NCBI GenBank assembly: GCA_937891465.1
Contig: CALAHF010000205.1
Span: forward strand, 1-64,000
Direction of reading: 5' to 3'
Length of the DNA: 64,000 nucleotides
Source: an uncultured Verrucomicrobiales bacterium
GTDB lineage: Bacteria; Verrucomicrobiota; Verrucomicrobiia; Verrucomicrobiales; DEV007
The translations under genes were made by a program, and so were the position numbers. How positions within the stretch are numbered: the first letter of the stretch is position 1; the number at the start of each line of letters is the position of its first letter. The notes beneath the pieces were generated by a model. The model saw nothing but the letters and a program-made list of their open reading frames with translations, had not been told where the DNA came from and did not search any database. Below are positions 1 through 64,000 of the stretch, piece after piece.

Positions 1-61
1 GCTTCTAGCTTCTAGCTTCTAGCTTCTAGCTTCTAGCTTCTAGCTTCTAGCTTCTAGCTTC
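1..61. repeat. Heptamer tandem array (GCTTCTA, about 8.7 copies)
   Basis: The window opens inside an uninterrupted run of the 7-base unit GCTTCTA, so the array may continue to the left. It ends a few bases before the stop codon of the minus-strand oxidoreductase gene, so it lies directly downstream of that gene; on the coding strand the unit reads TAGAAGC. A second array with another heptamer sits in the same position behind the gene at 16319-16900. There are no spacers, so it is not a CRISPR array. Confidence 0.95.
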
Positions 62-67
62 TTCCCC

Positions 68-1390
68 TCAAATTCCGAAGCCAGCACGGTACGCCGTCCG
101 AGCCCACAACTTCTTCGCATCCACCTGACCTTTCACGAGATTCCCGGTTTTTGAATCGACCTGAACTGAACCACCCGTCCGATAAGCAATGTTTGCGTAG
201 TGACACAACATCGCGCCGGTTTGGGCGTCGTCGATTGGCTGATTCAGCGGCTCATTGATTCGGATCGCATTGGCGAAATTCGTGAAGTGCGGAATATCAC
301 TGGCCTTCTCCACATTCTTGCCAATCTCTTTTCCATCGAGATCAAAGACGGAGTAGTTCGAACTCGTGAACGCCATCGTGCCGCCCTCGCCATACACCGT
401 GACAAAATTCGTCGACTGCGGCTTGCGACGATGACAGCTGCTTCCCACCCAACTCAGCCCGCCATTCTCGCGACCATAATCAAAAATCGCCGTGCCCGTG
501 TCCGGCGTTTCCTGATCGTCATCAAAATGATAACGCCCGCCGTTAAACGTGACCCGCTCCGGGAAATCAAAACCCATCGCCCAGCGTCCGATGTCGAGTG
601 AGTGAACCCCGTTGTTCGCCATCTCGCCACCACCGTATAGCCAGTGCCAATGCCAGTTGTAGTGAACCAAATTATCTTTATACGGCGCATCTGGGACCGG
701 CCCCTGCCACATTGTCCAATCCAATTCCGCCGGCGGCGGCCCCTGCTTTCCTTTCCCGATTGATCCTCGTGCTCCGAGGTATTCGCACTTCGCGTATTTC
801 AGCTTTCCAATAACACCCTCTCGTAATTTCTGAATGCCCTCGATCATGCCCGGATAACTCCGGCGCTGCGTTCCCATCTGAACCTTGCGGTCCGTTTCTT
901 TAGCAACCTCCACCATCCTGCGCGACTCATCACAATTGTAGCTGCCCGGCTTTTCGACATAGACATGTTTCCCAGCACGGCACGCCATGATCGTCGCCGG
1001 TGCATGCCAGAAATTCGGTGTCGCAATCGAAATCGCATCCACATTCGGATCTTCTAACATCTTCCGAAAATCAGTTGTTCCCGCCGGCGGTTTTGGTGCA
1101 CCGCGATCATTCGCGTATTTCACACCCGAGGCCAGCCGCACATCATCGACATCACAAACATAAGCCAGCTCAACGTTCGGCACATCGAGATAGCCTTTGA
1201 TATGCCCCTTCCCCCGGCTCAACCCCATCACACCGACCCGCAGCCGGTCGTTTGCGCCCTTCACCTGACCCAGCAACAAATTCGGTCCCGTGAACATCGC
1301 TGCTCCCGCAACCGATGCCGTGGCAGTCTCCAAAAAGCGACGGCGTGAAAGCGCAGGAAAATCATCAGACAGAGGTGTTGGTTTGTTCAT
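68..1390 (-). CDS. Gfo/Idh/MocA family oxidoreductase, Tat-exported
   Basis: Probable NAD(P)-dependent sugar or polyol oxidoreductase of about 440 residues. The N-terminus has a twin-arginine motif (SRRRFLETA) followed by a hydrophobic stretch, indicating Tat export already folded with cofactor. A Rossmann-like segment follows (RVGVMGLSRGKG, then AYVCDVDD), then the family motif VYVEKPG with its conserved Lys, and a C-terminal substrate domain. I chose the ATG at 1390 because it puts the Tat motif about 15 residues in; the open frame extends upstream to 1444 without a useful signal. Such proteins are very numerous in Planctomycetes and Verrucomicrobia. The substrate cannot be told from the sequence. 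A heptamer repeat array lies directly behind the gene. Confidence 0.9.
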   Translation of the reverse strand: MNKPTPLSDDFPALSRRRFLETATASVAGAAMFTGPNLLLGQVKGANDRLRVGVMGLSRGKGHIKGYLDVPNVELAYVCDVDDVRLASGVKYANDRGAPKPPAGTTDFRKMLEDPNVDAISIATPNFWHAPATIMACRAGKHVYVEKPGSYNCDESRRMVEVAKETDRKVQMGTQRRSYPGMIEGIQKLREGVIGKLKYAKCEYLGARGSIGKGKQGPPPAELDWTMWQGPVPDAPYKDNLVHYNWHWHWLYGGGEMANNGVHSLDIGRWAMGFDFPERVTFNGGRYHFDDDQETPDTGTAIFDYGRENGGLSWVGSSCHRRKPQSTNFVTVYGEGGTMAFTSSNYSVFDLDGKEIGKNVEKASDIPHFTNFANAIRINEPLNQPIDDAQTGAMLCHYANIAYRTGGSVQVDSKTGNLVKGQVDAKKLWARTAYRAGFGI

Positions 1391-1523
1391 GGTAGGAACA
1401 TGCCGGAAATGAAAAAAATCGTCAATCCCGCGCTCGCGTATCAAAATTCATCGCTTCGACTGGTGGTGGAAGTTCGCGAATAACATTGCCGAAAAAATCG
1501 AATCTGAATTATGATAGCGACCA

Positions 1524-2120
1524 ATGAGTTCCGCCGAAAAATGGATCAAACCCAGCGCGATTGTTGCAACCATTGTATTAGGCTTGGGCGTGGGGGTTTA
1601 TGCGCGGGATTCAAGCTACTATTGGAATCCATTTCCACTGAAAATGGCCACACCATCATTCGATCATTCTCAAAACGATCTTCAAGCACCTAATTTTTTA
1701 GTAAAAACTCAAGTGCAGTGGAACAATCTAGTTCGATACCTGAGTAAACAAAAAAGCAATCGCATCTCGAAGGCTCGTTTGTCCAAATTATCATTTCCAA
1801 ATTCATATTGGATATTGCTTGAAGCAAGCCGTGACGGCATGGGAGAAACGGGTCTGCATTTTCGAGACGAGAGGCTGCTACAAATCCAAGCAACTGGTTC
1901 AAGTAAAGCCTCTCTCACATTGCAAAGCTTCACGTCGTATAGCCACGCAAAGCCTGAAACGTTAATTTTCGCAAACGTCCGCAAAAGTAGCCAGTATCAA
2001 ATTTTTACCCATTCACATCTTTCAAATGACGAGATCGCCATTGGAAAAAATGAAAATGATATGGTCCTTCAACAAGTTTCTGCGAGTGAATTCTTGAAGT
2101 TATTCCCTACTCCAAACTGA
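1524..2120 (+). CDS. Hypothetical protein with N-terminal membrane anchor, AT-rich
   Basis: A 198-residue protein that I do not recognise. Residues about 10-27 form one hydrophobic helix (SAIVATIVLGLGVGVYA), suggesting an anchored or secreted protein; the rest is a soluble, mixed-charge domain with no motif I can name. Its base composition stands out: several 60-base lines are near 35 percent GC, against roughly half in the neighbours, and it prefers AT-ending codons. This suggests recent transfer or weak constraint. It lies 30 bases before the esterase gene on the same strand and could share its transcript. The ATG at 1524 is the first plausible start. Confidence 0.6.
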   Translation: MSSAEKWIKPSAIVATIVLGLGVGVYARDSSYYWNPFPLKMATPSFDHSQNDLQAPNFLVKTQVQWNNLVRYLSKQKSNRISKARLSKLSFPNSYWILLEASRDGMGETGLHFRDERLLQIQATGSSKASLTLQSFTSYSHAKPETLIFANVRKSSQYQIFTHSHLSNDEIAIGKNENDMVLQQVSASEFLKLFPTPN

Positions 2121-2150
2121 AATCAACTCATTCAAACTTCACGATTAGAA

Positions 2151-2906
2151 ATGAAAATCTTAATACCGCTTATCCTCATTACCTTCACTGCGACTTCCGC
2201 CCATGCCCAAGACGCCCGCAAAGGACCTTACGCCGATCTCATCAAAGGCGAGTTCGTCCATGCGGAAAAACCGCTCGCTGAAGGCGGCCTGCCGCTCTGG
2301 CTTTTTGCCGATCGAAAACTCGCCAGCGGAAAGAAAAAATACCCGCTTCTAATCTGCCTTCACGGACGGCGGAACAATGCAAAGCCGGACGAGAAATTTA
2401 AGCCGCAGAACATCGCAACGCCATGGACGAAGAAGGACTCGCAACGTGATAATCCGTGTTTCGTTGTTCAGCCTTACTACCCGCCAAAAGGTGGTTGGGA
2501 GAAAATCCCGGAGAAGCTCGACGCGACGATCGCGCATCTCATTGAGAATTTACCAGTCGATCCGGAACGCGTTTATCTCCTCGGATTTTCGAACGGCGCT
2601 CAAGGAACTTTTCAAACCCTCGCGCGCCAGCCCGATGTTTATGCAGCAGCGATCACCATCTCCGGCCCCGTCGATCCGAAAAGTGTTGTCGGAAAAATCG
2701 AAGCCCCGATCCGGGCCTGGGTTGGCGAGAACGACAACGACTCAAACAAAAACGGGCGTTCCATCGCACTCGCTAAAGCCTTGAAAGACGACGGACTCGA
2801 TATCGAAATGACAGTTGTGAAAGGAGCCGGCCATTCCTGCCATCACGTCCCGACCGGTGATCCGAAAGTCCACGAATGGCTCTTTTCTCAGCGGCTGAAG
2901 AAGTAA
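2151..2906 (+). CDS. Secreted alpha/beta hydrolase (esterase/depolymerase-like)
   Basis: A 251-residue alpha/beta-hydrolase with a cleavable signal peptide (MKILIPLILI to AHAQ, cleavage near residue 20). The oxyanion-hole segment LLICLHG lies near residues 66-72. The nucleophile elbow is GFSNG with Ser147, the likely acid is in GENDND (around Asp195), and the likely catalytic His is in GAGHSCHH (His228). The order and spacing match the dienelactone hydrolase, polyhydroxybutyrate depolymerase-like and phospholipase/carboxylesterase families. It probably hydrolyses ester bonds outside the cytoplasm; the substrate is unknown. A palindromic dispersed repeat lies between it and the S9 peptidase gene. 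Confidence 0.88.
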   Translation: MKILIPLILITFTATSAHAQDARKGPYADLIKGEFVHAEKPLAEGGLPLWLFADRKLASGKKKYPLLICLHGRRNNAKPDEKFKPQNIATPWTKKDSQRDNPCFVVQPYYPPKGGWEKIPEKLDATIAHLIENLPVDPERVYLLGFSNGAQGTFQTLARQPDVYAAAITISGPVDPKSVVGKIEAPIRAWVGENDNDSNKNGRSIALAKALKDDGLDIEMTVVKGAGHSCHHVPTGDPKVHEWLFSQRLKK

Positions 2907-2959
2907 ATTCAGCGACGTCTCTACCACCGGGCTACCGTAAACCAAAAGACCGTCCTCCT

Positions 2960-3000
2960 ACGAATAGGTTGATTCATCGTATAGACCCTGTTCAGTCGTG
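2960..3000. repeat. Dispersed two-half element, copy 1 (inverted, degenerate)
   Basis: A degenerate head-to-head pair: a left half with ACGAATAGGTTGATTCA and a right half containing ACCCTGTTCAGTCGTGA. It ends two bases before the ATG of the S9 peptidase gene, so it occupies that gene's ribosome-binding region. Confidence 0.6.
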
Positions 3001-3002
3001 AC

Positions 3003-5078
3003 ATGATTCGCGCCGCTCTCTTCTGTCTTCTTTTTCTTTCTGCTTCGATCTTCGCAGAAAATGGCGGAACGGCCCTGTTGGAAAAGTCGAATCAGGACGC
3101 CCGCAAACGGCTCTCGGGAAAAATCCTCAATGAAAGTCTTCCGGTGCTTTGGTCAAAGGACGGAAAGTCAGCCCTGTTCCACTTTGAAGTTAAATCAGGG
3201 GAACGACGGTGGCGAAAAATAGACCTGGCCTCTGGTGAGATTTCCGACGTCGAAAAACGACCCGACAATTACGAACCGGGACCCCGTAAACTTGAAAAAT
3301 CGAAGCCGGCTAAACCCACTCAATTTTCAAAGAACCATCGGAAATCACCTGACAAAAAATCGGAAGTGAGTTTTAAAAACGGTTCCGTTTTTATCAATCA
3401 AACAAAGATCCCCGCAACTCTTCCCGGAGACTGGGAATGGGATGAGGGGCGGACGTTGTGGTCACCGGACTCATCGCGAGCCGTGGTTTTCAAGCGAAAG
3501 AAAAGCACCGTTCGCGAGGTTCATTACATCGAATCATCCCCCAAAGATCAGCTGCAGCCGAAACACTCCATCAATCGCTACGCGAAGCCGGGCGACGATT
3601 TAAACATCGGACACCCGGTAGTCATTTTTACAGATGGAAGGGATTCGATCGAGGCAGATCCGGAGCTGATTAGCACCCCCTTTGACCTCCGTAAATTTGG
3701 TTGGCGAATGGATTCAAAACGACTCGTTTTTGAATTTATTGAACGCGGCTTTGGCAGCCATCGAATTCTGGAAATCAATTCCAAAACCGGCACCCAACGG
3801 GCCTTAATCAACGAAACTGATGAAAAATTCGTCTTCGTTTTCGGCAACTCCTTCCGGCAGGATTTAAGCGGGGGAGACGAAATTCTGTGGCTTTCGGAAC
3901 GAGATGACTGGAACCACCTCTATCTTATTGATGGGGTCACGGGAAAGGTCATTCGCCAACTGACAAAAGGGAAATGGATCGTCCGGGAAGTGCTCAACGT
4001 GAATGAAGCAGACCGCACCGCTTTGATCCAGATCTCAGGATTTCATAACGATCAAGATCCGTATCACTTGCATCTCGCCCGGGTAAATTTGGACACCGGT
4101 GAAATGGTTCATTTAACCCGGGGTGACGGAACCCACGAGTTTTTCAGTTCCATCAACGGCGACTATTTCTACAACAAATGGTCACGGGTGGATCAGCCGC
4201 CCGTTCATGAGATCAGGCAGTTCTCTGATGGGAAGAAGATTGCAACGCTCGCAGAAGCAACCGGTATCAACGCACTGGAAAAAACCGGCTGGCAAAAACC
4301 GGAACGCTTCTCTACGAAAGATCGAAATGGTGAATTCGACATTCATGGAATGATCCTGCGGCCTCCCAATTTTGATGCCGCGAAAAAATACCCAGTGATC
4401 GAATCAATCTATGCCGGCCCCCACGATTCCTTCACCCCGAAGAAATGGAATACCCGTTTCGGCGGGATGGCCGAAGTTGCGGATGCTGGATTCATTGTTG
4501 TAAAGCTGGATGCGCTCGGCACCAACAACCGCGGCAAAAAATTTCAGCAGGTTGCCTACAAAAACCTGATCGATTCCGGTTTCCCTGATCGGCGGAAATG
4601 GATCACCGAAGCAGCAAAACAAGTCCCGCAAATGGACCTTGAACGCGTTGGAATTTACGGAGGCTCCGCGGGCGGCCAAAGCACGCTCGCAGCATTGCTG
4701 ACCCATCCCGATTTCTATAAAGCCGGTGTTTCCGACTGCGGATGTCACGACAATCGTATGGACAAGATTTGGTGGAACGAGCAGTGGATGGATTGGCCGG
4801 TCGGACCAGAATATGAAGCCAACTCGAATGTGACTCATGCAGGAAAGCTCCAGGGAAAATTGCTTCTCACCGTGGGAGAGCTCGACAAAAACGTCGATCC
4901 ATCATCCACAATGCAAGTGGTCAACGCGCTCATCAAAGCGGATAAAGATTTCGAGTTCATTATCGTTCCCGGTGCAGGACACGGCGTTGGTGAGAAGCCT
5001 TACATGCGCCGAAAGCGGATCGAGTTTTTCCAGCGGCACTTAGGCGGCAGCCGCGAGTTACCGACACGTAGTGAGTGA
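3003..5078 (+). CDS. S9 family peptidase (dipeptidyl peptidase IV-like)
   Basis: A 691-residue serine peptidase with a signal peptide (MIRAALFCLLFLSASIFA), so periplasmic or secreted. The N-terminal 420 residues look like the DPP-IV beta-propeller with repeated WSPD/WLSERDD-type strands. The C-terminal 250 residues are the S9 catalytic alpha/beta-hydrolase domain: nucleophile motif GGSAGG with Ser555, then GELDKNVDP (Asp) and GAGHGVGE (His). The family cleaves N-terminal dipeptides, usually after Pro or Ala, so a role in peptide scavenging is likely. A dispersed repeat abuts the start codon and no clear Shine-Dalgarno is visible. Its stop codon overlaps the longest possible reading frame of trmB. 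Confidence 0.92.
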   Translation: MIRAALFCLLFLSASIFAENGGTALLEKSNQDARKRLSGKILNESLPVLWSKDGKSALFHFEVKSGERRWRKIDLASGEISDVEKRPDNYEPGPRKLEKSKPAKPTQFSKNHRKSPDKKSEVSFKNGSVFINQTKIPATLPGDWEWDEGRTLWSPDSSRAVVFKRKKSTVREVHYIESSPKDQLQPKHSINRYAKPGDDLNIGHPVVIFTDGRDSIEADPELISTPFDLRKFGWRMDSKRLVFEFIERGFGSHRILEINSKTGTQRALINETDEKFVFVFGNSFRQDLSGGDEILWLSERDDWNHLYLIDGVTGKVIRQLTKGKWIVREVLNVNEADRTALIQISGFHNDQDPYHLHLARVNLDTGEMVHLTRGDGTHEFFSSINGDYFYNKWSRVDQPPVHEIRQFSDGKKIATLAEATGINALEKTGWQKPERFSTKDRNGEFDIHGMILRPPNFDAAKKYPVIESIYAGPHDSFTPKKWNTRFGGMAEVADAGFIVVKLDALGTNNRGKKFQQVAYKNLIDSGFPDRRKWITEAAKQVPQMDLERVGIYGGSAGGQSTLAALLTHPDFYKAGVSDCGCHDNRMDKIWWNEQWMDWPVGPEYEANSNVTHAGKLQGKLLLTVGELDKNVDPSSTMQVVNALIKADKDFEFIIVPGAGHGVGEKPYMRRKRIEFFQRHLGGSRELPTRSE

Positions 5079-5092
5079 GATTGATTCCAACA

Positions 5093-5788
5093 ATGTCCAA
5101 CCTCAAACAGAATGGTGAACTTCGCTGGGCGCCGAGCTACCTTCGGCGGCGGGGGCAGATGACACGTGCCCAAAAAATCGCGTGGCGCGAAAACTGGGAT
5201 GACTTCGGAATCACGTTTGAGCACGACAAAACAATCGACCTCGAATTGGTTTACCCCGGCGGCAGACCGCTGGTTGTAGAGATTGGATTTGGGATGGGGG
5301 AAAATCTAATCCATCTCGCGACAACCAATTCCAACTGCCGGTTTCTGGGAATTGAAGTCCACAAACCAGGAATCGGAGCTGCCTTAAAATCGATAGCCGA
5401 ACAGGAAATTTCCAATACCCGCGTGATGCGTGGCGACGCCCGCCTCATTCTCGAGGATCACATCGTCACTCCGGCATTTGATCGCGTTCTCATCTTTTTT
5501 CCTGACCCATGGCCGAATCCCGGGGACACCCATCGGCGTCTTTTTCAGGAGGATTTCGTCTCCCTTTTGGAATCCAGAATGAAACCGGAGGCAACGCTGC
5601 ATCTCGCAACGGATGTCGATTCATACGCTGATTGGGCCAGTGAAATCATGGCAGCAAAGCAAGGCTGGAAAACCGCTCCTGACATTGAAGAAAATTGGCA
5701 ACGAATCGCCTCTAAATACGAGCAAAAGGGATTGGCGTGCGGAAATCGGATTCACGATCTCGCTTTTTCGCGGATTCGAAACGTATGA
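5093..5788 (+). CDS. trmB: tRNA (guanine-N7-)-methyltransferase TrmB
   Basis: Makes m7G46 in the variable loop of tRNAs using S-adenosylmethionine. The SAM site is VVEIGFGMGENLIHLA; the family signature FPDPWP and the following HRRL are present, as is the C-terminal KYEQKG motif with the conserved downstream block (HDLAF). At 231 residues the length is normal. I chose the ATG at 5093; a GTG at 5075 overlaps the preceding stop codon (GTGA) and would add six residues, so translational coupling to the peptidase gene is possible. It sits in a co-directional run with the S9 peptidase and the VWA protein. Confidence 0.95.
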   Translation: MSNLKQNGELRWAPSYLRRRGQMTRAQKIAWRENWDDFGITFEHDKTIDLELVYPGGRPLVVEIGFGMGENLIHLATTNSNCRFLGIEVHKPGIGAALKSIAEQEISNTRVMRGDARLILEDHIVTPAFDRVLIFFPDPWPNPGDTHRRLFQEDFVSLLESRMKPEATLHLATDVDSYADWASEIMAAKQGWKTAPDIEENWQRIASKYEQKGLACGNRIHDLAFSRIRNV

Positions 5789-5821
5789 TGTTCATCCTCT
5801 ACAAGCCTCCCGCCCTTTTCA

Positions 5822-7129
5822 ATGCCCGCTACCGAACGCATCCGCGACATCATTCAGCGCTGGTTCCTTGCTGAACCGCTGCTCTTCGCGGCGTGGACCA
5901 CTCACGAACTCGTTTCCCGTTCGCAGATCAAGTCCATTCGGACCGGCCGCGGCAAGGTTGAATTCAATCCTGCATTCATCAATAACCTGACCGATGAAAT
6001 GCTTGCCGAAGTCATGCGGTTCGAAGCGGTTCGAATTATTCTCAAACATCCTTACGAACGTAAAAAGCAACACATCGATGCAGCCTGGCAGGCCAGCAAC
6101 ATTGCGATTCAGGAGTGCATCCAGAGCCCTCTCAAAATGCCCCGGGCGCGTGAGGCTTTCGGAACGGAGGCCTATGACCGGAAGTTCTACGAATTTTACT
6201 ACGGACTGATTCTAGAACGACAATCAAACCAGTCCGAAGAATCGAATTCGGACGAGGATGAAGACGAGGAAACTGAAAAAGACTCTGAAACGTCACCGGA
6301 AAATGACGCTTCCGAAGAAAAATTCGACAGTGACGCCGGAGGCGACAACAAAGGCGACGACGGCCAGGGTAATGCTCCTGACAGCAACCTCCGCCAGCCT
6401 GAAACAACTGTTGAACCGTATTTCAGGCCCGACGATGTTGCCGCTGAAAACACGGAAACCTGGGATCAGGATGAAATGCTCTCGGATAAAATCGATGACG
6501 TGATCGAAGAAATTCAGGCGACTCAAAACTGGGGAACCCTCGCCGGCCAAGCTCAGGAATTGATCGAAGCCACGTTGAAACCTCGTCTTGATTACCGCCG
6601 CGTTTTGCATGCTTTCCGCGCAAGTGTCATTTCGATGCGTCGCCGCCTCACCCGCATGAAACCGAGTCGGCGTTACGGATTTCAATTTATGGGCAGCAAA
6701 CGGGAGTTTTCAACACGCCTGCTTTTTGCGATCGACGTAAGCGGCTCCGTTTCATCGGAAGATGTCACACGCGCCTTTTCGATCGTGAACCGTTTTTTTA
6801 AATACGGAATTGAACAGGTCGACGTGATTTGGTTTGACTCGGAAATTCGATGTGAGGAGCCGCTTCAGCTAAAAAAGGCGGCTCGTCGGGTCAAAGTTCA
6901 CGGCCGCGGCGGCACCAAGTTTCAGCCCGTGATCGATTATCTCGACGATCACCGCGAATACGAAGGCCTCATTGTCTTCACTGATGGAATCGCTCCTGCG
7001 CCCAAACGGACTGGGAAAAACCGCTCCGCGCGTGTTGTCTGGTTGTTCAACACGGAGGACAATTGGAAGCGAATTCACAAAAATCTCGAAGGGCCCGGAA
7101 TGTGGTCGGCCTTTGTTGAAGCGGATTAA
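5822..7129 (+). CDS. VWA-like protein with DUF2201-type N-terminus
   Basis: A 435-residue cytoplasmic protein with three parts. Residues 1-125 resemble the putative metallopeptidase domain usually found before VWA-like domains (DUF2201 type). Residues about 135-215 are a very acidic, low-complexity linker (DEDEDEE and similar). The C-terminal 170 residues are a VWA-like domain with the MIDAS motif DVSGSVS and VFTDG. The position where relatives carry a zinc-type HExxH reads FEAVRIILKH, so the first His is missing and peptidase activity is doubtful. Relatives usually sit beside a MoxR-type AAA ATPase; none is here, and the co-directional neighbours are trmB and an S9 peptidase. Confidence 0.8.
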   Translation: MPATERIRDIIQRWFLAEPLLFAAWTTHELVSRSQIKSIRTGRGKVEFNPAFINNLTDEMLAEVMRFEAVRIILKHPYERKKQHIDAAWQASNIAIQECIQSPLKMPRAREAFGTEAYDRKFYEFYYGLILERQSNQSEESNSDEDEDEETEKDSETSPENDASEEKFDSDAGGDNKGDDGQGNAPDSNLRQPETTVEPYFRPDDVAAENTETWDQDEMLSDKIDDVIEEIQATQNWGTLAGQAQELIEATLKPRLDYRRVLHAFRASVISMRRRLTRMKPSRRYGFQFMGSKREFSTRLLFAIDVSGSVSSEDVTRAFSIVNRFFKYGIEQVDVIWFDSEIRCEEPLQLKKAARRVKVHGRGGTKFQPVIDYLDDHREYEGLIVFTDGIAPAPKRTGKNRSARVVWLFNTEDNWKRIHKNLEGPGMWSAFVEAD

Positions 7130-7155
7130 AAAATTTTCCGCTACGCCCGCAGCCT

Positions 7156-9087
7156 TTAGTTCCCCGGGCCGTCGTGGCTTTTCAGCACACCACGAATCAG
7201 CTCGTTGTATGTCTTACTGTCGATGTGGAACACATCCGGAGAACCGTCCAACCGGCCGTAATACAATGCCTCAGAATTCGACGGTGCGAACTCAAGCTTG
7301 TGCTCAACCGGAGCCTCTTCTCCAATCGCGGGATCAAATTCGATCAGCTTGATTCTAAAAATCGTCGACGGTGTTTTCAATTTCTGCGTCGGGCCTCCCA
7401 ATGAGACAACCCACCCTGTTGCTGTCAATGACCCAAGTCGCGTCCGCATGGTTGTTGCAACGTTGTCGTTGAGTTGTTTCGAGACGTCTTTGCCGTCTTT
7501 GGTTACGTCCCACGTATTCTTTTTGAGATCGTATTTCATTTTTATCGTCGGCTCTCCGGCCCGAACTCGAATGATTTCTTTCAAATTAAATTGGCTGAAA
7601 CTGAGTAACTTGGTCGACTTCCAATTCGAAATGTGTGTTGGAATCGCCGACTGCAGATCCGGAGGAACTTCGTAAATGTAGGGGCGGCCAATCACGTTTC
7701 CATACAGCTTGGTTTCTTCATCAGCTTTGCGACCGAGTTGAAGAATTTTCAACGCATCTTGCTCGGTTTGACCTTCTGAGGGATAGGATTGAAAGGTCAC
7801 CTGAATGGCTGGACGATCGAGCCCGAACTCCGGCAAGCGCGCCTGAGAGTCGGAAACAAATCCGACAACTTGAGCATCGTTGACCGCCTGAATCATCTTG
7901 GCGATATTCCCCTGATTCGCAGGTTGAAGCCGTCCGTTCACCATCACCGACCACTGCAAACCTGACTGCGTTGGCACCGACTGCAGATCAATTTCCGGCT
8001 GAGTTCGACTGCGAATAATGATCCGTTTTTGCGCAAGTGGCTCGACCTTCAAAAAGTGTAAATCACGATAGGCGCTAGCCGTTTGCGGGAGTTTCGCAAG
8101 CAGCTCCGACTCTACTAAAAAACGCGCAGGACGATTTGAAATGCTTGCTTCGAGGACCGGTTTTCCGTCGTCGGATTCGACCGATTTCCCCTGATCGTAG
8201 TGCTGTTTCAAAAGCAGTGTGACCGGCTGCTCCATTCCGAAGAACATCAATTCCAATACCAGAGCATCGTCAGGAACTGGATTGGGAATGGCTTCAGCCT
8301 CGCCATCCTCGAGCACATCGACCACACGGATCGCTCCAATCCCCGAAACCAATTCTTCCAGAACCTCTGCATTCGCCCGGGTTTGAGTTGGTTTCATCAA
8401 CGTCCACGGAACCATCGGCAGGGTAACTTTCCGCATCACTTCGATATCTCCGGTAGCCGTTTTCAAAACGACTTTCACGAGGCGCTCGGGCTGCAAAGAG
8501 AGTAGTTTTTTATCACGGAGCGTCTCGATCGGATCAACAAGATATTTGCGCGGATTTCCATCAACCACGGCAACGCCACCATCAGTTTTCTCGCCGGCAT
8601 CAGGCACGCGCGCATAAATTGCATTGTTCAGCGGAGCTTCTGTTCCGATTAGAAGCGCGGTAGAGAACTCTTTCGCTTCAATATCTGTGTCCGGATTGCT
8701 GTTGGCGATTTCAACACGAATCAAACCCGCTGAATCAAAGCCCATATCACCGGCTGAAATCTGATCCGTCCCGCCGATTTCTGCTCGATTGATTTCATCG
8801 AGAATTTTCAGGTGATTCAACTGATCGAGCATTGCCGACATGGCTGAAGGATCAATCCGGTCGGTAATGGGCTCGGTGAAAAACCATTCCCCTTCAATGT
8901 TCTTTTCGATCCGAACCGTTCCCGACGAACTTTTTACAATCACTTCATCAACAAGCGGCGGCTCAAATCGCGCCAGCATGTTTCCTTTTCCCTTCGTCGA
9001 AACCGCTGCTGGTCGATCGACAAAATGAATCACCGTCGACAAAATAATCGCGATACCAGCAAGGACAGCAGTGGTGATGATTCTCAT
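7156..9087 (-). CDS. DUF4340 domain-containing protein, Gld-type ABC system
   Basis: A 643-residue protein with one N-terminal helix (TTAVLAGIAIILSTVIHF) and a long extracytoplasmic part. The section after it (MLARFEPPLVDEVIVKSSSG, then EGEWFFTEP) is the DUF4340 repeat pattern of beta-rich units carrying a conserved Trp. It is the last gene of a four-gene minus-strand operon, 29 bases after the GldG-like gene. In Bacteroidetes the GldA/GldF/GldG transporter supports gliding; DUF4340 proteins accompany this ABC type in many non-gliding bacteria and their role is not established. It is convergent with the VWA gene, with a 26-base gap. Confidence 0.85.
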   Translation of the reverse strand: MRIITTAVLAGIAIILSTVIHFVDRPAAVSTKGKGNMLARFEPPLVDEVIVKSSSGTVRIEKNIEGEWFFTEPITDRIDPSAMSAMLDQLNHLKILDEINRAEIGGTDQISAGDMGFDSAGLIRVEIANSNPDTDIEAKEFSTALLIGTEAPLNNAIYARVPDAGEKTDGGVAVVDGNPRKYLVDPIETLRDKKLLSLQPERLVKVVLKTATGDIEVMRKVTLPMVPWTLMKPTQTRANAEVLEELVSGIGAIRVVDVLEDGEAEAIPNPVPDDALVLELMFFGMEQPVTLLLKQHYDQGKSVESDDGKPVLEASISNRPARFLVESELLAKLPQTASAYRDLHFLKVEPLAQKRIIIRSRTQPEIDLQSVPTQSGLQWSVMVNGRLQPANQGNIAKMIQAVNDAQVVGFVSDSQARLPEFGLDRPAIQVTFQSYPSEGQTEQDALKILQLGRKADEETKLYGNVIGRPYIYEVPPDLQSAIPTHISNWKSTKLLSFSQFNLKEIIRVRAGEPTIKMKYDLKKNTWDVTKDGKDVSKQLNDNVATTMRTRLGSLTATGWVVSLGGPTQKLKTPSTIFRIKLIEFDPAIGEEAPVEHKLEFAPSNSEALYYGRLDGSPDVFHIDSKTYNELIRGVLKSHDGPGN

Positions 9088-9116
9088 GTAATTGAGTGGG
9101 CGGAAAAAATAAAAAT

Positions 9117-10625
9117 TCAGGCTCTACGACGATACCAAACGAAGGCGCCTATAAAAAGCGCGATGGCAGGGAGACCAAATACAATCAAAGTTTGTAACAA
9201 TTCAGTCTGGGCCGGTGTAATGCTGAGAGTAAATTCGGAAGGCTGCCGCGGCGAAATTCCGGCGAGTGACTCACGGTTGATGACCCAGTTCAGCGCGGCC
9301 ATGGCGAAATCGGCACTGACTTTATCCTGACTGACAGGATCGATCACATTTCCGTTGCCGACGACGACAAGTCGCGAGGTATTGCTCTTCATCTCAGAAT
9401 CACCAGCCTTGCCTACTTCCACGGAGGCCCCCAGCCAAACGGGAGTTTTGTTGTCCTGAACTTCATCAAAAACAGCCTCATCAAGTTTATATTCAGTCTC
9501 TCCCCAAAAACCGCGCGATGCGACCATCAGCGGAGAAGGCCAAATGTTTTTCGCCCGAACCGCCGGATCCTGATTCTGAACCGTGAGCGATTGCGACCGC
9601 TCGTTCAGTAAAATCGACATCGATGGCAAGTCCGGTCCACGTCCCGTCCCGTCAATATTTGAAATCACACCAACGGGCACGTTCCGGATTTTTCGAGATG
9701 CCACACCCGGAATACTTTGAACAGACAAAACACGGTCATCGTTCGGTGCAACGCCATGCTCACGCAGCAGCGATGTGAGGTTTGGCGTGTCAGCAGCAGG
9801 ATCGAGAAAAATCAGCAAGCCTCCATGACGCTCCTTCCAAAACGAAGTCACCATTTCCAACTCGCGCTGTGAAATATCGACTGTGTTTCCAGCAAAAATC
9901 AAAGCTTCAGCATCTGCGGGAACCGTCATGGCACCCTCAAGAATAAGCGTTTCAACGCGAGCATTCTGTGAGGAGGCTAGCTTTTGAAACTGCGCTCCGA
10001 TTCGCATGATCTGTTCGGCGGCACGATCACCCGCCACAAGGTAAACCTTGCGCTGCTGCTCCTCGGTCACTTCCAACAGCGCCGACGTCAAAATTTCTTC
10101 GCCACGAAATTCATTGACCCGATTGGTCTGTGGATCACGCCGCACCAACTCCTCCGCACCGATCGCTTTGATTCGGCCATCAGCGGAAATGAGAATGATT
10201 TCGTCTTTCGAAAACTGCAGACCGTATTCGTCGCGAAGTTCCGCGAGACGATCTTTACTTCGGCTTAAGTCGAGAATTTCCACGGGAACTCGATCGCCAC
10301 CAACTTGACCGTAACGAGTCACGAGGCCTTTCACATCGAGGAAAAGATCGGAGCTTCCCAGAAACGCCATCACGATTTTCACTTCTTCGTCGAGGCCTTT
10401 GACTACGTTTCGAGTCGTTTCCTGAAGCGTAAATTTACGATTCTGGGTCATATCCCAGGTCGCGTGCTTTTTACAGCTCAAGTAATTCAACTGCCCAAAA
10501 ATCACGAACATCAGCACGATTTGAAAAACTACGTGCCCAAAAATCCGCCAGCGCTCCAACATGCGTGATGCGGGCACTTCGACGGGTTTTTTCGTCTTTT
10601 TCGGTTCTGGTTTTGGATCAGCCAT
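9117..10625 (-). CDS. GldG-like ABC transporter auxiliary protein
   Basis: A 502-residue protein with a membrane helix near residues 30-48 (VVFQIVLMFVIFGQLNY), a large extracytoplasmic domain and a C-terminal helix (TLIVFGLPAIALFIGAFVWY) ending in a short basic tail. This is the architecture of the GldG / uncharacterised ABC transport auxiliary family (PF09822 type). The segment LIFAGNTVDISQRE and the Asp-rich LLIFLDPAAD fit that domain. It starts 10 bases after the permease gene ends and lies between the permease and the DUF4340 gene, so it probably works with them as an extracytoplasmic partner. The substrate is unknown. Confidence 0.86.
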   Translation of the reverse strand: MADPKPEPKKTKKPVEVPASRMLERWRIFGHVVFQIVLMFVIFGQLNYLSCKKHATWDMTQNRKFTLQETTRNVVKGLDEEVKIVMAFLGSSDLFLDVKGLVTRYGQVGGDRVPVEILDLSRSKDRLAELRDEYGLQFSKDEIILISADGRIKAIGAEELVRRDPQTNRVNEFRGEEILTSALLEVTEEQQRKVYLVAGDRAAEQIMRIGAQFQKLASSQNARVETLILEGAMTVPADAEALIFAGNTVDISQRELEMVTSFWKERHGGLLIFLDPAADTPNLTSLLREHGVAPNDDRVLSVQSIPGVASRKIRNVPVGVISNIDGTGRGPDLPSMSILLNERSQSLTVQNQDPAVRAKNIWPSPLMVASRGFWGETEYKLDEAVFDEVQDNKTPVWLGASVEVGKAGDSEMKSNTSRLVVVGNGNVIDPVSQDKVSADFAMAALNWVINRESLAGISPRQPSEFTLSITPAQTELLQTLIVFGLPAIALFIGAFVWYRRRA

Positions 10626-10634
10626 CGGGATTTT

Positions 10635-11390
10635 TTATGCCTGCCACTTGCGGTATTCGAGAACGTGATGAGTCAGTGCCAGCAACATGGCGCTGAAGCT
10701 CAAATAATATATCATCGGCCGCGTATCGATCAGGCCATCGCTCAAAGTCTGCATGTGCTCGACCGTGGAGAAATACGTCAGCCCTGCCGTGAATTCAGAC
10801 TGCGGCAGCGCACTCATGTGATGCAAGTAACCGAACATGTAATGAAGCATCACACCGACAAACGTCAGCATCGCAGCGATCAATTGGTTCTGTGTCAGCG
10901 ACGAAGCAAACACCCCAATCGCGATGTTTAGAATGCCGACCAACAGCAGGCCGAGAAAACTTCCCCAGAGTGCTCCGTCATTAAACGCCGCCGTCTCGCC
11001 TGTGAGCGATTTAAAAATTGGAAAGAACAAAAACATCGGCAAAATCAGTACCAAATAAGCCACAACAGTCGAAGCGAACTTTGCCAGGACAACTTCCGAC
11101 GTTCGAACGGGGGCGGTGAACAGTCCTTCCAGCGTCCCCATTTTTCGCTCCTCAGCAAACAGCCGCATCGTAATCAGCGGGAACAAAATAAAGAATCCCA
11201 TCCAAAACCAACCGGATGAAAACAGATTAAAAACGAGGCTCTGCGGATTCACATTCGCCGTCATCGCTTTCACCATGTTGACGAACAAAAACCCACTCAA
11301 CATCGTGAACAAAGCCATCACCACATACGCGAGTGGCGAGAGAAAAAATGATCTCAGTTCTTTCCAGAAAATGATAGTGAAGGCGCGCAT
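10635..11390 (-). CDS. ABC-2 type permease (GldF-like)
   Basis: A 251-residue integral membrane protein with about six hydrophobic helices. It starts with the usual ABC-2 amphipathic segment (FTIIFWKELRSFFLSPLAY), and the motif EERKMGTLEGLFTAPV between helices two and three is the ABC-2/NosY/GldF hallmark. It should form the membrane channel of the transporter whose ATPase is encoded just upstream (28-base gap) and whose auxiliary proteins follow. A single dispersed-repeat half-unit lies between the ATPase and this gene. Confidence 0.9.
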   Translation of the reverse strand: MRAFTIIFWKELRSFFLSPLAYVVMALFTMLSGFLFVNMVKAMTANVNPQSLVFNLFSSGWFWMGFFILFPLITMRLFAEERKMGTLEGLFTAPVRTSEVVLAKFASTVVAYLVLILPMFLFFPIFKSLTGETAAFNDGALWGSFLGLLLVGILNIAIGVFASSLTQNQLIAAMLTFVGVMLHYMFGYLHHMSALPQSEFTAGLTYFSTVEHMQTLSDGLIDTRPMIYYLSFSAMLLALTHHVLEYRKWQA

Positions 11391-11402
11391 CTAAAAATGG
11401 TT

Positions 11403-11426
11403 TTTCGATCCAATAGGGTTAATCGT
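11403..11426. repeat. Dispersed element, single half-unit (copy 11)
   Basis: CGATCCAATAGGGT followed by TAATCG matches the core of one half-unit, with no partner half. It lies between the ATPase and permease genes, and its TTA (11419-11421) is the complement of the ATPase stop codon, so the repeat sequence encodes the end of that gene. Confidence 0.7.
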
Positions 11427-12372
11427 CGGACTTCTTTTCTTTCTTATTGATGGTTAGATTCACAAACGCATCTTCCAGCGATGCCGTTTTTTGAACCAGT
11501 TCCCGGAGCTTCCATTTTTTAGCCACCGCTATTTGGAAAATCTCTTCGCAAATCTCAGTGTTAGCTTCGGTTTCGATTTCAATTCGCGCCCAGTCCTGTC
11601 GGGTAATCGTGTGTTTAACAGAGCGAACTCCTGTCATAGCCTCGATTTCTTTCATCGCCGCTTCAGGACTTCCTTTCACCTGAACGGAAACCGTGCCAAG
11701 CGCGCGCAGTCGACGTACCAAATTTTGCGGCGTATCGGATGCCTTGATCTGCCCTTTATCCAGAATGATCACGCGACCGCAGGTCATCTCGACCTCATGA
11801 AGAATGTGAGTCGAAATCAAAATCGTATGCCGCTCGCCGAGCTGACGAATCAAATCACGGACCTGTCGAATTTGGTTCGGATCAAGACCGTTGGTTGGCT
11901 CATCGAGAACCAGCAAATCCGGCTTATTAACTAGTGCATCCGCCAATCCCACCCGCTGACGGTAACCTTTCGAAAGCGTATTGATCATCTTCCGCTGCAC
12001 ATCGGTGAGACCACAAGTATCCATCGCCTCATCCGTAGCCGCGCGAGATTCGCGATAGCCCATTCCTTTCAGGCGTGCCCGAAATTGCAGGTATTCCTTC
12101 ACCCGCATGTCGAGATAAAGCGGCACGTTTTCCGGCATGTAACCGACCCGTTTACGAACTTTGATCGAGTCTTTGAAAATATCAAAACCAGCAACACTGG
12201 CTCTACCTTCAGTCGCGGACAGGTAACACGTTAGCATCCGCAGCGTGGTGCTTTTTCCAGCGCCATTGGGGCCGAGAAATCCGACGATTTCCCCCCGACC
12301 AACGTCGAACGAAATTTCATCAACAGCCGTCCGCCCGGCGTAGCGTTTTGTCAGATTGGTGACGTGGATCAT
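11419..12372 (-). CDS. ABC transporter ATP-binding protein (GldA-like)
   Basis: A 317-residue ATPase and first gene of the four-gene Gld-like operon. Walker A is GPNGAGKST (residues about 34-42), the signature is LSKGYRQRVGLA, Walker B is LLVLDEPTNGLDP, and the switch His lies in ILISTHIL. The C-terminal 80 residues form the extra domain common in ABC-2 exporter ATPases. It powers the permease encoded next. The stop codon falls inside a dispersed-repeat half-unit, which may have replaced the original terminus. ATPase, permease, GldG-like and DUF4340 together form a complete Gld-like set. Confidence 0.92.
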   Translation of the reverse strand: MIHVTNLTKRYAGRTAVDEISFDVGRGEIVGFLGPNGAGKSTTLRMLTCYLSATEGRASVAGFDIFKDSIKVRKRVGYMPENVPLYLDMRVKEYLQFRARLKGMGYRESRAATDEAMDTCGLTDVQRKMINTLSKGYRQRVGLADALVNKPDLLVLDEPTNGLDPNQIRQVRDLIRQLGERHTILISTHILHEVEMTCGRVIILDKGQIKASDTPQNLVRRLRALGTVSVQVKGSPEAAMKEIEAMTGVRSVKHTITRQDWARIEIETEANTEICEEIFQIAVAKKWKLRELVQKTASLEDAFVNLTINKKEKKSDD

Positions 12373-12468
12373 GAACGATTCATCCCGAATTCAGCTGAGC
12401 CAAATTCCGGAGTGGCCCAAAATTTACGGGATAAACTGTTGTGAAGCAACGCCAAATCGCCCTTGAAT

Positions 12469-12896
12469 TCACTGCGAAGTTTTACATTTTTTTAACATCT
12501 CGATTTCAGACCGCATCTGTTCAATCATTGCAGACTGTTGAAGCACAAGACTTCGCATCGTTTCAATTTCACTCATTCCTGAACGATGGATTTCCAGATC
12601 GCGATGACGCTTACGGAGCTTGTTCGCTTCTTCCGTTTTGCCAAGTCGGTCCGCCAGCCGAATATTATGCAGTAGCATTTCGCATTCGGCTTCTTCATCG
12701 AACTCACCTCGATTGATTCGCTGAGCTAATCGATAATCCCGCTCGATTGCAAACACCCACACTTTTCGAACCTTCGCGACCGTGTAGGGATAAGGCGAAC
12801 CCGGACCTTCGGAAAATTCAGGCACTGGGCATTCGCGAGCGGTGCCAGGCGAACGATGAAAACAAAAACGGCGGCAAGTCCAAAACGGTTCATCAT
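12469..12896 (-). pseudogene. Secreted coiled-coil protein gene split by a frameshift
   Basis: The long open frame (12469-12825) begins at a weak GTG and lacks an export signal. An ATG ATG at 12896 in another frame opens a textbook signal peptide (MNRFGLAAVFVFIV to PLANAQC) and runs into the same DNA. Restoring one C in the C run near 12820-12830 joins the signal peptide directly to PEFSEGPGSPYPY in the long frame. The mature part (about 115 residues) has a conserved-looking segment VWVFAIERDYRLAQRI and a C-terminal coiled coil. It lies 27 bases behind the pyrimidine phosphorylase gene on the same strand. I do not recognise the family. Real mutation and sequence error are both possible. Confidence 0.6.
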
Positions 12897-12923
12897 CGAT
12901 AGACGAACCGGCTTTTGGGTTAT

Positions 12924-14156
12924 TCAGGAAATTTCCACTCCGTTCAGAAACTGCGCTTCCGCCCGTTCTGCCGACGCTTCATCCCGCGCATGAATCTTCG
13001 CGAGCACATCACCGCATTCAACGGACTCGCCGACTTTTTTCAAATCTGAAAATCCAACGGCGAAATCAACCGCATCTTCTGACTTCGCGCGCCCTGCTCC
13101 CAACTGCAAACTCGCCCTCCCAATCGTTTCCGCGTCCATCTTTGAAATCGTGCCAGCTTCCAAGGCCTTCACTTCTCGAATCACCGGAGCGACATGAACG
13201 TCGGAATAATGGGTCAAACAACTCACGTCACCGCCCTGACATTCCACCATCGCGACGAACTTCTTCCACGCGGTCCCATCGTCAAGCCACGTTTCCAACT
13301 GACTCCGATCTGCATGACTGACGCATTCGCTCAAATCCAAAATCAGCGTGCGCAAATCAGAAGGTCCCCTGCCCTGCAATATTTCGATCGATTCCTGAAC
13401 TTCTAGAGCATTTCCCACGGCACGGCCCAGCGGCTCGTTCATCGGATTCAAAACGGCTTTCACGTCCACATTCATCGATTCCCCAACCGCCTGCATTGCA
13501 TCCGCGAGCGATTGTGCTTCCTCCCGCGTTTTCATGAACGCGCCCGACCCAAATTTTACATCCAAAACCAACGCATCGAGCGATTCCGCGAACTTCTTCG
13601 ACATGATCGACGCGACGATCAACGGCTGACTCGGAACCGTTCCGCTCACATCACGCAGCGCATACAGCTTCTTGTCGGCCGGACAAATCTCACCCGTTTG
13701 CCCCATCATCACGACACCGATTTTCTCGAGTTGCTTCAGCGCATCCGCCTCGGAAATATTCACATTGAACCCCGGGATCGCTTCCAATTTATCCAACGTC
13801 CCGCCGGTAATTCCCAACCCGCGCCCCGAAATCATCGGAACCCACAAATCGTCACATGCCAGCAGCGGAGCCAAAATCAGCGATACCTTGTCGCCAATTC
13901 CTCCGGTCGAATGTTTATCCACAATACGTGGATGACCGTCTGGATAAGACATCACATCGCCACTTTCCAACATTGCTCGCGTCAACGACGCCGTTTCCTC
14001 CGCCGTCATGTCGCGGAAGAAGATCGCCATCGCAAGAGCTGACATTTGATAATCGGGAATCTCGCCACTCGTGAAACCCGCAATTACCTCTCGAATTTCA
14101 GAATCAGACAGCTCCGCGCCATCGCGTTTTTTTTCGATGAGTGATGGAATGTGCAT
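12924..14156 (-). CDS. Thymidine/pyrimidine-nucleoside phosphorylase
   Basis: Reversible phosphorolysis of thymidine or other pyrimidine nucleosides to base and (deoxy)ribose-1-phosphate. The family signature is intact: KHSTGGIGDKVSL for phosphate binding, SGRGLGITGGTLDK, and LDVKFGSGAFMK. N-terminal helices carry the expected segments (RDGAELSDSEI, MSALAMAI). At 410 residues it is somewhat shorter than the usual 430-440; the C-terminal domain is present but trimmed (DEASAERAEAQFL). Sequence alone does not decide between DeoA and Pdp specificity. It precedes the broken coiled-coil gene in a short minus-strand unit. Confidence 0.93.
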   Translation of the reverse strand: MHIPSLIEKKRDGAELSDSEIREVIAGFTSGEIPDYQMSALAMAIFFRDMTAEETASLTRAMLESGDVMSYPDGHPRIVDKHSTGGIGDKVSLILAPLLACDDLWVPMISGRGLGITGGTLDKLEAIPGFNVNISEADALKQLEKIGVVMMGQTGEICPADKKLYALRDVSGTVPSQPLIVASIMSKKFAESLDALVLDVKFGSGAFMKTREEAQSLADAMQAVGESMNVDVKAVLNPMNEPLGRAVGNALEVQESIEILQGRGPSDLRTLILDLSECVSHADRSQLETWLDDGTAWKKFVAMVECQGGDVSCLTHYSDVHVAPVIREVKALEAGTISKMDAETIGRASLQLGAGRAKSEDAVDFAVGFSDLKKVGESVECGDVLAKIHARDEASAERAEAQFLNGVEIS

Positions 14157-14241
14157 GGTTTTTGCAGAATACGACGCTCCGCCCTCAACGAAAAGAAAAC
14201 TTTAAGGTGGCATCACGGCCTCGCTTTTGCTTGGATAACCT

Positions 14242-14661
14242 GTGCCCAACGACGATCAAGATCCCCAAAAGCCAAGTCAGCCGAAATCCGAACAAGCCGA
14301 CAAAGTCGCGCTCAGTTTGGCGACCGCGTTCATCGTGCTGCGTCACAAAAAATACCGTCGCAATCTCCTGTTCGGCCTGACCGCACTGGCGATGTTCCTC
14401 GTTTTCGGCGGTGTCGTTTTCCTCGGCGACAAGCTCATGAAAAATCCCATCGCCTTCGTCGCTTTTTGGGGGATTTGTTTCGTAACCGTGATCCTGGTCT
14501 GCTTCCTCGCGATCTACGACATGCTGATTATTCGAAAAGAACATCAAGCCCGGGTCGAATCGTTCGAAGACGAGCTCGCTGCAGCAGAAGCTGAAGCGCG
14601 GATTCTGGCCACCCAGGAAAAAGCGAAGATGGCGGCCGAAGAGGCAAATGGAGATTCGTGA
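14242..14661 (+). CDS. Small two-helix membrane protein with coiled-coil tail
   Basis: A 139-residue protein that I cannot assign to a family. A hydrophilic, Gln- and Lys-rich N-terminus is followed by two membrane helices (about residues 43-62, LLFGLTALAMFLVFGGVVFL; and 69-92, IAFVAFWGICFVTVILVCFLA) and an Ala/Glu-rich C-terminal coiled coil of about 45 residues. Both ends are probably cytoplasmic. The start is a GTG at 14242. It is convergent with fabF, with an inverted dispersed repeat between them. Confidence 0.65.
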   Translation: MPNDDQDPQKPSQPKSEQADKVALSLATAFIVLRHKKYRRNLLFGLTALAMFLVFGGVVFLGDKLMKNPIAFVAFWGICFVTVILVCFLAIYDMLIIRKEHQARVESFEDELAAAEAEARILATQEKAKMAAEEANGDS

Positions 14662-14697
14662 CCATGCTCGCAGAGAGACTCGCCAACACGGACCGTG

Positions 14698-14743
14698 ACG
14701 AATCAATAGGGTATGTTCATCGAACGCACCCTATTGGATCGTG
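14698..14743. repeat. Dispersed two-half element, copy 2 (inverted)
   Basis: Left half ACGAATCAATAGGGT, right half ACCCTATTGGATCGTG, in head-to-head order with a short loop. It lies between the convergent 14242-14661 gene and fabF, 19 bases from the fabF stop codon, where the hairpin could act as a shared transcript end. Confidence 0.88.
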
Positions 14744-14762
14744 AAAATCGAAAAAGCGAAAA

Positions 14763-16013
14763 TTACCCTTCAAACGCACTCACCAAAAGCGAGGAGTTGT
14801 GACCGCCAAATCCAAACGAGTTCGTCAGCGCGGTCTTGATTTTCTTTTCACGTGCGACGTTCGGGGTGTAATCGAGATCGCACTCGGGATCTTGATTGTC
14901 CAAATTGATCGTTGGAGGAATCACGCCGTCATTGATTGCTTGAACACAGGCCGCAAGCTCAACGCCGCCGGCTGCACCGAGAAGGTGTCCGGTCATTGAT
15001 TTCGTTGAACTGACAATCAAACCGTCTTTCGCGTAGGAACCGAACGAACGTTTGATCGCTTTCGATTCGCAAATGTCGCCAAGTCCGGTCGAGGTTCCGT
15101 GAGCATTCACGTAATCGATGTCTTCGGGATTCATTTTGGCGTGCTTCATCGCCATGTCCATGCAGCGCGAGGCGCCGTCGCCTTCGGGATGCGGAGACGT
15201 GAGGTGATGCGCATCCGCCGAAACGCCGTAACCGACGATTTCTGCGTAAATTCTCGCACCGCGCGCTTTGGCGTGCTCGAGCTCTTCGATAACAACGCAA
15301 CCAGCGCCCTCACCCATGACAAATCCATCACGATCAATGTCGTAGGGACGAGACGCCGCTTCGGGATCGTCATTTCGAGTCGACAGCGCTTTCATATTGC
15401 CAAATCCAGCCAATCCCATCGGCACGATGGTCGACTCAGATCCACCAGCGATAAAAATATCGGCATCGCCGAATTTAATCATCCGCCAGGCTTCGCCCAC
15501 ATTGTGATTCGATGTCGCACAGGCCGTTACGATGCACATGTTCGGCCCTTTCAAATTGTAATCCATCGACACCATTCCGCTGGCGATGTTCGCGATCATC
15601 ATTGGGATGGTGAACGGAGAAACCCGCGATGGGCTTTTCGTCAGCAATGATTCGTGCTGGCGCTCGAGCGTGTCCAAACCACCGATTCCACTTCCCACCA
15701 TGCAACCGAAACGGTTGAGATCGACGGCATCAAAATCGACGCCACAATCTTCAAGCGCGATTTTCGAGGCGGCCATTCCGAACTGCGCAAAACGGTCGGC
15801 GCGACGCGCATCCTTCGGGTTTTTGAAAAACGGCTTGGGATCAAATTCCTTGACCTCACCGGCAATTTTGCAGCTGTAGTCCGCGGTATCCATCTGCTCG
15901 ATCAAACTGATGCCACTTTTGCCGGCTTTCAGATTGTTCCAGAATGTCTCTACGTCATTTCCCAGAGGAGAAATGACGCCCATGCCAGTGATTACAACTC
16001 TTCGATCCATCAT
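14763..16013 (-). CDS. fabF: Beta-ketoacyl-ACP synthase II
   Basis: Condensing enzyme of type II fatty acid synthesis, joining malonyl-ACP to acyl-ACP in the cytoplasm. The thiolase-fold catalytic triad is complete: Cys165 in TACATSNH, His305 in HGTST and His343 in TGHLLGAAGG. The N-terminal motif RRVVITGMGVISPLG and the C-terminal NSFGFGGHN are canonical, and 416 residues is normal. Two adjacent ATG codons mark the start. No acpP or other fab gene adjoins it; an approximately 300-base leader region precedes it. Confidence 0.97.
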   Translation of the reverse strand: MMDRRVVITGMGVISPLGNDVETFWNNLKAGKSGISLIEQMDTADYSCKIAGEVKEFDPKPFFKNPKDARRADRFAQFGMAASKIALEDCGVDFDAVDLNRFGCMVGSGIGGLDTLERQHESLLTKSPSRVSPFTIPMMIANIASGMVSMDYNLKGPNMCIVTACATSNHNVGEAWRMIKFGDADIFIAGGSESTIVPMGLAGFGNMKALSTRNDDPEAASRPYDIDRDGFVMGEGAGCVVIEELEHAKARGARIYAEIVGYGVSADAHHLTSPHPEGDGASRCMDMAMKHAKMNPEDIDYVNAHGTSTGLGDICESKAIKRSFGSYAKDGLIVSSTKSMTGHLLGAAGGVELAACVQAINDGVIPPTINLDNQDPECDLDYTPNVAREKKIKTALTNSFGFGGHNSSLLVSAFEG

Positions 16014-16245
16014 ATATAAAAGGGTTCAAGTATTTCGCCACGGTTAGGAGCCTTTGCAAGCAGGAAAAAGGGAGAGGTTGGAAGGATTCGGGGACTTCTA
16101 ACGCCCTGAGCATCTCAATTTTTGAAGTTAGATCGCGAGGATTCTTTTCAAACCCAAGAGATTTCGCCCGAATTGAACGTATCCGGACAAAGTCAAGAGG
16201 CCGCGCGCATAGACGCAGCCGTTTTCTAAATCCCAGTTCCAGCCG
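16014..16245. other. Non-coding region upstream of fabF
   Basis: No gene is supported here. It should hold the fabF promoter on the minus strand. I see no clear RNA gene or riboswitch. A heptamer array follows directly. Confidence 0.5.
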
Positions 16246-16303
<58 letters not shown>

Positions 16304-16318
16304 CAGCCCTTCCCTAAA

Positions 16319-16900
16319 TCACTCTTCCGCCGCGCCTTTTTTCTGAATCCACTTAAAACTGCCGGAATTCGCCTCGTCTTCGACTTGAATCCACTCTCCG
16401 GGAAACGCCTTGCGCTGCGCATGCCGCCATTGATCGCGACGAACTTCGGGGACGCGTTCGCTCTTTTTCTCGGCGTCGTAAATAATCAGGAAATTGCGAT
16501 CTTTGTTCTCAGCATCGACGGTCGCTTTCACATAAGTCCCATATTCTCCGGCGGGGAGATTTCGAATCGAGAGCAGTCCTTCAACGCTTTCACCGACGAG
16601 GCGACTGTTTTTCAGCGTGCGGATTTCGCCAGAACGATTCCGCTTTTGCGTCATCACTTCCTTGAAATTCTGCTGAGCTTCTTTCTCAGCCGGATCGCCG
16701 TCGGCGTGCTGATAGACATGCACATCCATCGACAAATCGACCTTAATCGGCTCATTTGCAGAGACATTGATGTCGATGGGCTTGGTGCAGCCACTCGAGA
16801 AAAACGCAGCTAAAAGGCACAAAGCCGACGCAAGCGGCATCGAACCACTCAAATTTCCGGCATTCACGGCGTTCTCTGTCTGTGTGTTTCCTGGGGGCAT
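16319..16900 (-). CDS. DUF1318 (YdbL-like) lipoprotein
   Basis: A 193-residue putative outer-membrane or periplasmic lipoprotein. A hydrophobic segment ends in a lipobox (FFSSGC), with the acylated Cys near residue 38 from the ATG at 16900, or near residue 18 if translation starts at the ATG at 16840. The mature part carries the DUF1318 features: a GEIRTLKNSRLVGES segment, then ENKDRNFLIIYDAEKK, and a C-terminal GEWIQVED. In enterobacteria YdbL is encoded with YdbH and YnbE, an envelope lipid-transport system; neither is next to it here. N-terminal extension with a central SANEPIKVDLSM segment is unusual for YdbL. Confidence 0.75.
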   Translation of the reverse strand: MPPGNTQTENAVNAGNLSGSMPLASALCLLAAFFSSGCTKPIDINVSANEPIKVDLSMDVHVYQHADGDPAEKEAQQNFKEVMTQKRNRSGEIRTLKNSRLVGESVEGLLSIRNLPAGEYGTYVKATVDAENKDRNFLIIYDAEKKSERVPEVRRDQWRHAQRKAFPGEWIQVEDEANSGSFKWIQKKGAAEE

Positions 16901-17031
16901 CAGCGAAAAGTTGATTGGACCCGAATCGTTCGATGAATAGCCTCTGTTCGATCATTTGTCACTTCAAAATGGCCGAACCGCCCCTCGAATGAGCGACTCG
17001 CCTGGCACGCCGCTTTTGCTATGATCGAGTT

Positions 17032-18783
17032 ATGTTGAGCCGCTTTTTCACCGTTTTTGCCGCAATTTTAACACTTTCAGCAACCGCTGCCGACCACCCC
17101 AACGTGATCGTTATTCTGACGGACGACCAGGGATGGGGCGATCTTTCGCTGAATGGAAACACCAACCTCTCGACGCCGCATATTGATTCTCTGGCACGCG
17201 ACGGCGCGATGTTTAAGCGGTTTTATGTCTGTCCGGTTTGCTCGCCAACACGTGCGGAATTCTTAACGGGACGGTATCATACGCGATCCGGAGTTTATTC
17301 AACCTCGGCCGGCGGCGAGCGGATGGATCTCGATGAAACGACGATCGGTGACGTTTTTAAAGCTGCCGGATACAACACGGGAGCCTTCGGAAAATGGCAC
17401 AACGGAATGCAGTTCCCGTATCATCCCAACGCTCGTGGGTTCGATGATTTCTACGGATTCTGTTCTGGCCACTGGGGAGATTATTTCTCCCCGATGCTGG
17501 AGCACAACAACGAAGTCGTGACCGGCGAAGGCTTTTGCATCGATGATTTCACGAACAAGGCGATGGATTTCATGGAAGCCAGTGGAGACAATCCGTTTTT
17601 CGTTTATCTGCCTTACAACACGCCGCATTCACCGATGCAGGTTCCCGATAAATACTGGGACAAATTCAAAGACAAAGCGCTGACGATGCACAATCGCGAG
17701 CCGAAAAAGGAGCAGGATTTGCATGTCCGATGCGCGCTCGCGATGTGCGAAAACATCGATGACAACGTAGGTCGCGTTCTGAAAAAGCTCGATGATCTGG
17801 GAAAAGCTGAGAATACAATTGTTGTCTATTTCTGCGATAACGGACCGAATGGCACACGCTGGAATGGAGATATGAAGGGCAGAAAAGGTTCAACTGACGA
17901 AGGTGGAATTCGGTCTCCGCTGCTGATTCGCTGGCCGGAGAAGATTCGAAAAGGTTTCGCGATTTCAGAAAACAGCGCGGCGATCGATTTGCTGCCCACA
18001 CTGGCTGATTTAGCTGGAATTGAGGCAAAAACAGAAAAGCGGGGCGATGGGCGGAGCATGGCACCCATTTTGCGAAATGAGAATATCACAGTTTGGCCGA
18101 GTCGAGTGCTCTTCAGCCATTGGAAAGGAAAAGTGACCGCAAAATATGAGAATTTCCGAATGGATCAAAAAGGAGCACTTTTTGATCTTGAAGCGGATCC
18201 CGGTCAGCGAAGAAACGTTGCAGCTGACCATCCAAAAACAGCGGCGAAAATGAAAGAGGGACTCGAGCGATTCAAAAAAGAAATTGTTTCTGAGCTTCCC
18301 GAAAAAGACGAACGCCCTTTTGTGATTGGTCATTCAGATTCGATTTTTACTCAAATTCCTGCCCGTGATGGCACGGCTCATGGAGGCATCAAACGCTCGA
18401 ATAAATTCCCCAACGATTCGTTTTTTAGAAATTGGAAAAGTACAGACGACAAAATCACGTGGGAAGTCGAAGTCGGTGAAACGGGCGATTACGAAGTGGA
18501 AATGTATTACGCCTGCGCCAAAGCGGATGTTGGCTCAACGGTTTCCTTGAGTTGCGGAAGCGAAACCATCACCACGAAAATTTCTAAAGCTAACGAGGTG
18601 CCGCTTCGCGGAATGGAGAATGATCGGTCGAAGCGAGTAGAATCCTACGTGAAAGATTTTAAACCAATGTCGCTCGGCACGATTCATCTAAAAAAAGGAG
18701 CTGGGACGATGACGCTGCAGGCCACCAAAATTTCAGGCGCTGAAGCAATGGAATTCCGACTTTTGATACTGCGCCGAAAATGA
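17032..18783 (+). CDS. Secreted sulfatase (arylsulfatase A type), with C-terminal beta domain
   Basis: Hydrolyses sulfate esters, probably on glycans, outside the cytoplasm. Signal peptide MLSRFFTVFAAILTL to SATAA. The metal-binding DDQGWGD follows, then the activation motif CSPTR with Cys70, which a formylglycine-generating enzyme converts to the catalytic residue. GKWH and the DNGP metal motif are present. Residues about 450-583 form an extra beta-rich domain (GETGDYEVEMYYACA) that resembles a CBM6-like carbohydrate-binding module. It is longer than a single-domain sulfatase. The MOSC gene follows 18 bases later. Confidence 0.93.
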   Translation: MLSRFFTVFAAILTLSATAADHPNVIVILTDDQGWGDLSLNGNTNLSTPHIDSLARDGAMFKRFYVCPVCSPTRAEFLTGRYHTRSGVYSTSAGGERMDLDETTIGDVFKAAGYNTGAFGKWHNGMQFPYHPNARGFDDFYGFCSGHWGDYFSPMLEHNNEVVTGEGFCIDDFTNKAMDFMEASGDNPFFVYLPYNTPHSPMQVPDKYWDKFKDKALTMHNREPKKEQDLHVRCALAMCENIDDNVGRVLKKLDDLGKAENTIVVYFCDNGPNGTRWNGDMKGRKGSTDEGGIRSPLLIRWPEKIRKGFAISENSAAIDLLPTLADLAGIEAKTEKRGDGRSMAPILRNENITVWPSRVLFSHWKGKVTAKYENFRMDQKGALFDLEADPGQRRNVAADHPKTAAKMKEGLERFKKEIVSELPEKDERPFVIGHSDSIFTQIPARDGTAHGGIKRSNKFPNDSFFRNWKSTDDKITWEVEVGETGDYEVEMYYACAKADVGSTVSLSCGSETITTKISKANEVPLRGMENDRSKRVESYVKDFKPMSLGTIHLKKGAGTMTLQATKISGAEAMEFRLLILRRK

Positions 18784-18801
18784 TTGCTGCTAGTTTTTTC
18801 A

Positions 18802-19458
18802 ATGAAAATCGTCGGTATCCAGGTCAGTAAAGTCGAAACGATCGAGGCAACCGGCACCGGGATGTGGTGGGATAAAACGTGGGAAACAGGTTTTAAAAAA
18901 GTCCCTGTCCAAAGTCCGCAATGGCTGGCCTACGGGGGATTTCGTGGCGACGCGCAAGCAGATCGAATCAATCACGGCGGCGTGGACAAAGCCCTTTGTG
19001 TTTACCCGATCGAGCACTACTCCCATTGGCAAAATCTACTGAAAAGAGAGCTGCCCTCCGGCAGTTTCGGTGAAAATTTGACGACGGAAGGTCTAATCGA
19101 AACTGGCGTGTGTGTTGGCGATATTTTCACCATTGGTGAAGCAAAAGTTCAGATTTCGCAACCTCGCCAACCGTGCTGGAAACTCGCGCGCCGCTGGCAA
19201 CGCAAAGACCTTTCAGCGCTCGTTGAACGAACCGGAAAAACTGGGTTTTACTTCCGTGTTCTCGAACACGGTTCGGTCGAAAATGGAGATTCGTTCACGT
19301 TAGCCGAACGCCCGTTCCCGGATTGGACCGTGGCACTGTGCAACGAAATCATGCATCACCAGAAAAAGGATGTCGACGCGTCGCGTCAGCTCGCCAGCGA
19401 ATGCACCGCACTCGCAGGAAGTTGGAAAGATGCCTTATGGGCACGAGCCAATCGTTAA
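18802..19458 (+). CDS. MOSC domain protein, YiiM family
   Basis: A MOSC-fold protein of 218 residues. MOSC domains act at the molybdenum cofactor or hydroxylamine-type substrates, and YiiM relatives protect against N-hydroxylated base analogues. Diagnostic motifs are GDAQADRINHGGVDKA, the cofactor-site GSFGENL, and QPRQPCWKL with its conserved Cys. The C-terminal 50 residues match the YiiM three-helix extension. I chose the ATG at 18802; a TTG at 18784 would add six residues. The gene is close behind the sulfatase but probably unrelated in function. Confidence 0.9.
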   Translation: MKIVGIQVSKVETIEATGTGMWWDKTWETGFKKVPVQSPQWLAYGGFRGDAQADRINHGGVDKALCVYPIEHYSHWQNLLKRELPSGSFGENLTTEGLIETGVCVGDIFTIGEAKVQISQPRQPCWKLARRWQRKDLSALVERTGKTGFYFRVLEHGSVENGDSFTLAERPFPDWTVALCNEIMHHQKKDVDASRQLASECTALAGSWKDALWARANR

Positions 19459-19473
19459 TTCCAGTTGATAAAA

Positions 19474-20286
19474 TTATACCAGTTTCAATGCAGATGGCAC
19501 GCTAGCATCATCGTGAACAATCGCGCTCAAAGCAGCAGCGATTTTTGGAGGATTCGAGTGCTGAATCACATTCCGACCTACGGCGATTCCTGATGCGCCA
19601 CCGTCCATCGCTTTCCGCACCATCGAAAGGAGCAATTCGTCATCGCCCATGGCCGCTCCACCGAGAACGATCACGGGAACGAAGCAGTTGTCGACCACGG
19701 CGCGAAAATCATCAGCCGTTGCACCAGTTGGGAACGCAGTCTTTACCACGTCGGAACCAATTTCTGCGGCGGCACGAACGGCGAAATTGATATTATCGAG
19801 CGTGTAATCGTCGGACTTTCCAAGACCGTAGGGCAGTGATTCGAGGATCACGGGAATGTCGCATTCGATGCTTTCAGAAATCAGTTCAGCCGCTTCACGA
19901 CACATTCCGGATTCGTTGGAATGAAACGGGTAGAGCATGTTCATCATCGCGTGAGCCCCAATCGTCTCTGCATCATCTCCGCCAAAAATCCGATACGATC
20001 CCTCGTCGGTGTGGCCCTCCGACGCGGGTCGGTAAACGTCGGTTCGCAGACAAATTCCCTTTTCAGAAAGCTCATCCATCGCAGAAATCGCAACGCCGAG
20101 ATTCACCACATACCCATCGACATGGGGATTCATTTGTTCGATAAATTCACCCGGATTTCCCAATCCAGCGACTGGAACCGCCGTGTTGTGGTCGATCGGA
20201 AGGATCACGGTTTTGCCATCGGATCCAAAAAATTTTTCAAGTCTATCTGCACGTGTCATGCGATTCCGATAGCTTTGGACGGCCAT
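19474..20286 (-). CDS. Class I aldolase of the DeoC/LacD/FbaB (LsrF-like) family
   Basis: A 270-residue TIM-barrel aldolase using a Schiff base. The likely lysine is Lys182 in DVVKTAFPTG, preceded by PVILES and followed by PVIVLGGAAMGDDE and the phosphate-binding GASGIAVGRNVIQH. The opening ILPIDHN is typical of archaeal-type fructose-bisphosphate aldolase and LsrF/ADH synthase relatives. The substrate could be fructose-1,6-bisphosphate or a related sugar phosphate; sequence alone does not settle it. The start at 20286 is the first ATG; an internal ATG at 20259 (MTRADRL) is equally reasonable. It is convergent with the MOSC gene. Confidence 0.85.
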   Translation of the reverse strand: MAVQSYRNRMTRADRLEKFFGSDGKTVILPIDHNTAVPVAGLGNPGEFIEQMNPHVDGYVVNLGVAISAMDELSEKGICLRTDVYRPASEGHTDEGSYRIFGGDDAETIGAHAMMNMLYPFHSNESGMCREAAELISESIECDIPVILESLPYGLGKSDDYTLDNINFAVRAAAEIGSDVVKTAFPTGATADDFRAVVDNCFVPVIVLGGAAMGDDELLLSMVRKAMDGGASGIAVGRNVIQHSNPPKIAAALSAIVHDDASVPSALKLV

Positions 20287-20323
20287 TTTTGCAAGTTCCG
20301 CTGCGCACTAGAATCACCGTATG

Positions 20324-20342
20324 GGAAGATGACAAATCTTCC
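20324..20342. other. Short hairpin GGAAGAT-5-ATCTTCC
   Basis: A 7-base-pair perfect stem with a five-base loop (GACAA), ending one base before dispersed element copy 3. A near-identical stem recurs at 63968-63988. Function unknown; there is no T-tract. Confidence 0.6.
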
Positions 20343-20343
20343 G

Positions 20344-20390
20344 ACGATCGAATAGGGTTGCCTAGTCGAACAGACCCTGTTGAATCGTGG
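20344..20390. repeat. Dispersed two-half element, copy 3 (inverted)
   Basis: Left half ACGATCGAATAGGGTTG and right half ACCCTGTTGAATCGTGG in head-to-head order, in the gap between the minus-strand aldolase gene and the plus-strand pseudogene at 20437. Confidence 0.85.
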
Positions 20391-20436
20391 AATGAGTTTG
20401 ATGAGCTAGCTGGTTCCAAAAATTGATCGTGCTTCG

Positions 20437-20940
20437 TTGATACTGGCGTTGAAGTCGGCACTCGTAGGCTGCCTGATTTTTGGGAGCTACGGAGCGATTC
20501 AGGATCAGATTACGTTTTCGATTTCGCAGGAATATTTCACGGCTTTGAAATTTGATCAATTTGCGTGGGCGCATCAGGGATTCGAAAACCCGCGGTGGTT
20601 TGTGGCGGTGATCGGTTTCATCGCGGCGGGCGGTGGTGGCGCGAATTGCCATTTCGTCTGGAAAACCGATTTCGGTTCGTGGCGTGATGCGTGACTTTTG
20701 GCTATGTCCAGTAGGCGCGTTGATCCTAGGGTAGGATTTCTCTGCGGTCGATTTTTTTCCACACCAACAACCTGGCTGGAATGGATGGACGCGATGGGAG
20801 TCACAAATCAGCAAGGTTTCGCGGACGTGGGCATGATCCACAATTTTTCCTACGTTGGCGCGATTTCGGGGTTGGTGATCGCAGCGATTTTGCTGAAAAG
20901 ACGACTGTCGCGTCCACAAAAAAACGGCGACCCGGTTTGA
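20437..20940 (+). pseudogene. Multi-helix membrane protein gene broken by two frameshifts
   Basis: Two in-phase open segments are separated by a TGA at 20692-20694, but the better explanation is two frameshifts. The first frame (from a TTG at 20437) encodes GCLIFGSYGAIQDQITF and EYFTALKF up to about 20631. A second frame between about 20633 and 20731 carries ARIAISSGKPISVRGVMR and FWLCPVGALILG. The first frame resumes with GFLCGRFF, DVGMIHNFSYVGAISG and a final helix. Joined, about 165 residues read like a known Planctomycete/Verrucomicrobial four-helix protein family (pattern DQ-T, EYFT, then a C-terminal HN-SY helix), from memory rather than search. No function is known. Confidence 0.6.
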
Positions 20941-20955
20941 ACCGTGACCGCCGTT
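20923..20955 (+). terminator. Possible hairpin terminator
   Basis: AACGGCG and CGCCGTT flank an inner GGTT/AACC pair, forming a long hairpin over the stop codon of the pseudogene and before the DUF1501 stop on the other strand. There are A residues before it and only a weak T-rich tail, so termination is uncertain; it could serve both strands of this convergent gap. Confidence 0.4.
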
Positions 20956-20996
20956 GATTTGAATTATTTCCGATCGAATAACCGATCGATGGTGAC

Positions 20997-22280
20997 TTAC
21001 GCTCCGAAGAGTTTCGTCACTGGCACACCGTCGTTTGCCCAGGTAAATGGACGCTGCGTTGGTGAGTAAATGGTTTCTTCCTGTGGGATTCCCAAAGCGT
21101 GTCCAATCGTAGCGATGAAGTCTTCTGGCTTCACTGGATCTTTTGGCTTCTTGCCCTGCTTATCAGTCTCACCGTAAACTTGACCGCCAACAACACCACC
21201 ACCTGCGAGCATCGTTGAATAAGCTGCTGGATAGTGATCACGACCACCATTCATGTTGATGTTCGGTGTACGGCCAAACTCGGTGCCCACTGCGATGAGG
21301 GTTGAGTCGAGCAATCCGCGCTCGGAGAGATCGTTGACGAGTGCCGCCAACGCTTTATCGAGCGGCGGGACTTGTGAGTCAAGCCGAGTCGCAATATCTT
21401 CGTGCATGTCCCAGCCACCTGAGATGACTTCAACAACACGAACACCTTTTTCAACAAGCTTTCGTGCGAGGAGGCAACCTTGTCCAAGACGACCTTCGCC
21501 GTAATCTGCGCGATTTGACTCGCTGCTGATGTCGAATGCGTCAAGCGCACCTGACTTCAACAACGTCTGTGCCTGCTCGTAATACTCAACATAGGACTGA
21601 GGTCCGTTGTATTTGTATTTGTCGACAAACTTCTGACCGAGCTTCTGAGCCATATTCATGCGGCTCTCAAAACGATCATCACTGGTCATCGTATTGGTGT
21701 TTGGCACACCGCCGTTCGGGTCGCCAATTGGAAGAGGCGCAAGAGACGGCTCAAGGTAACCCGCGCTTGATGTGCTCTGACCAACGACGACTGAATCTGG
21801 AAGAATCTCGCCGCGTTTGCCGAGATATTTTTCAGCCATTGGTCCCATCGTAGGATGAACAATCGTGGCCAGCTTGTTGTAGCCGGTGCGCATGATGTAG
21901 CTGCCCTGCTCGTGAGCTCCGTTAATGGAACTCATGCTGTTAATGACAGAGATCTTGTCACCATGTTTGGCTAGATTGACCATTTTGTCACCCAGTTTCA
22001 CATCACTATTGGTGTTGAGTGTTGTGGTTCTACCCATCACGTCTGAACCGTCTTTCTTTGGGTCAAACGTATCCAGGTGAGTCATTCCACCCGAAAGGTA
22101 GATGTAAATGAGACTTTTCGCCTTACCGCCGCCTTTTTCGGTTTCCTGACCGTAGCCGTTGACGCCTTTTAGGAAAGGGACGCCAATGCCGACTCCGAGC
22201 ATGGATTGGGCGGTTCGTTCCATAAAGGTCCGACGGCCGATCTCAGATTTTCCGATGAGTTCTAAAACTTCGTGGTTCAT
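20997..22280 (-). CDS. DUF1501 protein, Tat-exported
   Basis: A 427-residue DUF1501 protein, related to the sulfatase/alkaline phosphatase fold. The N-terminus has a twin-arginine-like motif (GRRTFMERT) and a hydrophobic stretch, so Tat export is likely. Characteristic segments are IYIYLSGGMTHLDTFDPK, TEFGRTPNINMNGGRDHYP and the central RVVEVISGGWDMH. It is encoded 53 bases after the DUF1549/DUF1553 gene on the same strand; the two families are nearly always paired in this group. The pair's biochemical role is not established; extracellular polymer breakdown is a common suggestion. Confidence 0.92.
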   Translation of the reverse strand: MNHEVLELIGKSEIGRRTFMERTAQSMLGVGIGVPFLKGVNGYGQETEKGGGKAKSLIYIYLSGGMTHLDTFDPKKDGSDVMGRTTTLNTNSDVKLGDKMVNLAKHGDKISVINSMSSINGAHEQGSYIMRTGYNKLATIVHPTMGPMAEKYLGKRGEILPDSVVVGQSTSSAGYLEPSLAPLPIGDPNGGVPNTNTMTSDDRFESRMNMAQKLGQKFVDKYKYNGPQSYVEYYEQAQTLLKSGALDAFDISSESNRADYGEGRLGQGCLLARKLVEKGVRVVEVISGGWDMHEDIATRLDSQVPPLDKALAALVNDLSERGLLDSTLIAVGTEFGRTPNINMNGGRDHYPAAYSTMLAGGGVVGGQVYGETDKQGKKPKDPVKPEDFIATIGHALGIPQEETIYSPTQRPFTWANDGVPVTKLFGA

Positions 22281-22333
22281 ATCAAATAATACAGGTTGTT
22301 TTTAAAATTAGTTGGCTCGTTTTCACTGGGTAA

Positions 22334-24418
22334 TTACTGAACGAAAAGAAATTCAGGACTGTTGATGAGTGCCCATCCGAGATCTTTGATTCCGTCATCT
22401 CCGTCTTTTTCAAGCATCTCGAGACCGATCGTCATCTCGTCCGCTGTTGGGTAGCGGGAAAGCAAGGTGAAGAAGACTCCTCGCACCTTGTCGTCTGGTC
22501 CGTCGAGATCAGAGAGTTCGTTCACGAGTTTTGATGACCCACCAGTAAGACTTGAAGTGACGGGTCCATTCATCAATGCGAGCACCTGAGGGACAGATCC
22601 ATCGAAGTTGTGCTCGTCCGTGATGAGTCGATCGCTCTGACCAAAGGTATCCAGCAAGTGCGCGGCAGGAGCAGGCTGCGACAATTCGGAAGCACGGAGC
22701 TCGCTGTTAGGCGCATACGTTGGTGTGTAGTTTCCGGCATCAGCAAGAACCGCAGTTCCCATTCGCTCGCCACGGATGGAATCGAACGCCTGATACTTCT
22801 GAAACACTTCCTCCATTGAGGCCGTGTGGAAATCAACATTCAGCAACTCGCGAAGGAACGAACCGTCACGGCCTTTTTTCTCATCGATCTCTGCACCGTA
22901 AGCAAGTGTCATCATCGAATCCCATGCTTGCTCAGCACGCATCCGGCGAAGAACGGGTCCCTGGAAATAGTAAGGCTTCGACCAATCCGGCTCTTCTTCG
23001 GTAGCCATCGACTGGTAGGCCCGGGTGTTATAAAGAACGCGCATGAATTCACGGAGATCGTAATCAACACCGCGCATCAAATTGGCAACGTAATCAAGCA
23101 CGCGAGGCTGACCCATTGACTCAACTGCGTAGTCAGTGACGTCGTTTACAGGGGCAGTTTCGACGAGTGGAAGGCCAAAAGCCCGGCTCCACATTCGGTT
23201 GGCGATTGCCATTGCAAATCGTGGGTTGTCGGGAGATGCAAGGTAACCGGCAAGCGCTTCACGGCGGGTTTTGCCTCCTTTTTTAGCTTCAGGCTTCGTC
23301 AATGTGCGGGGCTTGAAAATCTCGCCCCGTGATTCTGCAGCCATATCTGCAATACTGTCAGGAACCGCCATTTCGCGTCCTTCAACATCTGTAAGGTTCA
23401 TTCCAAGGAATCGAATGTAGTAGCTGAACTGACGTGAATCCTGACGGTCTTCGCGATCAATTCCCTGCTGAGTAGCGTAGGCCCATGCTTGATCAACCCA
23501 ACCCTCGGGCGCATTTGGCATCGCGATTGGCTTTGAATCCATCATCATTACCCCGGACGCGCGATTCAGAGTGCGCTGCGTTGAGTTAAAGAACGCTGCC
23601 ATTTCATAAAAATCGGCAATCTCCAACTTCTCATTGAACGGGTGGTCGTGGCACTGAGCGCAGGAAATATCGATTCCAAGCATCGCCTGGCTGAAATTCG
23701 AAAACGCATCGAACTCCATTCCCGCATCACGAAGGAGAAAACCTGCGGCTGGATTTTGGCCGATGTTTCCTTGAGCAGTCACCATTTCGGTAACCATGTC
23801 AAGATAGGACTTATTTTCTGAAAGAGAATCCTTCCACCACTGAATGTAAGGCTCCATCCGGACTCCTTGAACGAAGTCAGAACCATGGAGACGATACATG
23901 TCCGCAAAATAGTTGAACATGTGCGAGGAGAACCCTGGACGAGCAAGCAACTCGTCGATCAGCTCTTCACGCTTAGCGGGACGTGCGCTATCAGCGAATT
24001 CTTTGAATTCCCCCATCGTCGGAATGCGTCCGAGAATGTCGAGATAAACGCGACGTGCAAAAAGATCATCTGGAAGAGGAGCATTGAAGCCTTTAAATCC
24101 ATTCCGCACGAGGTTTGGCGCGAGCAACTTATCGATATTTGCGGCTGCTTTCAGAGTGTTATCGTTGTCTCCCAACACTTTGAAGCGCTCTGCAGCCTCA
24201 CGGTCAGCTTTCGTCAAGAGATCCTTAGGAATCTTGAATTCGCTACCATTGGCAGCCTTCAACACGATGACTTCGCCATCGTAACTTACGAACGACGCGT
24301 TCAGCTTTTTACCATCGCTCGAACGAGTCCACTCGCGAGCTCCAGCCTCCAGGGAAACAAAAAGCCCCCCAATTACAGCCATTGTGATGGCAAACAAATT
24401 TCGGTTCATTACTTTCAT
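22334..24418 (-). CDS. DUF1549/DUF1553 protein with SHD1 domain
   Basis: A secreted protein of about 694 residues. The signal peptide runs from MKVMNRNLFAIT to LEAGA. An SHD1-like module follows (REWTRSSDGKKLNASF, then VVLKAANGSEFKIPKDLL). DUF1549 comes next, with the haem-type motif CAQCH followed by DHPFN, then DUF1553 in the C-terminal 300 residues (PRFAMAIANRMWS, FLRELLNVDFH, VPQVLALMNG). Unlike the gene at 45917-48442 it has no N-terminal PSCyt1 cytochrome domain; SHD1 takes its place. I chose the ATG at 24418; 24409 is an alternative. It leads the operon with the DUF1501 gene. A perfect palindrome lies upstream. Confidence 0.92.
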   Translation of the reverse strand: MKVMNRNLFAITMAVIGGLFVSLEAGAREWTRSSDGKKLNASFVSYDGEVIVLKAANGSEFKIPKDLLTKADREAAERFKVLGDNDNTLKAAANIDKLLAPNLVRNGFKGFNAPLPDDLFARRVYLDILGRIPTMGEFKEFADSARPAKREELIDELLARPGFSSHMFNYFADMYRLHGSDFVQGVRMEPYIQWWKDSLSENKSYLDMVTEMVTAQGNIGQNPAAGFLLRDAGMEFDAFSNFSQAMLGIDISCAQCHDHPFNEKLEIADFYEMAAFFNSTQRTLNRASGVMMMDSKPIAMPNAPEGWVDQAWAYATQQGIDREDRQDSRQFSYYIRFLGMNLTDVEGREMAVPDSIADMAAESRGEIFKPRTLTKPEAKKGGKTRREALAGYLASPDNPRFAMAIANRMWSRAFGLPLVETAPVNDVTDYAVESMGQPRVLDYVANLMRGVDYDLREFMRVLYNTRAYQSMATEEEPDWSKPYYFQGPVLRRMRAEQAWDSMMTLAYGAEIDEKKGRDGSFLRELLNVDFHTASMEEVFQKYQAFDSIRGERMGTAVLADAGNYTPTYAPNSELRASELSQPAPAAHLLDTFGQSDRLITDEHNFDGSVPQVLALMNGPVTSSLTGGSSKLVNELSDLDGPDDKVRGVFFTLLSRYPTADEMTIGLEMLEKDGDDGIKDLGWALINSPEFLFVQ

Positions 24419-24445
24419 TGGTTGATCGGGGATTTTATCTATAAT

Positions 24446-24461
24446 CCTTCTAGTTAGAAGG
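24446..24461. promoter_or_regulatory. Perfect palindrome upstream of the DUF1549 gene
   Basis: CCTTCTAGTTAGAAGG is an inverted repeat of 7-base arms with a two-base centre, lying 28 bases before the start of the DUF1549/DUF1553 gene and in the divergent region towards 24606. AT-rich, promoter-like sequence surrounds it (ATTATAGAT on the minus strand). Position and symmetry fit an operator for a dimeric regulator. Confidence 0.4.
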
Positions 24462-24605
24462 TATAACGGAAACGTCACATTTTGTCACAAAATCTTAATA
24501 AAATACCAGTCTATTTTTTCATGGTGATTCAGGTCTCCCTCTTGGCAATTCAAAAGCGAGCGGATTTCGTTGCCATTTGAGTGCTTTTTTAAGATAAAGT
24601 GGGCC

Positions 24606-25035
24606 ATGTCTGATGAATTCAAACTCGGTTTCAGGATTTCGATATTTGACATTTGTATTCTCGTCGCGGGGTCCGTTTTTGCCGCGTTTCTCTTTCATAA
24701 AAGCCAAATCCTCTTTGGGTTAATCGTCGCCCTGGTTGTCGGGCATTTCTTCCTGTTTTGTAATGTGTTCCGTATATTGCCGTCGATCCGAGTTGATCTG
24801 GGCTACAGCATTCGTGCTATTGTCGATTGGAACATCTTTCGCCAATTTGCCTTCTCCTTCCCTCTTCGCTGTTTACCTGGCGTTTGTGCATGTGTCGATA
24901 ATTCCAGCCGCTGATTTCATAATTATCGAAACCCGCAAACCCAGCTACCACGGGATCTTTTGGAAGAAATGGAATCCAAATCTGAAATCCTGGTGGAAGG
25001 AACAATCGAAAACAAAAATTTCCTTAAAACAATGA
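24606..25035 (+). pseudogene. Membrane protein gene with a single frameshift
   Basis: The first frame (ATG at 24606) encodes MSDEFKLGFRISIFDI, two helices (about residues 9-42) and HFFLFCNVFRI. The second frame, from about 24781, continues with RRSELIWATAFVLL, another helix and the conserved-looking end RKPSYHGIFWKKWNP. The shift lies in the four bases at 24777-24780. Joined, about 142 residues resemble a small membrane protein common in Planctomycetes and Verrucomicrobia (recognised from memory: FLFCNVFR, ELIWA, RPSYHG). The last codons overlap the sulfatase start (ATGA at 25032). Function unknown. Either a fresh mutation, a sequence error, or programmed frameshifting. Confidence 0.6.
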
Positions 25036-26510
25036 AACGACGCCACTTTGTTCAAACCACCAGCGCTTCGGCAACCGCCACCGCCATCGCCCCTGCCATT
25101 CCCGCAATAGCTCAATCAGATAAGAAACCCAATTTGGTGATCGTCCATTGCGACGAATTGAATTTCCGCACGATCGGCTGCTATCGGGACACCCTTTCGC
25201 CGGAACAAGCTTTCATGTGGGGGCCAAACGCCGTTTGCGACACGCCGCATATTGATTCGATTGCGAAAGAAGGAACGCTTTGCACCAAATTTTATGCCGC
25301 CACGCCGGTTTGCTCGCCGTCTCGTGGCACACTGCTTTCCGGGCAATATCCGCAAAATACCGGGGTCACGAATAACAGCGCTCACCTATCCGATGATGTG
25401 GTCAGCTGGGCGCATCAGCTCGGAAAAGCCGGCTACAAAACCGGGTATGCCGGAAAATGGCACCTCGATGGAACCGGCAAACCGCAGTGGGAGCCAAAGC
25501 GTAATTTCGGATTTCAAGACAACCGCTACATGTTCAATCGCGGTCATTGGAAACAGTTTGAGCTCACTCCCGAAGGCCCAAAAGTGAAATCTCGCGATGC
25601 AAATGGACGAGCGAGTTACAGCGTGAAAGGGGCTGACGAAAAATCGTTCGCGACCGATTGGCTGACCGATCGAACCATTGAATTTATCGACGAGCACAAA
25701 GACAAGCCTTTCGCTTACATGCTCAGCATTCCTGATCCGCATGGCCCCGACACCGTTCGTGCGCCCTACGACACGATGTATGATGATTCCAAAGTCGAAA
25801 AACCGCGCACCTACGACAAGCCGACCAAAGGAGTCCCGAGCTGGGCGGCTCCCCAGAAAAATTGCGGCTTCAAAATGGCGAACTACCACGGCATGATGAA
25901 ATGCATCGACGACAACGTCGGTAAACTCATCGCAGCCTTAAAAGAACGTGGACTTTACGACAACACGATTTTCATTTTCACCGCCGACCACGGCGACATG
26001 CGCGGCGAACACCGACGCCAAAACAAAGGTGTCCCGCTGGAAGCTTCTGCAAAAGTTCCGTTTGTGATCCGATATCCCGATTCCATCGCAGCCGGCAAAA
26101 AAATCGACCGCGTTTTCAACACCACTGATTTCATGCCGACCATCCTGAAAATGATGGGCGGCGAGCCGTCCGGCAAAGAAGAAGGCCGCGATTTATCCCC
26201 TCTCCTCACCGGTGGCGAGGTGAAAAGCGAAGACATCACATTCTTTCGAAGCACCGGAAAAGGCGACACTAAAGGCTGGGTCGGAGCCGTGACCCCACGT
26301 TACAAATTACTCCTGTCTGACAAAGACGAGCCGTGGCTTCTCGATCTCGAAACCGATCCCGATGAACTGCAAAATTTCATCGCTGATCCTGAGAAGAAAA
26401 AAATCGTCACTCGCATGGCGAAATCGCTCAAAGCCTACGGCGATCGGACCAGCGACCTGTATTTGCAAGATCCTCACACCAGCACCGAATTGGCGAAGTT
26501 GGTGGGGTGA
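25032..26510 (+). CDS. Tat-exported sulfatase
   Basis: A 492-residue sulfatase with a Tat-like N-terminus (KRRHFVQTTSASATATAI). Metal-binding starts at VIVHCDELN; the activation motif is CSPSR with Cys94. GKWH and TADHGDMRGEH are present. The closing region DLETDPDELQNF is the common sulfatase tail. The Asp-Asp pair of many sulfatases (DDQ) is replaced here by CDE, seen in one subgroup of this superfamily. Starting at 25032 gives the Tat motif at the extreme N-terminus and an ATGA overlap with the frameshifted gene upstream, suggesting coupled translation. An ORF extends further upstream but has no signal. Confidence 0.9.
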   Translation: MKRRHFVQTTSASATATAIAPAIPAIAQSDKKPNLVIVHCDELNFRTIGCYRDTLSPEQAFMWGPNAVCDTPHIDSIAKEGTLCTKFYAATPVCSPSRGTLLSGQYPQNTGVTNNSAHLSDDVVSWAHQLGKAGYKTGYAGKWHLDGTGKPQWEPKRNFGFQDNRYMFNRGHWKQFELTPEGPKVKSRDANGRASYSVKGADEKSFATDWLTDRTIEFIDEHKDKPFAYMLSIPDPHGPDTVRAPYDTMYDDSKVEKPRTYDKPTKGVPSWAAPQKNCGFKMANYHGMMKCIDDNVGKLIAALKERGLYDNTIFIFTADHGDMRGEHRRQNKGVPLEASAKVPFVIRYPDSIAAGKKIDRVFNTTDFMPTILKMMGGEPSGKEEGRDLSPLLTGGEVKSEDITFFRSTGKGDTKGWVGAVTPRYKLLLSDKDEPWLLDLETDPDELQNFIADPEKKKIVTRMAKSLKAYGDRTSDLYLQDPHTSTELAKLVG

Positions 26511-26531
26511 ATTCCCTCCATAGGAATTTCA

Positions 26532-27284
26532 TCACTCTTTCTTCGCAACCCACCGAACCGCCAACGGAATCAAATGCCCGAGGCCTTCCGTGATTTCGGG
26601 GTGGGGGCTATAGCAAAAAACGCGTCCACTTCCGTATTCACAACGAACTGCTGCTGACGTCCTCGCCATCACACCTTGGGGCGCGCCGTTCTTGGCAATC
26701 TCAGTCGCAAAAACCGCGAGGCTTTCATAATCGGGAATATCCGGAGCATCCCATTCCTAACGCCCGAAAAGCGGTCCCTGCGCATAATAAATCGACAGCT
26801 CATCGCTTTCCTGACCGAAAAATTTCGTTCCCGCAGGAGAAAGCTGAAGCTTCACCGTGCCTTTTCCCCGAGCCCAATGGCGACGATCCACTACTTTGGC
26901 ATCAATCAAATCCAGCGACCAATCGTAATCGTTCGTCGCCAAATAGGCGCCTCCGCAAACGCCGAGATAGCCACCGCCTCCGCGAACAAAATCTCGGACC
27001 GCCTTGCGACCACTTTCTTCCAGCGCCCGCCCCTGCTTGCCACCACTTCCACCGGGCTGAATCAACACATCAACTTTCGCCAATCCACCCTCCTGAATTT
27101 ATTTCGGAGTGATCCTCGTAATCACCACTTTCCGGCCTTTTGCGTCTTTCAATGAAGTCAGTATCTGCTCCGTGCTCGGACCCGCGCCGTCGCCATCGAA
27201 AACAGCCACACGGATGGGCAATTCGTTAGCGAAAATTTCCAATGGAAAAATGAGGAATACGAGAAAGATAAGTCTGTGCTTCAT
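26532..27284 (-). pseudogene. BPL_N-type (glutamine amidotransferase-like) gene with two nonsense codons
   Basis: One reading frame of 250 codons contains a signal peptide (MKHRLIFLVFLIF to IFA), then PIRVAVFDGDGAGPS, VDVLIQPGGSGGKQG, GGYLGVCGGAYLATNDYDW, and a C-terminal CYSPHPEITEGLGHLI. This is the BPL_N domain family often seen as secreted proteins in this group. Two in-frame stops interrupt it: TAA at 27099-27101 and TAG at 26757-26759. Both sit where relatives would have an ordinary codon reachable by one base change, and the frame is otherwise unbroken. It is convergent with the sulfatase gene (21-base gap). Most likely a recent pseudogene. Confidence 0.85.
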
Positions 27285-27624
27285 CGTTGATTCATATTCA
27301 TCGCTTTCAAAATACTATGCACAGGTCGACTCGCTTAAAGACATTACGCAAGAATGCTACCTCCAGTGACGCCTCAAATTATAACGCCACGATCTAATAC
27401 CTTTGACTCAGATAACTACCCCTACCAAATCGAGTCAGGCTTAGGTCGTTCAATTTTGACAAAAATGTCGTCGCGAATTGGTGGGATTCAGACAGGCTTT
27501 TGCTGGCTTTTTTGCTGTTGATTCGTGAAATCAAAAAACAGGATCACCGGTCTACGTTGCTCGGAGTGCAGCCGCATTTTCGCCATTGCGCTATTTGGAG
27601 AATCCTTAAATGATGCTTCTCATT
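27285..27624. other. Intergenic region
   Basis: About 340 bases between the divergent BPL_N pseudogene and the ceramidase-like gene. No gene, dispersed repeat or clear RNA is seen. A possible ORF at 27525-27773 is not supported. Promoters for both flanking genes are expected here. Confidence 0.5.
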
Positions 27625-29064
27625 ATGAATCGTCTAATCATTGCATTTCTATCCGCCGTCTTAAGCTTCGCCGCTCTCGCGCAAGACGCTCCGAAAGGTT
27701 TCCACGCCGGAACCGCGGCGGTCGACATTTCGCCGGATGTGTTTCCCATGCAGCTCCGGTCGGGTCCTTCTAAATACGTTCACGATCCGCTTCATGTGCG
27801 AGCGATCGCTTTTCAAAATGGAGACGGACGAGCCATCATTGCTTTGGTAGATGCCATCGGTGTGGGTCGCGAAATATGCGATGAAGCAAAAGCCGTTGCC
27901 GCAGACAAAACGGGTTGGAAGCCGGAAGAAATTCTAATTTCGGCAACGCACACGCACACCGCACCAAAAGGGGGTGACACTTCCGAAGGCCGCATCGCAT
28001 TTGAAAAAAAGCGCCGCGCCGGATTGGCGGAGGCGTTGATCAAAGCAATCGAATCGCTCGAACCAGCCAAGATTGGATTCGAGTCGGATGAAGAACCAAC
28101 CGAAGTTCGCAATCGGCGGAATTATCTGAAACCTGACATTGGTGTAAAAAATCCCATGGACGGAGTGGATATTGTTGCCACCAATGCCGGGCGGCAAAAC
28201 ATCACAAAACCGGCTGGCCCGGTTGATCCCGAAGTCTGCGTAATCGATGTGCGGACAAAACGCGGCAAAGCTCTCGGGCTGATCGCGAATTACTCACTGC
28301 ATTACGTCGGTGGCATTCCAAAAATCATCGAGGAAAACGGACGCGAGGTGGGAATGGCATCGGCAGATTATTACGGCGAGTTTGCCCGAATAATGCCCTA
28401 CCGCGTGGGAGGTTCCAAGCCGCCCGAAAACTTCGTGGCCTTCATGACCAACGGAACAAGCGGAGACATTAATAACCTGATCTTTTATAATCCGCGGGCA
28501 CCTCGAGCTCCGTTTGAGCAAATTCAAGTGGTCGCCAACAAAACCGCCGATGCCGCATGGCGCGCCGTTAAAAAAATCGAGTCGTACGATGAAAATCCCA
28601 CCGTCGCGATGCGGCAACGCGAGGTTGAGTTGAACTACCGAAAACCGAGTGAAGCTCAAGTCTCCAAAGCGCTCGAACTGCTGAAACTCACGCGAAAAGA
28701 GCAGGACGCGATCAATGGACGAACCGGTTCCGTCGCGAACAACACCGTAAAATTTGCTGCGGACGATCATCCCCGAACGGAGCCGGTGATCATTCAAGCG
28801 GTTCGCATCGGTGAGCAAGCTGTCGTAACCATGCCCTTTGAAGTGCTCGTCGAGATCGGTTTGGAATTGAAAGAGAAATCTCCTTTTCCTAAAACATTCA
28901 CGATCTCACTCGCCAATGGCGGCTACGGGTATTTGCCCCCCCCGAATCAGCACAAGCTCGGCGGTTACGAAACGTGGTTGGGAACTTCACGGTTCGAAGA
29001 AAATTCGTCTGATATTTTAATAAAGAACCTGTTGGAAATGCTGACGGAGTTGAAGGCGTTGTGA
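27625..29064 (+). CDS. Neutral/alkaline ceramidase-like secreted hydrolase
   Basis: A 479-residue secreted protein with the N-terminal domain of neutral/alkaline non-lysosomal ceramidases (PF04734 type). Signal peptide MNRLIIAFLSAVLSFAALA. Family segments are FHAGTAAVDISPD, HVRAIAFQNGDGRAIIALVDAIGV and the zinc-type ATHTHTAPKGG, with a later FMTNGTSGDINN. The C-terminal part is shorter than in true ceramidases (about 700 residues), so the substrate may be another amide or lipid. I chose the ATG at 27625 over 27610 because it starts a normal signal peptide. Confidence 0.87.
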   Translation: MNRLIIAFLSAVLSFAALAQDAPKGFHAGTAAVDISPDVFPMQLRSGPSKYVHDPLHVRAIAFQNGDGRAIIALVDAIGVGREICDEAKAVAADKTGWKPEEILISATHTHTAPKGGDTSEGRIAFEKKRRAGLAEALIKAIESLEPAKIGFESDEEPTEVRNRRNYLKPDIGVKNPMDGVDIVATNAGRQNITKPAGPVDPEVCVIDVRTKRGKALGLIANYSLHYVGGIPKIIEENGREVGMASADYYGEFARIMPYRVGGSKPPENFVAFMTNGTSGDINNLIFYNPRAPRAPFEQIQVVANKTADAAWRAVKKIESYDENPTVAMRQREVELNYRKPSEAQVSKALELLKLTRKEQDAINGRTGSVANNTVKFAADDHPRTEPVIIQAVRIGEQAVVTMPFEVLVEIGLELKEKSPFPKTFTISLANGGYGYLPPPNQHKLGGYETWLGTSRFEENSSDILIKNLLEMLTELKAL

Positions 29065-29160
29065 GGGTTTTCGCCTTCCCACCTTTTCGCGCCTCAATTT
29101 TCCACTGATCTGTCTTGATTCGATTGCTCTCACAGCTTAAAATCAAATCAATCCCCAACG

Positions 29161-31890
29161 ATGACCCAACTGCGCGACGACCTTAAAGAACAAAAACTCC
29201 TCACCATGACGATGGATGGGGAAATTGTGGATTTCACGGAAGGTGAAACCATCTACGAGGTGTCAGCCCGTAATCAAAAAGATGTTCCGACGCTTTGTTA
29301 CGACGACCGACTGGAAGCTTTCGGCGCATGCCGTTTGTGTGTCGTTGAGGTTGAGGGAATTCGGAATCCGGTCGCATCGTGCACGACAAAGGCGAACGAT
29401 GGAATGGTCGTCAAAACGTCGACGCCGGCTGTTGAGAAACATCGTAAAACGCTGCTTGAATTGGTCGCGTCAGAGAACCGGAATATCGATGTCGATGAAT
29501 TGAGCGGCTATGCTTCGCAGGAATTCGCGAATTTGATAGATCGTTACGAGGCCCGCACGGGTCGTTTTGCGGGTAAAAAATCGGGGACAACGAACACGAA
29601 GGACAAGAACCCGTTCATCCTGCGCGACTACGACAACTGCATTTCCTGTTATCGCTGCGTCAGAGTGTGCGCTGAGCGCGAAGGCGATTACGCGATCAAT
29701 ATAATGAATCGTGGGTTTGAGACCCAAATCATCACTGAATTTAACAATGACCTGCGCGACTCGGATTGCACGTTCTGCGGACAGTGCGTCCAGACCTGCC
29801 CAACCGGTGCCCTTGGTGATAAAAAAGCCCTACGCGATGCCGATACCGAAGGCGAAGTTAAGAAGACGCGGACGATCTGCCCCTACTGCGGTGTCGGTTG
29901 TTCGGTTGATATGCTTTCCAAAGGCGACAAAATCGTGGGCGTTCAGCCAGCGATGGACGGACCTGCCAATGAAGGCGCACTTTGCATCAAAGGTCAGTTC
30001 GCCTTCGATTTCATTCAAAATGAAGACCGTCTCGGTAAGCCGTTGATTCGTCGTGAAGACGGCAAGCTCCACGAATGCGAGTGGGATGAAGCGCTTGATT
30101 TTGCGGCAGCGGGTTTCAAGAAAGCCCGCGACGAATACGGTCGCCGCAGTATTTACGGAATTGCCAGTGGCCGCGCGCCGCACGAGGCCGCTTACACGAT
30201 GCAGAAATTTATCAGAGCATCGTTCGGGACCAATTACATAGATAACTGTTCGAGGGCGTGACACGCCCCCACAGTTGCCGGTCTGGCAGCTACAATTGGC
30301 CGAGGCGCGATGAGCAACCCTCTCGCAGACATGGAAAAACCCGACGTGATTTTCGCTATCGGAACCAACATGACGGAATGTCACCCTGTGGCAGCGACGC
30401 GTTTGAAACGCGCGTTGACCGCAGGTGCAAAAATGGTTGTGGTTGACCCTCGGAAAACCCGTCTCGCAAAGTTGGCCGATCTTCACCTGTCGATTCGACT
30501 CGGATCTGATGTGGCGTTGCTGTTGGCAATGGCTCATGTGATCCAACGCGATGGTCTGATGGATGACTCGTTTATCGCCGAGCGGACTGCTGACAGCGAA
30601 GCATTTCTCGAACACATCAAAGGATTCACTCCTGAATGGGCGAGCGAAATTTGCGAAGTTCCGGCAGCTGACATTGAACAAGCGGGTCAGATTTTTGGGC
30701 GCGGAAAACCTTCAGCGATCTACTACACGTTGGGAATTACCGAGCACATTTGTGGCGTCGATAACGTTCAGTCGCTCTGCAATTTGGCTTTGATGACCGG
30801 AAACCTCGGTCTTGAAGGCGGCGGCATCAACCCGATGCGCGGTCAGAATAACATTCAAGGTGCGGGTGATTGCGGAGCGGTTCCAGCGAACTTCCCCGGA
30901 TTCCAGCCATGCCACGATCCTGCATCAGCAGAGAAATTCTCCAAGCTTTACGGAACGGAAATCGATTGCGAACGCGGCATCACGAAAGTGGCTGCGTTGA
31001 ATCAGGCGGGTGATTCGATCCGCGCGATGATCATCGACGGCGAAAACACCGTGGTGACTGATCCTGATAGAAATCACTGTGAGAAGGCTTTAAAGAGCCT
31101 AGATCACTTGGTTGTGATTGATCTTTTCCTCACCGAAACAGCAGAGTTTGCGGACGTTATTTTTCCTGCAACCGCCTGGGGTGAAACTGACGGAGTGCAG
31201 GCAAACACGGAGCGCCGCGTTCAACGGTTGCGCGCGGCCGTTCCTGCGTATGGCGAATCCAAACCGGATTGGTGGATTGTTTCCGAAATCGCAAAACGTC
31301 TCGGCACTCCCGGATTTGAATACGAGTCTGCGAAGGATGTTTTCAACGAACTCTGCGGCCTGAGTCCGATCTACGCTGGCTTGGATTGGGATCGGATCGA
31401 AGACGGCGAATACCAGTGGCCAGTTCCTGACAAGGATCACCCTGGCACCCCTCGCCTGCACGAAGGTGAGTTTAAAAATGGAATGAAAGGCCTTTTCAAA
31501 GTCATTGGCTATCGCGATCCAGCGGAAGTCATCGACGACGAATTCCCGATTTGGCTCACGACCGGTCGCCGTCTGGAGGCTTATCATAGCCGCACCCAGA
31601 CGGGGCGAAGTGCTGGTATCGAATACTTGCTTTCACATGAATCTCTCGAGGTGAATCCAAACGACGCGAAAGCGTGGGGATTGACCAACGGCGGCATGGC
31701 GATAATGAGCAGTGCTCGTGGTTCGATCGAAATTCAGGTGAAGGTAACTGACATGTCGCCTGAAGGAACCGTTTTCACATCGTTCTCGTTCGCGAATGTT
31801 CCGGTCAATGTTCTAACCGGCTCAGGTTACGATCCAGTGACGGAAACCGCTGAGTTGAAGGTGTGCCCAGTCAGCGTGATCCCTATTTAG
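29161..31890 (+). CDS. Formate dehydrogenase alpha subunit, selenocysteine-containing
   Basis: A 909-residue molybdopterin enzyme oxidising formate to CO2. N-terminal [2Fe-2S] domain: Cys46, Cys57, Cys60, Cys74. Two 4Fe-4S sets follow: Cys160/163/166/170 and Cys203/206/209/213. The catalytic-domain cluster uses Cys240/243/247/275. Codon 367 is TGA (30259-30261) in DNCSRA-TGA-HAPTVAGLA, exactly the Sec/Cys position of the family (E. coli FdhF has Sec before His). The frame continues unbroken into GAMSNPLADMEKPDVIF and the C-terminal molybdopterin-binding domain. A SECIS hairpin follows the TGA. The N-terminal Fe-S architecture is that of soluble NAD-linked or hydrogenase-linked FDH; no partner subunit is adjacent. 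Confidence 0.95.
30259..30290 (+). promoter_or_regulatory. SECIS element with UGA selenocysteine codon
   Basis: Twelve bases after the TGA, GTTGCC (30274-30279) pairs with GGCAGC (30285-30290) as six pairs including one G-U, enclosing the loop GGTCT. The E. coli fdhF SECIS also presents a GGUCU loop at nearly the same distance, the SelB contact. The same bases encode the conserved protein stretch VAGLA, so the hairpin is inside the gene, as bacterial SECIS elements are. Confidence 0.9.
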
Positions 31891-31922
31891 AGACCTGATC
31901 ACTGTCCCAAACTAATTTTAAC

Positions 31923-31956
31923 AAAAAAGCCCCGACGAATTCGTCGGGGCTTTTTT
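31923..31956. terminator. Bidirectional intrinsic terminator
   Basis: A perfect 34-base palindrome with the stem AGCCCCGACGA and its complement, flanked by A6 on the left and T6 on the right. It acts as a rho-independent terminator for the formate dehydrogenase gene and, being symmetric, also for the folB side of this convergent gap. Confidence 0.93.
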
Positions 31957-31985
31957 GTTGGTTTAATTGGTACCGACCATTCTTC

Positions 31986-32031
31986 ACGATCGAACAGGGT
32001 CTGTTCGATGAACGGATAGGGTTGTTTCGTA
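31986..32031. repeat. Dispersed two-half element, copy 4 (direct order)
   Basis: Two half-units in the same direction: CACGATCGAACAGGGT with CTGTTCG, then ACGGATAGGGT with TGTTTCGT. It lies between the terminator and the folB stop codon (17 bases away). Confidence 0.87.
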
Positions 32032-32048
32032 AAATCCAGTTTCGAGTT

Positions 32049-32399
32049 TCAGTGTGAACGACGTGTCGAGACCGAAACGTGATCTGTCTCCGGCAGGATG
32101 AATTTCCGGATCTCTACCTGAACAGATTCAACGTGGGCGAATTTCAAGATAGCTTTCGCTAAATCGTCAGCAAGGGTTTCGATCAATCTCCGCTCGCCCT
32201 TTCCAGCAACCCGCTTCAGGGCTTGCGTCACTTCAAAATAATCAACCGTGCCGTCGATTTCGTCGTTCAGTTGATCAAATCGATTGGCTGGAACGATTTC
32301 CACATCGACCGCGACCAATTGTGATGCCTCACGTTCTTCATCCGGCACACCAATCACCGTCTCGAGCTTCAGTCCCTGAATTCTGATTCGATCTTCCAT
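32049..32399 (-). CDS. folB: Dihydroneopterin aldolase
   Basis: Splits dihydroneopterin to 6-hydroxymethyl-dihydropterin in folate synthesis. Its 116 residues match the family: an opening DRIRIQGLKLETVIGVPDEE, the conserved Tyr in VDYFEV, and ETLADDLAKAIL followed by a C-terminal strand (VQVEIRKF). The ATG at 32399 is the obvious start. It starts 9 bases after the stop of the DUF721 gene, so both are cotranscribed on the minus strand. No other folate gene is in the window. Confidence 0.93.
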   Translation of the reverse strand: MEDRIRIQGLKLETVIGVPDEEREASQLVAVDVEIVPANRFDQLNDEIDGTVDYFEVTQALKRVAGKGERRLIETLADDLAKAILKFAHVESVQVEIRKFILPETDHVSVSTRRSH

Positions 32400-32408
32400 G
32401 GCGTTATC

Positions 32409-32795
32409 CTAACCGAGCCGAAATCGAATATCACGAATGTTTTCTTTTCCAAACTCGTCCTGAATTCGCTGCAAAATCTGCCCTTTCATCCGCTCCAACT
32501 CGTAGTGAACGGTCGAATGCAAGACCTGAACAAACAGGGTCTTTCGAGTGACCGAGACAGGCCGCGAATTCCGCGCGACAAATTCTCCGACCAGCTCTTG
32601 CCAAGATTCTAAAACCCGGGCTTCATCAAACCGATCCTCTAGCCCGAGTTGTTTCAGGGCTTTTTGAACGACATTAGGCATGTCGCGCTCGTAACTCGAA
32701 ACGTCCTGCGGCTCCCAGTAACCGCGAAGCTGCGCCAATGCCCGGTCCCGATCGGTCCGTTTGGGGCGGTAGCGCTTTTTCTCGTAATTTTCCAT
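32409..32795 (-). CDS. DUF721 (DciA-like) protein
   Basis: A 128-residue protein with the DUF721 core: LESWQELVGEFVARNSRPVSV followed by a beta segment (KTLFVQVLHSTVHYELERMK) and a C-terminal DIRFRLG. DciA family members help load or act with the replicative helicase DnaB in bacteria lacking DnaC; this is a family expectation, and the role here is inference. The N-terminal 40 residues are basic and likely disordered. It leads a two-gene unit with folB. Confidence 0.85.
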   Translation of the reverse strand: MENYEKKRYRPKRTDRDRALAQLRGYWEPQDVSSYERDMPNVVQKALKQLGLEDRFDEARVLESWQELVGEFVARNSRPVSVTRKTLFVQVLHSTVHYELERMKGQILQRIQDEFGKENIRDIRFRLG

Positions 32796-32869
32796 GAGCG
32801 ACGGACAGTTCCAGATCTCAGATTAGATCCTCCGCCCGACGCTCACAAGAAAGTTTTTTCCTGATCTGA

Positions 32870-33391
32870 TTACTCAGCATCAAGTTGACCGCAATCAGTG
32901 ACCATGATCGTCTTCGAAGTCTCGCCGCCACGTGAACCGAAGCCTTCGACTTTCTTCACAATGTCCATGCCTTCGACAACGCTGCCAAAAACAACGTGTT
33001 TTCCGTCGAGGAATTCAGTCTTTGTTGTGCAGACGAAAAACTGCGAACTGTTGGAATTGGGTCCTGAGTTCGCCATGCTCAGGATACCTTCGCCGGTGTG
33101 CTTGAGCTCGAAATTCTCGTCATCAAACGAATCCCCGTAGATCGAACGACCACCATAGCCATTGTGCTGGGTGATGTCTCCGCCCTGACACATGAAATCG
33201 GGAATCACGCGGTGAAAAACGGATCCCTTAAAGCCATAGCCTTCGTCATGCGTGCAAAGCGAGCGGAAATTCTCCGCTGTTTTAGGCACCACATCAGCGC
33301 GGAGTTCCATTACAATTCGGCCCAAAGGCTCGCCGTCTGCCGTCATGTCAAAAAAGACACGCGGGTTTGTAGTGCTGCTATCTTCGCTCAT
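32870..33391 (-). CDS. Cyclophilin-type peptidyl-prolyl isomerase (cytoplasmic)
   Basis: A 173-residue cyclophilin catalysing cis-trans isomerisation of prolyl bonds. Motifs are [17 protein letters not shown] with the catalytic Arg, [10 protein letters not shown], and LDGKHVVFG. There is no signal peptide, so it is cytoplasmic. It resembles eukaryotic-type CypA in spacing ([12 protein letters not shown]). It is followed by the folB unit and preceded by a second, exported cyclophilin gene 42 bases upstream on the same strand. Confidence 0.95.
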
Positions 33392-33433
33392 ATAAAAAAT
33401 GGGGGTATCTTTCGCGGTGGGTGAATGACAGAA

Positions 33434-34015
33434 TTACTCCTTCACGCGCTTTGCGGACTTCAAAAGAATCGTCTCGACTGGAACGTCCTTCATTGGACTA
33501 CCATCAATCATGGAAACACCGGTTTCGACTGCCGCGATCGCATCGACCACGTCCATGCCTTCAACGACTTTTCCGAATACGGTGTAGCCCCAGCCACGCT
33601 GAGTTTCCGCCGTATGATTGAGAAAATCATTGTCTTTGTGATTGATGAAAAACTGAGCAGACGCGCTGTGCGGATCTCCCGTGCGAGCCATCGCGAGCGT
33701 CCCCTTTTCGTTTTTCAAGCCGTTGTTCGCTTCGTTATCGATCGGATCACGCGTTGCTTTTTTCGTAATTTCCCCATCTTTTTCTTCAAAACCGCCGACT
33801 TGGATCATGAAATCCGAAATTACACGGTGAAACGCGATGTTGGTGTAAAAGCCGTCATCAACATATTGAAGAAAGTTTTTTACCGTCTTAGGCGCTTTCT
33901 CATCATTGAGTTCAATAACGATCTTTCCTTTAGAAGTGTCGAATTCGACCTTAGGTCCGGCAAGTGCGATTCCGCTCATGGCAGTGAAAATGATAGCAAG
34001 TGTTAGAAATTTCAT
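33434..34015 (-). CDS. Cyclophilin-type peptidyl-prolyl isomerase (exported)
   Basis: A 193-residue cyclophilin with a signal peptide (MKFLTLAIIFTAMSGIALA), so periplasmic folding is its likely job. Catalytic segment NIAFHRVISDFMIQVGGF; later GDPHSASAQFFINHKDN and GYTVFGKVVEGMDVV. The longer C-terminal loop and DGSPMKDVPVE are typical of PpiA/PpiB-type bacterial enzymes. It and the cytoplasmic paralogue at 32870-33391 are adjacent but diverged. Confidence 0.95.
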   Translation of the reverse strand: MKFLTLAIIFTAMSGIALAGPKVEFDTSKGKIVIELNDEKAPKTVKNFLQYVDDGFYTNIAFHRVISDFMIQVGGFEEKDGEITKKATRDPIDNEANNGLKNEKGTLAMARTGDPHSASAQFFINHKDNDFLNHTAETQRGWGYTVFGKVVEGMDVVDAIAAVETGVSMIDGSPMKDVPVETILLKSAKRVKE

Positions 34016-34085
34016 GGGTTTTTAGGATTAACTGCAAATTGGCTGAGACTTTTCAATAGTCAACCCGCACCTTTAACCTTTGACC

Positions 34086-34778
34086 ATGACAACCGTTCCC
34101 AAAATCCTGAAAGAACTCGAGAAACTCGGAACTGCACAAAATCGAAAAACCTACGGCCGCCACGGCGTGACCGGCGAGATGTTCGGCGTTAGCTACGCGA
34201 ATTTAAAGATTCTCGAAAAACGGCTCAAAAAAGAAGGCTCGGCGTGTCTCGCCTCCGAGCTCTGGGCTGCGGGAAATCATGACGGCTGCGTTCTCGCCGC
34301 GAAGATTGCTGATCCCACCATGATGAACCAAAGACTCGCCAATCAATGGGTCCGCGATGTTTCAAACCGCGTCGTCCTCGCCGATCTATCCACATTGATT
34401 GCGCAAACACCTTTTGCCACAAAGCTGGCGGATCAATGGATCGCGGCCAGCCCGACTCGCAGTGAAATGAAAAATACCGCCGGCTGGTCCTTGATCGAAA
34501 GTATTGCCGCAAAAACCGATGGCCCTGAAATTCCGAACACGTGGTTTTCAGAAAAATTAAAGCAGCTCGAGGCCGATATCGTCGCCGCTCCGAATTACAC
34601 CAAATACACGATGGCCTACACGCTCATCGCACTCGGTTCGCGCACCCCGGCCTTGAGAAAATCCGTCGAAACAGCCGCCAAACGGATCGGCAAAATCGAA
34701 GTCGATCACGGCGAAACCTCCTGCAAAACACCCGAAGCGATTCCTTACTTGGCGAAGGTCTGGGCGCGGAAGAAATGA
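34086..34778 (+). CDS. DNA alkylation repair family protein (AlkD-like)
   Basis: A 230-residue all-helical HEAT-like protein of the AlkD/DUF1061-type DNA alkylation repair family. Helical repeats with Trp and Arg-rich edges are visible: FGVSYANLKILEKRLKK, ELWAAGNHDGCVLAAKIADP, WVRDVSNRVVLADL, and the C-terminal GKIEVDHGETSCKTPEA. AlkD excises bulky or cationic alkylated bases as a glycosylase; relatives with this C-terminal motif are less well studied and may not be glycosylases. I chose the ATG at 34086 over the TTG at 34080. Confidence 0.8.
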   Translation: MTTVPKILKELEKLGTAQNRKTYGRHGVTGEMFGVSYANLKILEKRLKKEGSACLASELWAAGNHDGCVLAAKIADPTMMNQRLANQWVRDVSNRVVLADLSTLIAQTPFATKLADQWIAASPTRSEMKNTAGWSLIESIAAKTDGPEIPNTWFSEKLKQLEADIVAAPNYTKYTMAYTLIALGSRTPALRKSVETAAKRIGKIEVDHGETSCKTPEAIPYLAKVWARKK

Positions 34779-35137
34779 GTAGACTTCAGCGTGGTTGCTG
34801 CGAATTAACCAACGCTTGATCGAGCACTGCCTTTTCAGCCGCCCATTCTGGAAAAAGAAACAGCGAAGCCACAATTTTCACCTGCTCGAATCAGGCCACA
34901 CGGCGGTCTAACAAACAAGGTAAATCCTTGAAATTGACACGTCACTGGATCTCCGCAAAATGCAGACGCAAAAAGTCGAGTTCTGAAGCCGATCAGAAAA
35001 GTAATGCCGCGGTCTCTGCACCTGGCGAAAGGCTCGGCCAATGCTCAGGCGGGGGAAGCCGCTCGGTGCGGAGACACTCGCATTACGTTCGGATCGGCTC
35101 CGCACTACCCATTAGCGCCTTTTTGCGCCCGCATCTC
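34779..35137. other. Intergenic region with no supported gene
   Basis: About 360 bases between the convergent AlkD-like gene and the membrane gene at 35194. Short ORFs on both strands (around 34928-35240) are unlike any protein I know and lack start signals. Some GC-rich self-complementary stretches occur near 35030-35070 but no clear RNA. Confidence 0.5.
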
Positions 35138-35183
35138 CACGAATCGACAGGGTGGGTTCGATGATCCAACAGGGTTGGATCGT
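35138..35183. repeat. Dispersed two-half element, copy 5 (direct order)
   Basis: CACGAATCGACAGGGT with GGGTTCG, then GATCCAACAGGGT with TGGATCGT, both in the same direction. It ends 10 bases before the stop codon of the membrane gene at 35194. Confidence 0.87.
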
Positions 35184-35193
35184 AAAATCCTCC

Positions 35194-36477
35194 TCAAGCA
35201 ACAGGCTCGACTTCCACCTCCGCCAGCAGCATATCGCTAGCGCGCTTGCGACGCAGTTTCTGCCAAATCCACCAAATCCAAAACGGGATATTGATGAGGA
35301 AAATCCACACGAGCTTCTCATTGTTGTAGAAATACAGCTTCATCAGAAATTCATTAAAATAGTGGAAGCTGATAAACAGGAATCCCATCACCAGCCCCAT
35401 AGAACGACTGAAAAGTGCTACGAATGCGAAGATTTCCAGCAGCACTCCCATCGCCATAAAAATCCGGCTCACATTGGCATGCTCCATCATGTCTTTGGCA
35501 TACGGAACGGGCTCACGGTTAAAATTCACGTCGTCGAGATCGTTGTAATAATTCTGACGATCAGTCTTCACCAGTTGGATGCCAATCATGTGACTGTTCG
35601 CAAACCATTCTCCGTCTGATTTGATCGGCTTGATCACCCCGGCGATGACATAACACGCGACGATCATGATCTGAGCATAGCGAATAAACTGATCCCAAAA
35701 CGTGATGCCATTGCGAGCACGCGCTTTCCGAAAACCAAATGCTTCGTGCCAATCTTTTTTACAATGCCAGAAGACCACGCACATCTGAGCAACCAGCACC
35801 ATCGTCAGCATTTGAAAACCGTGATGAGTCGCGCCCTGCGAGTTGAAAAGCGTGCGACTGCCAATGCTGACCCACACTAAAATTGGCAATGCGATGGGCA
35901 GTCCCACTCCGCTGGCATAAAGCAACAGTGCCGGCATGACCAGCCACGGCAGCATCTTCACAAAGTCAGGATCGGAGAAATACGTGAAATCAAAAATCTT
36001 TCGAATGGAGGTGAAGAAACCAGGTTTGGCATCCCCGGCCGGTGCCAAGTTTGCAAACCCGTTCGGCTGCTTCAATTTCGTATCTGACATCGCACCATCA
36101 GAAATCGGCAGCATTTCCATGACCGGTAGAAATGGGGGACGAAATGCGAGATCCGCTTCTTCGGTGATTCTGCCATTCTCAAACCAATGAGCCTTGGCTT
36201 CGCGAAGCTCCAGATACGCCCAGTTCGCCCACGTTCCTCCAAGTGGCATGGTTTGAAACACGGCGATCGCAAAGAGAATCCGCATCCAGACAATTTCGAA
36301 CCCCATGAAATGAGGGGTATTGAACGGCACGCGGACAAATCGACGAAACTTGCCAAACCAACGTCTCAGAAAATGAGCAGCTGGTGACGAATCGATTTTT
36401 TTCGTAGTGGGATATGCTGTGACTTTATCCCAGAGAGTAGTGAGACGATCCGCAAGATTTTTCAGAAAAGATGGCAT
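35194..36477 (-). CDS. HTTM-like multi-helix membrane protein, copy A
   Basis: A 427-residue protein with about seven hydrophobic helices and an amphipathic, basic N-terminus. It resembles the HTTM / vitamin K-dependent carboxylase-like membrane proteins in helix pattern, but I see no diagnostic catalytic motif. The plus-strand protein at 37552-38499 is a paralogue: both contain a GFANL segment, a HH/HHGFQ-VL-Q helix, a segment with KTDRQNYYNDLDD or KTNQQAYFDTLQA, and a C-terminal F-LEF-A-AL---R--GL-GF-FI--H pattern ending in N-PFWI. It follows the small protein at 36511-37047 (33-base gap), and the pair mirrors the divergent pair on the plus strand. Confidence 0.7.
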   Translation of the reverse strand: MPSFLKNLADRLTTLWDKVTAYPTTKKIDSSPAAHFLRRWFGKFRRFVRVPFNTPHFMGFEIVWMRILFAIAVFQTMPLGGTWANWAYLELREAKAHWFENGRITEEADLAFRPPFLPVMEMLPISDGAMSDTKLKQPNGFANLAPAGDAKPGFFTSIRKIFDFTYFSDPDFVKMLPWLVMPALLLYASGVGLPIALPILVWVSIGSRTLFNSQGATHHGFQMLTMVLVAQMCVVFWHCKKDWHEAFGFRKARARNGITFWDQFIRYAQIMIVACYVIAGVIKPIKSDGEWFANSHMIGIQLVKTDRQNYYNDLDDVNFNREPVPYAKDMMEHANVSRIFMAMGVLLEIFAFVALFSRSMGLVMGFLFISFHYFNEFLMKLYFYNNEKLVWIFLINIPFWIWWIWQKLRRKRASDMLLAEVEVEPVA

Positions 36478-36510
36478 TTGGAAATCAGGAAAAATTCAAA
36501 AAACAGGAAC

Positions 36511-37047
36511 TTACGGATGCTGAACGGCAACCACTTCGGGCGTTTCTCGGTAACCCAACTCTTTGTCGTATTCGATCCACACTTCGACCAGGGCAAGCCG
36601 CTCAGGAAGCTCACTTCGTTTGTGTTCTCTCAAATAATCGAGCAATTCGAGCCATTTCTTGACCCGCTCCTCCTGTGGCAGCTTCGTGTCTTTGGTCCCA
36701 AGTTCGTCAGCACGCTCACGAATCCACGCTTTTTGCATTTTCTTCACCTTCGGAGCCGTGATTCCCGTCAGGTGCCGAACCGGCAGCGCTTTTATATCCG
36801 CAGGCTTGGGATCAGTCCCTTCCTCCCACGTTCCGATGTAAAAGTAGTTTTCGCTCTCATCCGGATCGGAATACATCGGGAAGTACGACAGCGGATAAAA
36901 ATCATCTTTCGCCAGCAACGAAATCGCGACCACGAATGGCAGCACAAAAAACGAATGGCGATAGCGGAAGCCAAAGAAAACGCTCGCTACAATTGCGATG
37001 TAGCAGAGCCAGCTCACGTTGGCGGCGGCAAGAATTGGGAGATTCAT
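36511..37047 (-). CDS. Small membrane protein with FYPLS-FPMYS motif, copy A
   Basis: A 178-residue protein with two N-terminal helices (LCYIAIVASVFFGF and FFVLPFVVAISLL) followed by the motif FYPLSYFPMYS and an outside domain of about 115 residues rich in Lys, Glu and Arg. The plus-strand protein at 37117-37539 carries the same motif (FYPLSSFPMYS) right after its last helix, then a similar-length domain. The two genes start about 70 bases apart in opposite directions. The next gene on this strand encodes the HTTM-like protein. Function unknown; the constant pairing suggests a joint membrane complex. Confidence 0.65.
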   Translation of the reverse strand: MNLPILAAANVSWLCYIAIVASVFFGFRYRHSFFVLPFVVAISLLAKDDFYPLSYFPMYSDPDESENYFYIGTWEEGTDPKPADIKALPVRHLTGITAPKVKKMQKAWIRERADELGTKDTKLPQEERVKKWLELLDYLREHKRSELPERLALVEVWIEYDKELGYRETPEVVAVQHP

Positions 37048-37116
37048 TAAGCTGAGTTGAAAAAAACGAAGGTTTCGCTAAGACACATGGCTGAAATTAC
37101 GTTTTACTGCAAACGA

Positions 37117-37539
37117 ATGATACGTCGAATTCTTAGTTTTTTGCCCTTCGTCCTCGTGGTAGCCGCCTGCTATTTCACGGCGGAGTTTTACCCGCTGTCA
37201 TCATTTCCAATGTATTCAAAATTCGATAATCGCACTTACATCTGCTATTTGCGTGATGCTGATGGCAATGAGTTGCCTACTGTAAAATCGACGGGGATTT
37301 ATGCATCGGAGTTGAAAAAACGTTACGGTGATGAGCTGAAAGATCTGAAAAAGGAGCAGGATTACAAAGGCTCTCATTTCGACTGGACAACTGAACGGAA
37401 GGCCGAAGCAGGCTCAGAAGCACTCGCCTATTTGAAGGAATTTGAAAAAGTCCCACAAAATGTCGAATTGATCGATCGCAGGCTCTATCTCCGAAACGGA
37501 AAAATCGAATTTGAAGAATCCGTTGTCGGAAAAAATTGA
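37117..37539 (+). CDS. Small membrane protein with FYPLS-FPMYS motif, copy B
   Basis: About 140 residues from the ATG at 37117: one helix (ILSFLPFVLVVAACYFTA), the motif FYPLSSFPMYS, then an outside domain with CYLRDADGNELPTV and a helical KKRYGDELKDLKKEQ section. The open frame extends back to a TTG at 37057, and another ATG lies at 37087, but these only add hydrophilic residues before the helix. It is the paralogue of the divergent gene at 36511-37047 and lies 12 bases before the second HTTM-like gene, so the two are cotranscribed. Confidence 0.65.
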   Translation: MIRRILSFLPFVLVVAACYFTAEFYPLSSFPMYSKFDNRTYICYLRDADGNELPTVKSTGIYASELKKRYGDELKDLKKEQDYKGSHFDWTTERKAEAGSEALAYLKEFEKVPQNVELIDRRLYLRNGKIEFEESVVGKN

Positions 37540-37551
37540 TCGCTCTCAGCT

Positions 37552-38499
37552 ATGTTTCTTCGCTCTTTTTTAAAAAACGACTTTGGCAAAACCCGCTACG
37601 CCGGTTGGGAATGGGCCATCATGCGCAGTGTCTTTTGTGTCTTGCTTTGGCTGGCCACAACGCATCGGCTACTGCCTATTCCTATCGATATACACGACCA
37701 AACGGATCAGGAAAAAGGCAATGGTTTTGCCAATCTGTTCAATCTCGACTGGATTGGCCAACCGGGAACAGAAACCATCATTCAGATCATCTTTCTCATT
37801 CTTCTGGTCATCTATGCGATCGGCAAATGGCCGCTGTTTATTTCCGGAGGTTTGTTGGTGATCCACACCCTGATCGGGTCGATTTATAGCTCTCCGGCGA
37901 AAGACCATCACGCCTCCCAGATCATCGGCATGGTACTTCTCGGACAATTTATTTGGTTCGCCTGGGAAGCCATTCGGAACCGGTTTTATCCGAAACTTTG
38001 TGCTGACGGACACGATCGTCCCAGCGGTGCTATTTTTCTCTCCCAGCAACTCATTGCCGCCGCCTACACCGTTAGTGCAATCAGCAAGTGGGTAAATTCC
38101 GGTGGAGGCATCATCCCCGGTGCGAAATGGATCAGCCAGGTGCCAAACATCGCGGTTCAATTCGAAAAAACCAACCAGCAAGCCTACTTCGACACACTGC
38201 AAGCACCCGCGAATGCCGAATTCAATCAACTCTCTATTGATTTTGTCATCAATTATCCCGTCCTCGCCATGATCTTTTTCGGTTCCGCGTTCTACCTCGA
38301 GTTCTTCGCCATTCTCGCGCTGTGGAATCGCAAAATCGGGCTGATTTACGGGCTCGGACTCATCGCCCTGCACCTCGGAATCGACGCAGTGATGCACCTG
38401 ATGTTCTTTAATTTCGAAGCAGTAGTTTTTGTCTTTTTCGTCAACCTCCCCTTCTGGATTTCACGAATCGGGAAAAAGAAAACCGCACTCAATTCCTAA
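37552..38499 (+). CDS. HTTM-like multi-helix membrane protein, copy B
   Basis: A 315-residue protein with about seven helices, the paralogue of the 427-residue protein at 35194-36477 but with a shorter N-terminus and without the long loop before its third helix. Shared elements are GNGFANLF, DHHASQIIGMVLLGQF, SQQLIAAAYTVSAISKW, QAYFDTLQAPANAEF, and the C-terminal FYLEFFAILALWNRKIGLIYG followed by VNLPFWI. It follows its FYPLS-FPMYS partner. The closest recognised fold is the HTTM/DoxX-type helix bundle, which is an inference. Confidence 0.7.
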   Translation: MFLRSFLKNDFGKTRYAGWEWAIMRSVFCVLLWLATTHRLLPIPIDIHDQTDQEKGNGFANLFNLDWIGQPGTETIIQIIFLILLVIYAIGKWPLFISGGLLVIHTLIGSIYSSPAKDHHASQIIGMVLLGQFIWFAWEAIRNRFYPKLCADGHDRPSGAIFLSQQLIAAAYTVSAISKWVNSGGGIIPGAKWISQVPNIAVQFEKTNQQAYFDTLQAPANAEFNQLSIDFVINYPVLAMIFFGSAFYLEFFAILALWNRKIGLIYGLGLIALHLGIDAVMHLMFFNFEAVVFVFFVNLPFWISRIGKKKTALNS

Positions 38500-38548
38500 A
38501 TCCTGAATATGCGTTGATTTCACGGCACAAATCCGGAAGTTAAAGGTG

Positions 38549-38998
38549 ATGGATGAATTCGATGAAGACGATCCGGGAACCGAGGAATGGGTCGCCAAAG
38601 AGCGAGACGTTTCGCTTTGCCCGTGCAAAAGCCGCCTGCCCTACGCCGGCTGCTGTCAGCCCTTTCATCACGGCACGGCACGTCCTGAAACCGCTGAGCA
38701 ACTGATGCGTTCTCGTTACTCTGCGTATTTTTTCCGATTGGTGGACTACTTGGTGGAAACGACCCACCCGGATACCCGCGAGCCCCAACTCAAGATGGAA
38801 TTGGAAAGCATCATTCATCAGGCGAACTGGAGTTTTTTAACCATCCTTTCCACCACTCGTGGTGAAAAAGAAGACAAACGCGGAAAGGTCGAATTTTCTG
38901 CCAAATATTACGTCGATGGCGAGCAATATGAATTGCACGAAAACTCTCGCTTCAAGCGCTACAAAGGCATGTGGAAATACCTCGACGGCAAAGCATGA
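38549..38998 (+). CDS. YchJ family protein (SEC-C motif)
   Basis: A 149-residue protein of the UPF0225/YchJ family. The N-terminal SEC-C zinc motif is [17 protein letters not shown], followed by the characteristic [15 protein letters not shown] and the NTF2-like core ([21 protein letters not shown]), ending with [18 protein letters not shown] zinc fingers bind SecB or ribosomal partners in SecA, but YchJ function is not established. I chose the ATG at 38549; a GTG three bases earlier is possible. Its stop overlaps the next start (ATGA). Confidence 0.93.
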
Positions 38999-39237
38999 GC
39001 GAATCTTCATCTTCTTCCGCGCCAAAAGACCCGCTTCATGGCGTTACCTTGGAAAAAATCCTGATCGTTTTGGTTGATCATTATGGATGGGAGGATCTCG
39101 GTTTTCGGATTCGAATTCGATGTTTCAACAGCGATCCCTCGGTGAAAAGCAGTTTAAAATTTCTTCGCAAAACTCCCTGGGCCCGCGCTGAAGTTGAAGC
39201 GCTTTATGTCGAAACAATGGAGAGAGTGAATCCGTAG
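38995..39237 (+). CDS. VF530 (DUF2132) family protein
   Basis: An 80-residue protein of the VF530 family, recognisable from [50 protein letters not shown] and the C-terminal YVETM. It is a DNA-binding-like small fold of unknown role. It starts at the ATG inside the YchJ stop (38995-38998), so the two are translationally coupled; the pairing suggests a shared but unknown function. The serine-rich N-terminus is likely disordered. Confidence 0.93.
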
Positions 39238-39257
39238 GTTAACGCATCAACGACCAC

Positions 39258-41310
39258 TCACGAACTCCGGCCGAGCAAATCCACCAAGGCAACAATCCCG
39301 AGCAGTTTGTCATCCACATCAACGATCAGCGTTTTGCTCGCTCCTGCTCGGATAAGTTGTTCCAGCAATTCAGCCACGCTCATATCCGGCGATGCTGTTG
39401 GCAACGAGGAGAAAGTGATGTCTGCTAGCCTCGCTTTTGGACTGTAAGTATCGCTCTTAAGAAATTCATAGACGGTGCTTCGGCGGAGCACACCAACGAG
39501 TTTTACAGTCCCGGGTTCGATCACAGGATACGTGCTGTGAGGATCTTCCCAGAGTAAATCAATCGTGTCCCCAAGCGTTTTATCAGACTGCAGCGAACAA
39601 ATATTCGTCTGCATCATCTCACTCGCTTTCTTGCCACGACGCTCTTCCGGAACTCGCGCCACAACCGAACTAATTTCTTCGGAGGTCGCGTATGCCTTCG
39701 CTGTCGTTTCAAAAAGTTGCGAGATTCCCGTCGACCCGGCCACCATCTGCCGAAAGACGTTTTCACCAAGCGCCACAAGCGTCGAAGTCTCGTTCGCGAC
39801 AGCATTATACCTCCAAATATGATCTTCCAGCAATGCCCGTTCGCCAAAGTGGTCGCCCTGCTGAATCGTTCGAATCACGTCTCCTTCATCGTCGACCACA
39901 TTAATCGATCTCGATTTCACAAATAAAACGAGAACGCCGGCTCGCCACTTTGAAACAACACATCCCCCTTTTCGAGGTGGGCTTCTTTCAAGGCCGATGT
40001 GTATTTCGGCGTCAGTAAACTCATGTCTTTCGAGAAAAAGATATCCAACGTCCAATCGGCCATCACTCGAATTTTTCGATCCAAACCGGGTAATTTGCTC
40101 AGGTAAACCGTCCCCCACATCCACCAGGCAATGAAACCCGAGAAGTTCATTCCGAAGGCATGAGCAACCGCTTTGCGATGCCCAATCGCCGCCATTTCGC
40201 GGAGTCCTTTAAATTCAAATGATTCCAACCCGCGATCCGCGCCTTCCATCGCGGCCGCGATGTTTTTCCCGCATACCACTCCCTGCCGTTGAGCAAATTG
40301 AGCTGTCGGCGGACAGTATTGATCATCCGTTCCCGCAAATGGATCGGCCGAACAATCACCCGCCGCCCAAATGTTTTCGAAATCATCGCTGATCACCCGG
40401 AGGTAGGAATCCGTCTCAACTTTGCCATAAGCACTCGCCAAATTATGCTTTGCAATTATTCACGTGATGAGCGGATTGGGCGCATTGCCCACCGTCGAAA
40501 CCACCGTTGAAACCGGCATGATCGTCCCATCATCCAACACCACTTGCCGTGCCGTCACCGACTTCAAACGATGATTCAACACCACGTTCACCCCCTGTTC
40601 TTCGAGACAAGTCCGCGTGTATTCCCCCAGATTGGGCGCCAAAGTTGGCAGCAACACTCCGCGGTTGTGAACCAGCGAAACAGAGAAATCATCGCCGTTC
40701 ACATTTTTGTAATACGGGTGAACCTCATTCAGTAAATCCACAATCTGCCCCGCCGGCTCAACCCCGGAATACCCACCGCCAACGATCACAAAATTCAAAA
40801 GCAACCGGCGCCGTTCACAATCTGAAATCAGATTTGCTTCCTCCACGGGGCTGATAATCGTTGCCCGCAGCTTCATCGCATCACCTACGTTTTGCATGAA
40901 TAAACGTGCTCAGCCATTCCCGGAATCCGACTCAGATTCACGACCGATCCCATCGCCAGCAGGATATGCTTACACTTGAACGTGATGTCCGGCGAAAATG
41001 CCCCTGCTGATGCCCGTAATGTCCTCGCAGCGAGATCGATTTCTGAAATCGCACATTTGTAACCCTGCGCGCCCTTTGCCAGTCGCCGAATCGAATTCAC
41101 CACATGCCGGGGAGCCAGCGAACCACCCGCAACCTCCGGAAGCATCGGTTGAAACGTCATGTGATTTTCATCCGAAATGATCCCGACACGTCGTCCCGAT
41201 GTATGTTTCAGCAGCGCTTTCGCACCATAGACTCCCCCAAATCCGCCACCGACAACGGAACAGTCAAGTTCGATAATTTCGAGCTATTCTTTTCGATCAG
41301 TCGTTGCCAT
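39258..41310 (-). pseudogene. Decayed NDH-2-like oxidoreductase fused to cNMP-binding and CBS domains
   Basis: Read continuously, this encoded about 680 residues: an FAD/NAD oxidoreductase of the NDH-2 type (VVGGGFGGVYGAKAL; VIVGGGYSGVEPAGQI; IWAAGDCS), a cyclic-nucleotide-binding domain (KGDVLFQSGEPAFSFYL then GDHFGERALLE), and two CBS repeats (about the last 130 residues). Four lesions interrupt it: TAG at 41284-41286 (eight codons after the ATG at 41310), a lost base near 40888 in KT-VGDAM, TGA at 40460-40462 in NPLIT-IIAKHN, and a lost base near 39919 in FYL-VKSR. Each domain still reads well in its own frame. It would have been a membrane-associated quinone reductase with regulatory input. 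Confidence 0.88.
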
Positions 41311-41387
41311 AATTCTCAGACACACAGTCGCAGTTTGCATGCCTTTTGCTACGCAAGATGACGTTTTTTTCGCTGTTCAGTTTTCTT

Positions 41388-41432
41388 ACGATCTGACAGG
41401 GTACGTTCGACGAATCAATAGGGTTGGTTCGT
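41388..41432. repeat. Dispersed two-half element, copy 6 (direct order)
   Basis: ACGATCTGACAGGGT with ACGTTCG, then ACGAATCAATAGGGT with TGGTTCGT, same direction. It lies 44 bases before the acyltransferase ATG, in the gap with the divergent oxidoreductase pseudogene. Confidence 0.87.
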
Positions 41433-41475
41433 GGCAAACTTTCTCGAAAATCCCAAGCCCAGTTCCAATCAATAA

Positions 41476-43191
41476 ATGCCGCCTCCGCTCCCATCAAACA
41501 AAAAACGTCTACACGACCTCGATGCGCTGCGTGCGTTTGCGATGCTGCTGGGGATCTTGTTGCACGCATTTTTGACGTTCATTCCGACTCCGATTTGGCC
41601 GGCCCAGGACATTCACCAGCCGGAATGGAGCATACCTGAATTCCTCAAAAATTCCGGCCTCGACCTTCCGTCAACGATCAGTCCATTTGCATTCTTGCTG
41701 GATGTCATTCACGGATTCCGCATGCAGCTGTTCTTCCTCATCAGCGGATTTTTTACGGCGATGATGTGGAAAAAACGCGGAACAGCAGCTTTGCTAAAAC
41801 ACAGGGCCAAACGCATTTTACTCCCGCTTATCATTGGAACAGCAATCATCTGGCCACTCGTTGCACTTGCGGCGGTGATAGGGGGGATTTCGAAAGCAGA
41901 TCACTCGCAGCGCCCGGACACCGTTTGGACCGCCGCCAAAACTGGAGACATCGATGCATTGGAGGAATTTCTCGCCGACGGAACCAATCCCGATGCGCTC
42001 GATCCGATTTCCGGAATCTCAGCCCTGACCTGGACGGCATGCACCGGTCAATCCGAAGCCGCCACTTTGTTGTTGAAGAACGGCGCAAATCCAAATCAGA
42101 GAGATCGCGATGGCGGCACACCGCTTCATGGCGCAGCATTCTTTGGAAATGCGAATGTCGGCGAAATTCTGCTGAAAAATGACGCCGCAGCAAACCTCAA
42201 AAACAATCGCGGCGACACTCCAACGAGTCTTCTGAAAACAGATTTCGACACCGTGAATTTCATCGCTTCGCTTCTGGAAATTTCCGTAGATACAAAAGTC
42301 TTGGAGCAAGATCGCGAACAACTTTCCCCCCTGCTCGCCAACGCTCTTGAAAAGCAAGACTCCGAATCTGAGGTGTCACCCCAAAACAAAAATGGCGATC
42401 CTTTTGCTGACGTACTTTCCGGGGTTGGCGGCCTGATTTTCGGGGCTGCAATGATTCCCGTATTCCATCACCTTTGGTTCCTTCACTACCTTTGTTGGCT
42501 CGTTATTTTGTTTGTGATCGCGGCTCTCATTCACAAAAAAAAATTCGCCCGGAAATGGTTCCCAAAAATCGGATGGCTCATTCCGCTGGCGATCATTCCT
42601 CAGCTGTTCATGTTCATGAGTTTCGGGCCCGACACAGCAACTGGAATCCTGCTTTGGCCACCAAAACTGGCCTACTACGCTGTGTTCTTCGCAGTTGGTG
42701 TTCTCTGTTATCAAAACGAACATTTCGCTGATTTCCCCAAAAGACACTGGCTGAAATTAATCCTTTCTGCCCTGCCCCTGTTTCTGATCAGTTGGTACTT
42801 TTTCAACGTCCGCAACAGTGGCTATTCGGCTGGTTTCGAAGAGGACCGGGATCGCATCATCACCGCGCATGTTATCTATTCCGTCACGGCAGTGGCCTAT
42901 GCATGGCTCATGATTTTTGGCATGCTGGGCATTTTTCGACGCTACTTTCCCGGCGAAAACAGAAGGGTTCGTTACCTTTCCGACGCCAGCTACTGGCTCT
43001 ACATCGCGCACCTCCCGGTGATGTTTTTCGTTCAAATTTTCGTTAGCACGCTCCCCATTCCGATCATTCTAAAACTGGTAATCATCTGTGGACTCACCGT
43101 CGGAGGACTCCTCATTGTTTACCAATTGGCTGTCCGTTACACGTTCGTTGGAATCATGCTGAACGGTAAAAAAATCCGTCCCTCGGCGTGA
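41476..43191 (+). CDS. Membrane acyltransferase (OpgC/acyltransferase-3) with ankyrin insertion
   Basis: A 571-residue protein with an acyltransferase-3 type framework of about ten helices (PF01757; MdoC/OpgC-like): DALRAFAMLLGILLHAFL with its conserved His, FFLISGFFTAMMWKKRG, RRVRYLSDASYWLYIAHLPV. Between helices four and five, residues about 148-250, sits a soluble insert that reads as three ankyrin repeats (AAKTGDIDALEEFLADGTNPD, ALTWTACTGQSEAATLLLKNGANPN, GGTPLHGAAFFGNANVGEILLKN). A short disordered segment follows. Such inserts may bind a protein or polysaccharide partner. The start is the ATG at 41476. No partner gene is evident. Confidence 0.85.
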   Translation: MPPPLPSNKKRLHDLDALRAFAMLLGILLHAFLTFIPTPIWPAQDIHQPEWSIPEFLKNSGLDLPSTISPFAFLLDVIHGFRMQLFFLISGFFTAMMWKKRGTAALLKHRAKRILLPLIIGTAIIWPLVALAAVIGGISKADHSQRPDTVWTAAKTGDIDALEEFLADGTNPDALDPISGISALTWTACTGQSEAATLLLKNGANPNQRDRDGGTPLHGAAFFGNANVGEILLKNDAAANLKNNRGDTPTSLLKTDFDTVNFIASLLEISVDTKVLEQDREQLSPLLANALEKQDSESEVSPQNKNGDPFADVLSGVGGLIFGAAMIPVFHHLWFLHYLCWLVILFVIAALIHKKKFARKWFPKIGWLIPLAIIPQLFMFMSFGPDTATGILLWPPKLAYYAVFFAVGVLCYQNEHFADFPKRHWLKLILSALPLFLISWYFFNVRNSGYSAGFEEDRDRIITAHVIYSVTAVAYAWLMIFGMLGIFRRYFPGENRRVRYLSDASYWLYIAHLPVMFFVQIFVSTLPIPIILKLVIICGLTVGGLLIVYQLAVRYTFVGIMLNGKKIRPSA

Positions 43192-43195
43192 TATT

Positions 43196-45738
43196 TCAAC
43201 GCAACTTCGAATTCACATCGAACAATACCGGCGGCCCGAATCGTTCGTGATCGCTGCTCAGAAATTCGCCCTCCAATTCGGGGTGCCCCCCAATTAGTTC
43301 GAGTGACAATTCGGTCACAAAGCCCGGTTTTCGATGCTTCGATTGCTCCAGTTCCCGACCATCCATCACGGCCCACTGTCGATCAACAATCACATTATTC
43401 CCCTCCATCTTAGGTATCTTGCCGGACACGATCTTTTGCACTTCATAGACATTTTCAACCAGAGCACGCTGATAAGGACCCATCTCTTCCCGCGTCGGAG
43501 TTTTCGTTGCTTCAAGCAATTTTTCGGACACCACAACGCGATCAATCCCGCTCCGGTTACCCATCCGTTTTTTCGTGAATTCATAACGCGCCTTCGCATC
43601 TGTTTTAGAAGTGCTTCCGCCGGAAATTTGAATCCCTTCCAGCTGTCCACGCCAATCACGACCACCCCCGATTTCGTCGCTGAGAATTAATTTGAATGAA
43701 GGGTCCCATCTGGAGCAATCGACCGAGAAGTTTTTCACTTCCGTTACCAATTTTCCGTCGATGAAACACTGTAAGATCTCGCCGGATTGACTCACCAGCA
43801 AATGCTGCAACCTTCCAACTTCCACTTTTCCCAATCGAGTCTCTTTCTTCGTTCCGTTACCATCGTTTTTTTCAGTTCGAATCCGAAGCACAAAGTTTTC
43901 ACCCTCCTGACCAATCGTGAAAATTCGTTAACTCGAATTTGCCGACATCGAAATAATCCGGGCAGGCCCCTTTTGATCCGTCGAGTCGGAACTAATATTC
44001 GCTTCGATCGTAATCCCATTGCCAGCCTGAACCGCACCAACGATCCGACCGCTCGCATCCAATTTTGCATCGAACCAGCCTTTATCCAGCAGGAGATCAT
44101 AGAACCTTCCAAATCGGGCACGACCATGCAAATCGCCTCCGCAGACCATTTCCTGCGCTTCATTTTGAGCCGTTGCATTTTCCCAAACCCAAACCGGCTC
44201 GATTTTGTTTGATGCTGAGGCTTTCGGTTTTTCCACCGGAATCACCGTTGTCGTTCGCGCCTTCGCAATTGGCGCATTTCCAAACCACGCGTCGCCAAAA
44301 AGCTCCGTCCGCGAATTGTTAGTTAGCCGCGTCCAGCTTTCGATTTTCTGATAATCAGAATCAAACCTTCCGACGTAGAGTTCCGACTTCGGACTTCGTT
44401 CCGGTCCAACAACAGTGAAGAACCGCGGATCATTGCTCCATCGATGGAAATACACTTTCTTACCCCGATTCTCAGGCATCGTATTGACCGCCACCTTTCG
44501 CTTTTTCGTCCCGCCTCGGTCAAAGAGATTTACTTCCGCATGGCTTCCGGAAAATACGAAGGTCCGGTGGGAATCGTCGGGCGCGATGCCCGGCCAACAC
44601 CGCCGCTCGTATCCCTTCCACGTGCCTCTCCGCAAATCACCAGCACCACAATTCGGCCACGGAAATGCATCGGAAAACATCGCCCCATCTCCGGAAAGCT
44701 GAAACCACGGCACGCCTTTGTGGCCATTTTCCGACCGCTTCCAAATTAATTCATCACGCTTCGGTTTCACCAACTCTCGTCGTACGATTGTCGATTTCGT
44801 CTCCGATCCAATCCGGACATACACCCAGTCGATTTCCGTTTTGGGATCACGCCAAACATCGCTCGCCAGACCCGCACCCAAATCACGGAGGTTTTCGCCA
44901 TTCCAATCGATGACAAATACCTTCCGTTTTTTCATATCCGAAAACACAATTTGCTGACCGTTCGGCGTGAAGAGTGGCTTTGAATACGCGGCGTCATTTG
45001 GAATAATCTTACGCTCACCCCGACCATCTTCCGTATCCATCCCCACCAGCGAAACCTGGCTACTCGATTTTGTGTAACTCGCCCATGAGTTGCCCTGCAA
45101 CCAAACAAAGCGCGCCGGTCCACCTGTCAGTTTTCGTAATCCTGAATCCGAGCCCGACTTGGCGACCTGAATTGGCGTCGCCACAATGGGAGCCTTTCGA
45201 GATTTCGTCTTTACGGGAATCCCGCCCTTCATTGGAAGTATTTCAAGGCCCGCTTCGAAAATATCTGTTTCCTTATCTTGATTGCCCTCAATAACCACTT
45301 TTTCTGGCTTCGTTAGCTTCAGTGGGACATCGATGACATAGGCTTTCTTGATGCCTCCAGCCGTTTTTAAGATATTGAGATTATTGATTACTAGCGTGCC
45401 GTTGATCCGATAATCCATTGCCCGCGTGTTGGTATTCACTCCCTCAGTGAAATGAAATCGCACCCGATAATCTCCCGCCGGAAGCCCATTGATTTCGTAG
45501 CGATATTTCTGATGCCGGACCGTTTCGTAAATCTTCTCCGGCCCCAGATCATTTACGTTTGAAAGGTCGTGCCCTCCTCCAAAGCGGTAATTAACCCCGC
45601 CTTCCCATCAACCCAGTAATCCGAATCACTCGGCTTTCAGATTGCCGGACCGCCCGCATTGATGCGCAACGGGAGATCGACTGCATTCGCAGCCAGAGTT
45701 GAAAAAATGAAGAGGGTTGTCAGAAAAAATTTCATCAT
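43196..45738 (-). pseudogene. Decayed secreted Malectin/WD-like/LamG protein gene
   Basis: Read through, about 845 codons encode a secreted protein: signal peptide MMKFFLTTLFIFSTLAANA, a malectin domain (PLRINAGGPAI through NYRFGGGHDLSNV to HFTEGVNTNTRAMDYRI), a central segment with repeated WLQGNSWASY, PLFTPNGQQIVFSDM and FQLSGDGAMFSDAFPW blocks (beta-propeller-like), and a LamG-like end (FTIGQEGENFVLRIR). Lesions: TGA at 45637-45639, a lost base in the G run at 45595-45598, and TAA at 43928-43930. The remaining frames stay in phase over long stretches. A carbohydrate-binding or matrix protein is likely before decay. It is convergent with the acyltransferase gene. Confidence 0.85.
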
Positions 45739-45806
45739 CGAATTAGACTCATTAACACAACGTTTCTAACGGTTCATCTCCTGATCTGATAGCCCAAATT
45801 GGCTTT

Positions 45807-45851
45807 ACGATTCAATAGGGTACGTTCAATGAATCAACAGGGTGGGTTCGT
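45807..45851. repeat. Dispersed two-half element, copy 7 (direct order)
   Basis: ACGATTCAATAGGGT with ACGTTCA, then GAATCAACAGGGT with GGGTTCGT, same direction. It lies between the Malectin pseudogene and the cytochrome gene at 45917. Confidence 0.87.
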
Positions 45852-45916
45852 AAAAACGGTTTTCTCAGAAACTTTTTTGTGTGCAGTCGGTTGAATGTCT
45901 CGAACCTGAAAATTCC

Positions 45917-48442
45917 ATGAACCGATTTTTTGCTGTCCTTCTCGCCGCCACAGTTTCTGCAAACGCGCAGGAAATGTCCATGACCCAGTCAGACGAATTT
46001 TCTGAGGAGCAACTCAATTTCTTTGAGTCAAAAATTCGTCCCGTCTTGGTAAAAAATTGCTACAAGTGCCACGCCAAAGAAGGTGACAAAATCAAAGGCG
46101 GTTTGTTGCTCGATACCCGCGACGGTTCGATTCGGGGTGGTGATTCCGGATCAGCGCTCACTCCCGGAAACGCGGAAGAAAGTCTCATCTATATCGCCAT
46201 GACCTACGAGGACAGCTCCCTCGAAATGCCGCCCAAAACAAAACTACCGAATCACGTCCTGGCTGATTTCAAAAAATGGATCGACATGGGTGCACCCGAT
46301 CCACGGCGCAGCGCTGACGCGGACAAACCGGCGGAGAAATACAGTTCAACGATCGACATCGAAAAAGGGCGCAAGGAACACTGGGCTTATCAAGTGCCTA
46401 CGAAACACGAAGTTCCTCAAACAAAAAAAGCCGACTGGGCAAAAAACGAGATTGATCAATTTGTGCTCGCCAGTTTAGAAAAAAACGAGCTCGCGCCGAA
46501 TAGTGACACCGATGCGCGAACCTTTCTTCGCCGCGTCTACTACGATCTGATCGGGCTTCCGCCATCAATCGCCGCCACGGAAGCCTTTGTGAAGGCGTGG
46601 GATTTGGATCCCGACAAAGCCACTGCCAACGCGGTCGACGAACTGCTTGCCTCCGAACGCTTCGGCGAACGTTGGGGACGGCACTGGCTCGACGTTGCCC
46701 GATACGCAGAATCAAGCGGCCGAGAATCCAATGCGACCTTTCCTCACGCCTGGCGCTATCGGGATTACGTGATCGATGCCTTCAATGATGACAAACCCTT
46801 TGATCAATTTGTGGTCGAACAAGTTGCAGGTGACCTCCTTCAATTCGAAACTGACGAACAGCAAGCAGAACAACTTGTCGCCACCGGTTTTCTAACCATC
46901 GGCACCAAAGGACTCAATGAACGGAACCCGAGGCAGTTCAGGTTTGATATGATTGATGAGCAAATCGACACGGCCACAAAAGCGGTTCTTGCGACAACCG
47001 TGGCCTGCGCTCGCTGCCACGATCATAAGTTCGATCCGATTCCAATGTCAGACTACTACGCCATGGCAGGAATTTTTCTCAGCAGCCACACTCATTTTGG
47101 CTCCCCCCGGACTGCGCAGAATCGAAACTCAACCTCTCTCATAGAGCTTCCCGGTAACGTTCCCAGAGCTGGTGAAAAACTACCACTTGGTGAACTCGTC
47201 GATCTACAGGCTCGCAACGACATGATCGCAAAACAGCTGAGAGAGACCGAGGAAAAAGTCCGCGAAGCGCGTGCCTCTGGCGATACCGACGCCGCCCAGC
47301 GACTGCGCCTGCAGTCATTGAACAACATCAATCAGAGCGGGATTGTGAAAAGCAATTTGGAAGCCTTCGACAACGACGGAAATCGCAAGCCCCTCGCCAT
47401 GGCAATGCAGGACGGCGATACGCTCTACGATTCTCCGATTTTAGTTCGTGGAGAAATTGAGAACGCGACCAAGGAAACCGTCCCACGCGGCTTCGTTCAG
47501 GTAATTCAAACCAATGACGAGCGGCCGATCCCTGAGACCCAGAGTGGTCGGTTGCAAATGGCTCGCTGGATGACTTCTCCCGAAAATCCGATGACGTCGC
47601 GCGTGTTTGTGAATCGGACGTGGCATTGGCTGTTCGGTCAGGGACTGGTCACCAGTGTCGATAATTTCGGAACGACCGGTGAAAAACCAACCCATCCTGA
47701 ATTGCTTGATCAGCTCGCGGTTCGATTCATCGAAATGGAATGGTCGGTGAAATCTCTGATCAAAGAAATTGTCACGAGTCGGACGTATCGAATGAACTCC
47801 GATTATGACGAAGCAAAGTTCCTCACCGACCCCGATAACAAGCAACTCTGGCGCACTAACAAACGTAGAATTGACGCCGAATCCTTTCGCGATGCGACAC
47901 TCGCAGTGAGCGGCCAAATCGATTTGGAGCGGCCCCAAGGTTCAATCGTCGCGGCGCAAGGAAACGGTTTCGTAGGTCGGGCAGGTGCCATCAGTTCGGT
48001 CGAAGATTACCTGACCAACTCGAATTTCAGCAATCGTTCAGTCTACGTGCCGGTTATCCGCGACATGCTTCCAGACTCGCTTCAGCTCTTTGATTTCGCA
48101 GATCCAAGCCTCGTTCTTGGAGCTCGAGAAACAACGACCGTTCCTTCTCAGGCATTGTTTTTGATGAACTCGAATTTTCTGCAAACGAACGCAGAAGCCA
48201 TGAGCAACCTGCTCACGAACGAGCTGAATCTTCGCGGAGGAAAGCTCGGCTACACCGCTTTTCACCTCTGCTATTCCAGGCCGCCGACCGAAGAAGAAGG
48301 TCGCAAAACGAAAGCGTATTTCGAACGATTTATCAGCACCGCAAAGGAATCCGGCCTGAACGAAGCCGAAGCCACAAAACTCGCGCTTCACACCTTTTGC
48401 CAAAGCCTGATGTCGAGCGCTGAATTTCGCTACGTGAACTGA
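45917..48442 (+). CDS. PSCyt1/DUF1549/DUF1553 protein
   Basis: An 841-residue secreted protein with signal peptide MNRFFAVLLAATVSANA. The N-terminal PSCyt1 domain has the haem motif CYKCH followed by KGGLLLDTRDG. DUF1549 then carries RVYYDLIGLPP, GERWGRHWLDVARYAES and a second CARCH motif followed by DHKFDP. DUF1553 forms the C-terminal 290 residues (TSRVFVNRTWHWLFG; LFDFADPSLVLGARETTTVPSQALFLMN). It leads an operon with the DUF1501 gene at 48485 (42-base gap). Together with such partners these are typical of the group and thought to help in extracellular polymer turnover; the haem role is not shown. Confidence 0.94.
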   Translation: MNRFFAVLLAATVSANAQEMSMTQSDEFSEEQLNFFESKIRPVLVKNCYKCHAKEGDKIKGGLLLDTRDGSIRGGDSGSALTPGNAEESLIYIAMTYEDSSLEMPPKTKLPNHVLADFKKWIDMGAPDPRRSADADKPAEKYSSTIDIEKGRKEHWAYQVPTKHEVPQTKKADWAKNEIDQFVLASLEKNELAPNSDTDARTFLRRVYYDLIGLPPSIAATEAFVKAWDLDPDKATANAVDELLASERFGERWGRHWLDVARYAESSGRESNATFPHAWRYRDYVIDAFNDDKPFDQFVVEQVAGDLLQFETDEQQAEQLVATGFLTIGTKGLNERNPRQFRFDMIDEQIDTATKAVLATTVACARCHDHKFDPIPMSDYYAMAGIFLSSHTHFGSPRTAQNRNSTSLIELPGNVPRAGEKLPLGELVDLQARNDMIAKQLRETEEKVREARASGDTDAAQRLRLQSLNNINQSGIVKSNLEAFDNDGNRKPLAMAMQDGDTLYDSPILVRGEIENATKETVPRGFVQVIQTNDERPIPETQSGRLQMARWMTSPENPMTSRVFVNRTWHWLFGQGLVTSVDNFGTTGEKPTHPELLDQLAVRFIEMEWSVKSLIKEIVTSRTYRMNSDYDEAKFLTDPDNKQLWRTNKRRIDAESFRDATLAVSGQIDLERPQGSIVAAQGNGFVGRAGAISSVEDYLTNSNFSNRSVYVPVIRDMLPDSLQLFDFADPSLVLGARETTTVPSQALFLMNSNFLQTNAEAMSNLLTNELNLRGGKLGYTAFHLCYSRPPTEEEGRKTKAYFERFISTAKESGLNEAEATKLALHTFCQSLMSSAEFRYVN

Positions 48443-48484
48443 AACCGCATCCCAACTCACTTTTTAACCCCTATTCCGACAACG

Positions 48485-49882
48485 ATGAACTCAGATCTAC
48501 CGTTTCTCCCCTCACGCCGAACGGCTCTCCAAGCCACCGCTTCCGGTTTCGGTTACATGGCATTCTCCGCGCTCAGCACGATGCAGGCTGAGCAGCAGAA
48601 AAGCCCGCTCACCGCGAAAGCTCCGCATTTCACGCCAAAGGCCAAGCGTGTGATTTTTCTCTGCATGCAAGGCGGTCCATCGCACGTCGATACGTTCGAC
48701 TACAAGCCCCAACTGACCGCTGACACGGGAAAAAACGCGAAAGGCTTTGCTAAATTGCTCGGTTCTCCGTGGGAATTTAAACAGCACGGCGAGAGCGGTT
48801 TGCCAATTTCGTCACTGTTCCCAAACCTTGCCGAACACGCTGATGACCTGTGCCTCATCAATTCGATGCACACCGATTTGCCAAATCATCCCCAGGCATT
48901 TGTGCAGATGCACACGGGTAATTTCCAATTTGTGCGCCCTTCACTCGGGGCATGGACGCTTTACGGTTTGGGAACTGAAAACGATAGCCTTCCCGGCTTC
49001 ATCAATCTCGCTCCCCCGAATGGAAATGGCGGCGCGCAAAATTACGGCTCTGCTTTTTTGCCGGCTGTTTACCAGGGAACGCCGGTTGGACAAGCTCAGC
49101 GCGGCGCGCTTCTACGTGGCGGTGGAGCTGCGCCAACTCCGACGATTTCGAATATTAAAAACTCAAAACTCTCGCCCGAATTGCAGCGCGTTCAGCTTGA
49201 TTACATCAAATCTCTCAACATCGAAAAGCTAAAGCGCGACCGGGTTCATCCTGAAATCGAAGGCGTGATTGAATCCTTCGAACTCGCTTTTCGTATGCAG
49301 GATGAGGTTCCGACCGTTCTCGATTTCAATTCCGAGCCGGAGAACATTCGCGAAATGTATGGACTGAATGATCGGGCGACGCAGGGTTTCGGAACTCAGT
49401 GTTTAACCGCACGACGCATGGCCGAGGCCGGCGTTCGCTTCATCGAGGTCAATCAAGGCAACTGGGATCACCACCGAAATCTGAGCAATGCAATGGAGCA
49501 AAACTGCGGCGCGATCGACAAGCCGATTGCCGGCTTACTCGCCGATTTGAAACAGCGCGACATGCTGAAAGATACATTGATCGTTTGGTCAGGAGAATTT
49601 GGCCGCACCCCACACGGGCAGAATGGAAACGGGCGTGATCACAACAACAAAGGCTACACCTCATGGATGGCTGGCGGCGGAGTGAACGGTGGTCAGCGCT
49701 ACGGGTCGACCGACGAATACGGTTATCAAGCGATCGAAAACAAGGTCCACACCCACGACTGGCACGCCACGATTTTACATCTGATGGGGCTTGATCACAC
49801 CAAGCTGACTTACAACTACGCCGGACGGGATTTTCGCCTCACCGATGTTCATGGGCATGTTTTGAAAGACATCATTTCGTGA
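48485..49882 (+). CDS. DUF1501 protein, Tat-exported
   Basis: A 465-residue DUF1501 protein paired with the PSCyt1/DUF1549/DUF1553 gene. Twin-arginine-like start (PSRRTALQATASGFGYMAF). Segments RVIFLCMQGGPSHVDTFDYKP, GEFGRTPHGQNGNGRDHNNKGY, and the closing HDWHATILHLMGLDHTKLTY are the family hallmarks. Its stop codon overlaps a GTG of the next gene (GTGA at 49879). It is a diverged paralogue of the DUF1501 protein at 20997-22280. Confidence 0.94.
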   Translation: MNSDLPFLPSRRTALQATASGFGYMAFSALSTMQAEQQKSPLTAKAPHFTPKAKRVIFLCMQGGPSHVDTFDYKPQLTADTGKNAKGFAKLLGSPWEFKQHGESGLPISSLFPNLAEHADDLCLINSMHTDLPNHPQAFVQMHTGNFQFVRPSLGAWTLYGLGTENDSLPGFINLAPPNGNGGAQNYGSAFLPAVYQGTPVGQAQRGALLRGGGAAPTPTISNIKNSKLSPELQRVQLDYIKSLNIEKLKRDRVHPEIEGVIESFELAFRMQDEVPTVLDFNSEPENIREMYGLNDRATQGFGTQCLTARRMAEAGVRFIEVNQGNWDHHRNLSNAMEQNCGAIDKPIAGLLADLKQRDMLKDTLIVWSGEFGRTPHGQNGNGRDHNNKGYTSWMAGGGVNGGQRYGSTDEYGYQAIENKVHTHDWHATILHLMGLDHTKLTYNYAGRDFRLTDVHGHVLKDIIS

Positions 49883-49920
49883 GTGACCGGCTGGCACAAA
49901 CCAGCGTAATCTCTCATAGA

Positions 49921-50412
49921 ATGCCATTGAAAAAAATCCGCTTCGCCGTCGCTTTCATCATCTTTGGGCTCATCGTCAGTGGAGTCACCGCATTCCCTCT
50001 CGTGTGGGAATTAGAAATACTCTCTTCCTTTTTTGTAAAAGGCGCTGACTTCAATCCCGCCAATTACGAGGGCCTTGCCCACTGGATTTTGAAAGTTCGC
50101 GAGGGTCTGGTTGAAACGCAAAAAGCATATCCATTCATCGCTTACGGCACCGATTGGTTGGCATTTGGGCACATCATCATTGCCCTGTTTTTCGTTCCCG
50201 TTTTTCGCGATCCCGTCCGCTACATCGGCAATTTATACGTGGGGCTTTGGGCCTGTATTCTCGTAATTCCAATCGCACTCATCTGCGGCCCCATTCGCGG
50301 AATCCCGTTTTACTGGCAACTCATCGATTGCACTTTCGGTGTTGTTTGCATCGTGCCAATGTGGCTGGTGATCAACTGGGTAACAGGGCTGAAAAGAGAT
50401 CCTGAGGCATAA
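49921..50412 (+). CDS. Four-helix membrane protein, uncharacterised
   Basis: A 163-residue membrane protein with four helices: an N-terminal one (IRFAVAFIIFGLIVSGVTAF), then WLAFGHIIIALFFVPVF, YVGLWACILVIPIALIC, and DCTFGVVCIVPMWLVIN. Conserved-looking features are AYGTDWLAFGH and GPIRGIPFYWQLIDC. I recall similar hypothetical proteins in Verrucomicrobia and Bacteroidetes but know no function. I prefer the ATG at 49921; a GTG at 49879 overlapping the DUF1501 stop would add 14 hydrophilic residues and couple translation. Confidence 0.7.
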   Translation: MPLKKIRFAVAFIIFGLIVSGVTAFPLVWELEILSSFFVKGADFNPANYEGLAHWILKVREGLVETQKAYPFIAYGTDWLAFGHIIIALFFVPVFRDPVRYIGNLYVGLWACILVIPIALICGPIRGIPFYWQLIDCTFGVVCIVPMWLVINWVTGLKRDPEA

Positions 50413-50482
50413 ATTCGACCAACACACAAATCCGTCAGGTTTCGGAATTGCGCGTTTTCCGCAAATTCACTATCCTGCCCAC

Positions 50483-51889
50483 ATGATTCTACGATCACTT
50501 TTCACTTACGCTGCAATAGCGCTTTTCGCCGCCCTTGACTCGGTAAATGCCACGGCAGCGGATCAACCCAACTTCGTCGTCATCTTCTGCGATGATCTCG
50601 GTTACGGCGATCTATCGACATTTGGGCATCCGACAATCAAAACGCCTCACATCGATAAAATGGCGGCTGAGGGCCAGAAGTGGACCAATTTTTACGTCGC
50701 AGCGTGTGTTTGCACGCCGAGCCGCGCAGGGCTTCTTACCGGACGTTACCCGATCCGAAATGGCATGTGTTCGGACAAGCGCCGCGTGCTTTTCCCGGAT
50801 TCAGCTCGCGGACTTCCAACATCGGAAATCACGATTGCTAAAGCGCTGAAAGGAGCCGGTTACGAAACGGCCGCGGTGGGAAAATGGCATTTGGGACACC
50901 TTCCGGAATTCCTCCCGACAAGCCACGGATTCGACAGCTATTTCGGCATTCCCTATTCGAATGACATGAACCGAATCGAGCGAAAAGTCAGCCAGCAGCA
51001 GCTCGCCGAAGACGAAAATTTCAAAGCCTACGACGTCCCGCTTCTGCGTGACACCGAGGAAGTCGAGCGCCCCGCTGACCAGCGCACGATTACCAAGCGC
51101 TACACCGAAGAGGCCGTGCAAAAGATCGAAGAATTCGGTGACAAACCGTTTTTCATCTACCTCGCTCACAGCCTCCCGCACATTCCGCTATTTCGCGGAC
51201 CGGATTTCAAAGACACCTCAACGGCAGGGATTTACGGCGACGTCATCGAAGAAATTGATTGGTCAGTCGGGCAGGTTCGAGAAGCCCTAGAGAAAAATGG
51301 CGTCGCTGAAAATACGCTCGTCGTTTTCACATCAGACAACGGTCCGTGGCTCAGCTTCAATACCCACGGCGGCTCTGCAGGACTGCTTCGCGAGGGCAAA
51401 GGCTCGACCTGGGAAGGTGGCATGCGCGAACCGACCGTTATGTATTGGCCTGGAAAGTTGAAAACGGGAATTGTTCACGACATGGGCGCAACGCTCGATT
51501 TACTCCCAACATTCGCCAAACTGGCCGGCGCGACACTCCCCGATGACCGCGTTTATGACGGTCACGATCTTTCTCCAGTCCTTTTTGGAACCGGAAAATC
51601 TCCCCGCGAAAACCTGTTCTACTATCACGGTGCAACCCTATTCGCCGTTCGTAAAGGCCAGCACAAAGCTCATTTCAAAACCAAAATCAGCTACGTGAGA
51701 GGCGCGAAACTCGAAGAACACGATCCACCGTTGCTCTATCATCTTGGCCACGATCCTCGTGAGAAATTCGATATTGCCGAAGGAAACGACGCCGTTATCG
51801 CAGACCTGAAAAAAGCGGCTGAAGCCCACAAAGCGACCATCAAGCCAGTCGAAACTCAGCTCGATGAGCGATTGCCGCCTGCGAAATAG
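50483..51889 (+). CDS. Secreted sulfatase
   Basis: A 468-residue sulfatase with signal peptide MILRSLFTYAAIALFAALDSVNA. DDLGYGD provides metal ligands; the activation motif is CTPSR with Cys77, followed by AGLLTGRYP. GKWHLG and SDNGP complete the site. It lacks the extra C-terminal beta domain of the sulfatase at 17032. Its ATG at 50483 gives a normal signal. It ends 62 bases before the sigma factor gene, on the same strand. Confidence 0.94.
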   Translation: MILRSLFTYAAIALFAALDSVNATAADQPNFVVIFCDDLGYGDLSTFGHPTIKTPHIDKMAAEGQKWTNFYVAACVCTPSRAGLLTGRYPIRNGMCSDKRRVLFPDSARGLPTSEITIAKALKGAGYETAAVGKWHLGHLPEFLPTSHGFDSYFGIPYSNDMNRIERKVSQQQLAEDENFKAYDVPLLRDTEEVERPADQRTITKRYTEEAVQKIEEFGDKPFFIYLAHSLPHIPLFRGPDFKDTSTAGIYGDVIEEIDWSVGQVREALEKNGVAENTLVVFTSDNGPWLSFNTHGGSAGLLREGKGSTWEGGMREPTVMYWPGKLKTGIVHDMGATLDLLPTFAKLAGATLPDDRVYDGHDLSPVLFGTGKSPRENLFYYHGATLFAVRKGQHKAHFKTKISYVRGAKLEEHDPPLLYHLGHDPREKFDIAEGNDAVIADLKKAAEAHKATIKPVETQLDERLPPAK

Positions 51890-51951
51890 CCGAACTGAGC
51901 CCACGACATGCATTTTCATGTCACAAAACCTACCAAATTGGGCAATTAACT

Positions 51952-52557
51952 GTGAACGAGCCAATGCACCTCATTTCCGCCATCGCGAACGACGTAGAGA
52001 ACCAGCTTTCTGAAAGCCAGCCAGATCTTCATGATCCGGCTGTTTTTGGTGATTTGGTGCGCGCGCATCACCGCGAATTGATCGTTTACGCCCGGGCGCT
52101 GACCCGCGAATCAAACACTGCAAATGACATCGTTCAGGAAGCGTTCATCGTCGCTTTCGATAAAATGGACACGTTTGACGTGACCCGCGATTTCCCGACA
52201 TGGATGCGTGGAATCGTCCGCAACAAATGGCGTGAGTGGGTTCGGAAAAACAAGCGTTATCAGTATTCCGATACCAACATCGCTGAGATGGACGCCGATA
52301 TCGCCGCCTGGCAGGCCGAAAGTGCGGCCGGAAACCGCACTGTTTTTGATGCCTTGTCATCGTGCCTCGAACGCCTTCCCGAGAACCTTCGCGAAACAGT
52401 GAACGAATTTTATTACAATGACCAAAACGGCGAAGAAGTCGCAGAAGCACTCGGCGTTTCTCCGGCAGCCATTCGCAAACGCCTCCAACGCGCCCGCGAA
52501 TTGCTGAAAGCCTGCGTCGATCGCAAAATATCAGACCAATCCCTCCAAGAATCATGA
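51952..52557 (+). CDS. ECF RNA polymerase sigma factor
   Basis: A 201-residue ECF-type sigma-70 factor. Region 2 reads RAHHRELIVYARALTRESNTANDIVQEAFIVAF followed by RDFPTWMRGIVRNKWREW; region 4 is an HTH in GEEVAEALGVSPAAIRKRLQRARELL. The linker is longer than in many ECF factors. It starts with GTG at 51952 (or ATG at 51964) and its stop overlaps the next gene (ATGA). Subgroup and target promoters are unknown; the adjacent gene is probably its regulator. Confidence 0.92.
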   Translation: MNEPMHLISAIANDVENQLSESQPDLHDPAVFGDLVRAHHRELIVYARALTRESNTANDIVQEAFIVAFDKMDTFDVTRDFPTWMRGIVRNKWREWVRKNKRYQYSDTNIAEMDADIAAWQAESAAGNRTVFDALSSCLERLPENLRETVNEFYYNDQNGEEVAEALGVSPAAIRKRLQRARELLKACVDRKISDQSLQES

Positions 52558-53471
52558 ATCAGGAATCCAATATTCCCACCAAGAAGCCAGACGTGATGGA
52601 CGCCCTCCTCAGCGAACACGCACGACTCGGCTCCGGCGAAGACACGGCTCTCGTCGAAGCGATTTTGCTTCGCACGGTAAACCAACCACTCGAGCTTCCC
52701 CAACCGATCGCCAAAGCGAGTTTCGGCTGGCAGGACTGGGCAAAAATGGCGGCAGCCGTCACCTTATTTTTTGGAATGACCGCACTGGTCCTTCATCAGA
52801 TCAAAGGCGGGGAGCGGGCTGAAACTACATTTCAACTCACCGTGACCTACGCGACTGCCGACAACCAGCTGGCTGAACCTGATACGATGCCCGAAGAAAA
52901 TCCAGCGCCATCAAATCGCATCGGAATCGTTCGTGACGTGACTGGGGTTGTGGCTGCGACTGATCTGAAACCAATCGCTCCCATCATGCAGGTTGCCGAG
53001 TTCACCTTGGTCGAAACCACTTCTCCGGCTGAATTAAACGGAACTTTTACTCCTTCGATTGATGTATTTGAAGCCGCCACTGCAGGCCGCGTTGAGTCCT
53101 TCGCGGTCTCCGCAAATCACAGCAAACGCACCGATTCAGCTCTCGAATACGATGGGAAAGTCGAGGTCAACCACCCCGAATTTCACATTCAAGCCGAACG
53201 GCTCGTGGTTCAGGCAAGCTCAAGTTCGACCGCGAGCTACGCATCAACCGGAGCCTTTCAGGCCTTTGGCGCAATCATTGAACGAACCCTCGAAAACGGA
53301 CAGGTCGAAACCGCCAAAGCCGATGAACTCGTCTACAAGCCGAATGATCAATCGCTCGAATTGACCGGTGCAAAAATGGAACTAACCGCCGGCTCTAAAA
53401 CGCTTCATTTTGACAACGAGAACGAGAAACTGATCCTTCGCCCCAACGGCTTTCAGGTCGTGCGAAAATAG
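52554..53471 (+). CDS. Putative anti-sigma factor with LptA/OstA-like domain
   Basis: A 305-residue protein overlapping the sigma gene by four bases (ATGA). Residues 1-60 are cytoplasmic and may bind sigma (MDALLSEHARLGSGEDTALVEAIL). One membrane helix follows (AAAVTLFFGMTALVLHQI). The outside part contains beta segments with the pattern of OstA/LptA repeats: YDGKVEVNHPEFHIQAERLVV, IIERTLENGQVETAKADELVY, LELTGAKMELTAGSKTLHFDNENEKLILR. An LptA-like sensor domain on an anti-sigma factor would link lipopolysaccharide or lipid state to the ECF factor. This is inference from layout and pattern. Confidence 0.6.
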   Translation: MNQESNIPTKKPDVMDALLSEHARLGSGEDTALVEAILLRTVNQPLELPQPIAKASFGWQDWAKMAAAVTLFFGMTALVLHQIKGGERAETTFQLTVTYATADNQLAEPDTMPEENPAPSNRIGIVRDVTGVVAATDLKPIAPIMQVAEFTLVETTSPAELNGTFTPSIDVFEAATAGRVESFAVSANHSKRTDSALEYDGKVEVNHPEFHIQAERLVVQASSSSTASYASTGAFQAFGAIIERTLENGQVETAKADELVYKPNDQSLELTGAKMELTAGSKTLHFDNENEKLILRPNGFQVVRK

Positions 53472-53525
53472 CACCGTTTCAGTTTTGTCATTGGACAAGA
53501 GATCCAAGGCCCCTTTCCGTAAAGT

Positions 53526-53900
53526 ATGACGGAAACTGGTGAGAATGTTCTTTGGCGAAAATTAGCGGCCGCCCTTCTTTTGATTGGCATCGCTCTCGGT
53601 GCATTTGGCGCACATTTGCTGCCGAAAAAACTCGGCGCGAGTTTCAATGCCGACGTATGGGACACCGCTGTTTTCTACCATCTAATCCACGGACTCGCCC
53701 TGTTCATCCTTGCTCTTCGCGGAACCAAAGTAGGGAGGTTTGTGAAGATCATTCTTCTCGCTGGAATCCTCTGTTTTTCCGGAAGCCTTTACGGATTGGC
53801 CGTCGATAACTCACTCAAGTTTCTCGGGCCCATTACCCCTCTCGGTGGACTACTGTTCATGACCGGTTGGGCGACTTTGATTTTCAAGAAATCGCTCTAA
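53526..53900 (+). CDS. DUF423 membrane protein
   Basis: A 124-residue protein with four helices, matching DUF423 (YgdD): KLAAALLLIGIALGAFGAHLL, DTAVFYHLIHGLALF, ILLAGILCFSGSLYGLA, and the closing PLGGLLFMTGWATLIF. Conserved features are GAFGAH and YHLIHGLAL. Function unknown. It overlaps the convergent ADP-ribosylglycohydrolase family gene by 17 bases, where the dispersed-repeat half-unit begins. Confidence 0.92.
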   Translation: MTETGENVLWRKLAAALLLIGIALGAFGAHLLPKKLGASFNADVWDTAVFYHLIHGLALFILALRGTKVGRFVKIILLAGILCFSGSLYGLAVDNSLKFLGPITPLGGLLFMTGWATLIFKKSL

Positions 53901-54876
53901 CCCGATCCAATAGGGCTGGTTCGTGAAGCTCCGAAACCCATTTGTCATCCACTCCGTTCGCCGCTCCTAGGAGAGCTCCAACGACAGCTCCACGGTGACA
54001 GTTATCGCCACCGACCATCGCATTGGCCTGAATCCCACGGAAAAAATCATCGTGATATTTCCATGCCAGATAAATCGATGCCGGCATGGATTGATCGATA
54101 TAACACGCCGGACTGTATTTCTGTCCGATGATTTGAGAATCCGGCAAATCAATCCAGCGTTCCGCTTTTTTCGCTGAAAACCAATCACCTGCCTCGCTTT
54201 GAATCGCATCTCGGAGCGGAACGTCCTCCCCGATTTTCCACAAGAGTCGAACCAGAGTGTCCGCAGCTAGTTGAACGTTTTTGTGTTCGTGCGTGAGCCC
54301 CACATGTTCTCTCACCGTCGCTCGAAGCGCCGCCAAATCCGGCTTTTCCGCCGCCAGACAAACGGCTGCGACCTGAGCCAAGCCTCCGATGTGTTCATCA
54401 CGAATCGCGCATTTCCGGGGAGCCTTTCCCGACGCATATTTCATGAAAAAACCGCGGTGATATTCCTCCAAATATGTGTCCCGATGCCAACCTGGAGTCA
54501 GCATTAACTCGATGTAACGTTCCAGCCAGGCATCCGCCTCGTAGCCGCCACCCCCGTCCGACCAGCGCACCAATTCAGCCGCGAGTCGGTAGTTTACGGT
54601 GTTTTCGCCCGCTTCGAGAAACTGGTGATAGTGAATCCCCCGCTGTCCCCAGAAAGCCGCCTGTTCGCGCAGAATATCGCCTTTTTCATTCACCGGCGTG
54701 TATTCCGAACGCCACAGAATCGAATCAGCGTGGGGATTTTTCGGAGCTACAAATTCCTGCACCACCCCATAGTCTCGGACCAACGCATTTCGATCGTAAT
54801 ACCAGTGAACCGGCATCGCAAAAGCATCGGCGACAAGAGATCCCAGAAACGCACTTTTCCATGATGAATCAGGCAT
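53884..54876 (-). CDS. ADP-ribosylglycohydrolase family protein
   Basis: A 330-residue protein of the ADP-ribosyl-glycohydrolase/DraG-like family. Conserved segments are FLGSLVADAFAMPVHW, a substrate loop with RDEHIGGLAQVAAVCLAAE, and ANAMVGGDNCHRGAVVGALLGAANG near the end, where the Asp-rich metal motif of the family sits. It may reverse ADP-ribosylation or act on related nucleotides; specificity is unknown. I chose the ATG at 54876; upstream frame to 54996 is basic and repeat-adjacent. Its C-terminal codons run through a dispersed-repeat half-unit (53901-53927), and its end overlaps DUF423. Confidence 0.85.
   Translation of the reverse strand: MPDSSWKSAFLGSLVADAFAMPVHWYYDRNALVRDYGVVQEFVAPKNPHADSILWRSEYTPVNEKGDILREQAAFWGQRGIHYHQFLEAGENTVNYRLAAELVRWSDGGGGYEADAWLERYIELMLTPGWHRDTYLEEYHRGFFMKYASGKAPRKCAIRDEHIGGLAQVAAVCLAAEKPDLAALRATVREHVGLTHEHKNVQLAADTLVRLLWKIGEDVPLRDAIQSEAGDWFSAKKAERWIDLPDSQIIGQKYSPACYIDQSMPASIYLAWKYHDDFFRGIQANAMVGGDNCHRGAVVGALLGAANGVDDKWVSELHEPALLDRVRAIS
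53901..53927. repeat. Dispersed element, single half-unit (copy 10)
   Basis: CCCGATCCAATAGGG followed by CTGGTTCGTG. It begins at the DUF423 stop codon and encodes part of the C-terminus of the convergent ADP-ribosylglycohydrolase family protein. Confidence 0.75.
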
Positions 54877-54986
54877 ACACAGGAAACGCCTTCGCGGGTT
54901 TTTCGGACGACGTTTCTGAAGATGTGATTTTCCCGTGAGAGCCCCGCATGGTTTCAAGACAATACTTGAAAGCCGAAATGATTTTT

Positions 54987-55033
54987 CACGATCCAATAGG
55001 GTCTGTTCGATGAAGCAACCCTATTGGATCGTG
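54987..55033. repeat. Dispersed two-half element, copy 8 (inverted, perfect)
   Basis: CACGATCCAATAGGGT and its exact complement ACCCTATTGGATCGTG form perfect 16-base arms around a 15-base loop. This is the cleanest copy and defines the half-unit. It lies 40 bases before the ATG of the DUF1587-type gene, in the divergent gap. Confidence 0.95.
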
Positions 55034-55073
55034 CGAGCCGATTTTCTTCTGGTTTCGTGCTAGTTTGGTATCG

Positions 55074-57563
55074 ATGCGATTTGGGAAAATCATTTTTCAC
55101 GTGTTTTGCGGCGCGGTGATTTGGGGAAGCGGCAACAGAGCTGTTTTCGCGGATGATTTCATGTCTTTTTACTGCCTCAAATGCCACGGTGATGATCCGC
55201 AAAACCTCGAAGGTGAAACGGACCTGCGCAACTTTTCCGCAGCAAATCGGCATGATTGGCTCACGCTGATTGACCAAATTGATTCGGAGGAAATGCCGAC
55301 AAAAGCACCATATCCGACACGAGCAGAACGCGATGCGATGCTTACCAAACTTCGTCACGATTTTACTCAAATCGAGTTCCCTGAGCTGGAATCTCCAAGG
55401 GTGCGACGACTAACGCGTGAAGAATACGCCAACACGCTGCGTGATCTTCTCGGCGTGGATCTGCGGGCGGGTGAAAATTTACCAATCGACGGTCAGGGAA
55501 CGAGCGGTTTTTCGAATGACCGGGCCGCGTTGGCGATCACGCCGTCGCAGATGGAATTGCTGTTTGCTTCGGCTGAACGGGCGCTCGATGGCGCGTTTGC
55601 GATCGCCCTCGATAATCGTAAAACGAGCTCGTTTTCGGCTCAAAAAATGACCACGAGCGCTCCCGGTGTGAAGGCGCATCTCGATGGAATGATGGTGGTG
55701 CAACCGACTCATTTTCTGGAAGTAGAGGTCGAATTTCCGGTCGATGGATTTTATGAATTTTCCGCCAATGCAGCTACGATTGGTCAGCCGTGTGTTGCTC
55801 AGTTTTTTGTCTCAGGCGAAGTCGTCGCGGAAATCAAATTTGCAAAAAACGACATCAAAAATCCGATCAAAAAATCAGTGTCCACTTTTGTTCGGCGCGG
55901 GTTTCACTCGGTAAAAATCGGTAGCAAAAACCTCGTTCCCCATATTCCATTGCCACCGGATTTTGTTGGAAAAATTGATGAACAGTCTCGCAAAAATTCA
56001 GCCAACTTCCCTGCCCCGCCGGACGAAACTCCAGCAGCCCGCAAATTGCGTGAATCGTTGAATTTAAAAGCGCTCGGGATGCAGGAAAGCATCGAATACC
56101 TTACCGCGTTCGGAGTCGATGGTGATTCCCGGGAAATTGATCAGCGCCGTAAATATTATCACGAACATGAGGCTGATTGGGATCGGATTTTAACGAAACT
56201 GGCTCTTGAATCGGAGTTTTCAAAGACGGAATTAGCAGCGGCGTGGTTGGCAAAAAATCAGGATCGGCTACAGAGAAATCAGGAAATTCTGGATCGGGTT
56301 GCACACGTTGAATGGACGGATTGGATGGCGTATCAGGGAAAACTTTATGTCGAAAAATTTGCCGTTTCAGGTCCGGTTTTACCCGAATCGAATATCGCGC
56401 CGCAGGACTGGAATTTGATTCAGCGAATGCGGGAGCCAGTTGATCCGACCACGCTGGTTCGTGAATTTGCCGAGCAGGCATTTAGGCACCCCGTTTCCGA
56501 AGCTGAGCTTGCACCGTATGTCCGCGTCGTTCTCGAAGCGCAGCGGCGCGAGGAAGACCGGGCGCGTTCGGTGAAGCTAGCGCTCGCCGCGATTCTGATG
56601 TCATCCGATTTTCTATTTCGCGGAGATGAACAGAAAAATTCGCAAGAGGCGTCCGACCTCTCGTATTTTTTGTGGCTCTCAAAATCTGATTTGGAACTGG
56701 CTGAAGCAGATCTCAGAATTCCGGATGTGCTGAAATCTCAAATCGCGCGGATGCTGACGGATCCTCGTTCGGACGCGTTTTTTCGTCGCTTTTCAGATGA
56801 GTGGCTCGAACTCGAAGAAATTGCGCCTGACCGAAATCTCTGGCCTGATTTCACGCCCGACATTGCTGATTCGATGCGTGCTGAAGTTCATAATTTCATC
56901 GCAAAACTCGTTCGCGAAAACCGGCCGGTTTCCGATTTATTAACCGCCAACGAGTCGTTCGCTGATGAGAAATTAGCGGCCTATTATGAATCAACCGATC
57001 TGGAAAACTCGAATCGATTTGGCCTTCTCGGAAAAGGTGCCGTGTTGGTGGCAACGTCCTCGCCGACACGAACCAACCCAGTTCGGCGTGGAAAATGGGT
57101 CTGGGAAAATTTGCTAGGGTTGCCAGTGGGGGATCCCCTTCCTGACGCCGGCGAGCTACCGGGAGACGCGGGCGAGGCGCGGGGAAAAACGCTGCGTGAA
57201 GAACTCGCGGAGCATTCAACCAAAACCGAATGCGCTCGCTGTCATGAAAAGATCGATCCGATCGGGTTTGGACTGGAGAATTTCGATGCGACCGGTCGCT
57301 GGCGGACACTGGAAGCAGGAAAACCAGTCAATGCCACCGGCCAACTTCATGGCGGCAGAGAGTTCAGCGGGCCGGTAGAATTGAGGGAGCTGCTTATCGA
57401 AACCCGTGGTAATGAACTTGCCCAGAATGTCGCGCTTCGTCTGCGAGCGCTTTATCGGGGAATCGAAAATGAACCCGGCTTCCGATTTGAAGACCTCACT
57501 TCTTCGACAGGGCTGCGCGAAGTTTTGGAAACAGTTTTGGCAGAACCGTTTTCCGAGCAGTAG
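55074..57563 (+). CDS. DUF1587/DUF1592/DUF1588/DUF1585 cytochrome-like protein
   Basis: An 829-residue secreted protein of the second PSCyt class of this group. Signal region MRFGKIIFHVFCGAVIWG. An N-terminal haem-type motif CLKCH is followed by EGETDLRNF, DUF1587 (RVRRLTREEYANTLRDLLGVD), a beta domain, DUF1592 (LSYFLWLSKSDLELAEADLRIPD), DUF1588 with PTRTNPVRRGKWVWENLLG, the second haem motif CARCH with EKIDPIGFGLENFDATGRWR, and a C-terminal DUF1585. A nearby DUF1501-type partner, often seen, is not adjacent. Its 3' end overlaps the broken C40 peptidase gene by 68 bases. Confidence 0.94.
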   Translation: MRFGKIIFHVFCGAVIWGSGNRAVFADDFMSFYCLKCHGDDPQNLEGETDLRNFSAANRHDWLTLIDQIDSEEMPTKAPYPTRAERDAMLTKLRHDFTQIEFPELESPRVRRLTREEYANTLRDLLGVDLRAGENLPIDGQGTSGFSNDRAALAITPSQMELLFASAERALDGAFAIALDNRKTSSFSAQKMTTSAPGVKAHLDGMMVVQPTHFLEVEVEFPVDGFYEFSANAATIGQPCVAQFFVSGEVVAEIKFAKNDIKNPIKKSVSTFVRRGFHSVKIGSKNLVPHIPLPPDFVGKIDEQSRKNSANFPAPPDETPAARKLRESLNLKALGMQESIEYLTAFGVDGDSREIDQRRKYYHEHEADWDRILTKLALESEFSKTELAAAWLAKNQDRLQRNQEILDRVAHVEWTDWMAYQGKLYVEKFAVSGPVLPESNIAPQDWNLIQRMREPVDPTTLVREFAEQAFRHPVSEAELAPYVRVVLEAQRREEDRARSVKLALAAILMSSDFLFRGDEQKNSQEASDLSYFLWLSKSDLELAEADLRIPDVLKSQIARMLTDPRSDAFFRRFSDEWLELEEIAPDRNLWPDFTPDIADSMRAEVHNFIAKLVRENRPVSDLLTANESFADEKLAAYYESTDLENSNRFGLLGKGAVLVATSSPTRTNPVRRGKWVWENLLGLPVGDPLPDAGELPGDAGEARGKTLREELAEHSTKTECARCHEKIDPIGFGLENFDATGRWRTLEAGKPVNATGQLHGGREFSGPVELRELLIETRGNELAQNVALRLRALYRGIENEPGFRFEDLTSSTGLREVLETVLAEPFSEQ

Positions 57564-58367
57564 CCACTGGCACAGTTGTGGGTGGCGGTGTCTGTTCTTC
57601 AGCCACTGGTTTAGTTTCGACGGCCGTTGCGGTTTTTTTCGGCGCGACTGGTTTCGTCACCTCAGATTCCGTCTTTTTTCTGAAAGCCACGGTCTTTTTC
57701 GGCGCAGGTTTGACACTTTTGAATCCCGGAATCGGACTGTAACCGACAAATTTCGCTTTCGAATCCACCTTCGGCAAACTGAAGTCGAACACGCTGGCCC
57801 CGTGAATTTTCTTTCCCCGATAACGACGACCACTGCTCGCGCCATACATCACTTTTTTACCGTCCTCTTTTAGCGTTCTGAGATAAATCATCACGTGAGA
57901 AATCGGCGGCACCCGACCTGCCGTCGCATAAGTTCCTTCCCAAAATAGCAAGTCACCCGGCTTCAACTTTGAAAGACCGCTGTGATCGTGAGAATGCACG
58001 CCGCTAACTTTGTTCAACGTCCCTGCGTCTTTGGTCCAATGATACATCGCGTATAGGACGATCGCAGGATTTGCGAGAGGCCTGCTGCATTCAAGGTGTG
58101 CTGGACGGTCCCAGAGCAATCCATTCCTTTATTCTTCGGGGAATTCGAGCCGTATCGATAACCCAGCCCCTTTGTGGTCAATGCCAGCGCTTCACGAACG
58201 AGCTTTTGGACTCTGGGTTCCATCGTCGCGTATTCGACGAGATCCTGTGGCTTAATACTGGCTACGCTTGCTTTTTTCAAGGCAGGAGCAGCCACCGACA
58301 TCGATCCGAACGCAAAAACAGACCATGCGGCAAGCGAAAGAAAGGATGCGGATTTTGAAAAGTTCAC
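57496..58367 (-). pseudogene. NlpC/P60 (C40) peptidase gene with a frameshift
   Basis: Frame one (from a GTG at 58367; the ORF opens at 58421) encodes a signal-like VNFSKSASFLSLAAWSVFAF, then LVREALALTTKGLGYRYGS and the catalytic Cys in KGMDCSGTVQH. After about 58050 the match continues in another frame with MYHWTKDAGTLNKVSG, KLKPGDLLFWEGTYA and the catalytic His in ISHVMIYL. Joined, this is a secreted cell-wall C40 peptidase with a Lys/Pro/Thr-rich tail ending at 57496. The shift at 58048-58050 breaks it. The tail overlaps the 3' end of the DUF1587-type gene by 68 bases on the opposite strand. Confidence 0.8.
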
Positions 58368-58497
58368 GATGTCGGAATAAAACGAAGTGAGGTGGTGATT
58401 TCTTAGATTAGACGCCAGCAAAAGTTAATAAATGCGAAATTCCGGCTCTACCGTCGTAATTTTTTGCAAAACCCGTTCCGTTCAGGAATAATGAGTC

Positions 58498-59997
58498 ATG
58501 CCCGATTCCTCAAAATTCATCCTCGCGCTCGATCAAGGAACCACTAGCTCGCGGGCGATTATTTTTGGCGAAGATGGAAAAGCCAAATCGAAGTCTCAAC
58601 AGGAGTTCGAGCAGATTTTTCCAAAACCCGGCTGGGTCGAGCACGATGCAATGGAAATCTGGCAAGCTCAGCTGGAAACCGCTCACGATGCGATTTCAAA
58701 GGCGGGTATTTCATCCTCCGATATTGCCGGGATTGGGATCACAAATCAGCGGGAAACCACCGTAATTTGGGATCGTCAAACGGGAAAGCCCATTCACAAC
58801 GCCATCGTCTGGCAGGATCGACGAACGGCGGATTACTGCACCGGACTCCGTGAGGCGGGACATGCGGACGAAATTCAACAACGGACAGGCTTAGTGCTCG
58901 ATGCGTATTTTTCCGGATCAAAAATCCGCTGGCTACTCGATCATGTTGAAGGGGCGCGGGAACGGGCGGAGGCCGGCGACCTGGCTTTTGGGACGATCGA
59001 TTCGTGGCTGGTGTGGAATCTCACGGCGGGCCGGCTTCACATCACCGACGTGACCAATGCCTCCCGGACGCTGCTTTTTAATATTGAGATGCTGGATTGG
59101 GATCCCGAAATGCTGAAGCTCTTCGACATTCCTGCTGCGATTCTGCCAGAGATTCGCAGCAGTAGTGAAATCTACGAAAACGTAGAATCGACCATTTTTG
59201 GGCATCCCATCCCGATCGCAGGAATCGCCGGGGATCAGCATGCCGCGCTTTTTGGTCAGGCTTGCCATGCTCCCGGATTGGCAAAAAACACCTACGGCAC
59301 GGGTTGTTTCATGTTGATGAATACAGGCGAAGAAATCGTGCGCTCGAAAAACAATCTGCTGACAACCGTTGCCTGGAAAATTGGCGACACGACCGAATAT
59401 GCGCTCGAAGGCAGCGTTTTCATCGCAGGTGCGGTTGTGCAATGGCTCCGCGATCAACTGGGAATCATTAAAGATGCTTCTGAAATCGAAGCGCTGGCGA
59501 GTTCAGTGGAAGACAACGGCGGCGTCTATTTTGTTCCCGCCTTTGCCGGTTTGGGAGCTCCGCATTGGGATCAGTACGCGCGCGGTGGTATTTTAGGTCT
59601 GACGCGAGGGGCTTCGAAAGGCCACCTCGCCCGTGCCGCATTGGAGGGCATCGCCTTTCAAAGCGCTGAGGTGCTTCTCGCGATGACAGCAGATTCAGGA
59701 ATCGAGTTGACCGAACTGCGGGTGGATGGCGGCGCATCGATGAATGCGTGTTTGATGCAATTTCAGGCCGATTTACTCGGAGTGAAAGTCGTGCGCCCAG
59801 AAGTCACCGAAACGACCGCGCTCGGTGCGGCCTATCTTGCCGGGCTCGCCGTAGGACTGTGGGAAAGCCGCGAAGCGATCGCAGAGCGTTGGATTGAAGA
59901 CGCAAATTTCGAACCAAAAATGACCCGTGACGAAGCTGCGGAGCATTTGAAAAAATGGAAAAAAGCGGTCGAACGAGTGAAAGGATGGGAAGATTAA
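58498..59997 (+). CDS. glpK: Glycerol kinase
   Basis: Phosphorylates glycerol to glycerol-3-phosphate using ATP, in the cytoplasm. At 499 residues it is full length. The FGGY signatures are present: [14 protein letters not shown] at the start, NQRETTVIW with the catalytic region, [12 protein letters not shown] and [11 protein letters not shown] for ATP, and [19 protein letters not shown]. No regulator is adjacent. dhaK, for dihydroxyacetone, lies 3 kb downstream, which together suggests use of glycerol and triose. Confidence 0.97.
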
Positions 59998-60081
59998 GCA
60001 GCTTCGTTTCGGATTTTCCGTTCGCTCTCCGATAAAATTAAGAAAAACCCGTTTGTCCTTGCCGCTCTTTGGCGTAGAAAA

Positions 60082-61977
60082 GTGATCGCTTTGAGAAACT
60101 CCGACCCAGCACCTTTCCACGATCGGATAGGGTATGATCGACGAACCAACCCTGTTGGATCGTTTTTTCTCGCCGTCTTGTTTTTCGCGATGCTTTTTTC
60201 CAGTGAGATTGCAATCGCTCAAGCAACTGGCCCATCGGTATCCAGTTCCGTCGATCGGGCTAAATTTGGGGTCGGCGAGCTGAATCAATATACGATTTCA
60301 ATTAACAATGGCGTGCCAACCAAACCGGTTCCCCAATCGCTCAGCGTTCCAGGTTTGATTATTCAGCAGACTTCGAGAAACCAAAGTTATATCAACGGCG
60401 CCACTCGATTTGATTTCATTTTCACGGTGATTGCCGAAAAGGCGGGCGACTTCATCATTCCCGAAATCGAAATCGAAGTCGATGGATTGCCGGCAAAAAC
60501 CGAAAAACACGCGCTTTCGGTTTTTGAGCGCAAAACACCCAAATCTGCGATGGATTCGACCCGGCCTTATTTTGCGGTTTTGGAAACCGAGGTGAAAGAG
60601 ATTTACGAAAATCAGATGATCCCATTCACGATGACCGCGTTTTCGAAGGCCCAGATTCAGGAAATCGGCAAAGCGAGTCTGGAGCATGATGCCATCGTCG
60701 TTCGCCGTCCCAGTAAACTCACATTTGGAGCGCGGGAAGTTGACGGACTTCAATTTTATACGGCGATTGTTCCAGCAACGATGTTTGCTCTGAAATCGGG
60801 GAAGTTCAAAATCGGCCCCGCAGAAATGTCAGCGCGAATCGTCGATACCGGTTCGAGCTTTGGTCCGCGGATGTTGCTCGCGCGGATGCGAAATCAGTCG
60901 ATGACGAGTAATTCGCTCGAATTGAACGTAAAGCCGCTTCCTCCGGGAAAACCGGCGTCGTTTACTGGTGGGGTGGGAAATTTTTCGGTGACGGCGATGG
61001 CTTCAACCCAGCAAGTCACGGTAGGCGATCCTATCCCGCTTGAGATCGTGGTTTCCGGAACAGGAAATTTTGAAACGATGGGTGCTCCCAAATTTTTGTC
61101 GCTTGGGCCGGCTGACTGGAAGACGTACGAAGCACGGAAAATTCTCGACCCAACCGAGGATTCAGATGGTCTGACTCCCGGAAAAGTGACGTTTTCCCAA
61201 ATCGTGATTCCGCAGAAAGAGATGACACAAATCCCGTCGTTTGAACTGTCCTTTTTTGATCCGACAACGGCCACCTACAGCACGCGAACCACCCAACCGA
61301 TTCCGATTCAGGTCGCTCCCGATCCGAGGGCAAACCAACCGGCCGCAGCGATGATGTCGAACGCAGGAGCTCAAAACGGAGCATCCTCCATGCCTGACAC
61401 CGCAAAACCAGCTGCACAGTTCAACGATATCCTGACGATTAAAACGCTCCCTCCAACGTGGCGAAAAATGCCGGTCGCAGCCACTTCACAACCGATGTTT
61501 TGGATCGCCCAAGCAGTGCCTTCGATCACGCTGTTCACGTTGCTTGGAATTGGATTGGTTCGCTGGGCCGGGAGACGTTCGGCGCGAAAAAACGCCGCGG
61601 ACGACGGAAAACCGCAATCGTTTACTCAAGCCGCTGCGGCGATTCCATCCGCCAATTCACCTCGGCCAGAATACTACACCGCTGTGAAGCAAACTCTCGT
61701 CGCACTTGAGCGTGAGCAGGCCGGCAAAGATAAAAGCCGAATTCCACCCGAGACGTTGAAGGCCAAAGAAGCCCTCGCGTCACGCTGCGAATGGCTACTT
61801 TACGGAGCTGAAGAAGCTCAGCGAACCGGAAATGTGTCCGAACGGGAAGCGGCGGAAACCCACGAAATTTTGAAGCACCTCGGCACTGTTCCGCCCAATC
61901 TGGCTAAGGCAAAAGCGCGAGCAGAAGTTCGTGGCAGTTCGAAACCGAAACCTAAAACCGACGATTTCGACTTTTGA
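60082..61977 (+). CDS. BatD family protein
   Basis: A 631-residue exported protein of the BatD family (Bacteroides aerotolerance). After the signal helix (FFLAVLFFAMLFSSEIAIAQA) come Ig-like beta domains: SSVDRAKFGVGELNQYTISI, RFDFIFTVIAEKAGDFIIPEIEIEVDG, a repeat of this pattern around residues 285-400, and a C-terminal helix WIAQAVPSITLFTLLGIGL before a cytoplasmic tail. BatE follows with overlapping codons. The start is unclear: the open frame begins at a GTG at 60082, but residues 13-29 are encoded by a dispersed repeat; TTG at 60178 or ATG at 60190 would start directly at the signal helix. Full Bat operons also have MoxR and BatA/B, absent here. Confidence 0.88.
   Translation: MIALRNSDPAPFHDRIGYDRRTNPVGSFFLAVLFFAMLFSSEIAIAQATGPSVSSSVDRAKFGVGELNQYTISINNGVPTKPVPQSLSVPGLIIQQTSRNQSYINGATRFDFIFTVIAEKAGDFIIPEIEIEVDGLPAKTEKHALSVFERKTPKSAMDSTRPYFAVLETEVKEIYENQMIPFTMTAFSKAQIQEIGKASLEHDAIVVRRPSKLTFGAREVDGLQFYTAIVPATMFALKSGKFKIGPAEMSARIVDTGSSFGPRMLLARMRNQSMTSNSLELNVKPLPPGKPASFTGGVGNFSVTAMASTQQVTVGDPIPLEIVVSGTGNFETMGAPKFLSLGPADWKTYEARKILDPTEDSDGLTPGKVTFSQIVIPQKEMTQIPSFELSFFDPTTATYSTRTTQPIPIQVAPDPRANQPAAAMMSNAGAQNGASSMPDTAKPAAQFNDILTIKTLPPTWRKMPVAATSQPMFWIAQAVPSITLFTLLGIGLVRWAGRRSARKNAADDGKPQSFTQAAAAIPSANSPRPEYYTAVKQTLVALEREQAGKDKSRIPPETLKAKEALASRCEWLLYGAEEAQRTGNVSEREAAETHEILKHLGTVPPNLAKAKARAEVRGSSKPKPKTDDFDF
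60118..60163. repeat. Dispersed two-half element, copy 9 (inverted)
   Basis: CACGATCGGATAGGGT and ACCCTGTTGGATCGT in head-to-head order, followed by a T6 tract. It lies inside the 5' end of the open batD frame and, being a hairpin plus T-run, could also end the upstream transcript from glpK. Confidence 0.87.
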
Positions 61978-62738
61978 AAGCGGCCCGACTCATTCTCTTT
62001 TTCGGTCTCATTCTGGGCTGGGCGGTTGCTGCTCAGGCAGATCAACGCGACGTGCTTTTCGCTCAAGGAAACGCCGCTTTTCAAAGCGGAAAATTCGCTG
62101 CGGCGGAATCGGAATATCGAAAACTCATTCAGGCCGGCAAGGTTTCTGAGGACGTGTTTTTTAATCTCGGAAACGCAATTTTCCGCCAAAACCGACCCGG
62201 CGAAGCGGCACTCTGGTTTCAGCGGGCTCGGGTTTTTGATCCGCGCATGACTGAGGCCAATCAAAACCTTACGTTTTTGCAAAAGACCCACGGCTATCTC
62301 GAAATTGAACGAAAGCCACTCGATGCCTTTCTCTTCAATCGGAAACCGACTGAACTCACGATCTACGCGTGGATCGGCGCCTGGGTGTTTTTGCTGAGCC
62401 TTGCCGCGATGATCATCATTCGAAAACTGCGCGACTGGCGTCCACTACTCATCATCATCAGCCTATTCGGCCTGTCCCTCGCGATTGCTGCGATTTGGGC
62501 AGGAAGTCGACGATCCGACACCTTAGCGATCGAAAAATTCGCCGTCGTTAAAGGAGGCAATGTTTCTGCGTTGACCGCACCTGCTCCCGGAGCCGAAGCA
62601 GTGATCGCTTTGCCGCCGGGTTCCGAGGTCCGAATTCTGCAAGACCGCGGCCCATGGAAATACGTCGATATTCCGGGTGAATTGCGCGGATGGGTCGATT
62701 CTAAATCGGTCGCCGCGATTTGGCCGTTGGAGCAGTAA
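61974..62738 (+). CDS. BatE-like TPR/SH3 membrane protein
   Basis: A 254-residue protein that starts (TTG) within the batD stop (TTGA). Signal MKAARLILFFGLILGWAVAAQA, then TPR-like helices (AQGNAAFQSGKFAAAESEYRK, FFNLGNAIFRQNRPGEAALWFQRAR), two membrane helices (ELTIYAWIGAWVFLLSLAAMIII and LLIIISLFGLSLAIAAIWAG), and a C-terminal SH3-like domain (GSEVRILQDRGPWKYVDIPGELRGWVDS). This is the BatE layout. BatD and BatE probably act together in envelope stress; the rest of the Bat set is not in this window. Confidence 0.9.
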   Translation: MKAARLILFFGLILGWAVAAQADQRDVLFAQGNAAFQSGKFAAAESEYRKLIQAGKVSEDVFFNLGNAIFRQNRPGEAALWFQRARVFDPRMTEANQNLTFLQKTHGYLEIERKPLDAFLFNRKPTELTIYAWIGAWVFLLSLAAMIIIRKLRDWRPLLIIISLFGLSLAIAAIWAGSRRSDTLAIEKFAVVKGGNVSALTAPAPGAEAVIALPPGSEVRILQDRGPWKYVDIPGELRGWVDSKSVAAIWPLEQ

Positions 62739-62911
62739 ATCTTTTTCACGTCCATTCCGGCCGCCGAATTTGAAATGGAATCTTCCGTGAATGGGTAGGC
62801 CTTCACGATTATTGAAGAAGTGCTGGAATCGGTCGTTTACCGTTGACAAATGGGCCTCACACCGATTTCATGACGGCAGAAAACTTTACGTAAAACACTT
62901 TATTTCGATCC

Positions 62912-63943
62912 ATGAAAAAACTGATCAACGATCCCCTGAATGTCGCCGACGAATTGATGGCGGGCCTTATCGAAGCCTACAATGGCGAGTGCTCGCTCGT
63001 AGGACGCCGTTCGATTGTAAAAAATGATATTCCTGACAATAAAGTCGCGCTACTCGTTGGTGGCGGTGCAGGACACGAGCCGATTTATCATGGTCTCGTC
63101 GGACGAAATTTGGCCGATGGTGCGGCTTGTGGCGACGTTTTCGCAGCGCCCTCCCCTGACATCGTTTTAGAAGCGACCGAAGCCGTCAACAAAGGCAACG
63201 GCGTCCTCTATTTGTATGGAAACTACGCGGGCGACGTGATGAATTTCGACATCGGCGCGGAAGATGCCGAGGACGAAGACATTGAAGTGAAAACAGTTCT
63301 GATCTGCGACGACGTTTGCTCAGCGCCAGTGACTCAAAAACACGATCGCCGCGGTGTTGCCGGTTTGGTCCCGATCGTAAAATTGGTTGGTGCTGCTTCG
63401 CAAACGGCGGGCTCACTCGACGAATTGGCCGCTTTTGCTGAAAAAACCAATCTTCAGACTCGTTCCGTCGGCGTTTCGATGTCTCCGGGATCGATTCCAG
63501 CAACCGGAAAGCCAACGTTCGAACTCGACGATGACAAAGTAGGACTCGGTATGGGCATTCACGGCGAGCAAGGCGTTGGTGAAATCCCAATGACCACAGC
63601 GGATGAATTGACGCCACAAATCATCGATCTGATTTTTCAGGACTTCGATGACGACACTGATGTGGAAGCCCTCACCGAAGGCGACGAAGTCATCGTGTTT
63701 GTAAATTCACTCGGTTCCACCACTATGATGGAGCTGTTGATTTGTCTCCGCAAAGCCAAAGAAATTCTCAACGAGCGCGGAATTAAAGTGTACGACGTCT
63801 TGACCGGACCGTTAGTGACCTGCCAGGAAATGTCAGGCATTTCATTCTCGTTCACCCGCGTGGACGACGAGTTGAAAGCCGCGTGGGACATGCCTTGCCA
63901 GTCGAACTGCTTCTCCAAGATGGAAGGCCGTTACGGCGGCTAA
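62912..63943 (+). CDS. dhaK: Dihydroxyacetone kinase subunit DhaK
   Basis: Binds dihydroxyacetone covalently through a His and prepares it for phosphorylation. The 343 residues carry the DhaK start (KKLINDPLNVADELMAGLI), LLVGGGAGHEPIYHGLVGRN, NYAGDVMNFD and GIHGEQGV with the substrate-binding His. It ends shortly before the window end, so a DhaL partner (ATP- or PTS-type phosphotransfer) may follow outside. With glpK it suggests a glycerol/dihydroxyacetone route. Confidence 0.95.
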   Translation: MKKLINDPLNVADELMAGLIEAYNGECSLVGRRSIVKNDIPDNKVALLVGGGAGHEPIYHGLVGRNLADGAACGDVFAAPSPDIVLEATEAVNKGNGVLYLYGNYAGDVMNFDIGAEDAEDEDIEVKTVLICDDVCSAPVTQKHDRRGVAGLVPIVKLVGAASQTAGSLDELAAFAEKTNLQTRSVGVSMSPGSIPATGKPTFELDDDKVGLGMGIHGEQGVGEIPMTTADELTPQIIDLIFQDFDDDTDVEALTEGDEVIVFVNSLGSTTMMELLICLRKAKEILNERGIKVYDVLTGPLVTCQEMSGISFSFTRVDDELKAAWDMPCQSNCFSKMEGRYGG

Positions 63944-63967
63944 GGTGCTGAATCCAAATTCAAGTAG

Positions 63968-63988
63968 CGGAAGATGGAAAATCTTCCG
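63968..63988. other. Hairpin CGGAAGAT-5-ATCTTCCG behind dhaK
   Basis: An 8-base-pair perfect stem with a five-base loop (GGAAA), 24 bases after dhaK. It shares the stem of the hairpin at 20324-20342, which is followed by a dispersed element. The window ends in GGCCTTGTTGATT before any such element can be confirmed. There is no T-tract, so it is not a classical terminator. Confidence 0.55.
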
Positions 63989-64000
63989 GCCTTGTTGATT

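What the first reader, a model, noticed from the sequence alone, without database searches (positions are those of the whole stretch)
35194..38499. Two divergent copies of an uncharacterised two-gene membrane unit
A small membrane protein with FYPLS-FPMYS plus an HTTM-like protein occurs twice, back to back, with about 70 bases between the divergent starts. The copies are clearly diverged in sequence and length, so this is an old, retained inverted duplication. Strict pairing suggests two cooperating membrane complexes, perhaps an undescribed modification or transport system.
Basis: partly seen in the sequence, partly recalled or inferred. Interest (0 to 1): 0.65.

Follow-up and report, generated by a model that had tools for sequence, protein, structure and literature searches.

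The report
Split bacterial relative of vitamin-K carboxylase
Two neighbouring gene pairs each encode a membrane protein folded like the core of the human vitamin-K carboxylase, plus a small partner protein with no named family; the pair looks like a two-piece, menaquinol-using membrane enzyme whose substrate is unknown.

Summary
Two divergently transcribed pairs (small single-pass protein with FYPLSxFPMYS plus an 8-10-helix protein) lie at 35194-38499, and two more unlinked pairs lie elsewhere in the genome. Neither protein has a Pfam or NCBIfam match. The large protein folds like the membrane domain of human vitamin K-dependent gamma-carboxylase (GGCX): all ten GGCX entries score Z 10.4-11.7, the next chain 5.8. 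Profile comparison confirms homology to HTTM domains (E 2e-10, full length) and to the same order's own VKGC-like enzymes (E 3.7e-6), and places an invariant lysine on the GGCX catalytic base K218. The small gene is an obligate partner: 73 of 76 testable copies precede an HTTM-like gene, and natural HTTM-small fusions exist in several lineages, in the order of GGCX (HTTM, ninth helix, linker, soluble domain). Ordinary HTTM genes of the same order also carry a small upstream partner with a similarly placed aromatic-Met motif. I therefore read the unit as a split, quinol-dependent HTTM enzyme; carboxylation itself is unproven. The two copies are not a local inverted duplication (AU test p 0.0018): they are distant paralogues kept side by side in at least seven genomes.

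The parts
35194..36477 (-). HTTM-like membrane protein, copy B (427 aa), GGCX-type fold
   Evidence: ORF; AF2 model of the read-through pair pTM 0.85; VIA-align to GGCX Z 10.7-12.2, next chain 5.0
36511..37047 (-). small partner protein, copy B (178 aa): TM helix or helices, FYPLSYFPMYS, then beta-alpha-alpha-beta-beta soluble domain
   Evidence: ORF; DSSP of model
36868..36900 (-). FYPLSYFPMYS motif of small B (residues 50-60)
   Evidence: Pro and Met invariant in 36 of 36
37048..37086 (.). divergent intergenic stretch of 39 bases (69 if small A starts at 37117)
   Evidence: sequence
37087..37539 (+). small partner protein, copy A (150 aa from ATG 37087, 140 aa from ATG 37117)
37186..37218 (+). 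FYPLSSFPMYS motif of small A
   Evidence: conservation
37552..38499 (+). HTTM-like membrane protein, copy A (315 aa)
   Evidence: AF2 pLDDT 93.8, pTM 0.91; GGCX Z 10.4-11.7, next chain 5.8
37909..37911 (+). His120 of copy A, invariant 67/67, probable counterpart of GGCX His160
   Evidence: equivalence inferred from context, not resolved by profile alignment
38086..38088 (+). Lys179 of copy A, invariant 67/67, aligned with VKGC catalytic Lys (GGCX K218)
   Evidence: alignment; one search counts; K218 role from PMC12589487
38128..38130 (+). Trp193 of copy A, invariant 67/67, aligned with the Trp that follows the catalytic Lys in VKGC (GGCX W223)

Best explanation
Each pair is one enzyme in two pieces, a distant split relative of the HTTM / vitamin K-dependent carboxylase (VKGC) membrane enzymes. 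The large protein is the HTTM core: it should bind reduced menaquinone at the outer membrane face and use the invariant Lys (K179 in copy A), helped by His120 and Trp193, as the base that activates the quinol with O2. The small protein supplies what follows the core in GGCX: a ninth helix, a membrane-face linker (FYPxSxFPMYS) whose invariant Met plugs the quinol pocket as M401/M402 do in GGCX, and a periplasmic domain that presents the substrate. Copies A and B are paralogues, probably for different secreted substrates. Shown: pairing, fusions, fold, profile homology, Lys alignment, a menaquinone gene in the genome. Inferred: quinol chemistry, linker equivalence, periplasmic side, and that the product is a modified secreted protein or peptide.
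For: Fold: AF2 pLDDT 93.8/pTM 0.91; only GGCX stands out, Z 10.4-11.7 against 5.8 for the next chain, over model 1-315 = GGCX 31-329; copy B independently Z 10.7-12.2. Profile homology: against PF05090 HTTM proteins of the same order Prob 96.9, E 2e-10, 268 columns, reversed control 0.2; against VKGC-like proteins Prob 87, E 3.7e-6, K179 on the catalytic Lys, reversed control 0.7. Invariance: E20, H120, Y172, K179, W193, E250 67/67. Partnership: 73 of 76 testable small genes followed by HTTM-like; 18 of 18 in a phylum-wide sample; 33 of 34 HTTM-like in relatives. Fusions HTTM-then-small in L062, L128 and L103, and L169, whose HTTM part weakly matches PF05090 and whose tail holds YFPLSHIPMYS. 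Same rule in ordinary HTTM genes of the order: small upstream partner with WNMF, WDMF, WGMF, WEMF, WELF, WALF; fused WNMF, WSMF, SFSMYS; VKGC SWRMKL. GGCX roles of K218, H160, W223, M401, M402: PMC12589487. menD present.
Against: No direct Pfam HTTM hit. The small domain shows no profile similarity to the VKGC lumenal domain (Prob 2-3) or to the W.MF partners, so common origin of the partners rests on position, order and motif. His120 = H160 is not resolved. No VKOR in the genome, though quinol could be regenerated by respiration. No conserved third gene that could be a substrate. Lys is not universal in HTTM relatives (L201 has Arg there).
Confidence: 0.52

Rival explanations
1. An SdpA/SdpB-like system: the pair matures and exports a secreted peptide without quinol-dependent carboxylation; the HTTM core is a protease partner, chaperone or export channel.
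For: Same gene format (small protein plus HTTM protein); B. subtilis SdpAB and YitPO are linked to maturation of a secreted peptide (PMC6818787); the partner of one HTTM gene in the order gives a weak DUF5819 hit over the motif.
Against: No match to the SdpB model for the window proteins; no constant third gene such as SdpC. This rival overlaps with the main one, since SdpB is itself HTTM-related (own knowledge; PF05090 also rings in Bacillus subtilis).
Confidence: 0.2
2. Non-enzymatic membrane chaperone or assembly factor, as in lipase maturation factor LMF1, with the HTTM fold kept but chemistry lost.
For: L169 also hits LMF1 weakly; many paralogues per genome and no fixed neighbour.
Against: Lys, His, Trp, Glu and Tyr stay invariant across 67 sequences that otherwise share 22-49% identity with copy A, as expected of an active site.
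Confidence: 0.15
3. Transporter or permease complex.
For: Multi-helix membrane protein; two stray weak hits to BPD_transp_2 among 34 members.
Against: In the structure comparison no transporter comes near GGCX; no recurrent ATPase or binding protein nearby.
Confidence: 0.05

Closest known systems
Vitamin K-dependent gamma-glutamyl carboxylase (human GGCX, bacterial VKGC-like)
   Same: HTTM-core fold (Z 10.4-11.7), catalytic-type Lys and following Trp aligned, same order of parts in the natural fusions
   Different: Split into two genes; partner domain unrelated by sequence to PF22777; no room for an Arch domain; no PF05090 hit; K217 not conserved (position 178 varies)
Two-gene HTTM systems with a W.MF / W.LF small partner (PF05090; partner unnamed or DUF5819-like)
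   Same: HTTM gene directly preceded by a single-TM small gene with an aromatic-Met motif after the helix; HTTM parts are full-length homologues
   Different: Large-protein sequences beyond Pfam reach; partner has FYPxSxFPMYS and shows no profile similarity to the W.MF partners
SdpA/SdpB of Bacillus (TIGR04033 for SdpB)
   Same: Small protein plus HTTM-type protein as a pair
   Different: No SdpB model match; no constant third gene
DCC1-like plus HTTM proteins
   Same: L103 fuses DCC1-like, an HTTM-like region and the FPMYS tail in one chain
   Different: Window pairs lack the DCC domain

Membership tests
HTTM domain, Pfam PF05090 | Pfam model score above cut-off | tested here: not met
   No hit at E<=10 for copies A and B; none among 34 relatives. 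Filed as a distant homologue, not a PF05090 member
HTTM / VKGC superfamily (fold level) | GGCX-type membrane-domain fold | tested here: met
HTTM / VKGC superfamily (fold level) | profile-profile homology to bona fide HTTM proteins | tested here: met
   E 2e-10 over 268 columns and E 3.7e-6, reversed controls negative
Vitamin K-dependent gamma-carboxylase | catalytic Lys (K218) | tested here: met
   K179 aligned, invariant 67/67
Vitamin K-dependent gamma-carboxylase | His160 counterpart | tested here: inconclusive
   H120 invariant in a matching context, but that stretch lies outside the VKGC profile alignment
Vitamin K-dependent gamma-carboxylase | VKGC lumenal domain PF22777 | tested here: not met
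   No hit; hhalign Prob 2-3. Hence not filed as a VKGC
Vitamin K-dependent gamma-carboxylase | Glu carboxylation coupled to vitamin K epoxidation | not testable with these tools
   needs biochemistry
SdpB (TIGR04033) | NCBIfam cut-off 178.4 bits | tested here: not met
   (only the separate C145 gene hits, at 27.8 bits)
DUF5819 / SdpA-type partner | family model match of the small protein | tested here: not met
   no Pfam hit to DUF5819 for the window small proteins or their relatives; no NCBIfam SdpA hit for the window small proteins

The most novel reading that the evidence does not exclude
HTTM enzymes in general are two-part machines: a quinol-activating core plus a ninth helix whose aromatic-Met linker plugs the quinol pocket and whose outer domain picks the substrate. 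GGCX is a fused case, and Verrucomicrobiota hold a large family of split ones (up to seven HTTM-like matches per genome) that carry out quinol-driven modification, possibly carboxylation, of secreted proteins.
Probability: 0.3. Interest if true: 0.82.

Novelty: new variant of a known kind. Interest (0 to 1): 0.62.

Why it matters
It gives two nameless families a fold, a candidate active site and a partner logic, and links them to a human enzyme whose bacterial relatives have no well-established role. If right, the split form separates the quinol core from the substrate-presenting part, so one core type with interchangeable partners could be used to find what bacterial HTTM enzymes modify.

Tried and rejected
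Pfam and NCBIfam on all four proteins and Pfam on alignments: nothing. PDB sequence search with profiles: nothing relevant. Small domain against VKGC lumenal domain and against W.MF partners by hhalign: no similarity, so common ancestry of the partners is not claimed. The PDB search with the copy B complex gave only the HTTM part; nothing convincing for the small domain. Conserved third gene: none beyond synteny of close relatives; Bacteroidota L074 and L142 share a sulfotransferase-like neighbour. VKOR and the futalosine gene MqnA: absent. Inverted duplication: rejected. Literature: no paper in the searched open-access library joins HTTM with DUF5819 or SdpB; most subscription papers are not held.

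Full report
WHAT IS THERE. At 35194-38499 four genes form two divergent pairs. Copy B on the minus strand: small 36511-37047, then HTTM-like 35194-36477. Copy A on the plus strand: small ending 37539 (in-frame ATGs at 37087 and 37117), then HTTM-like 37552-38499. The gap between the divergent starts is 39 or 69 bases. The large proteins are 28% identical and the small ones 31%. The same genome has two more pairs on other contigs, C29 and C139, again small then large.

NO NAMED FAMILY. None of the four proteins has a credible Pfam or NCBIfam match, even at E 10. Scanning 34 large and 36 small relatives one by one against Pfam did not change this.

PAIRING. Of 37 genomes searched (the own one and relatives of the same family and order), 23 carry the large protein, up to seven matches each; 33 of 34 large genes examined have the small gene in the pair position, and L023 lacks it. 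In a phylum-wide sample of 288 genomes, four (the window's own included) carry the small protein, and all 18 small genes pair with a large one. A motif scan of one genome for each of 84,980 species gave 93 stretches, mostly Verrucomicrobiota. Of 82 strong small genes there, 73 are followed by the large gene, six are cut by the end of the stretch and three are unpaired (L076, L147, L157). The scan was selected on the small gene, so only that direction is a fair count.

FUSIONS. One chain with HTTM first and the small part after it occurs in a genome of the same order (L062, 475 aa), in Kofleriaceae (L128) and in Planctomycetota (L103, with an N-terminal DCC1-like domain). L169, from the same phylum, matches Pfam HTTM (E 1.7e-4, below the cut-off) and carries REYFPLSHIPMYS in its tail. 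Unfused pairs also occur in Bacteroidota (L074, L142; the L074 large protein matches Pfam HTTM at E 0.005) and in Minicystis (L121).

FOLD. AlphaFold2 on 67 natural sequences gave copy A at pLDDT 93.8, pTM 0.91. In the structure comparison all ten human GGCX entries listed score Z 10.4-11.7 over nearly the whole model (GGCX residues 31-329), and the next chain scores 5.8. The tool warns that helical bundles can reach such Z by chance; the wide gap to unrelated chains, coverage of the whole domain and the profile results argue against that here. Foldseek alone gave GGCX no significant E-value, but TM (query) 0.39-0.46 against 0.12-0.22 for the other chains listed. For copy B the pair was modelled as one chain by reading the two intervening stops as residues, a modelling device only: pLDDT 85.9, pTM 0.85. 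That is high for two parts joined by a poorly modelled linker, but the tool gives no interface error, so docking is suggestive only. Its HTTM part again finds only GGCX, Z 10.7-12.2.

PROFILE HOMOLOGY. Against VKGC-like proteins of the same phylum: Prob 87, E 3.7e-6, with Lys179 on the catalytic lysine and the following Trp aligned; reversed control Prob 0.7. Against Pfam-recognised HTTM proteins of the order and their neighbours: Prob 96.9, E 2e-10 over 268 columns; reversed control 0.2. E20, H120, Y172, K179, W193 and E250 are invariant in 67 of 67. In GGCX, K218 is the base that deprotonates vitamin K hydroquinone; H160 and W223 line the site; M401 and M402 sit in the linker after TM9 and wall off the pocket (PMC12589487). 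That linker reads SW-D-M-M in GGCX and SWRMKL in the VKGC-like proteins. The small protein has F-P-M-Y after its helix, with Pro26 and Met32 invariant in 36 of 36.

A WIDER RULE. Ordinary HTTM genes of the same order show the same design: a separate upstream gene with one helix and then WNMF, WDMF, WGMF, WEMF, WELF or WALF, or the same part fused behind the HTTM (WNMF, WSMF, SFSMYS). One such partner hits DUF5819 weakly over the motif (E 0.015, below cut-off). More distant class relatives pair HTTM-like genes with small proteins bearing PFxSWFLF. I found no sequence-profile link between these partner groups, nor between the window's small family and the VKGC lumenal domain. The claim is equivalence of position and motif, not proven common descent.

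HISTORY OF THE ISLAND. In a 79-row tree the A-type proteins of divergent loci form one clade (100/100) and the B-type another (100/99). They are not sisters: B lies with the C29- and C139-type copies. Forcing A and B together is rejected, p-AU 0.0018. The AB island recurs in at least seven genomes including this one. Two old paralogous pairs thus stay adjacent, perhaps for joint regulation; it is not a local inverted duplication.

MECHANISM. Best reading: a split HTTM enzyme using menaquinol, with the small protein supplying helix nine, the pocket plug and the substrate-presenting domain. The genome has menD above cut-off but no match to VKOR or MqnA. Neighbourhoods show no constant third gene, so the substrate is probably encoded elsewhere. 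Carboxylation is only one option for the product. SdpAB-like peptide maturation is the main rival and may prove to be a branch of the same theme.

LIMITS. No residue-level structural superposition was available, so M32 = M401 and H120 = H160 are inferences. The literature search covers open-access papers only.

Noticed in passing
window 41476-43191 (+): Acyltransferase-3 membrane protein with ankyrin repeats lying between two parts of the acyltransferase domain, an unusual layout.
   Followed up: partly
window 39258-41160 (-): FAD-dependent oxidoreductase / cyclic-nucleotide-binding / CBS-like protein broken into overlapping ORFs in different frames; a decaying gene or assembly frameshifts.
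   Followed up: no
own genome C145:3146-3943 (L164:1444-3111): A bona fide VKGC-like protein (HTTM plus VKGC lumenal domain, phmmer E 6e-44 to human GGCX) with the catalytic Lys; a bacterial gamma-carboxylase candidate in the same genome.
   Followed up: partly
L063 and L064: Distant HTTM-like plus small (PFxSWFLF) pairs inside a conserved glycosyltransferase and aminotransferase cluster in two genomes of the same class; possibly a biosynthetic cluster.
   Followed up: partly
L074 and L142 (Bacteroidota): The FPMYS/HTTM-like pair is followed by a sulfotransferase-like gene in both.
   Followed up: no
L076, L147, L157: Small genes of one look-alike subgroup without an adjacent HTTM-like gene; L023 is the converse, an HTTM-like gene without the small one. 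The two genes may have been separated in these lineages.
   Followed up: partly
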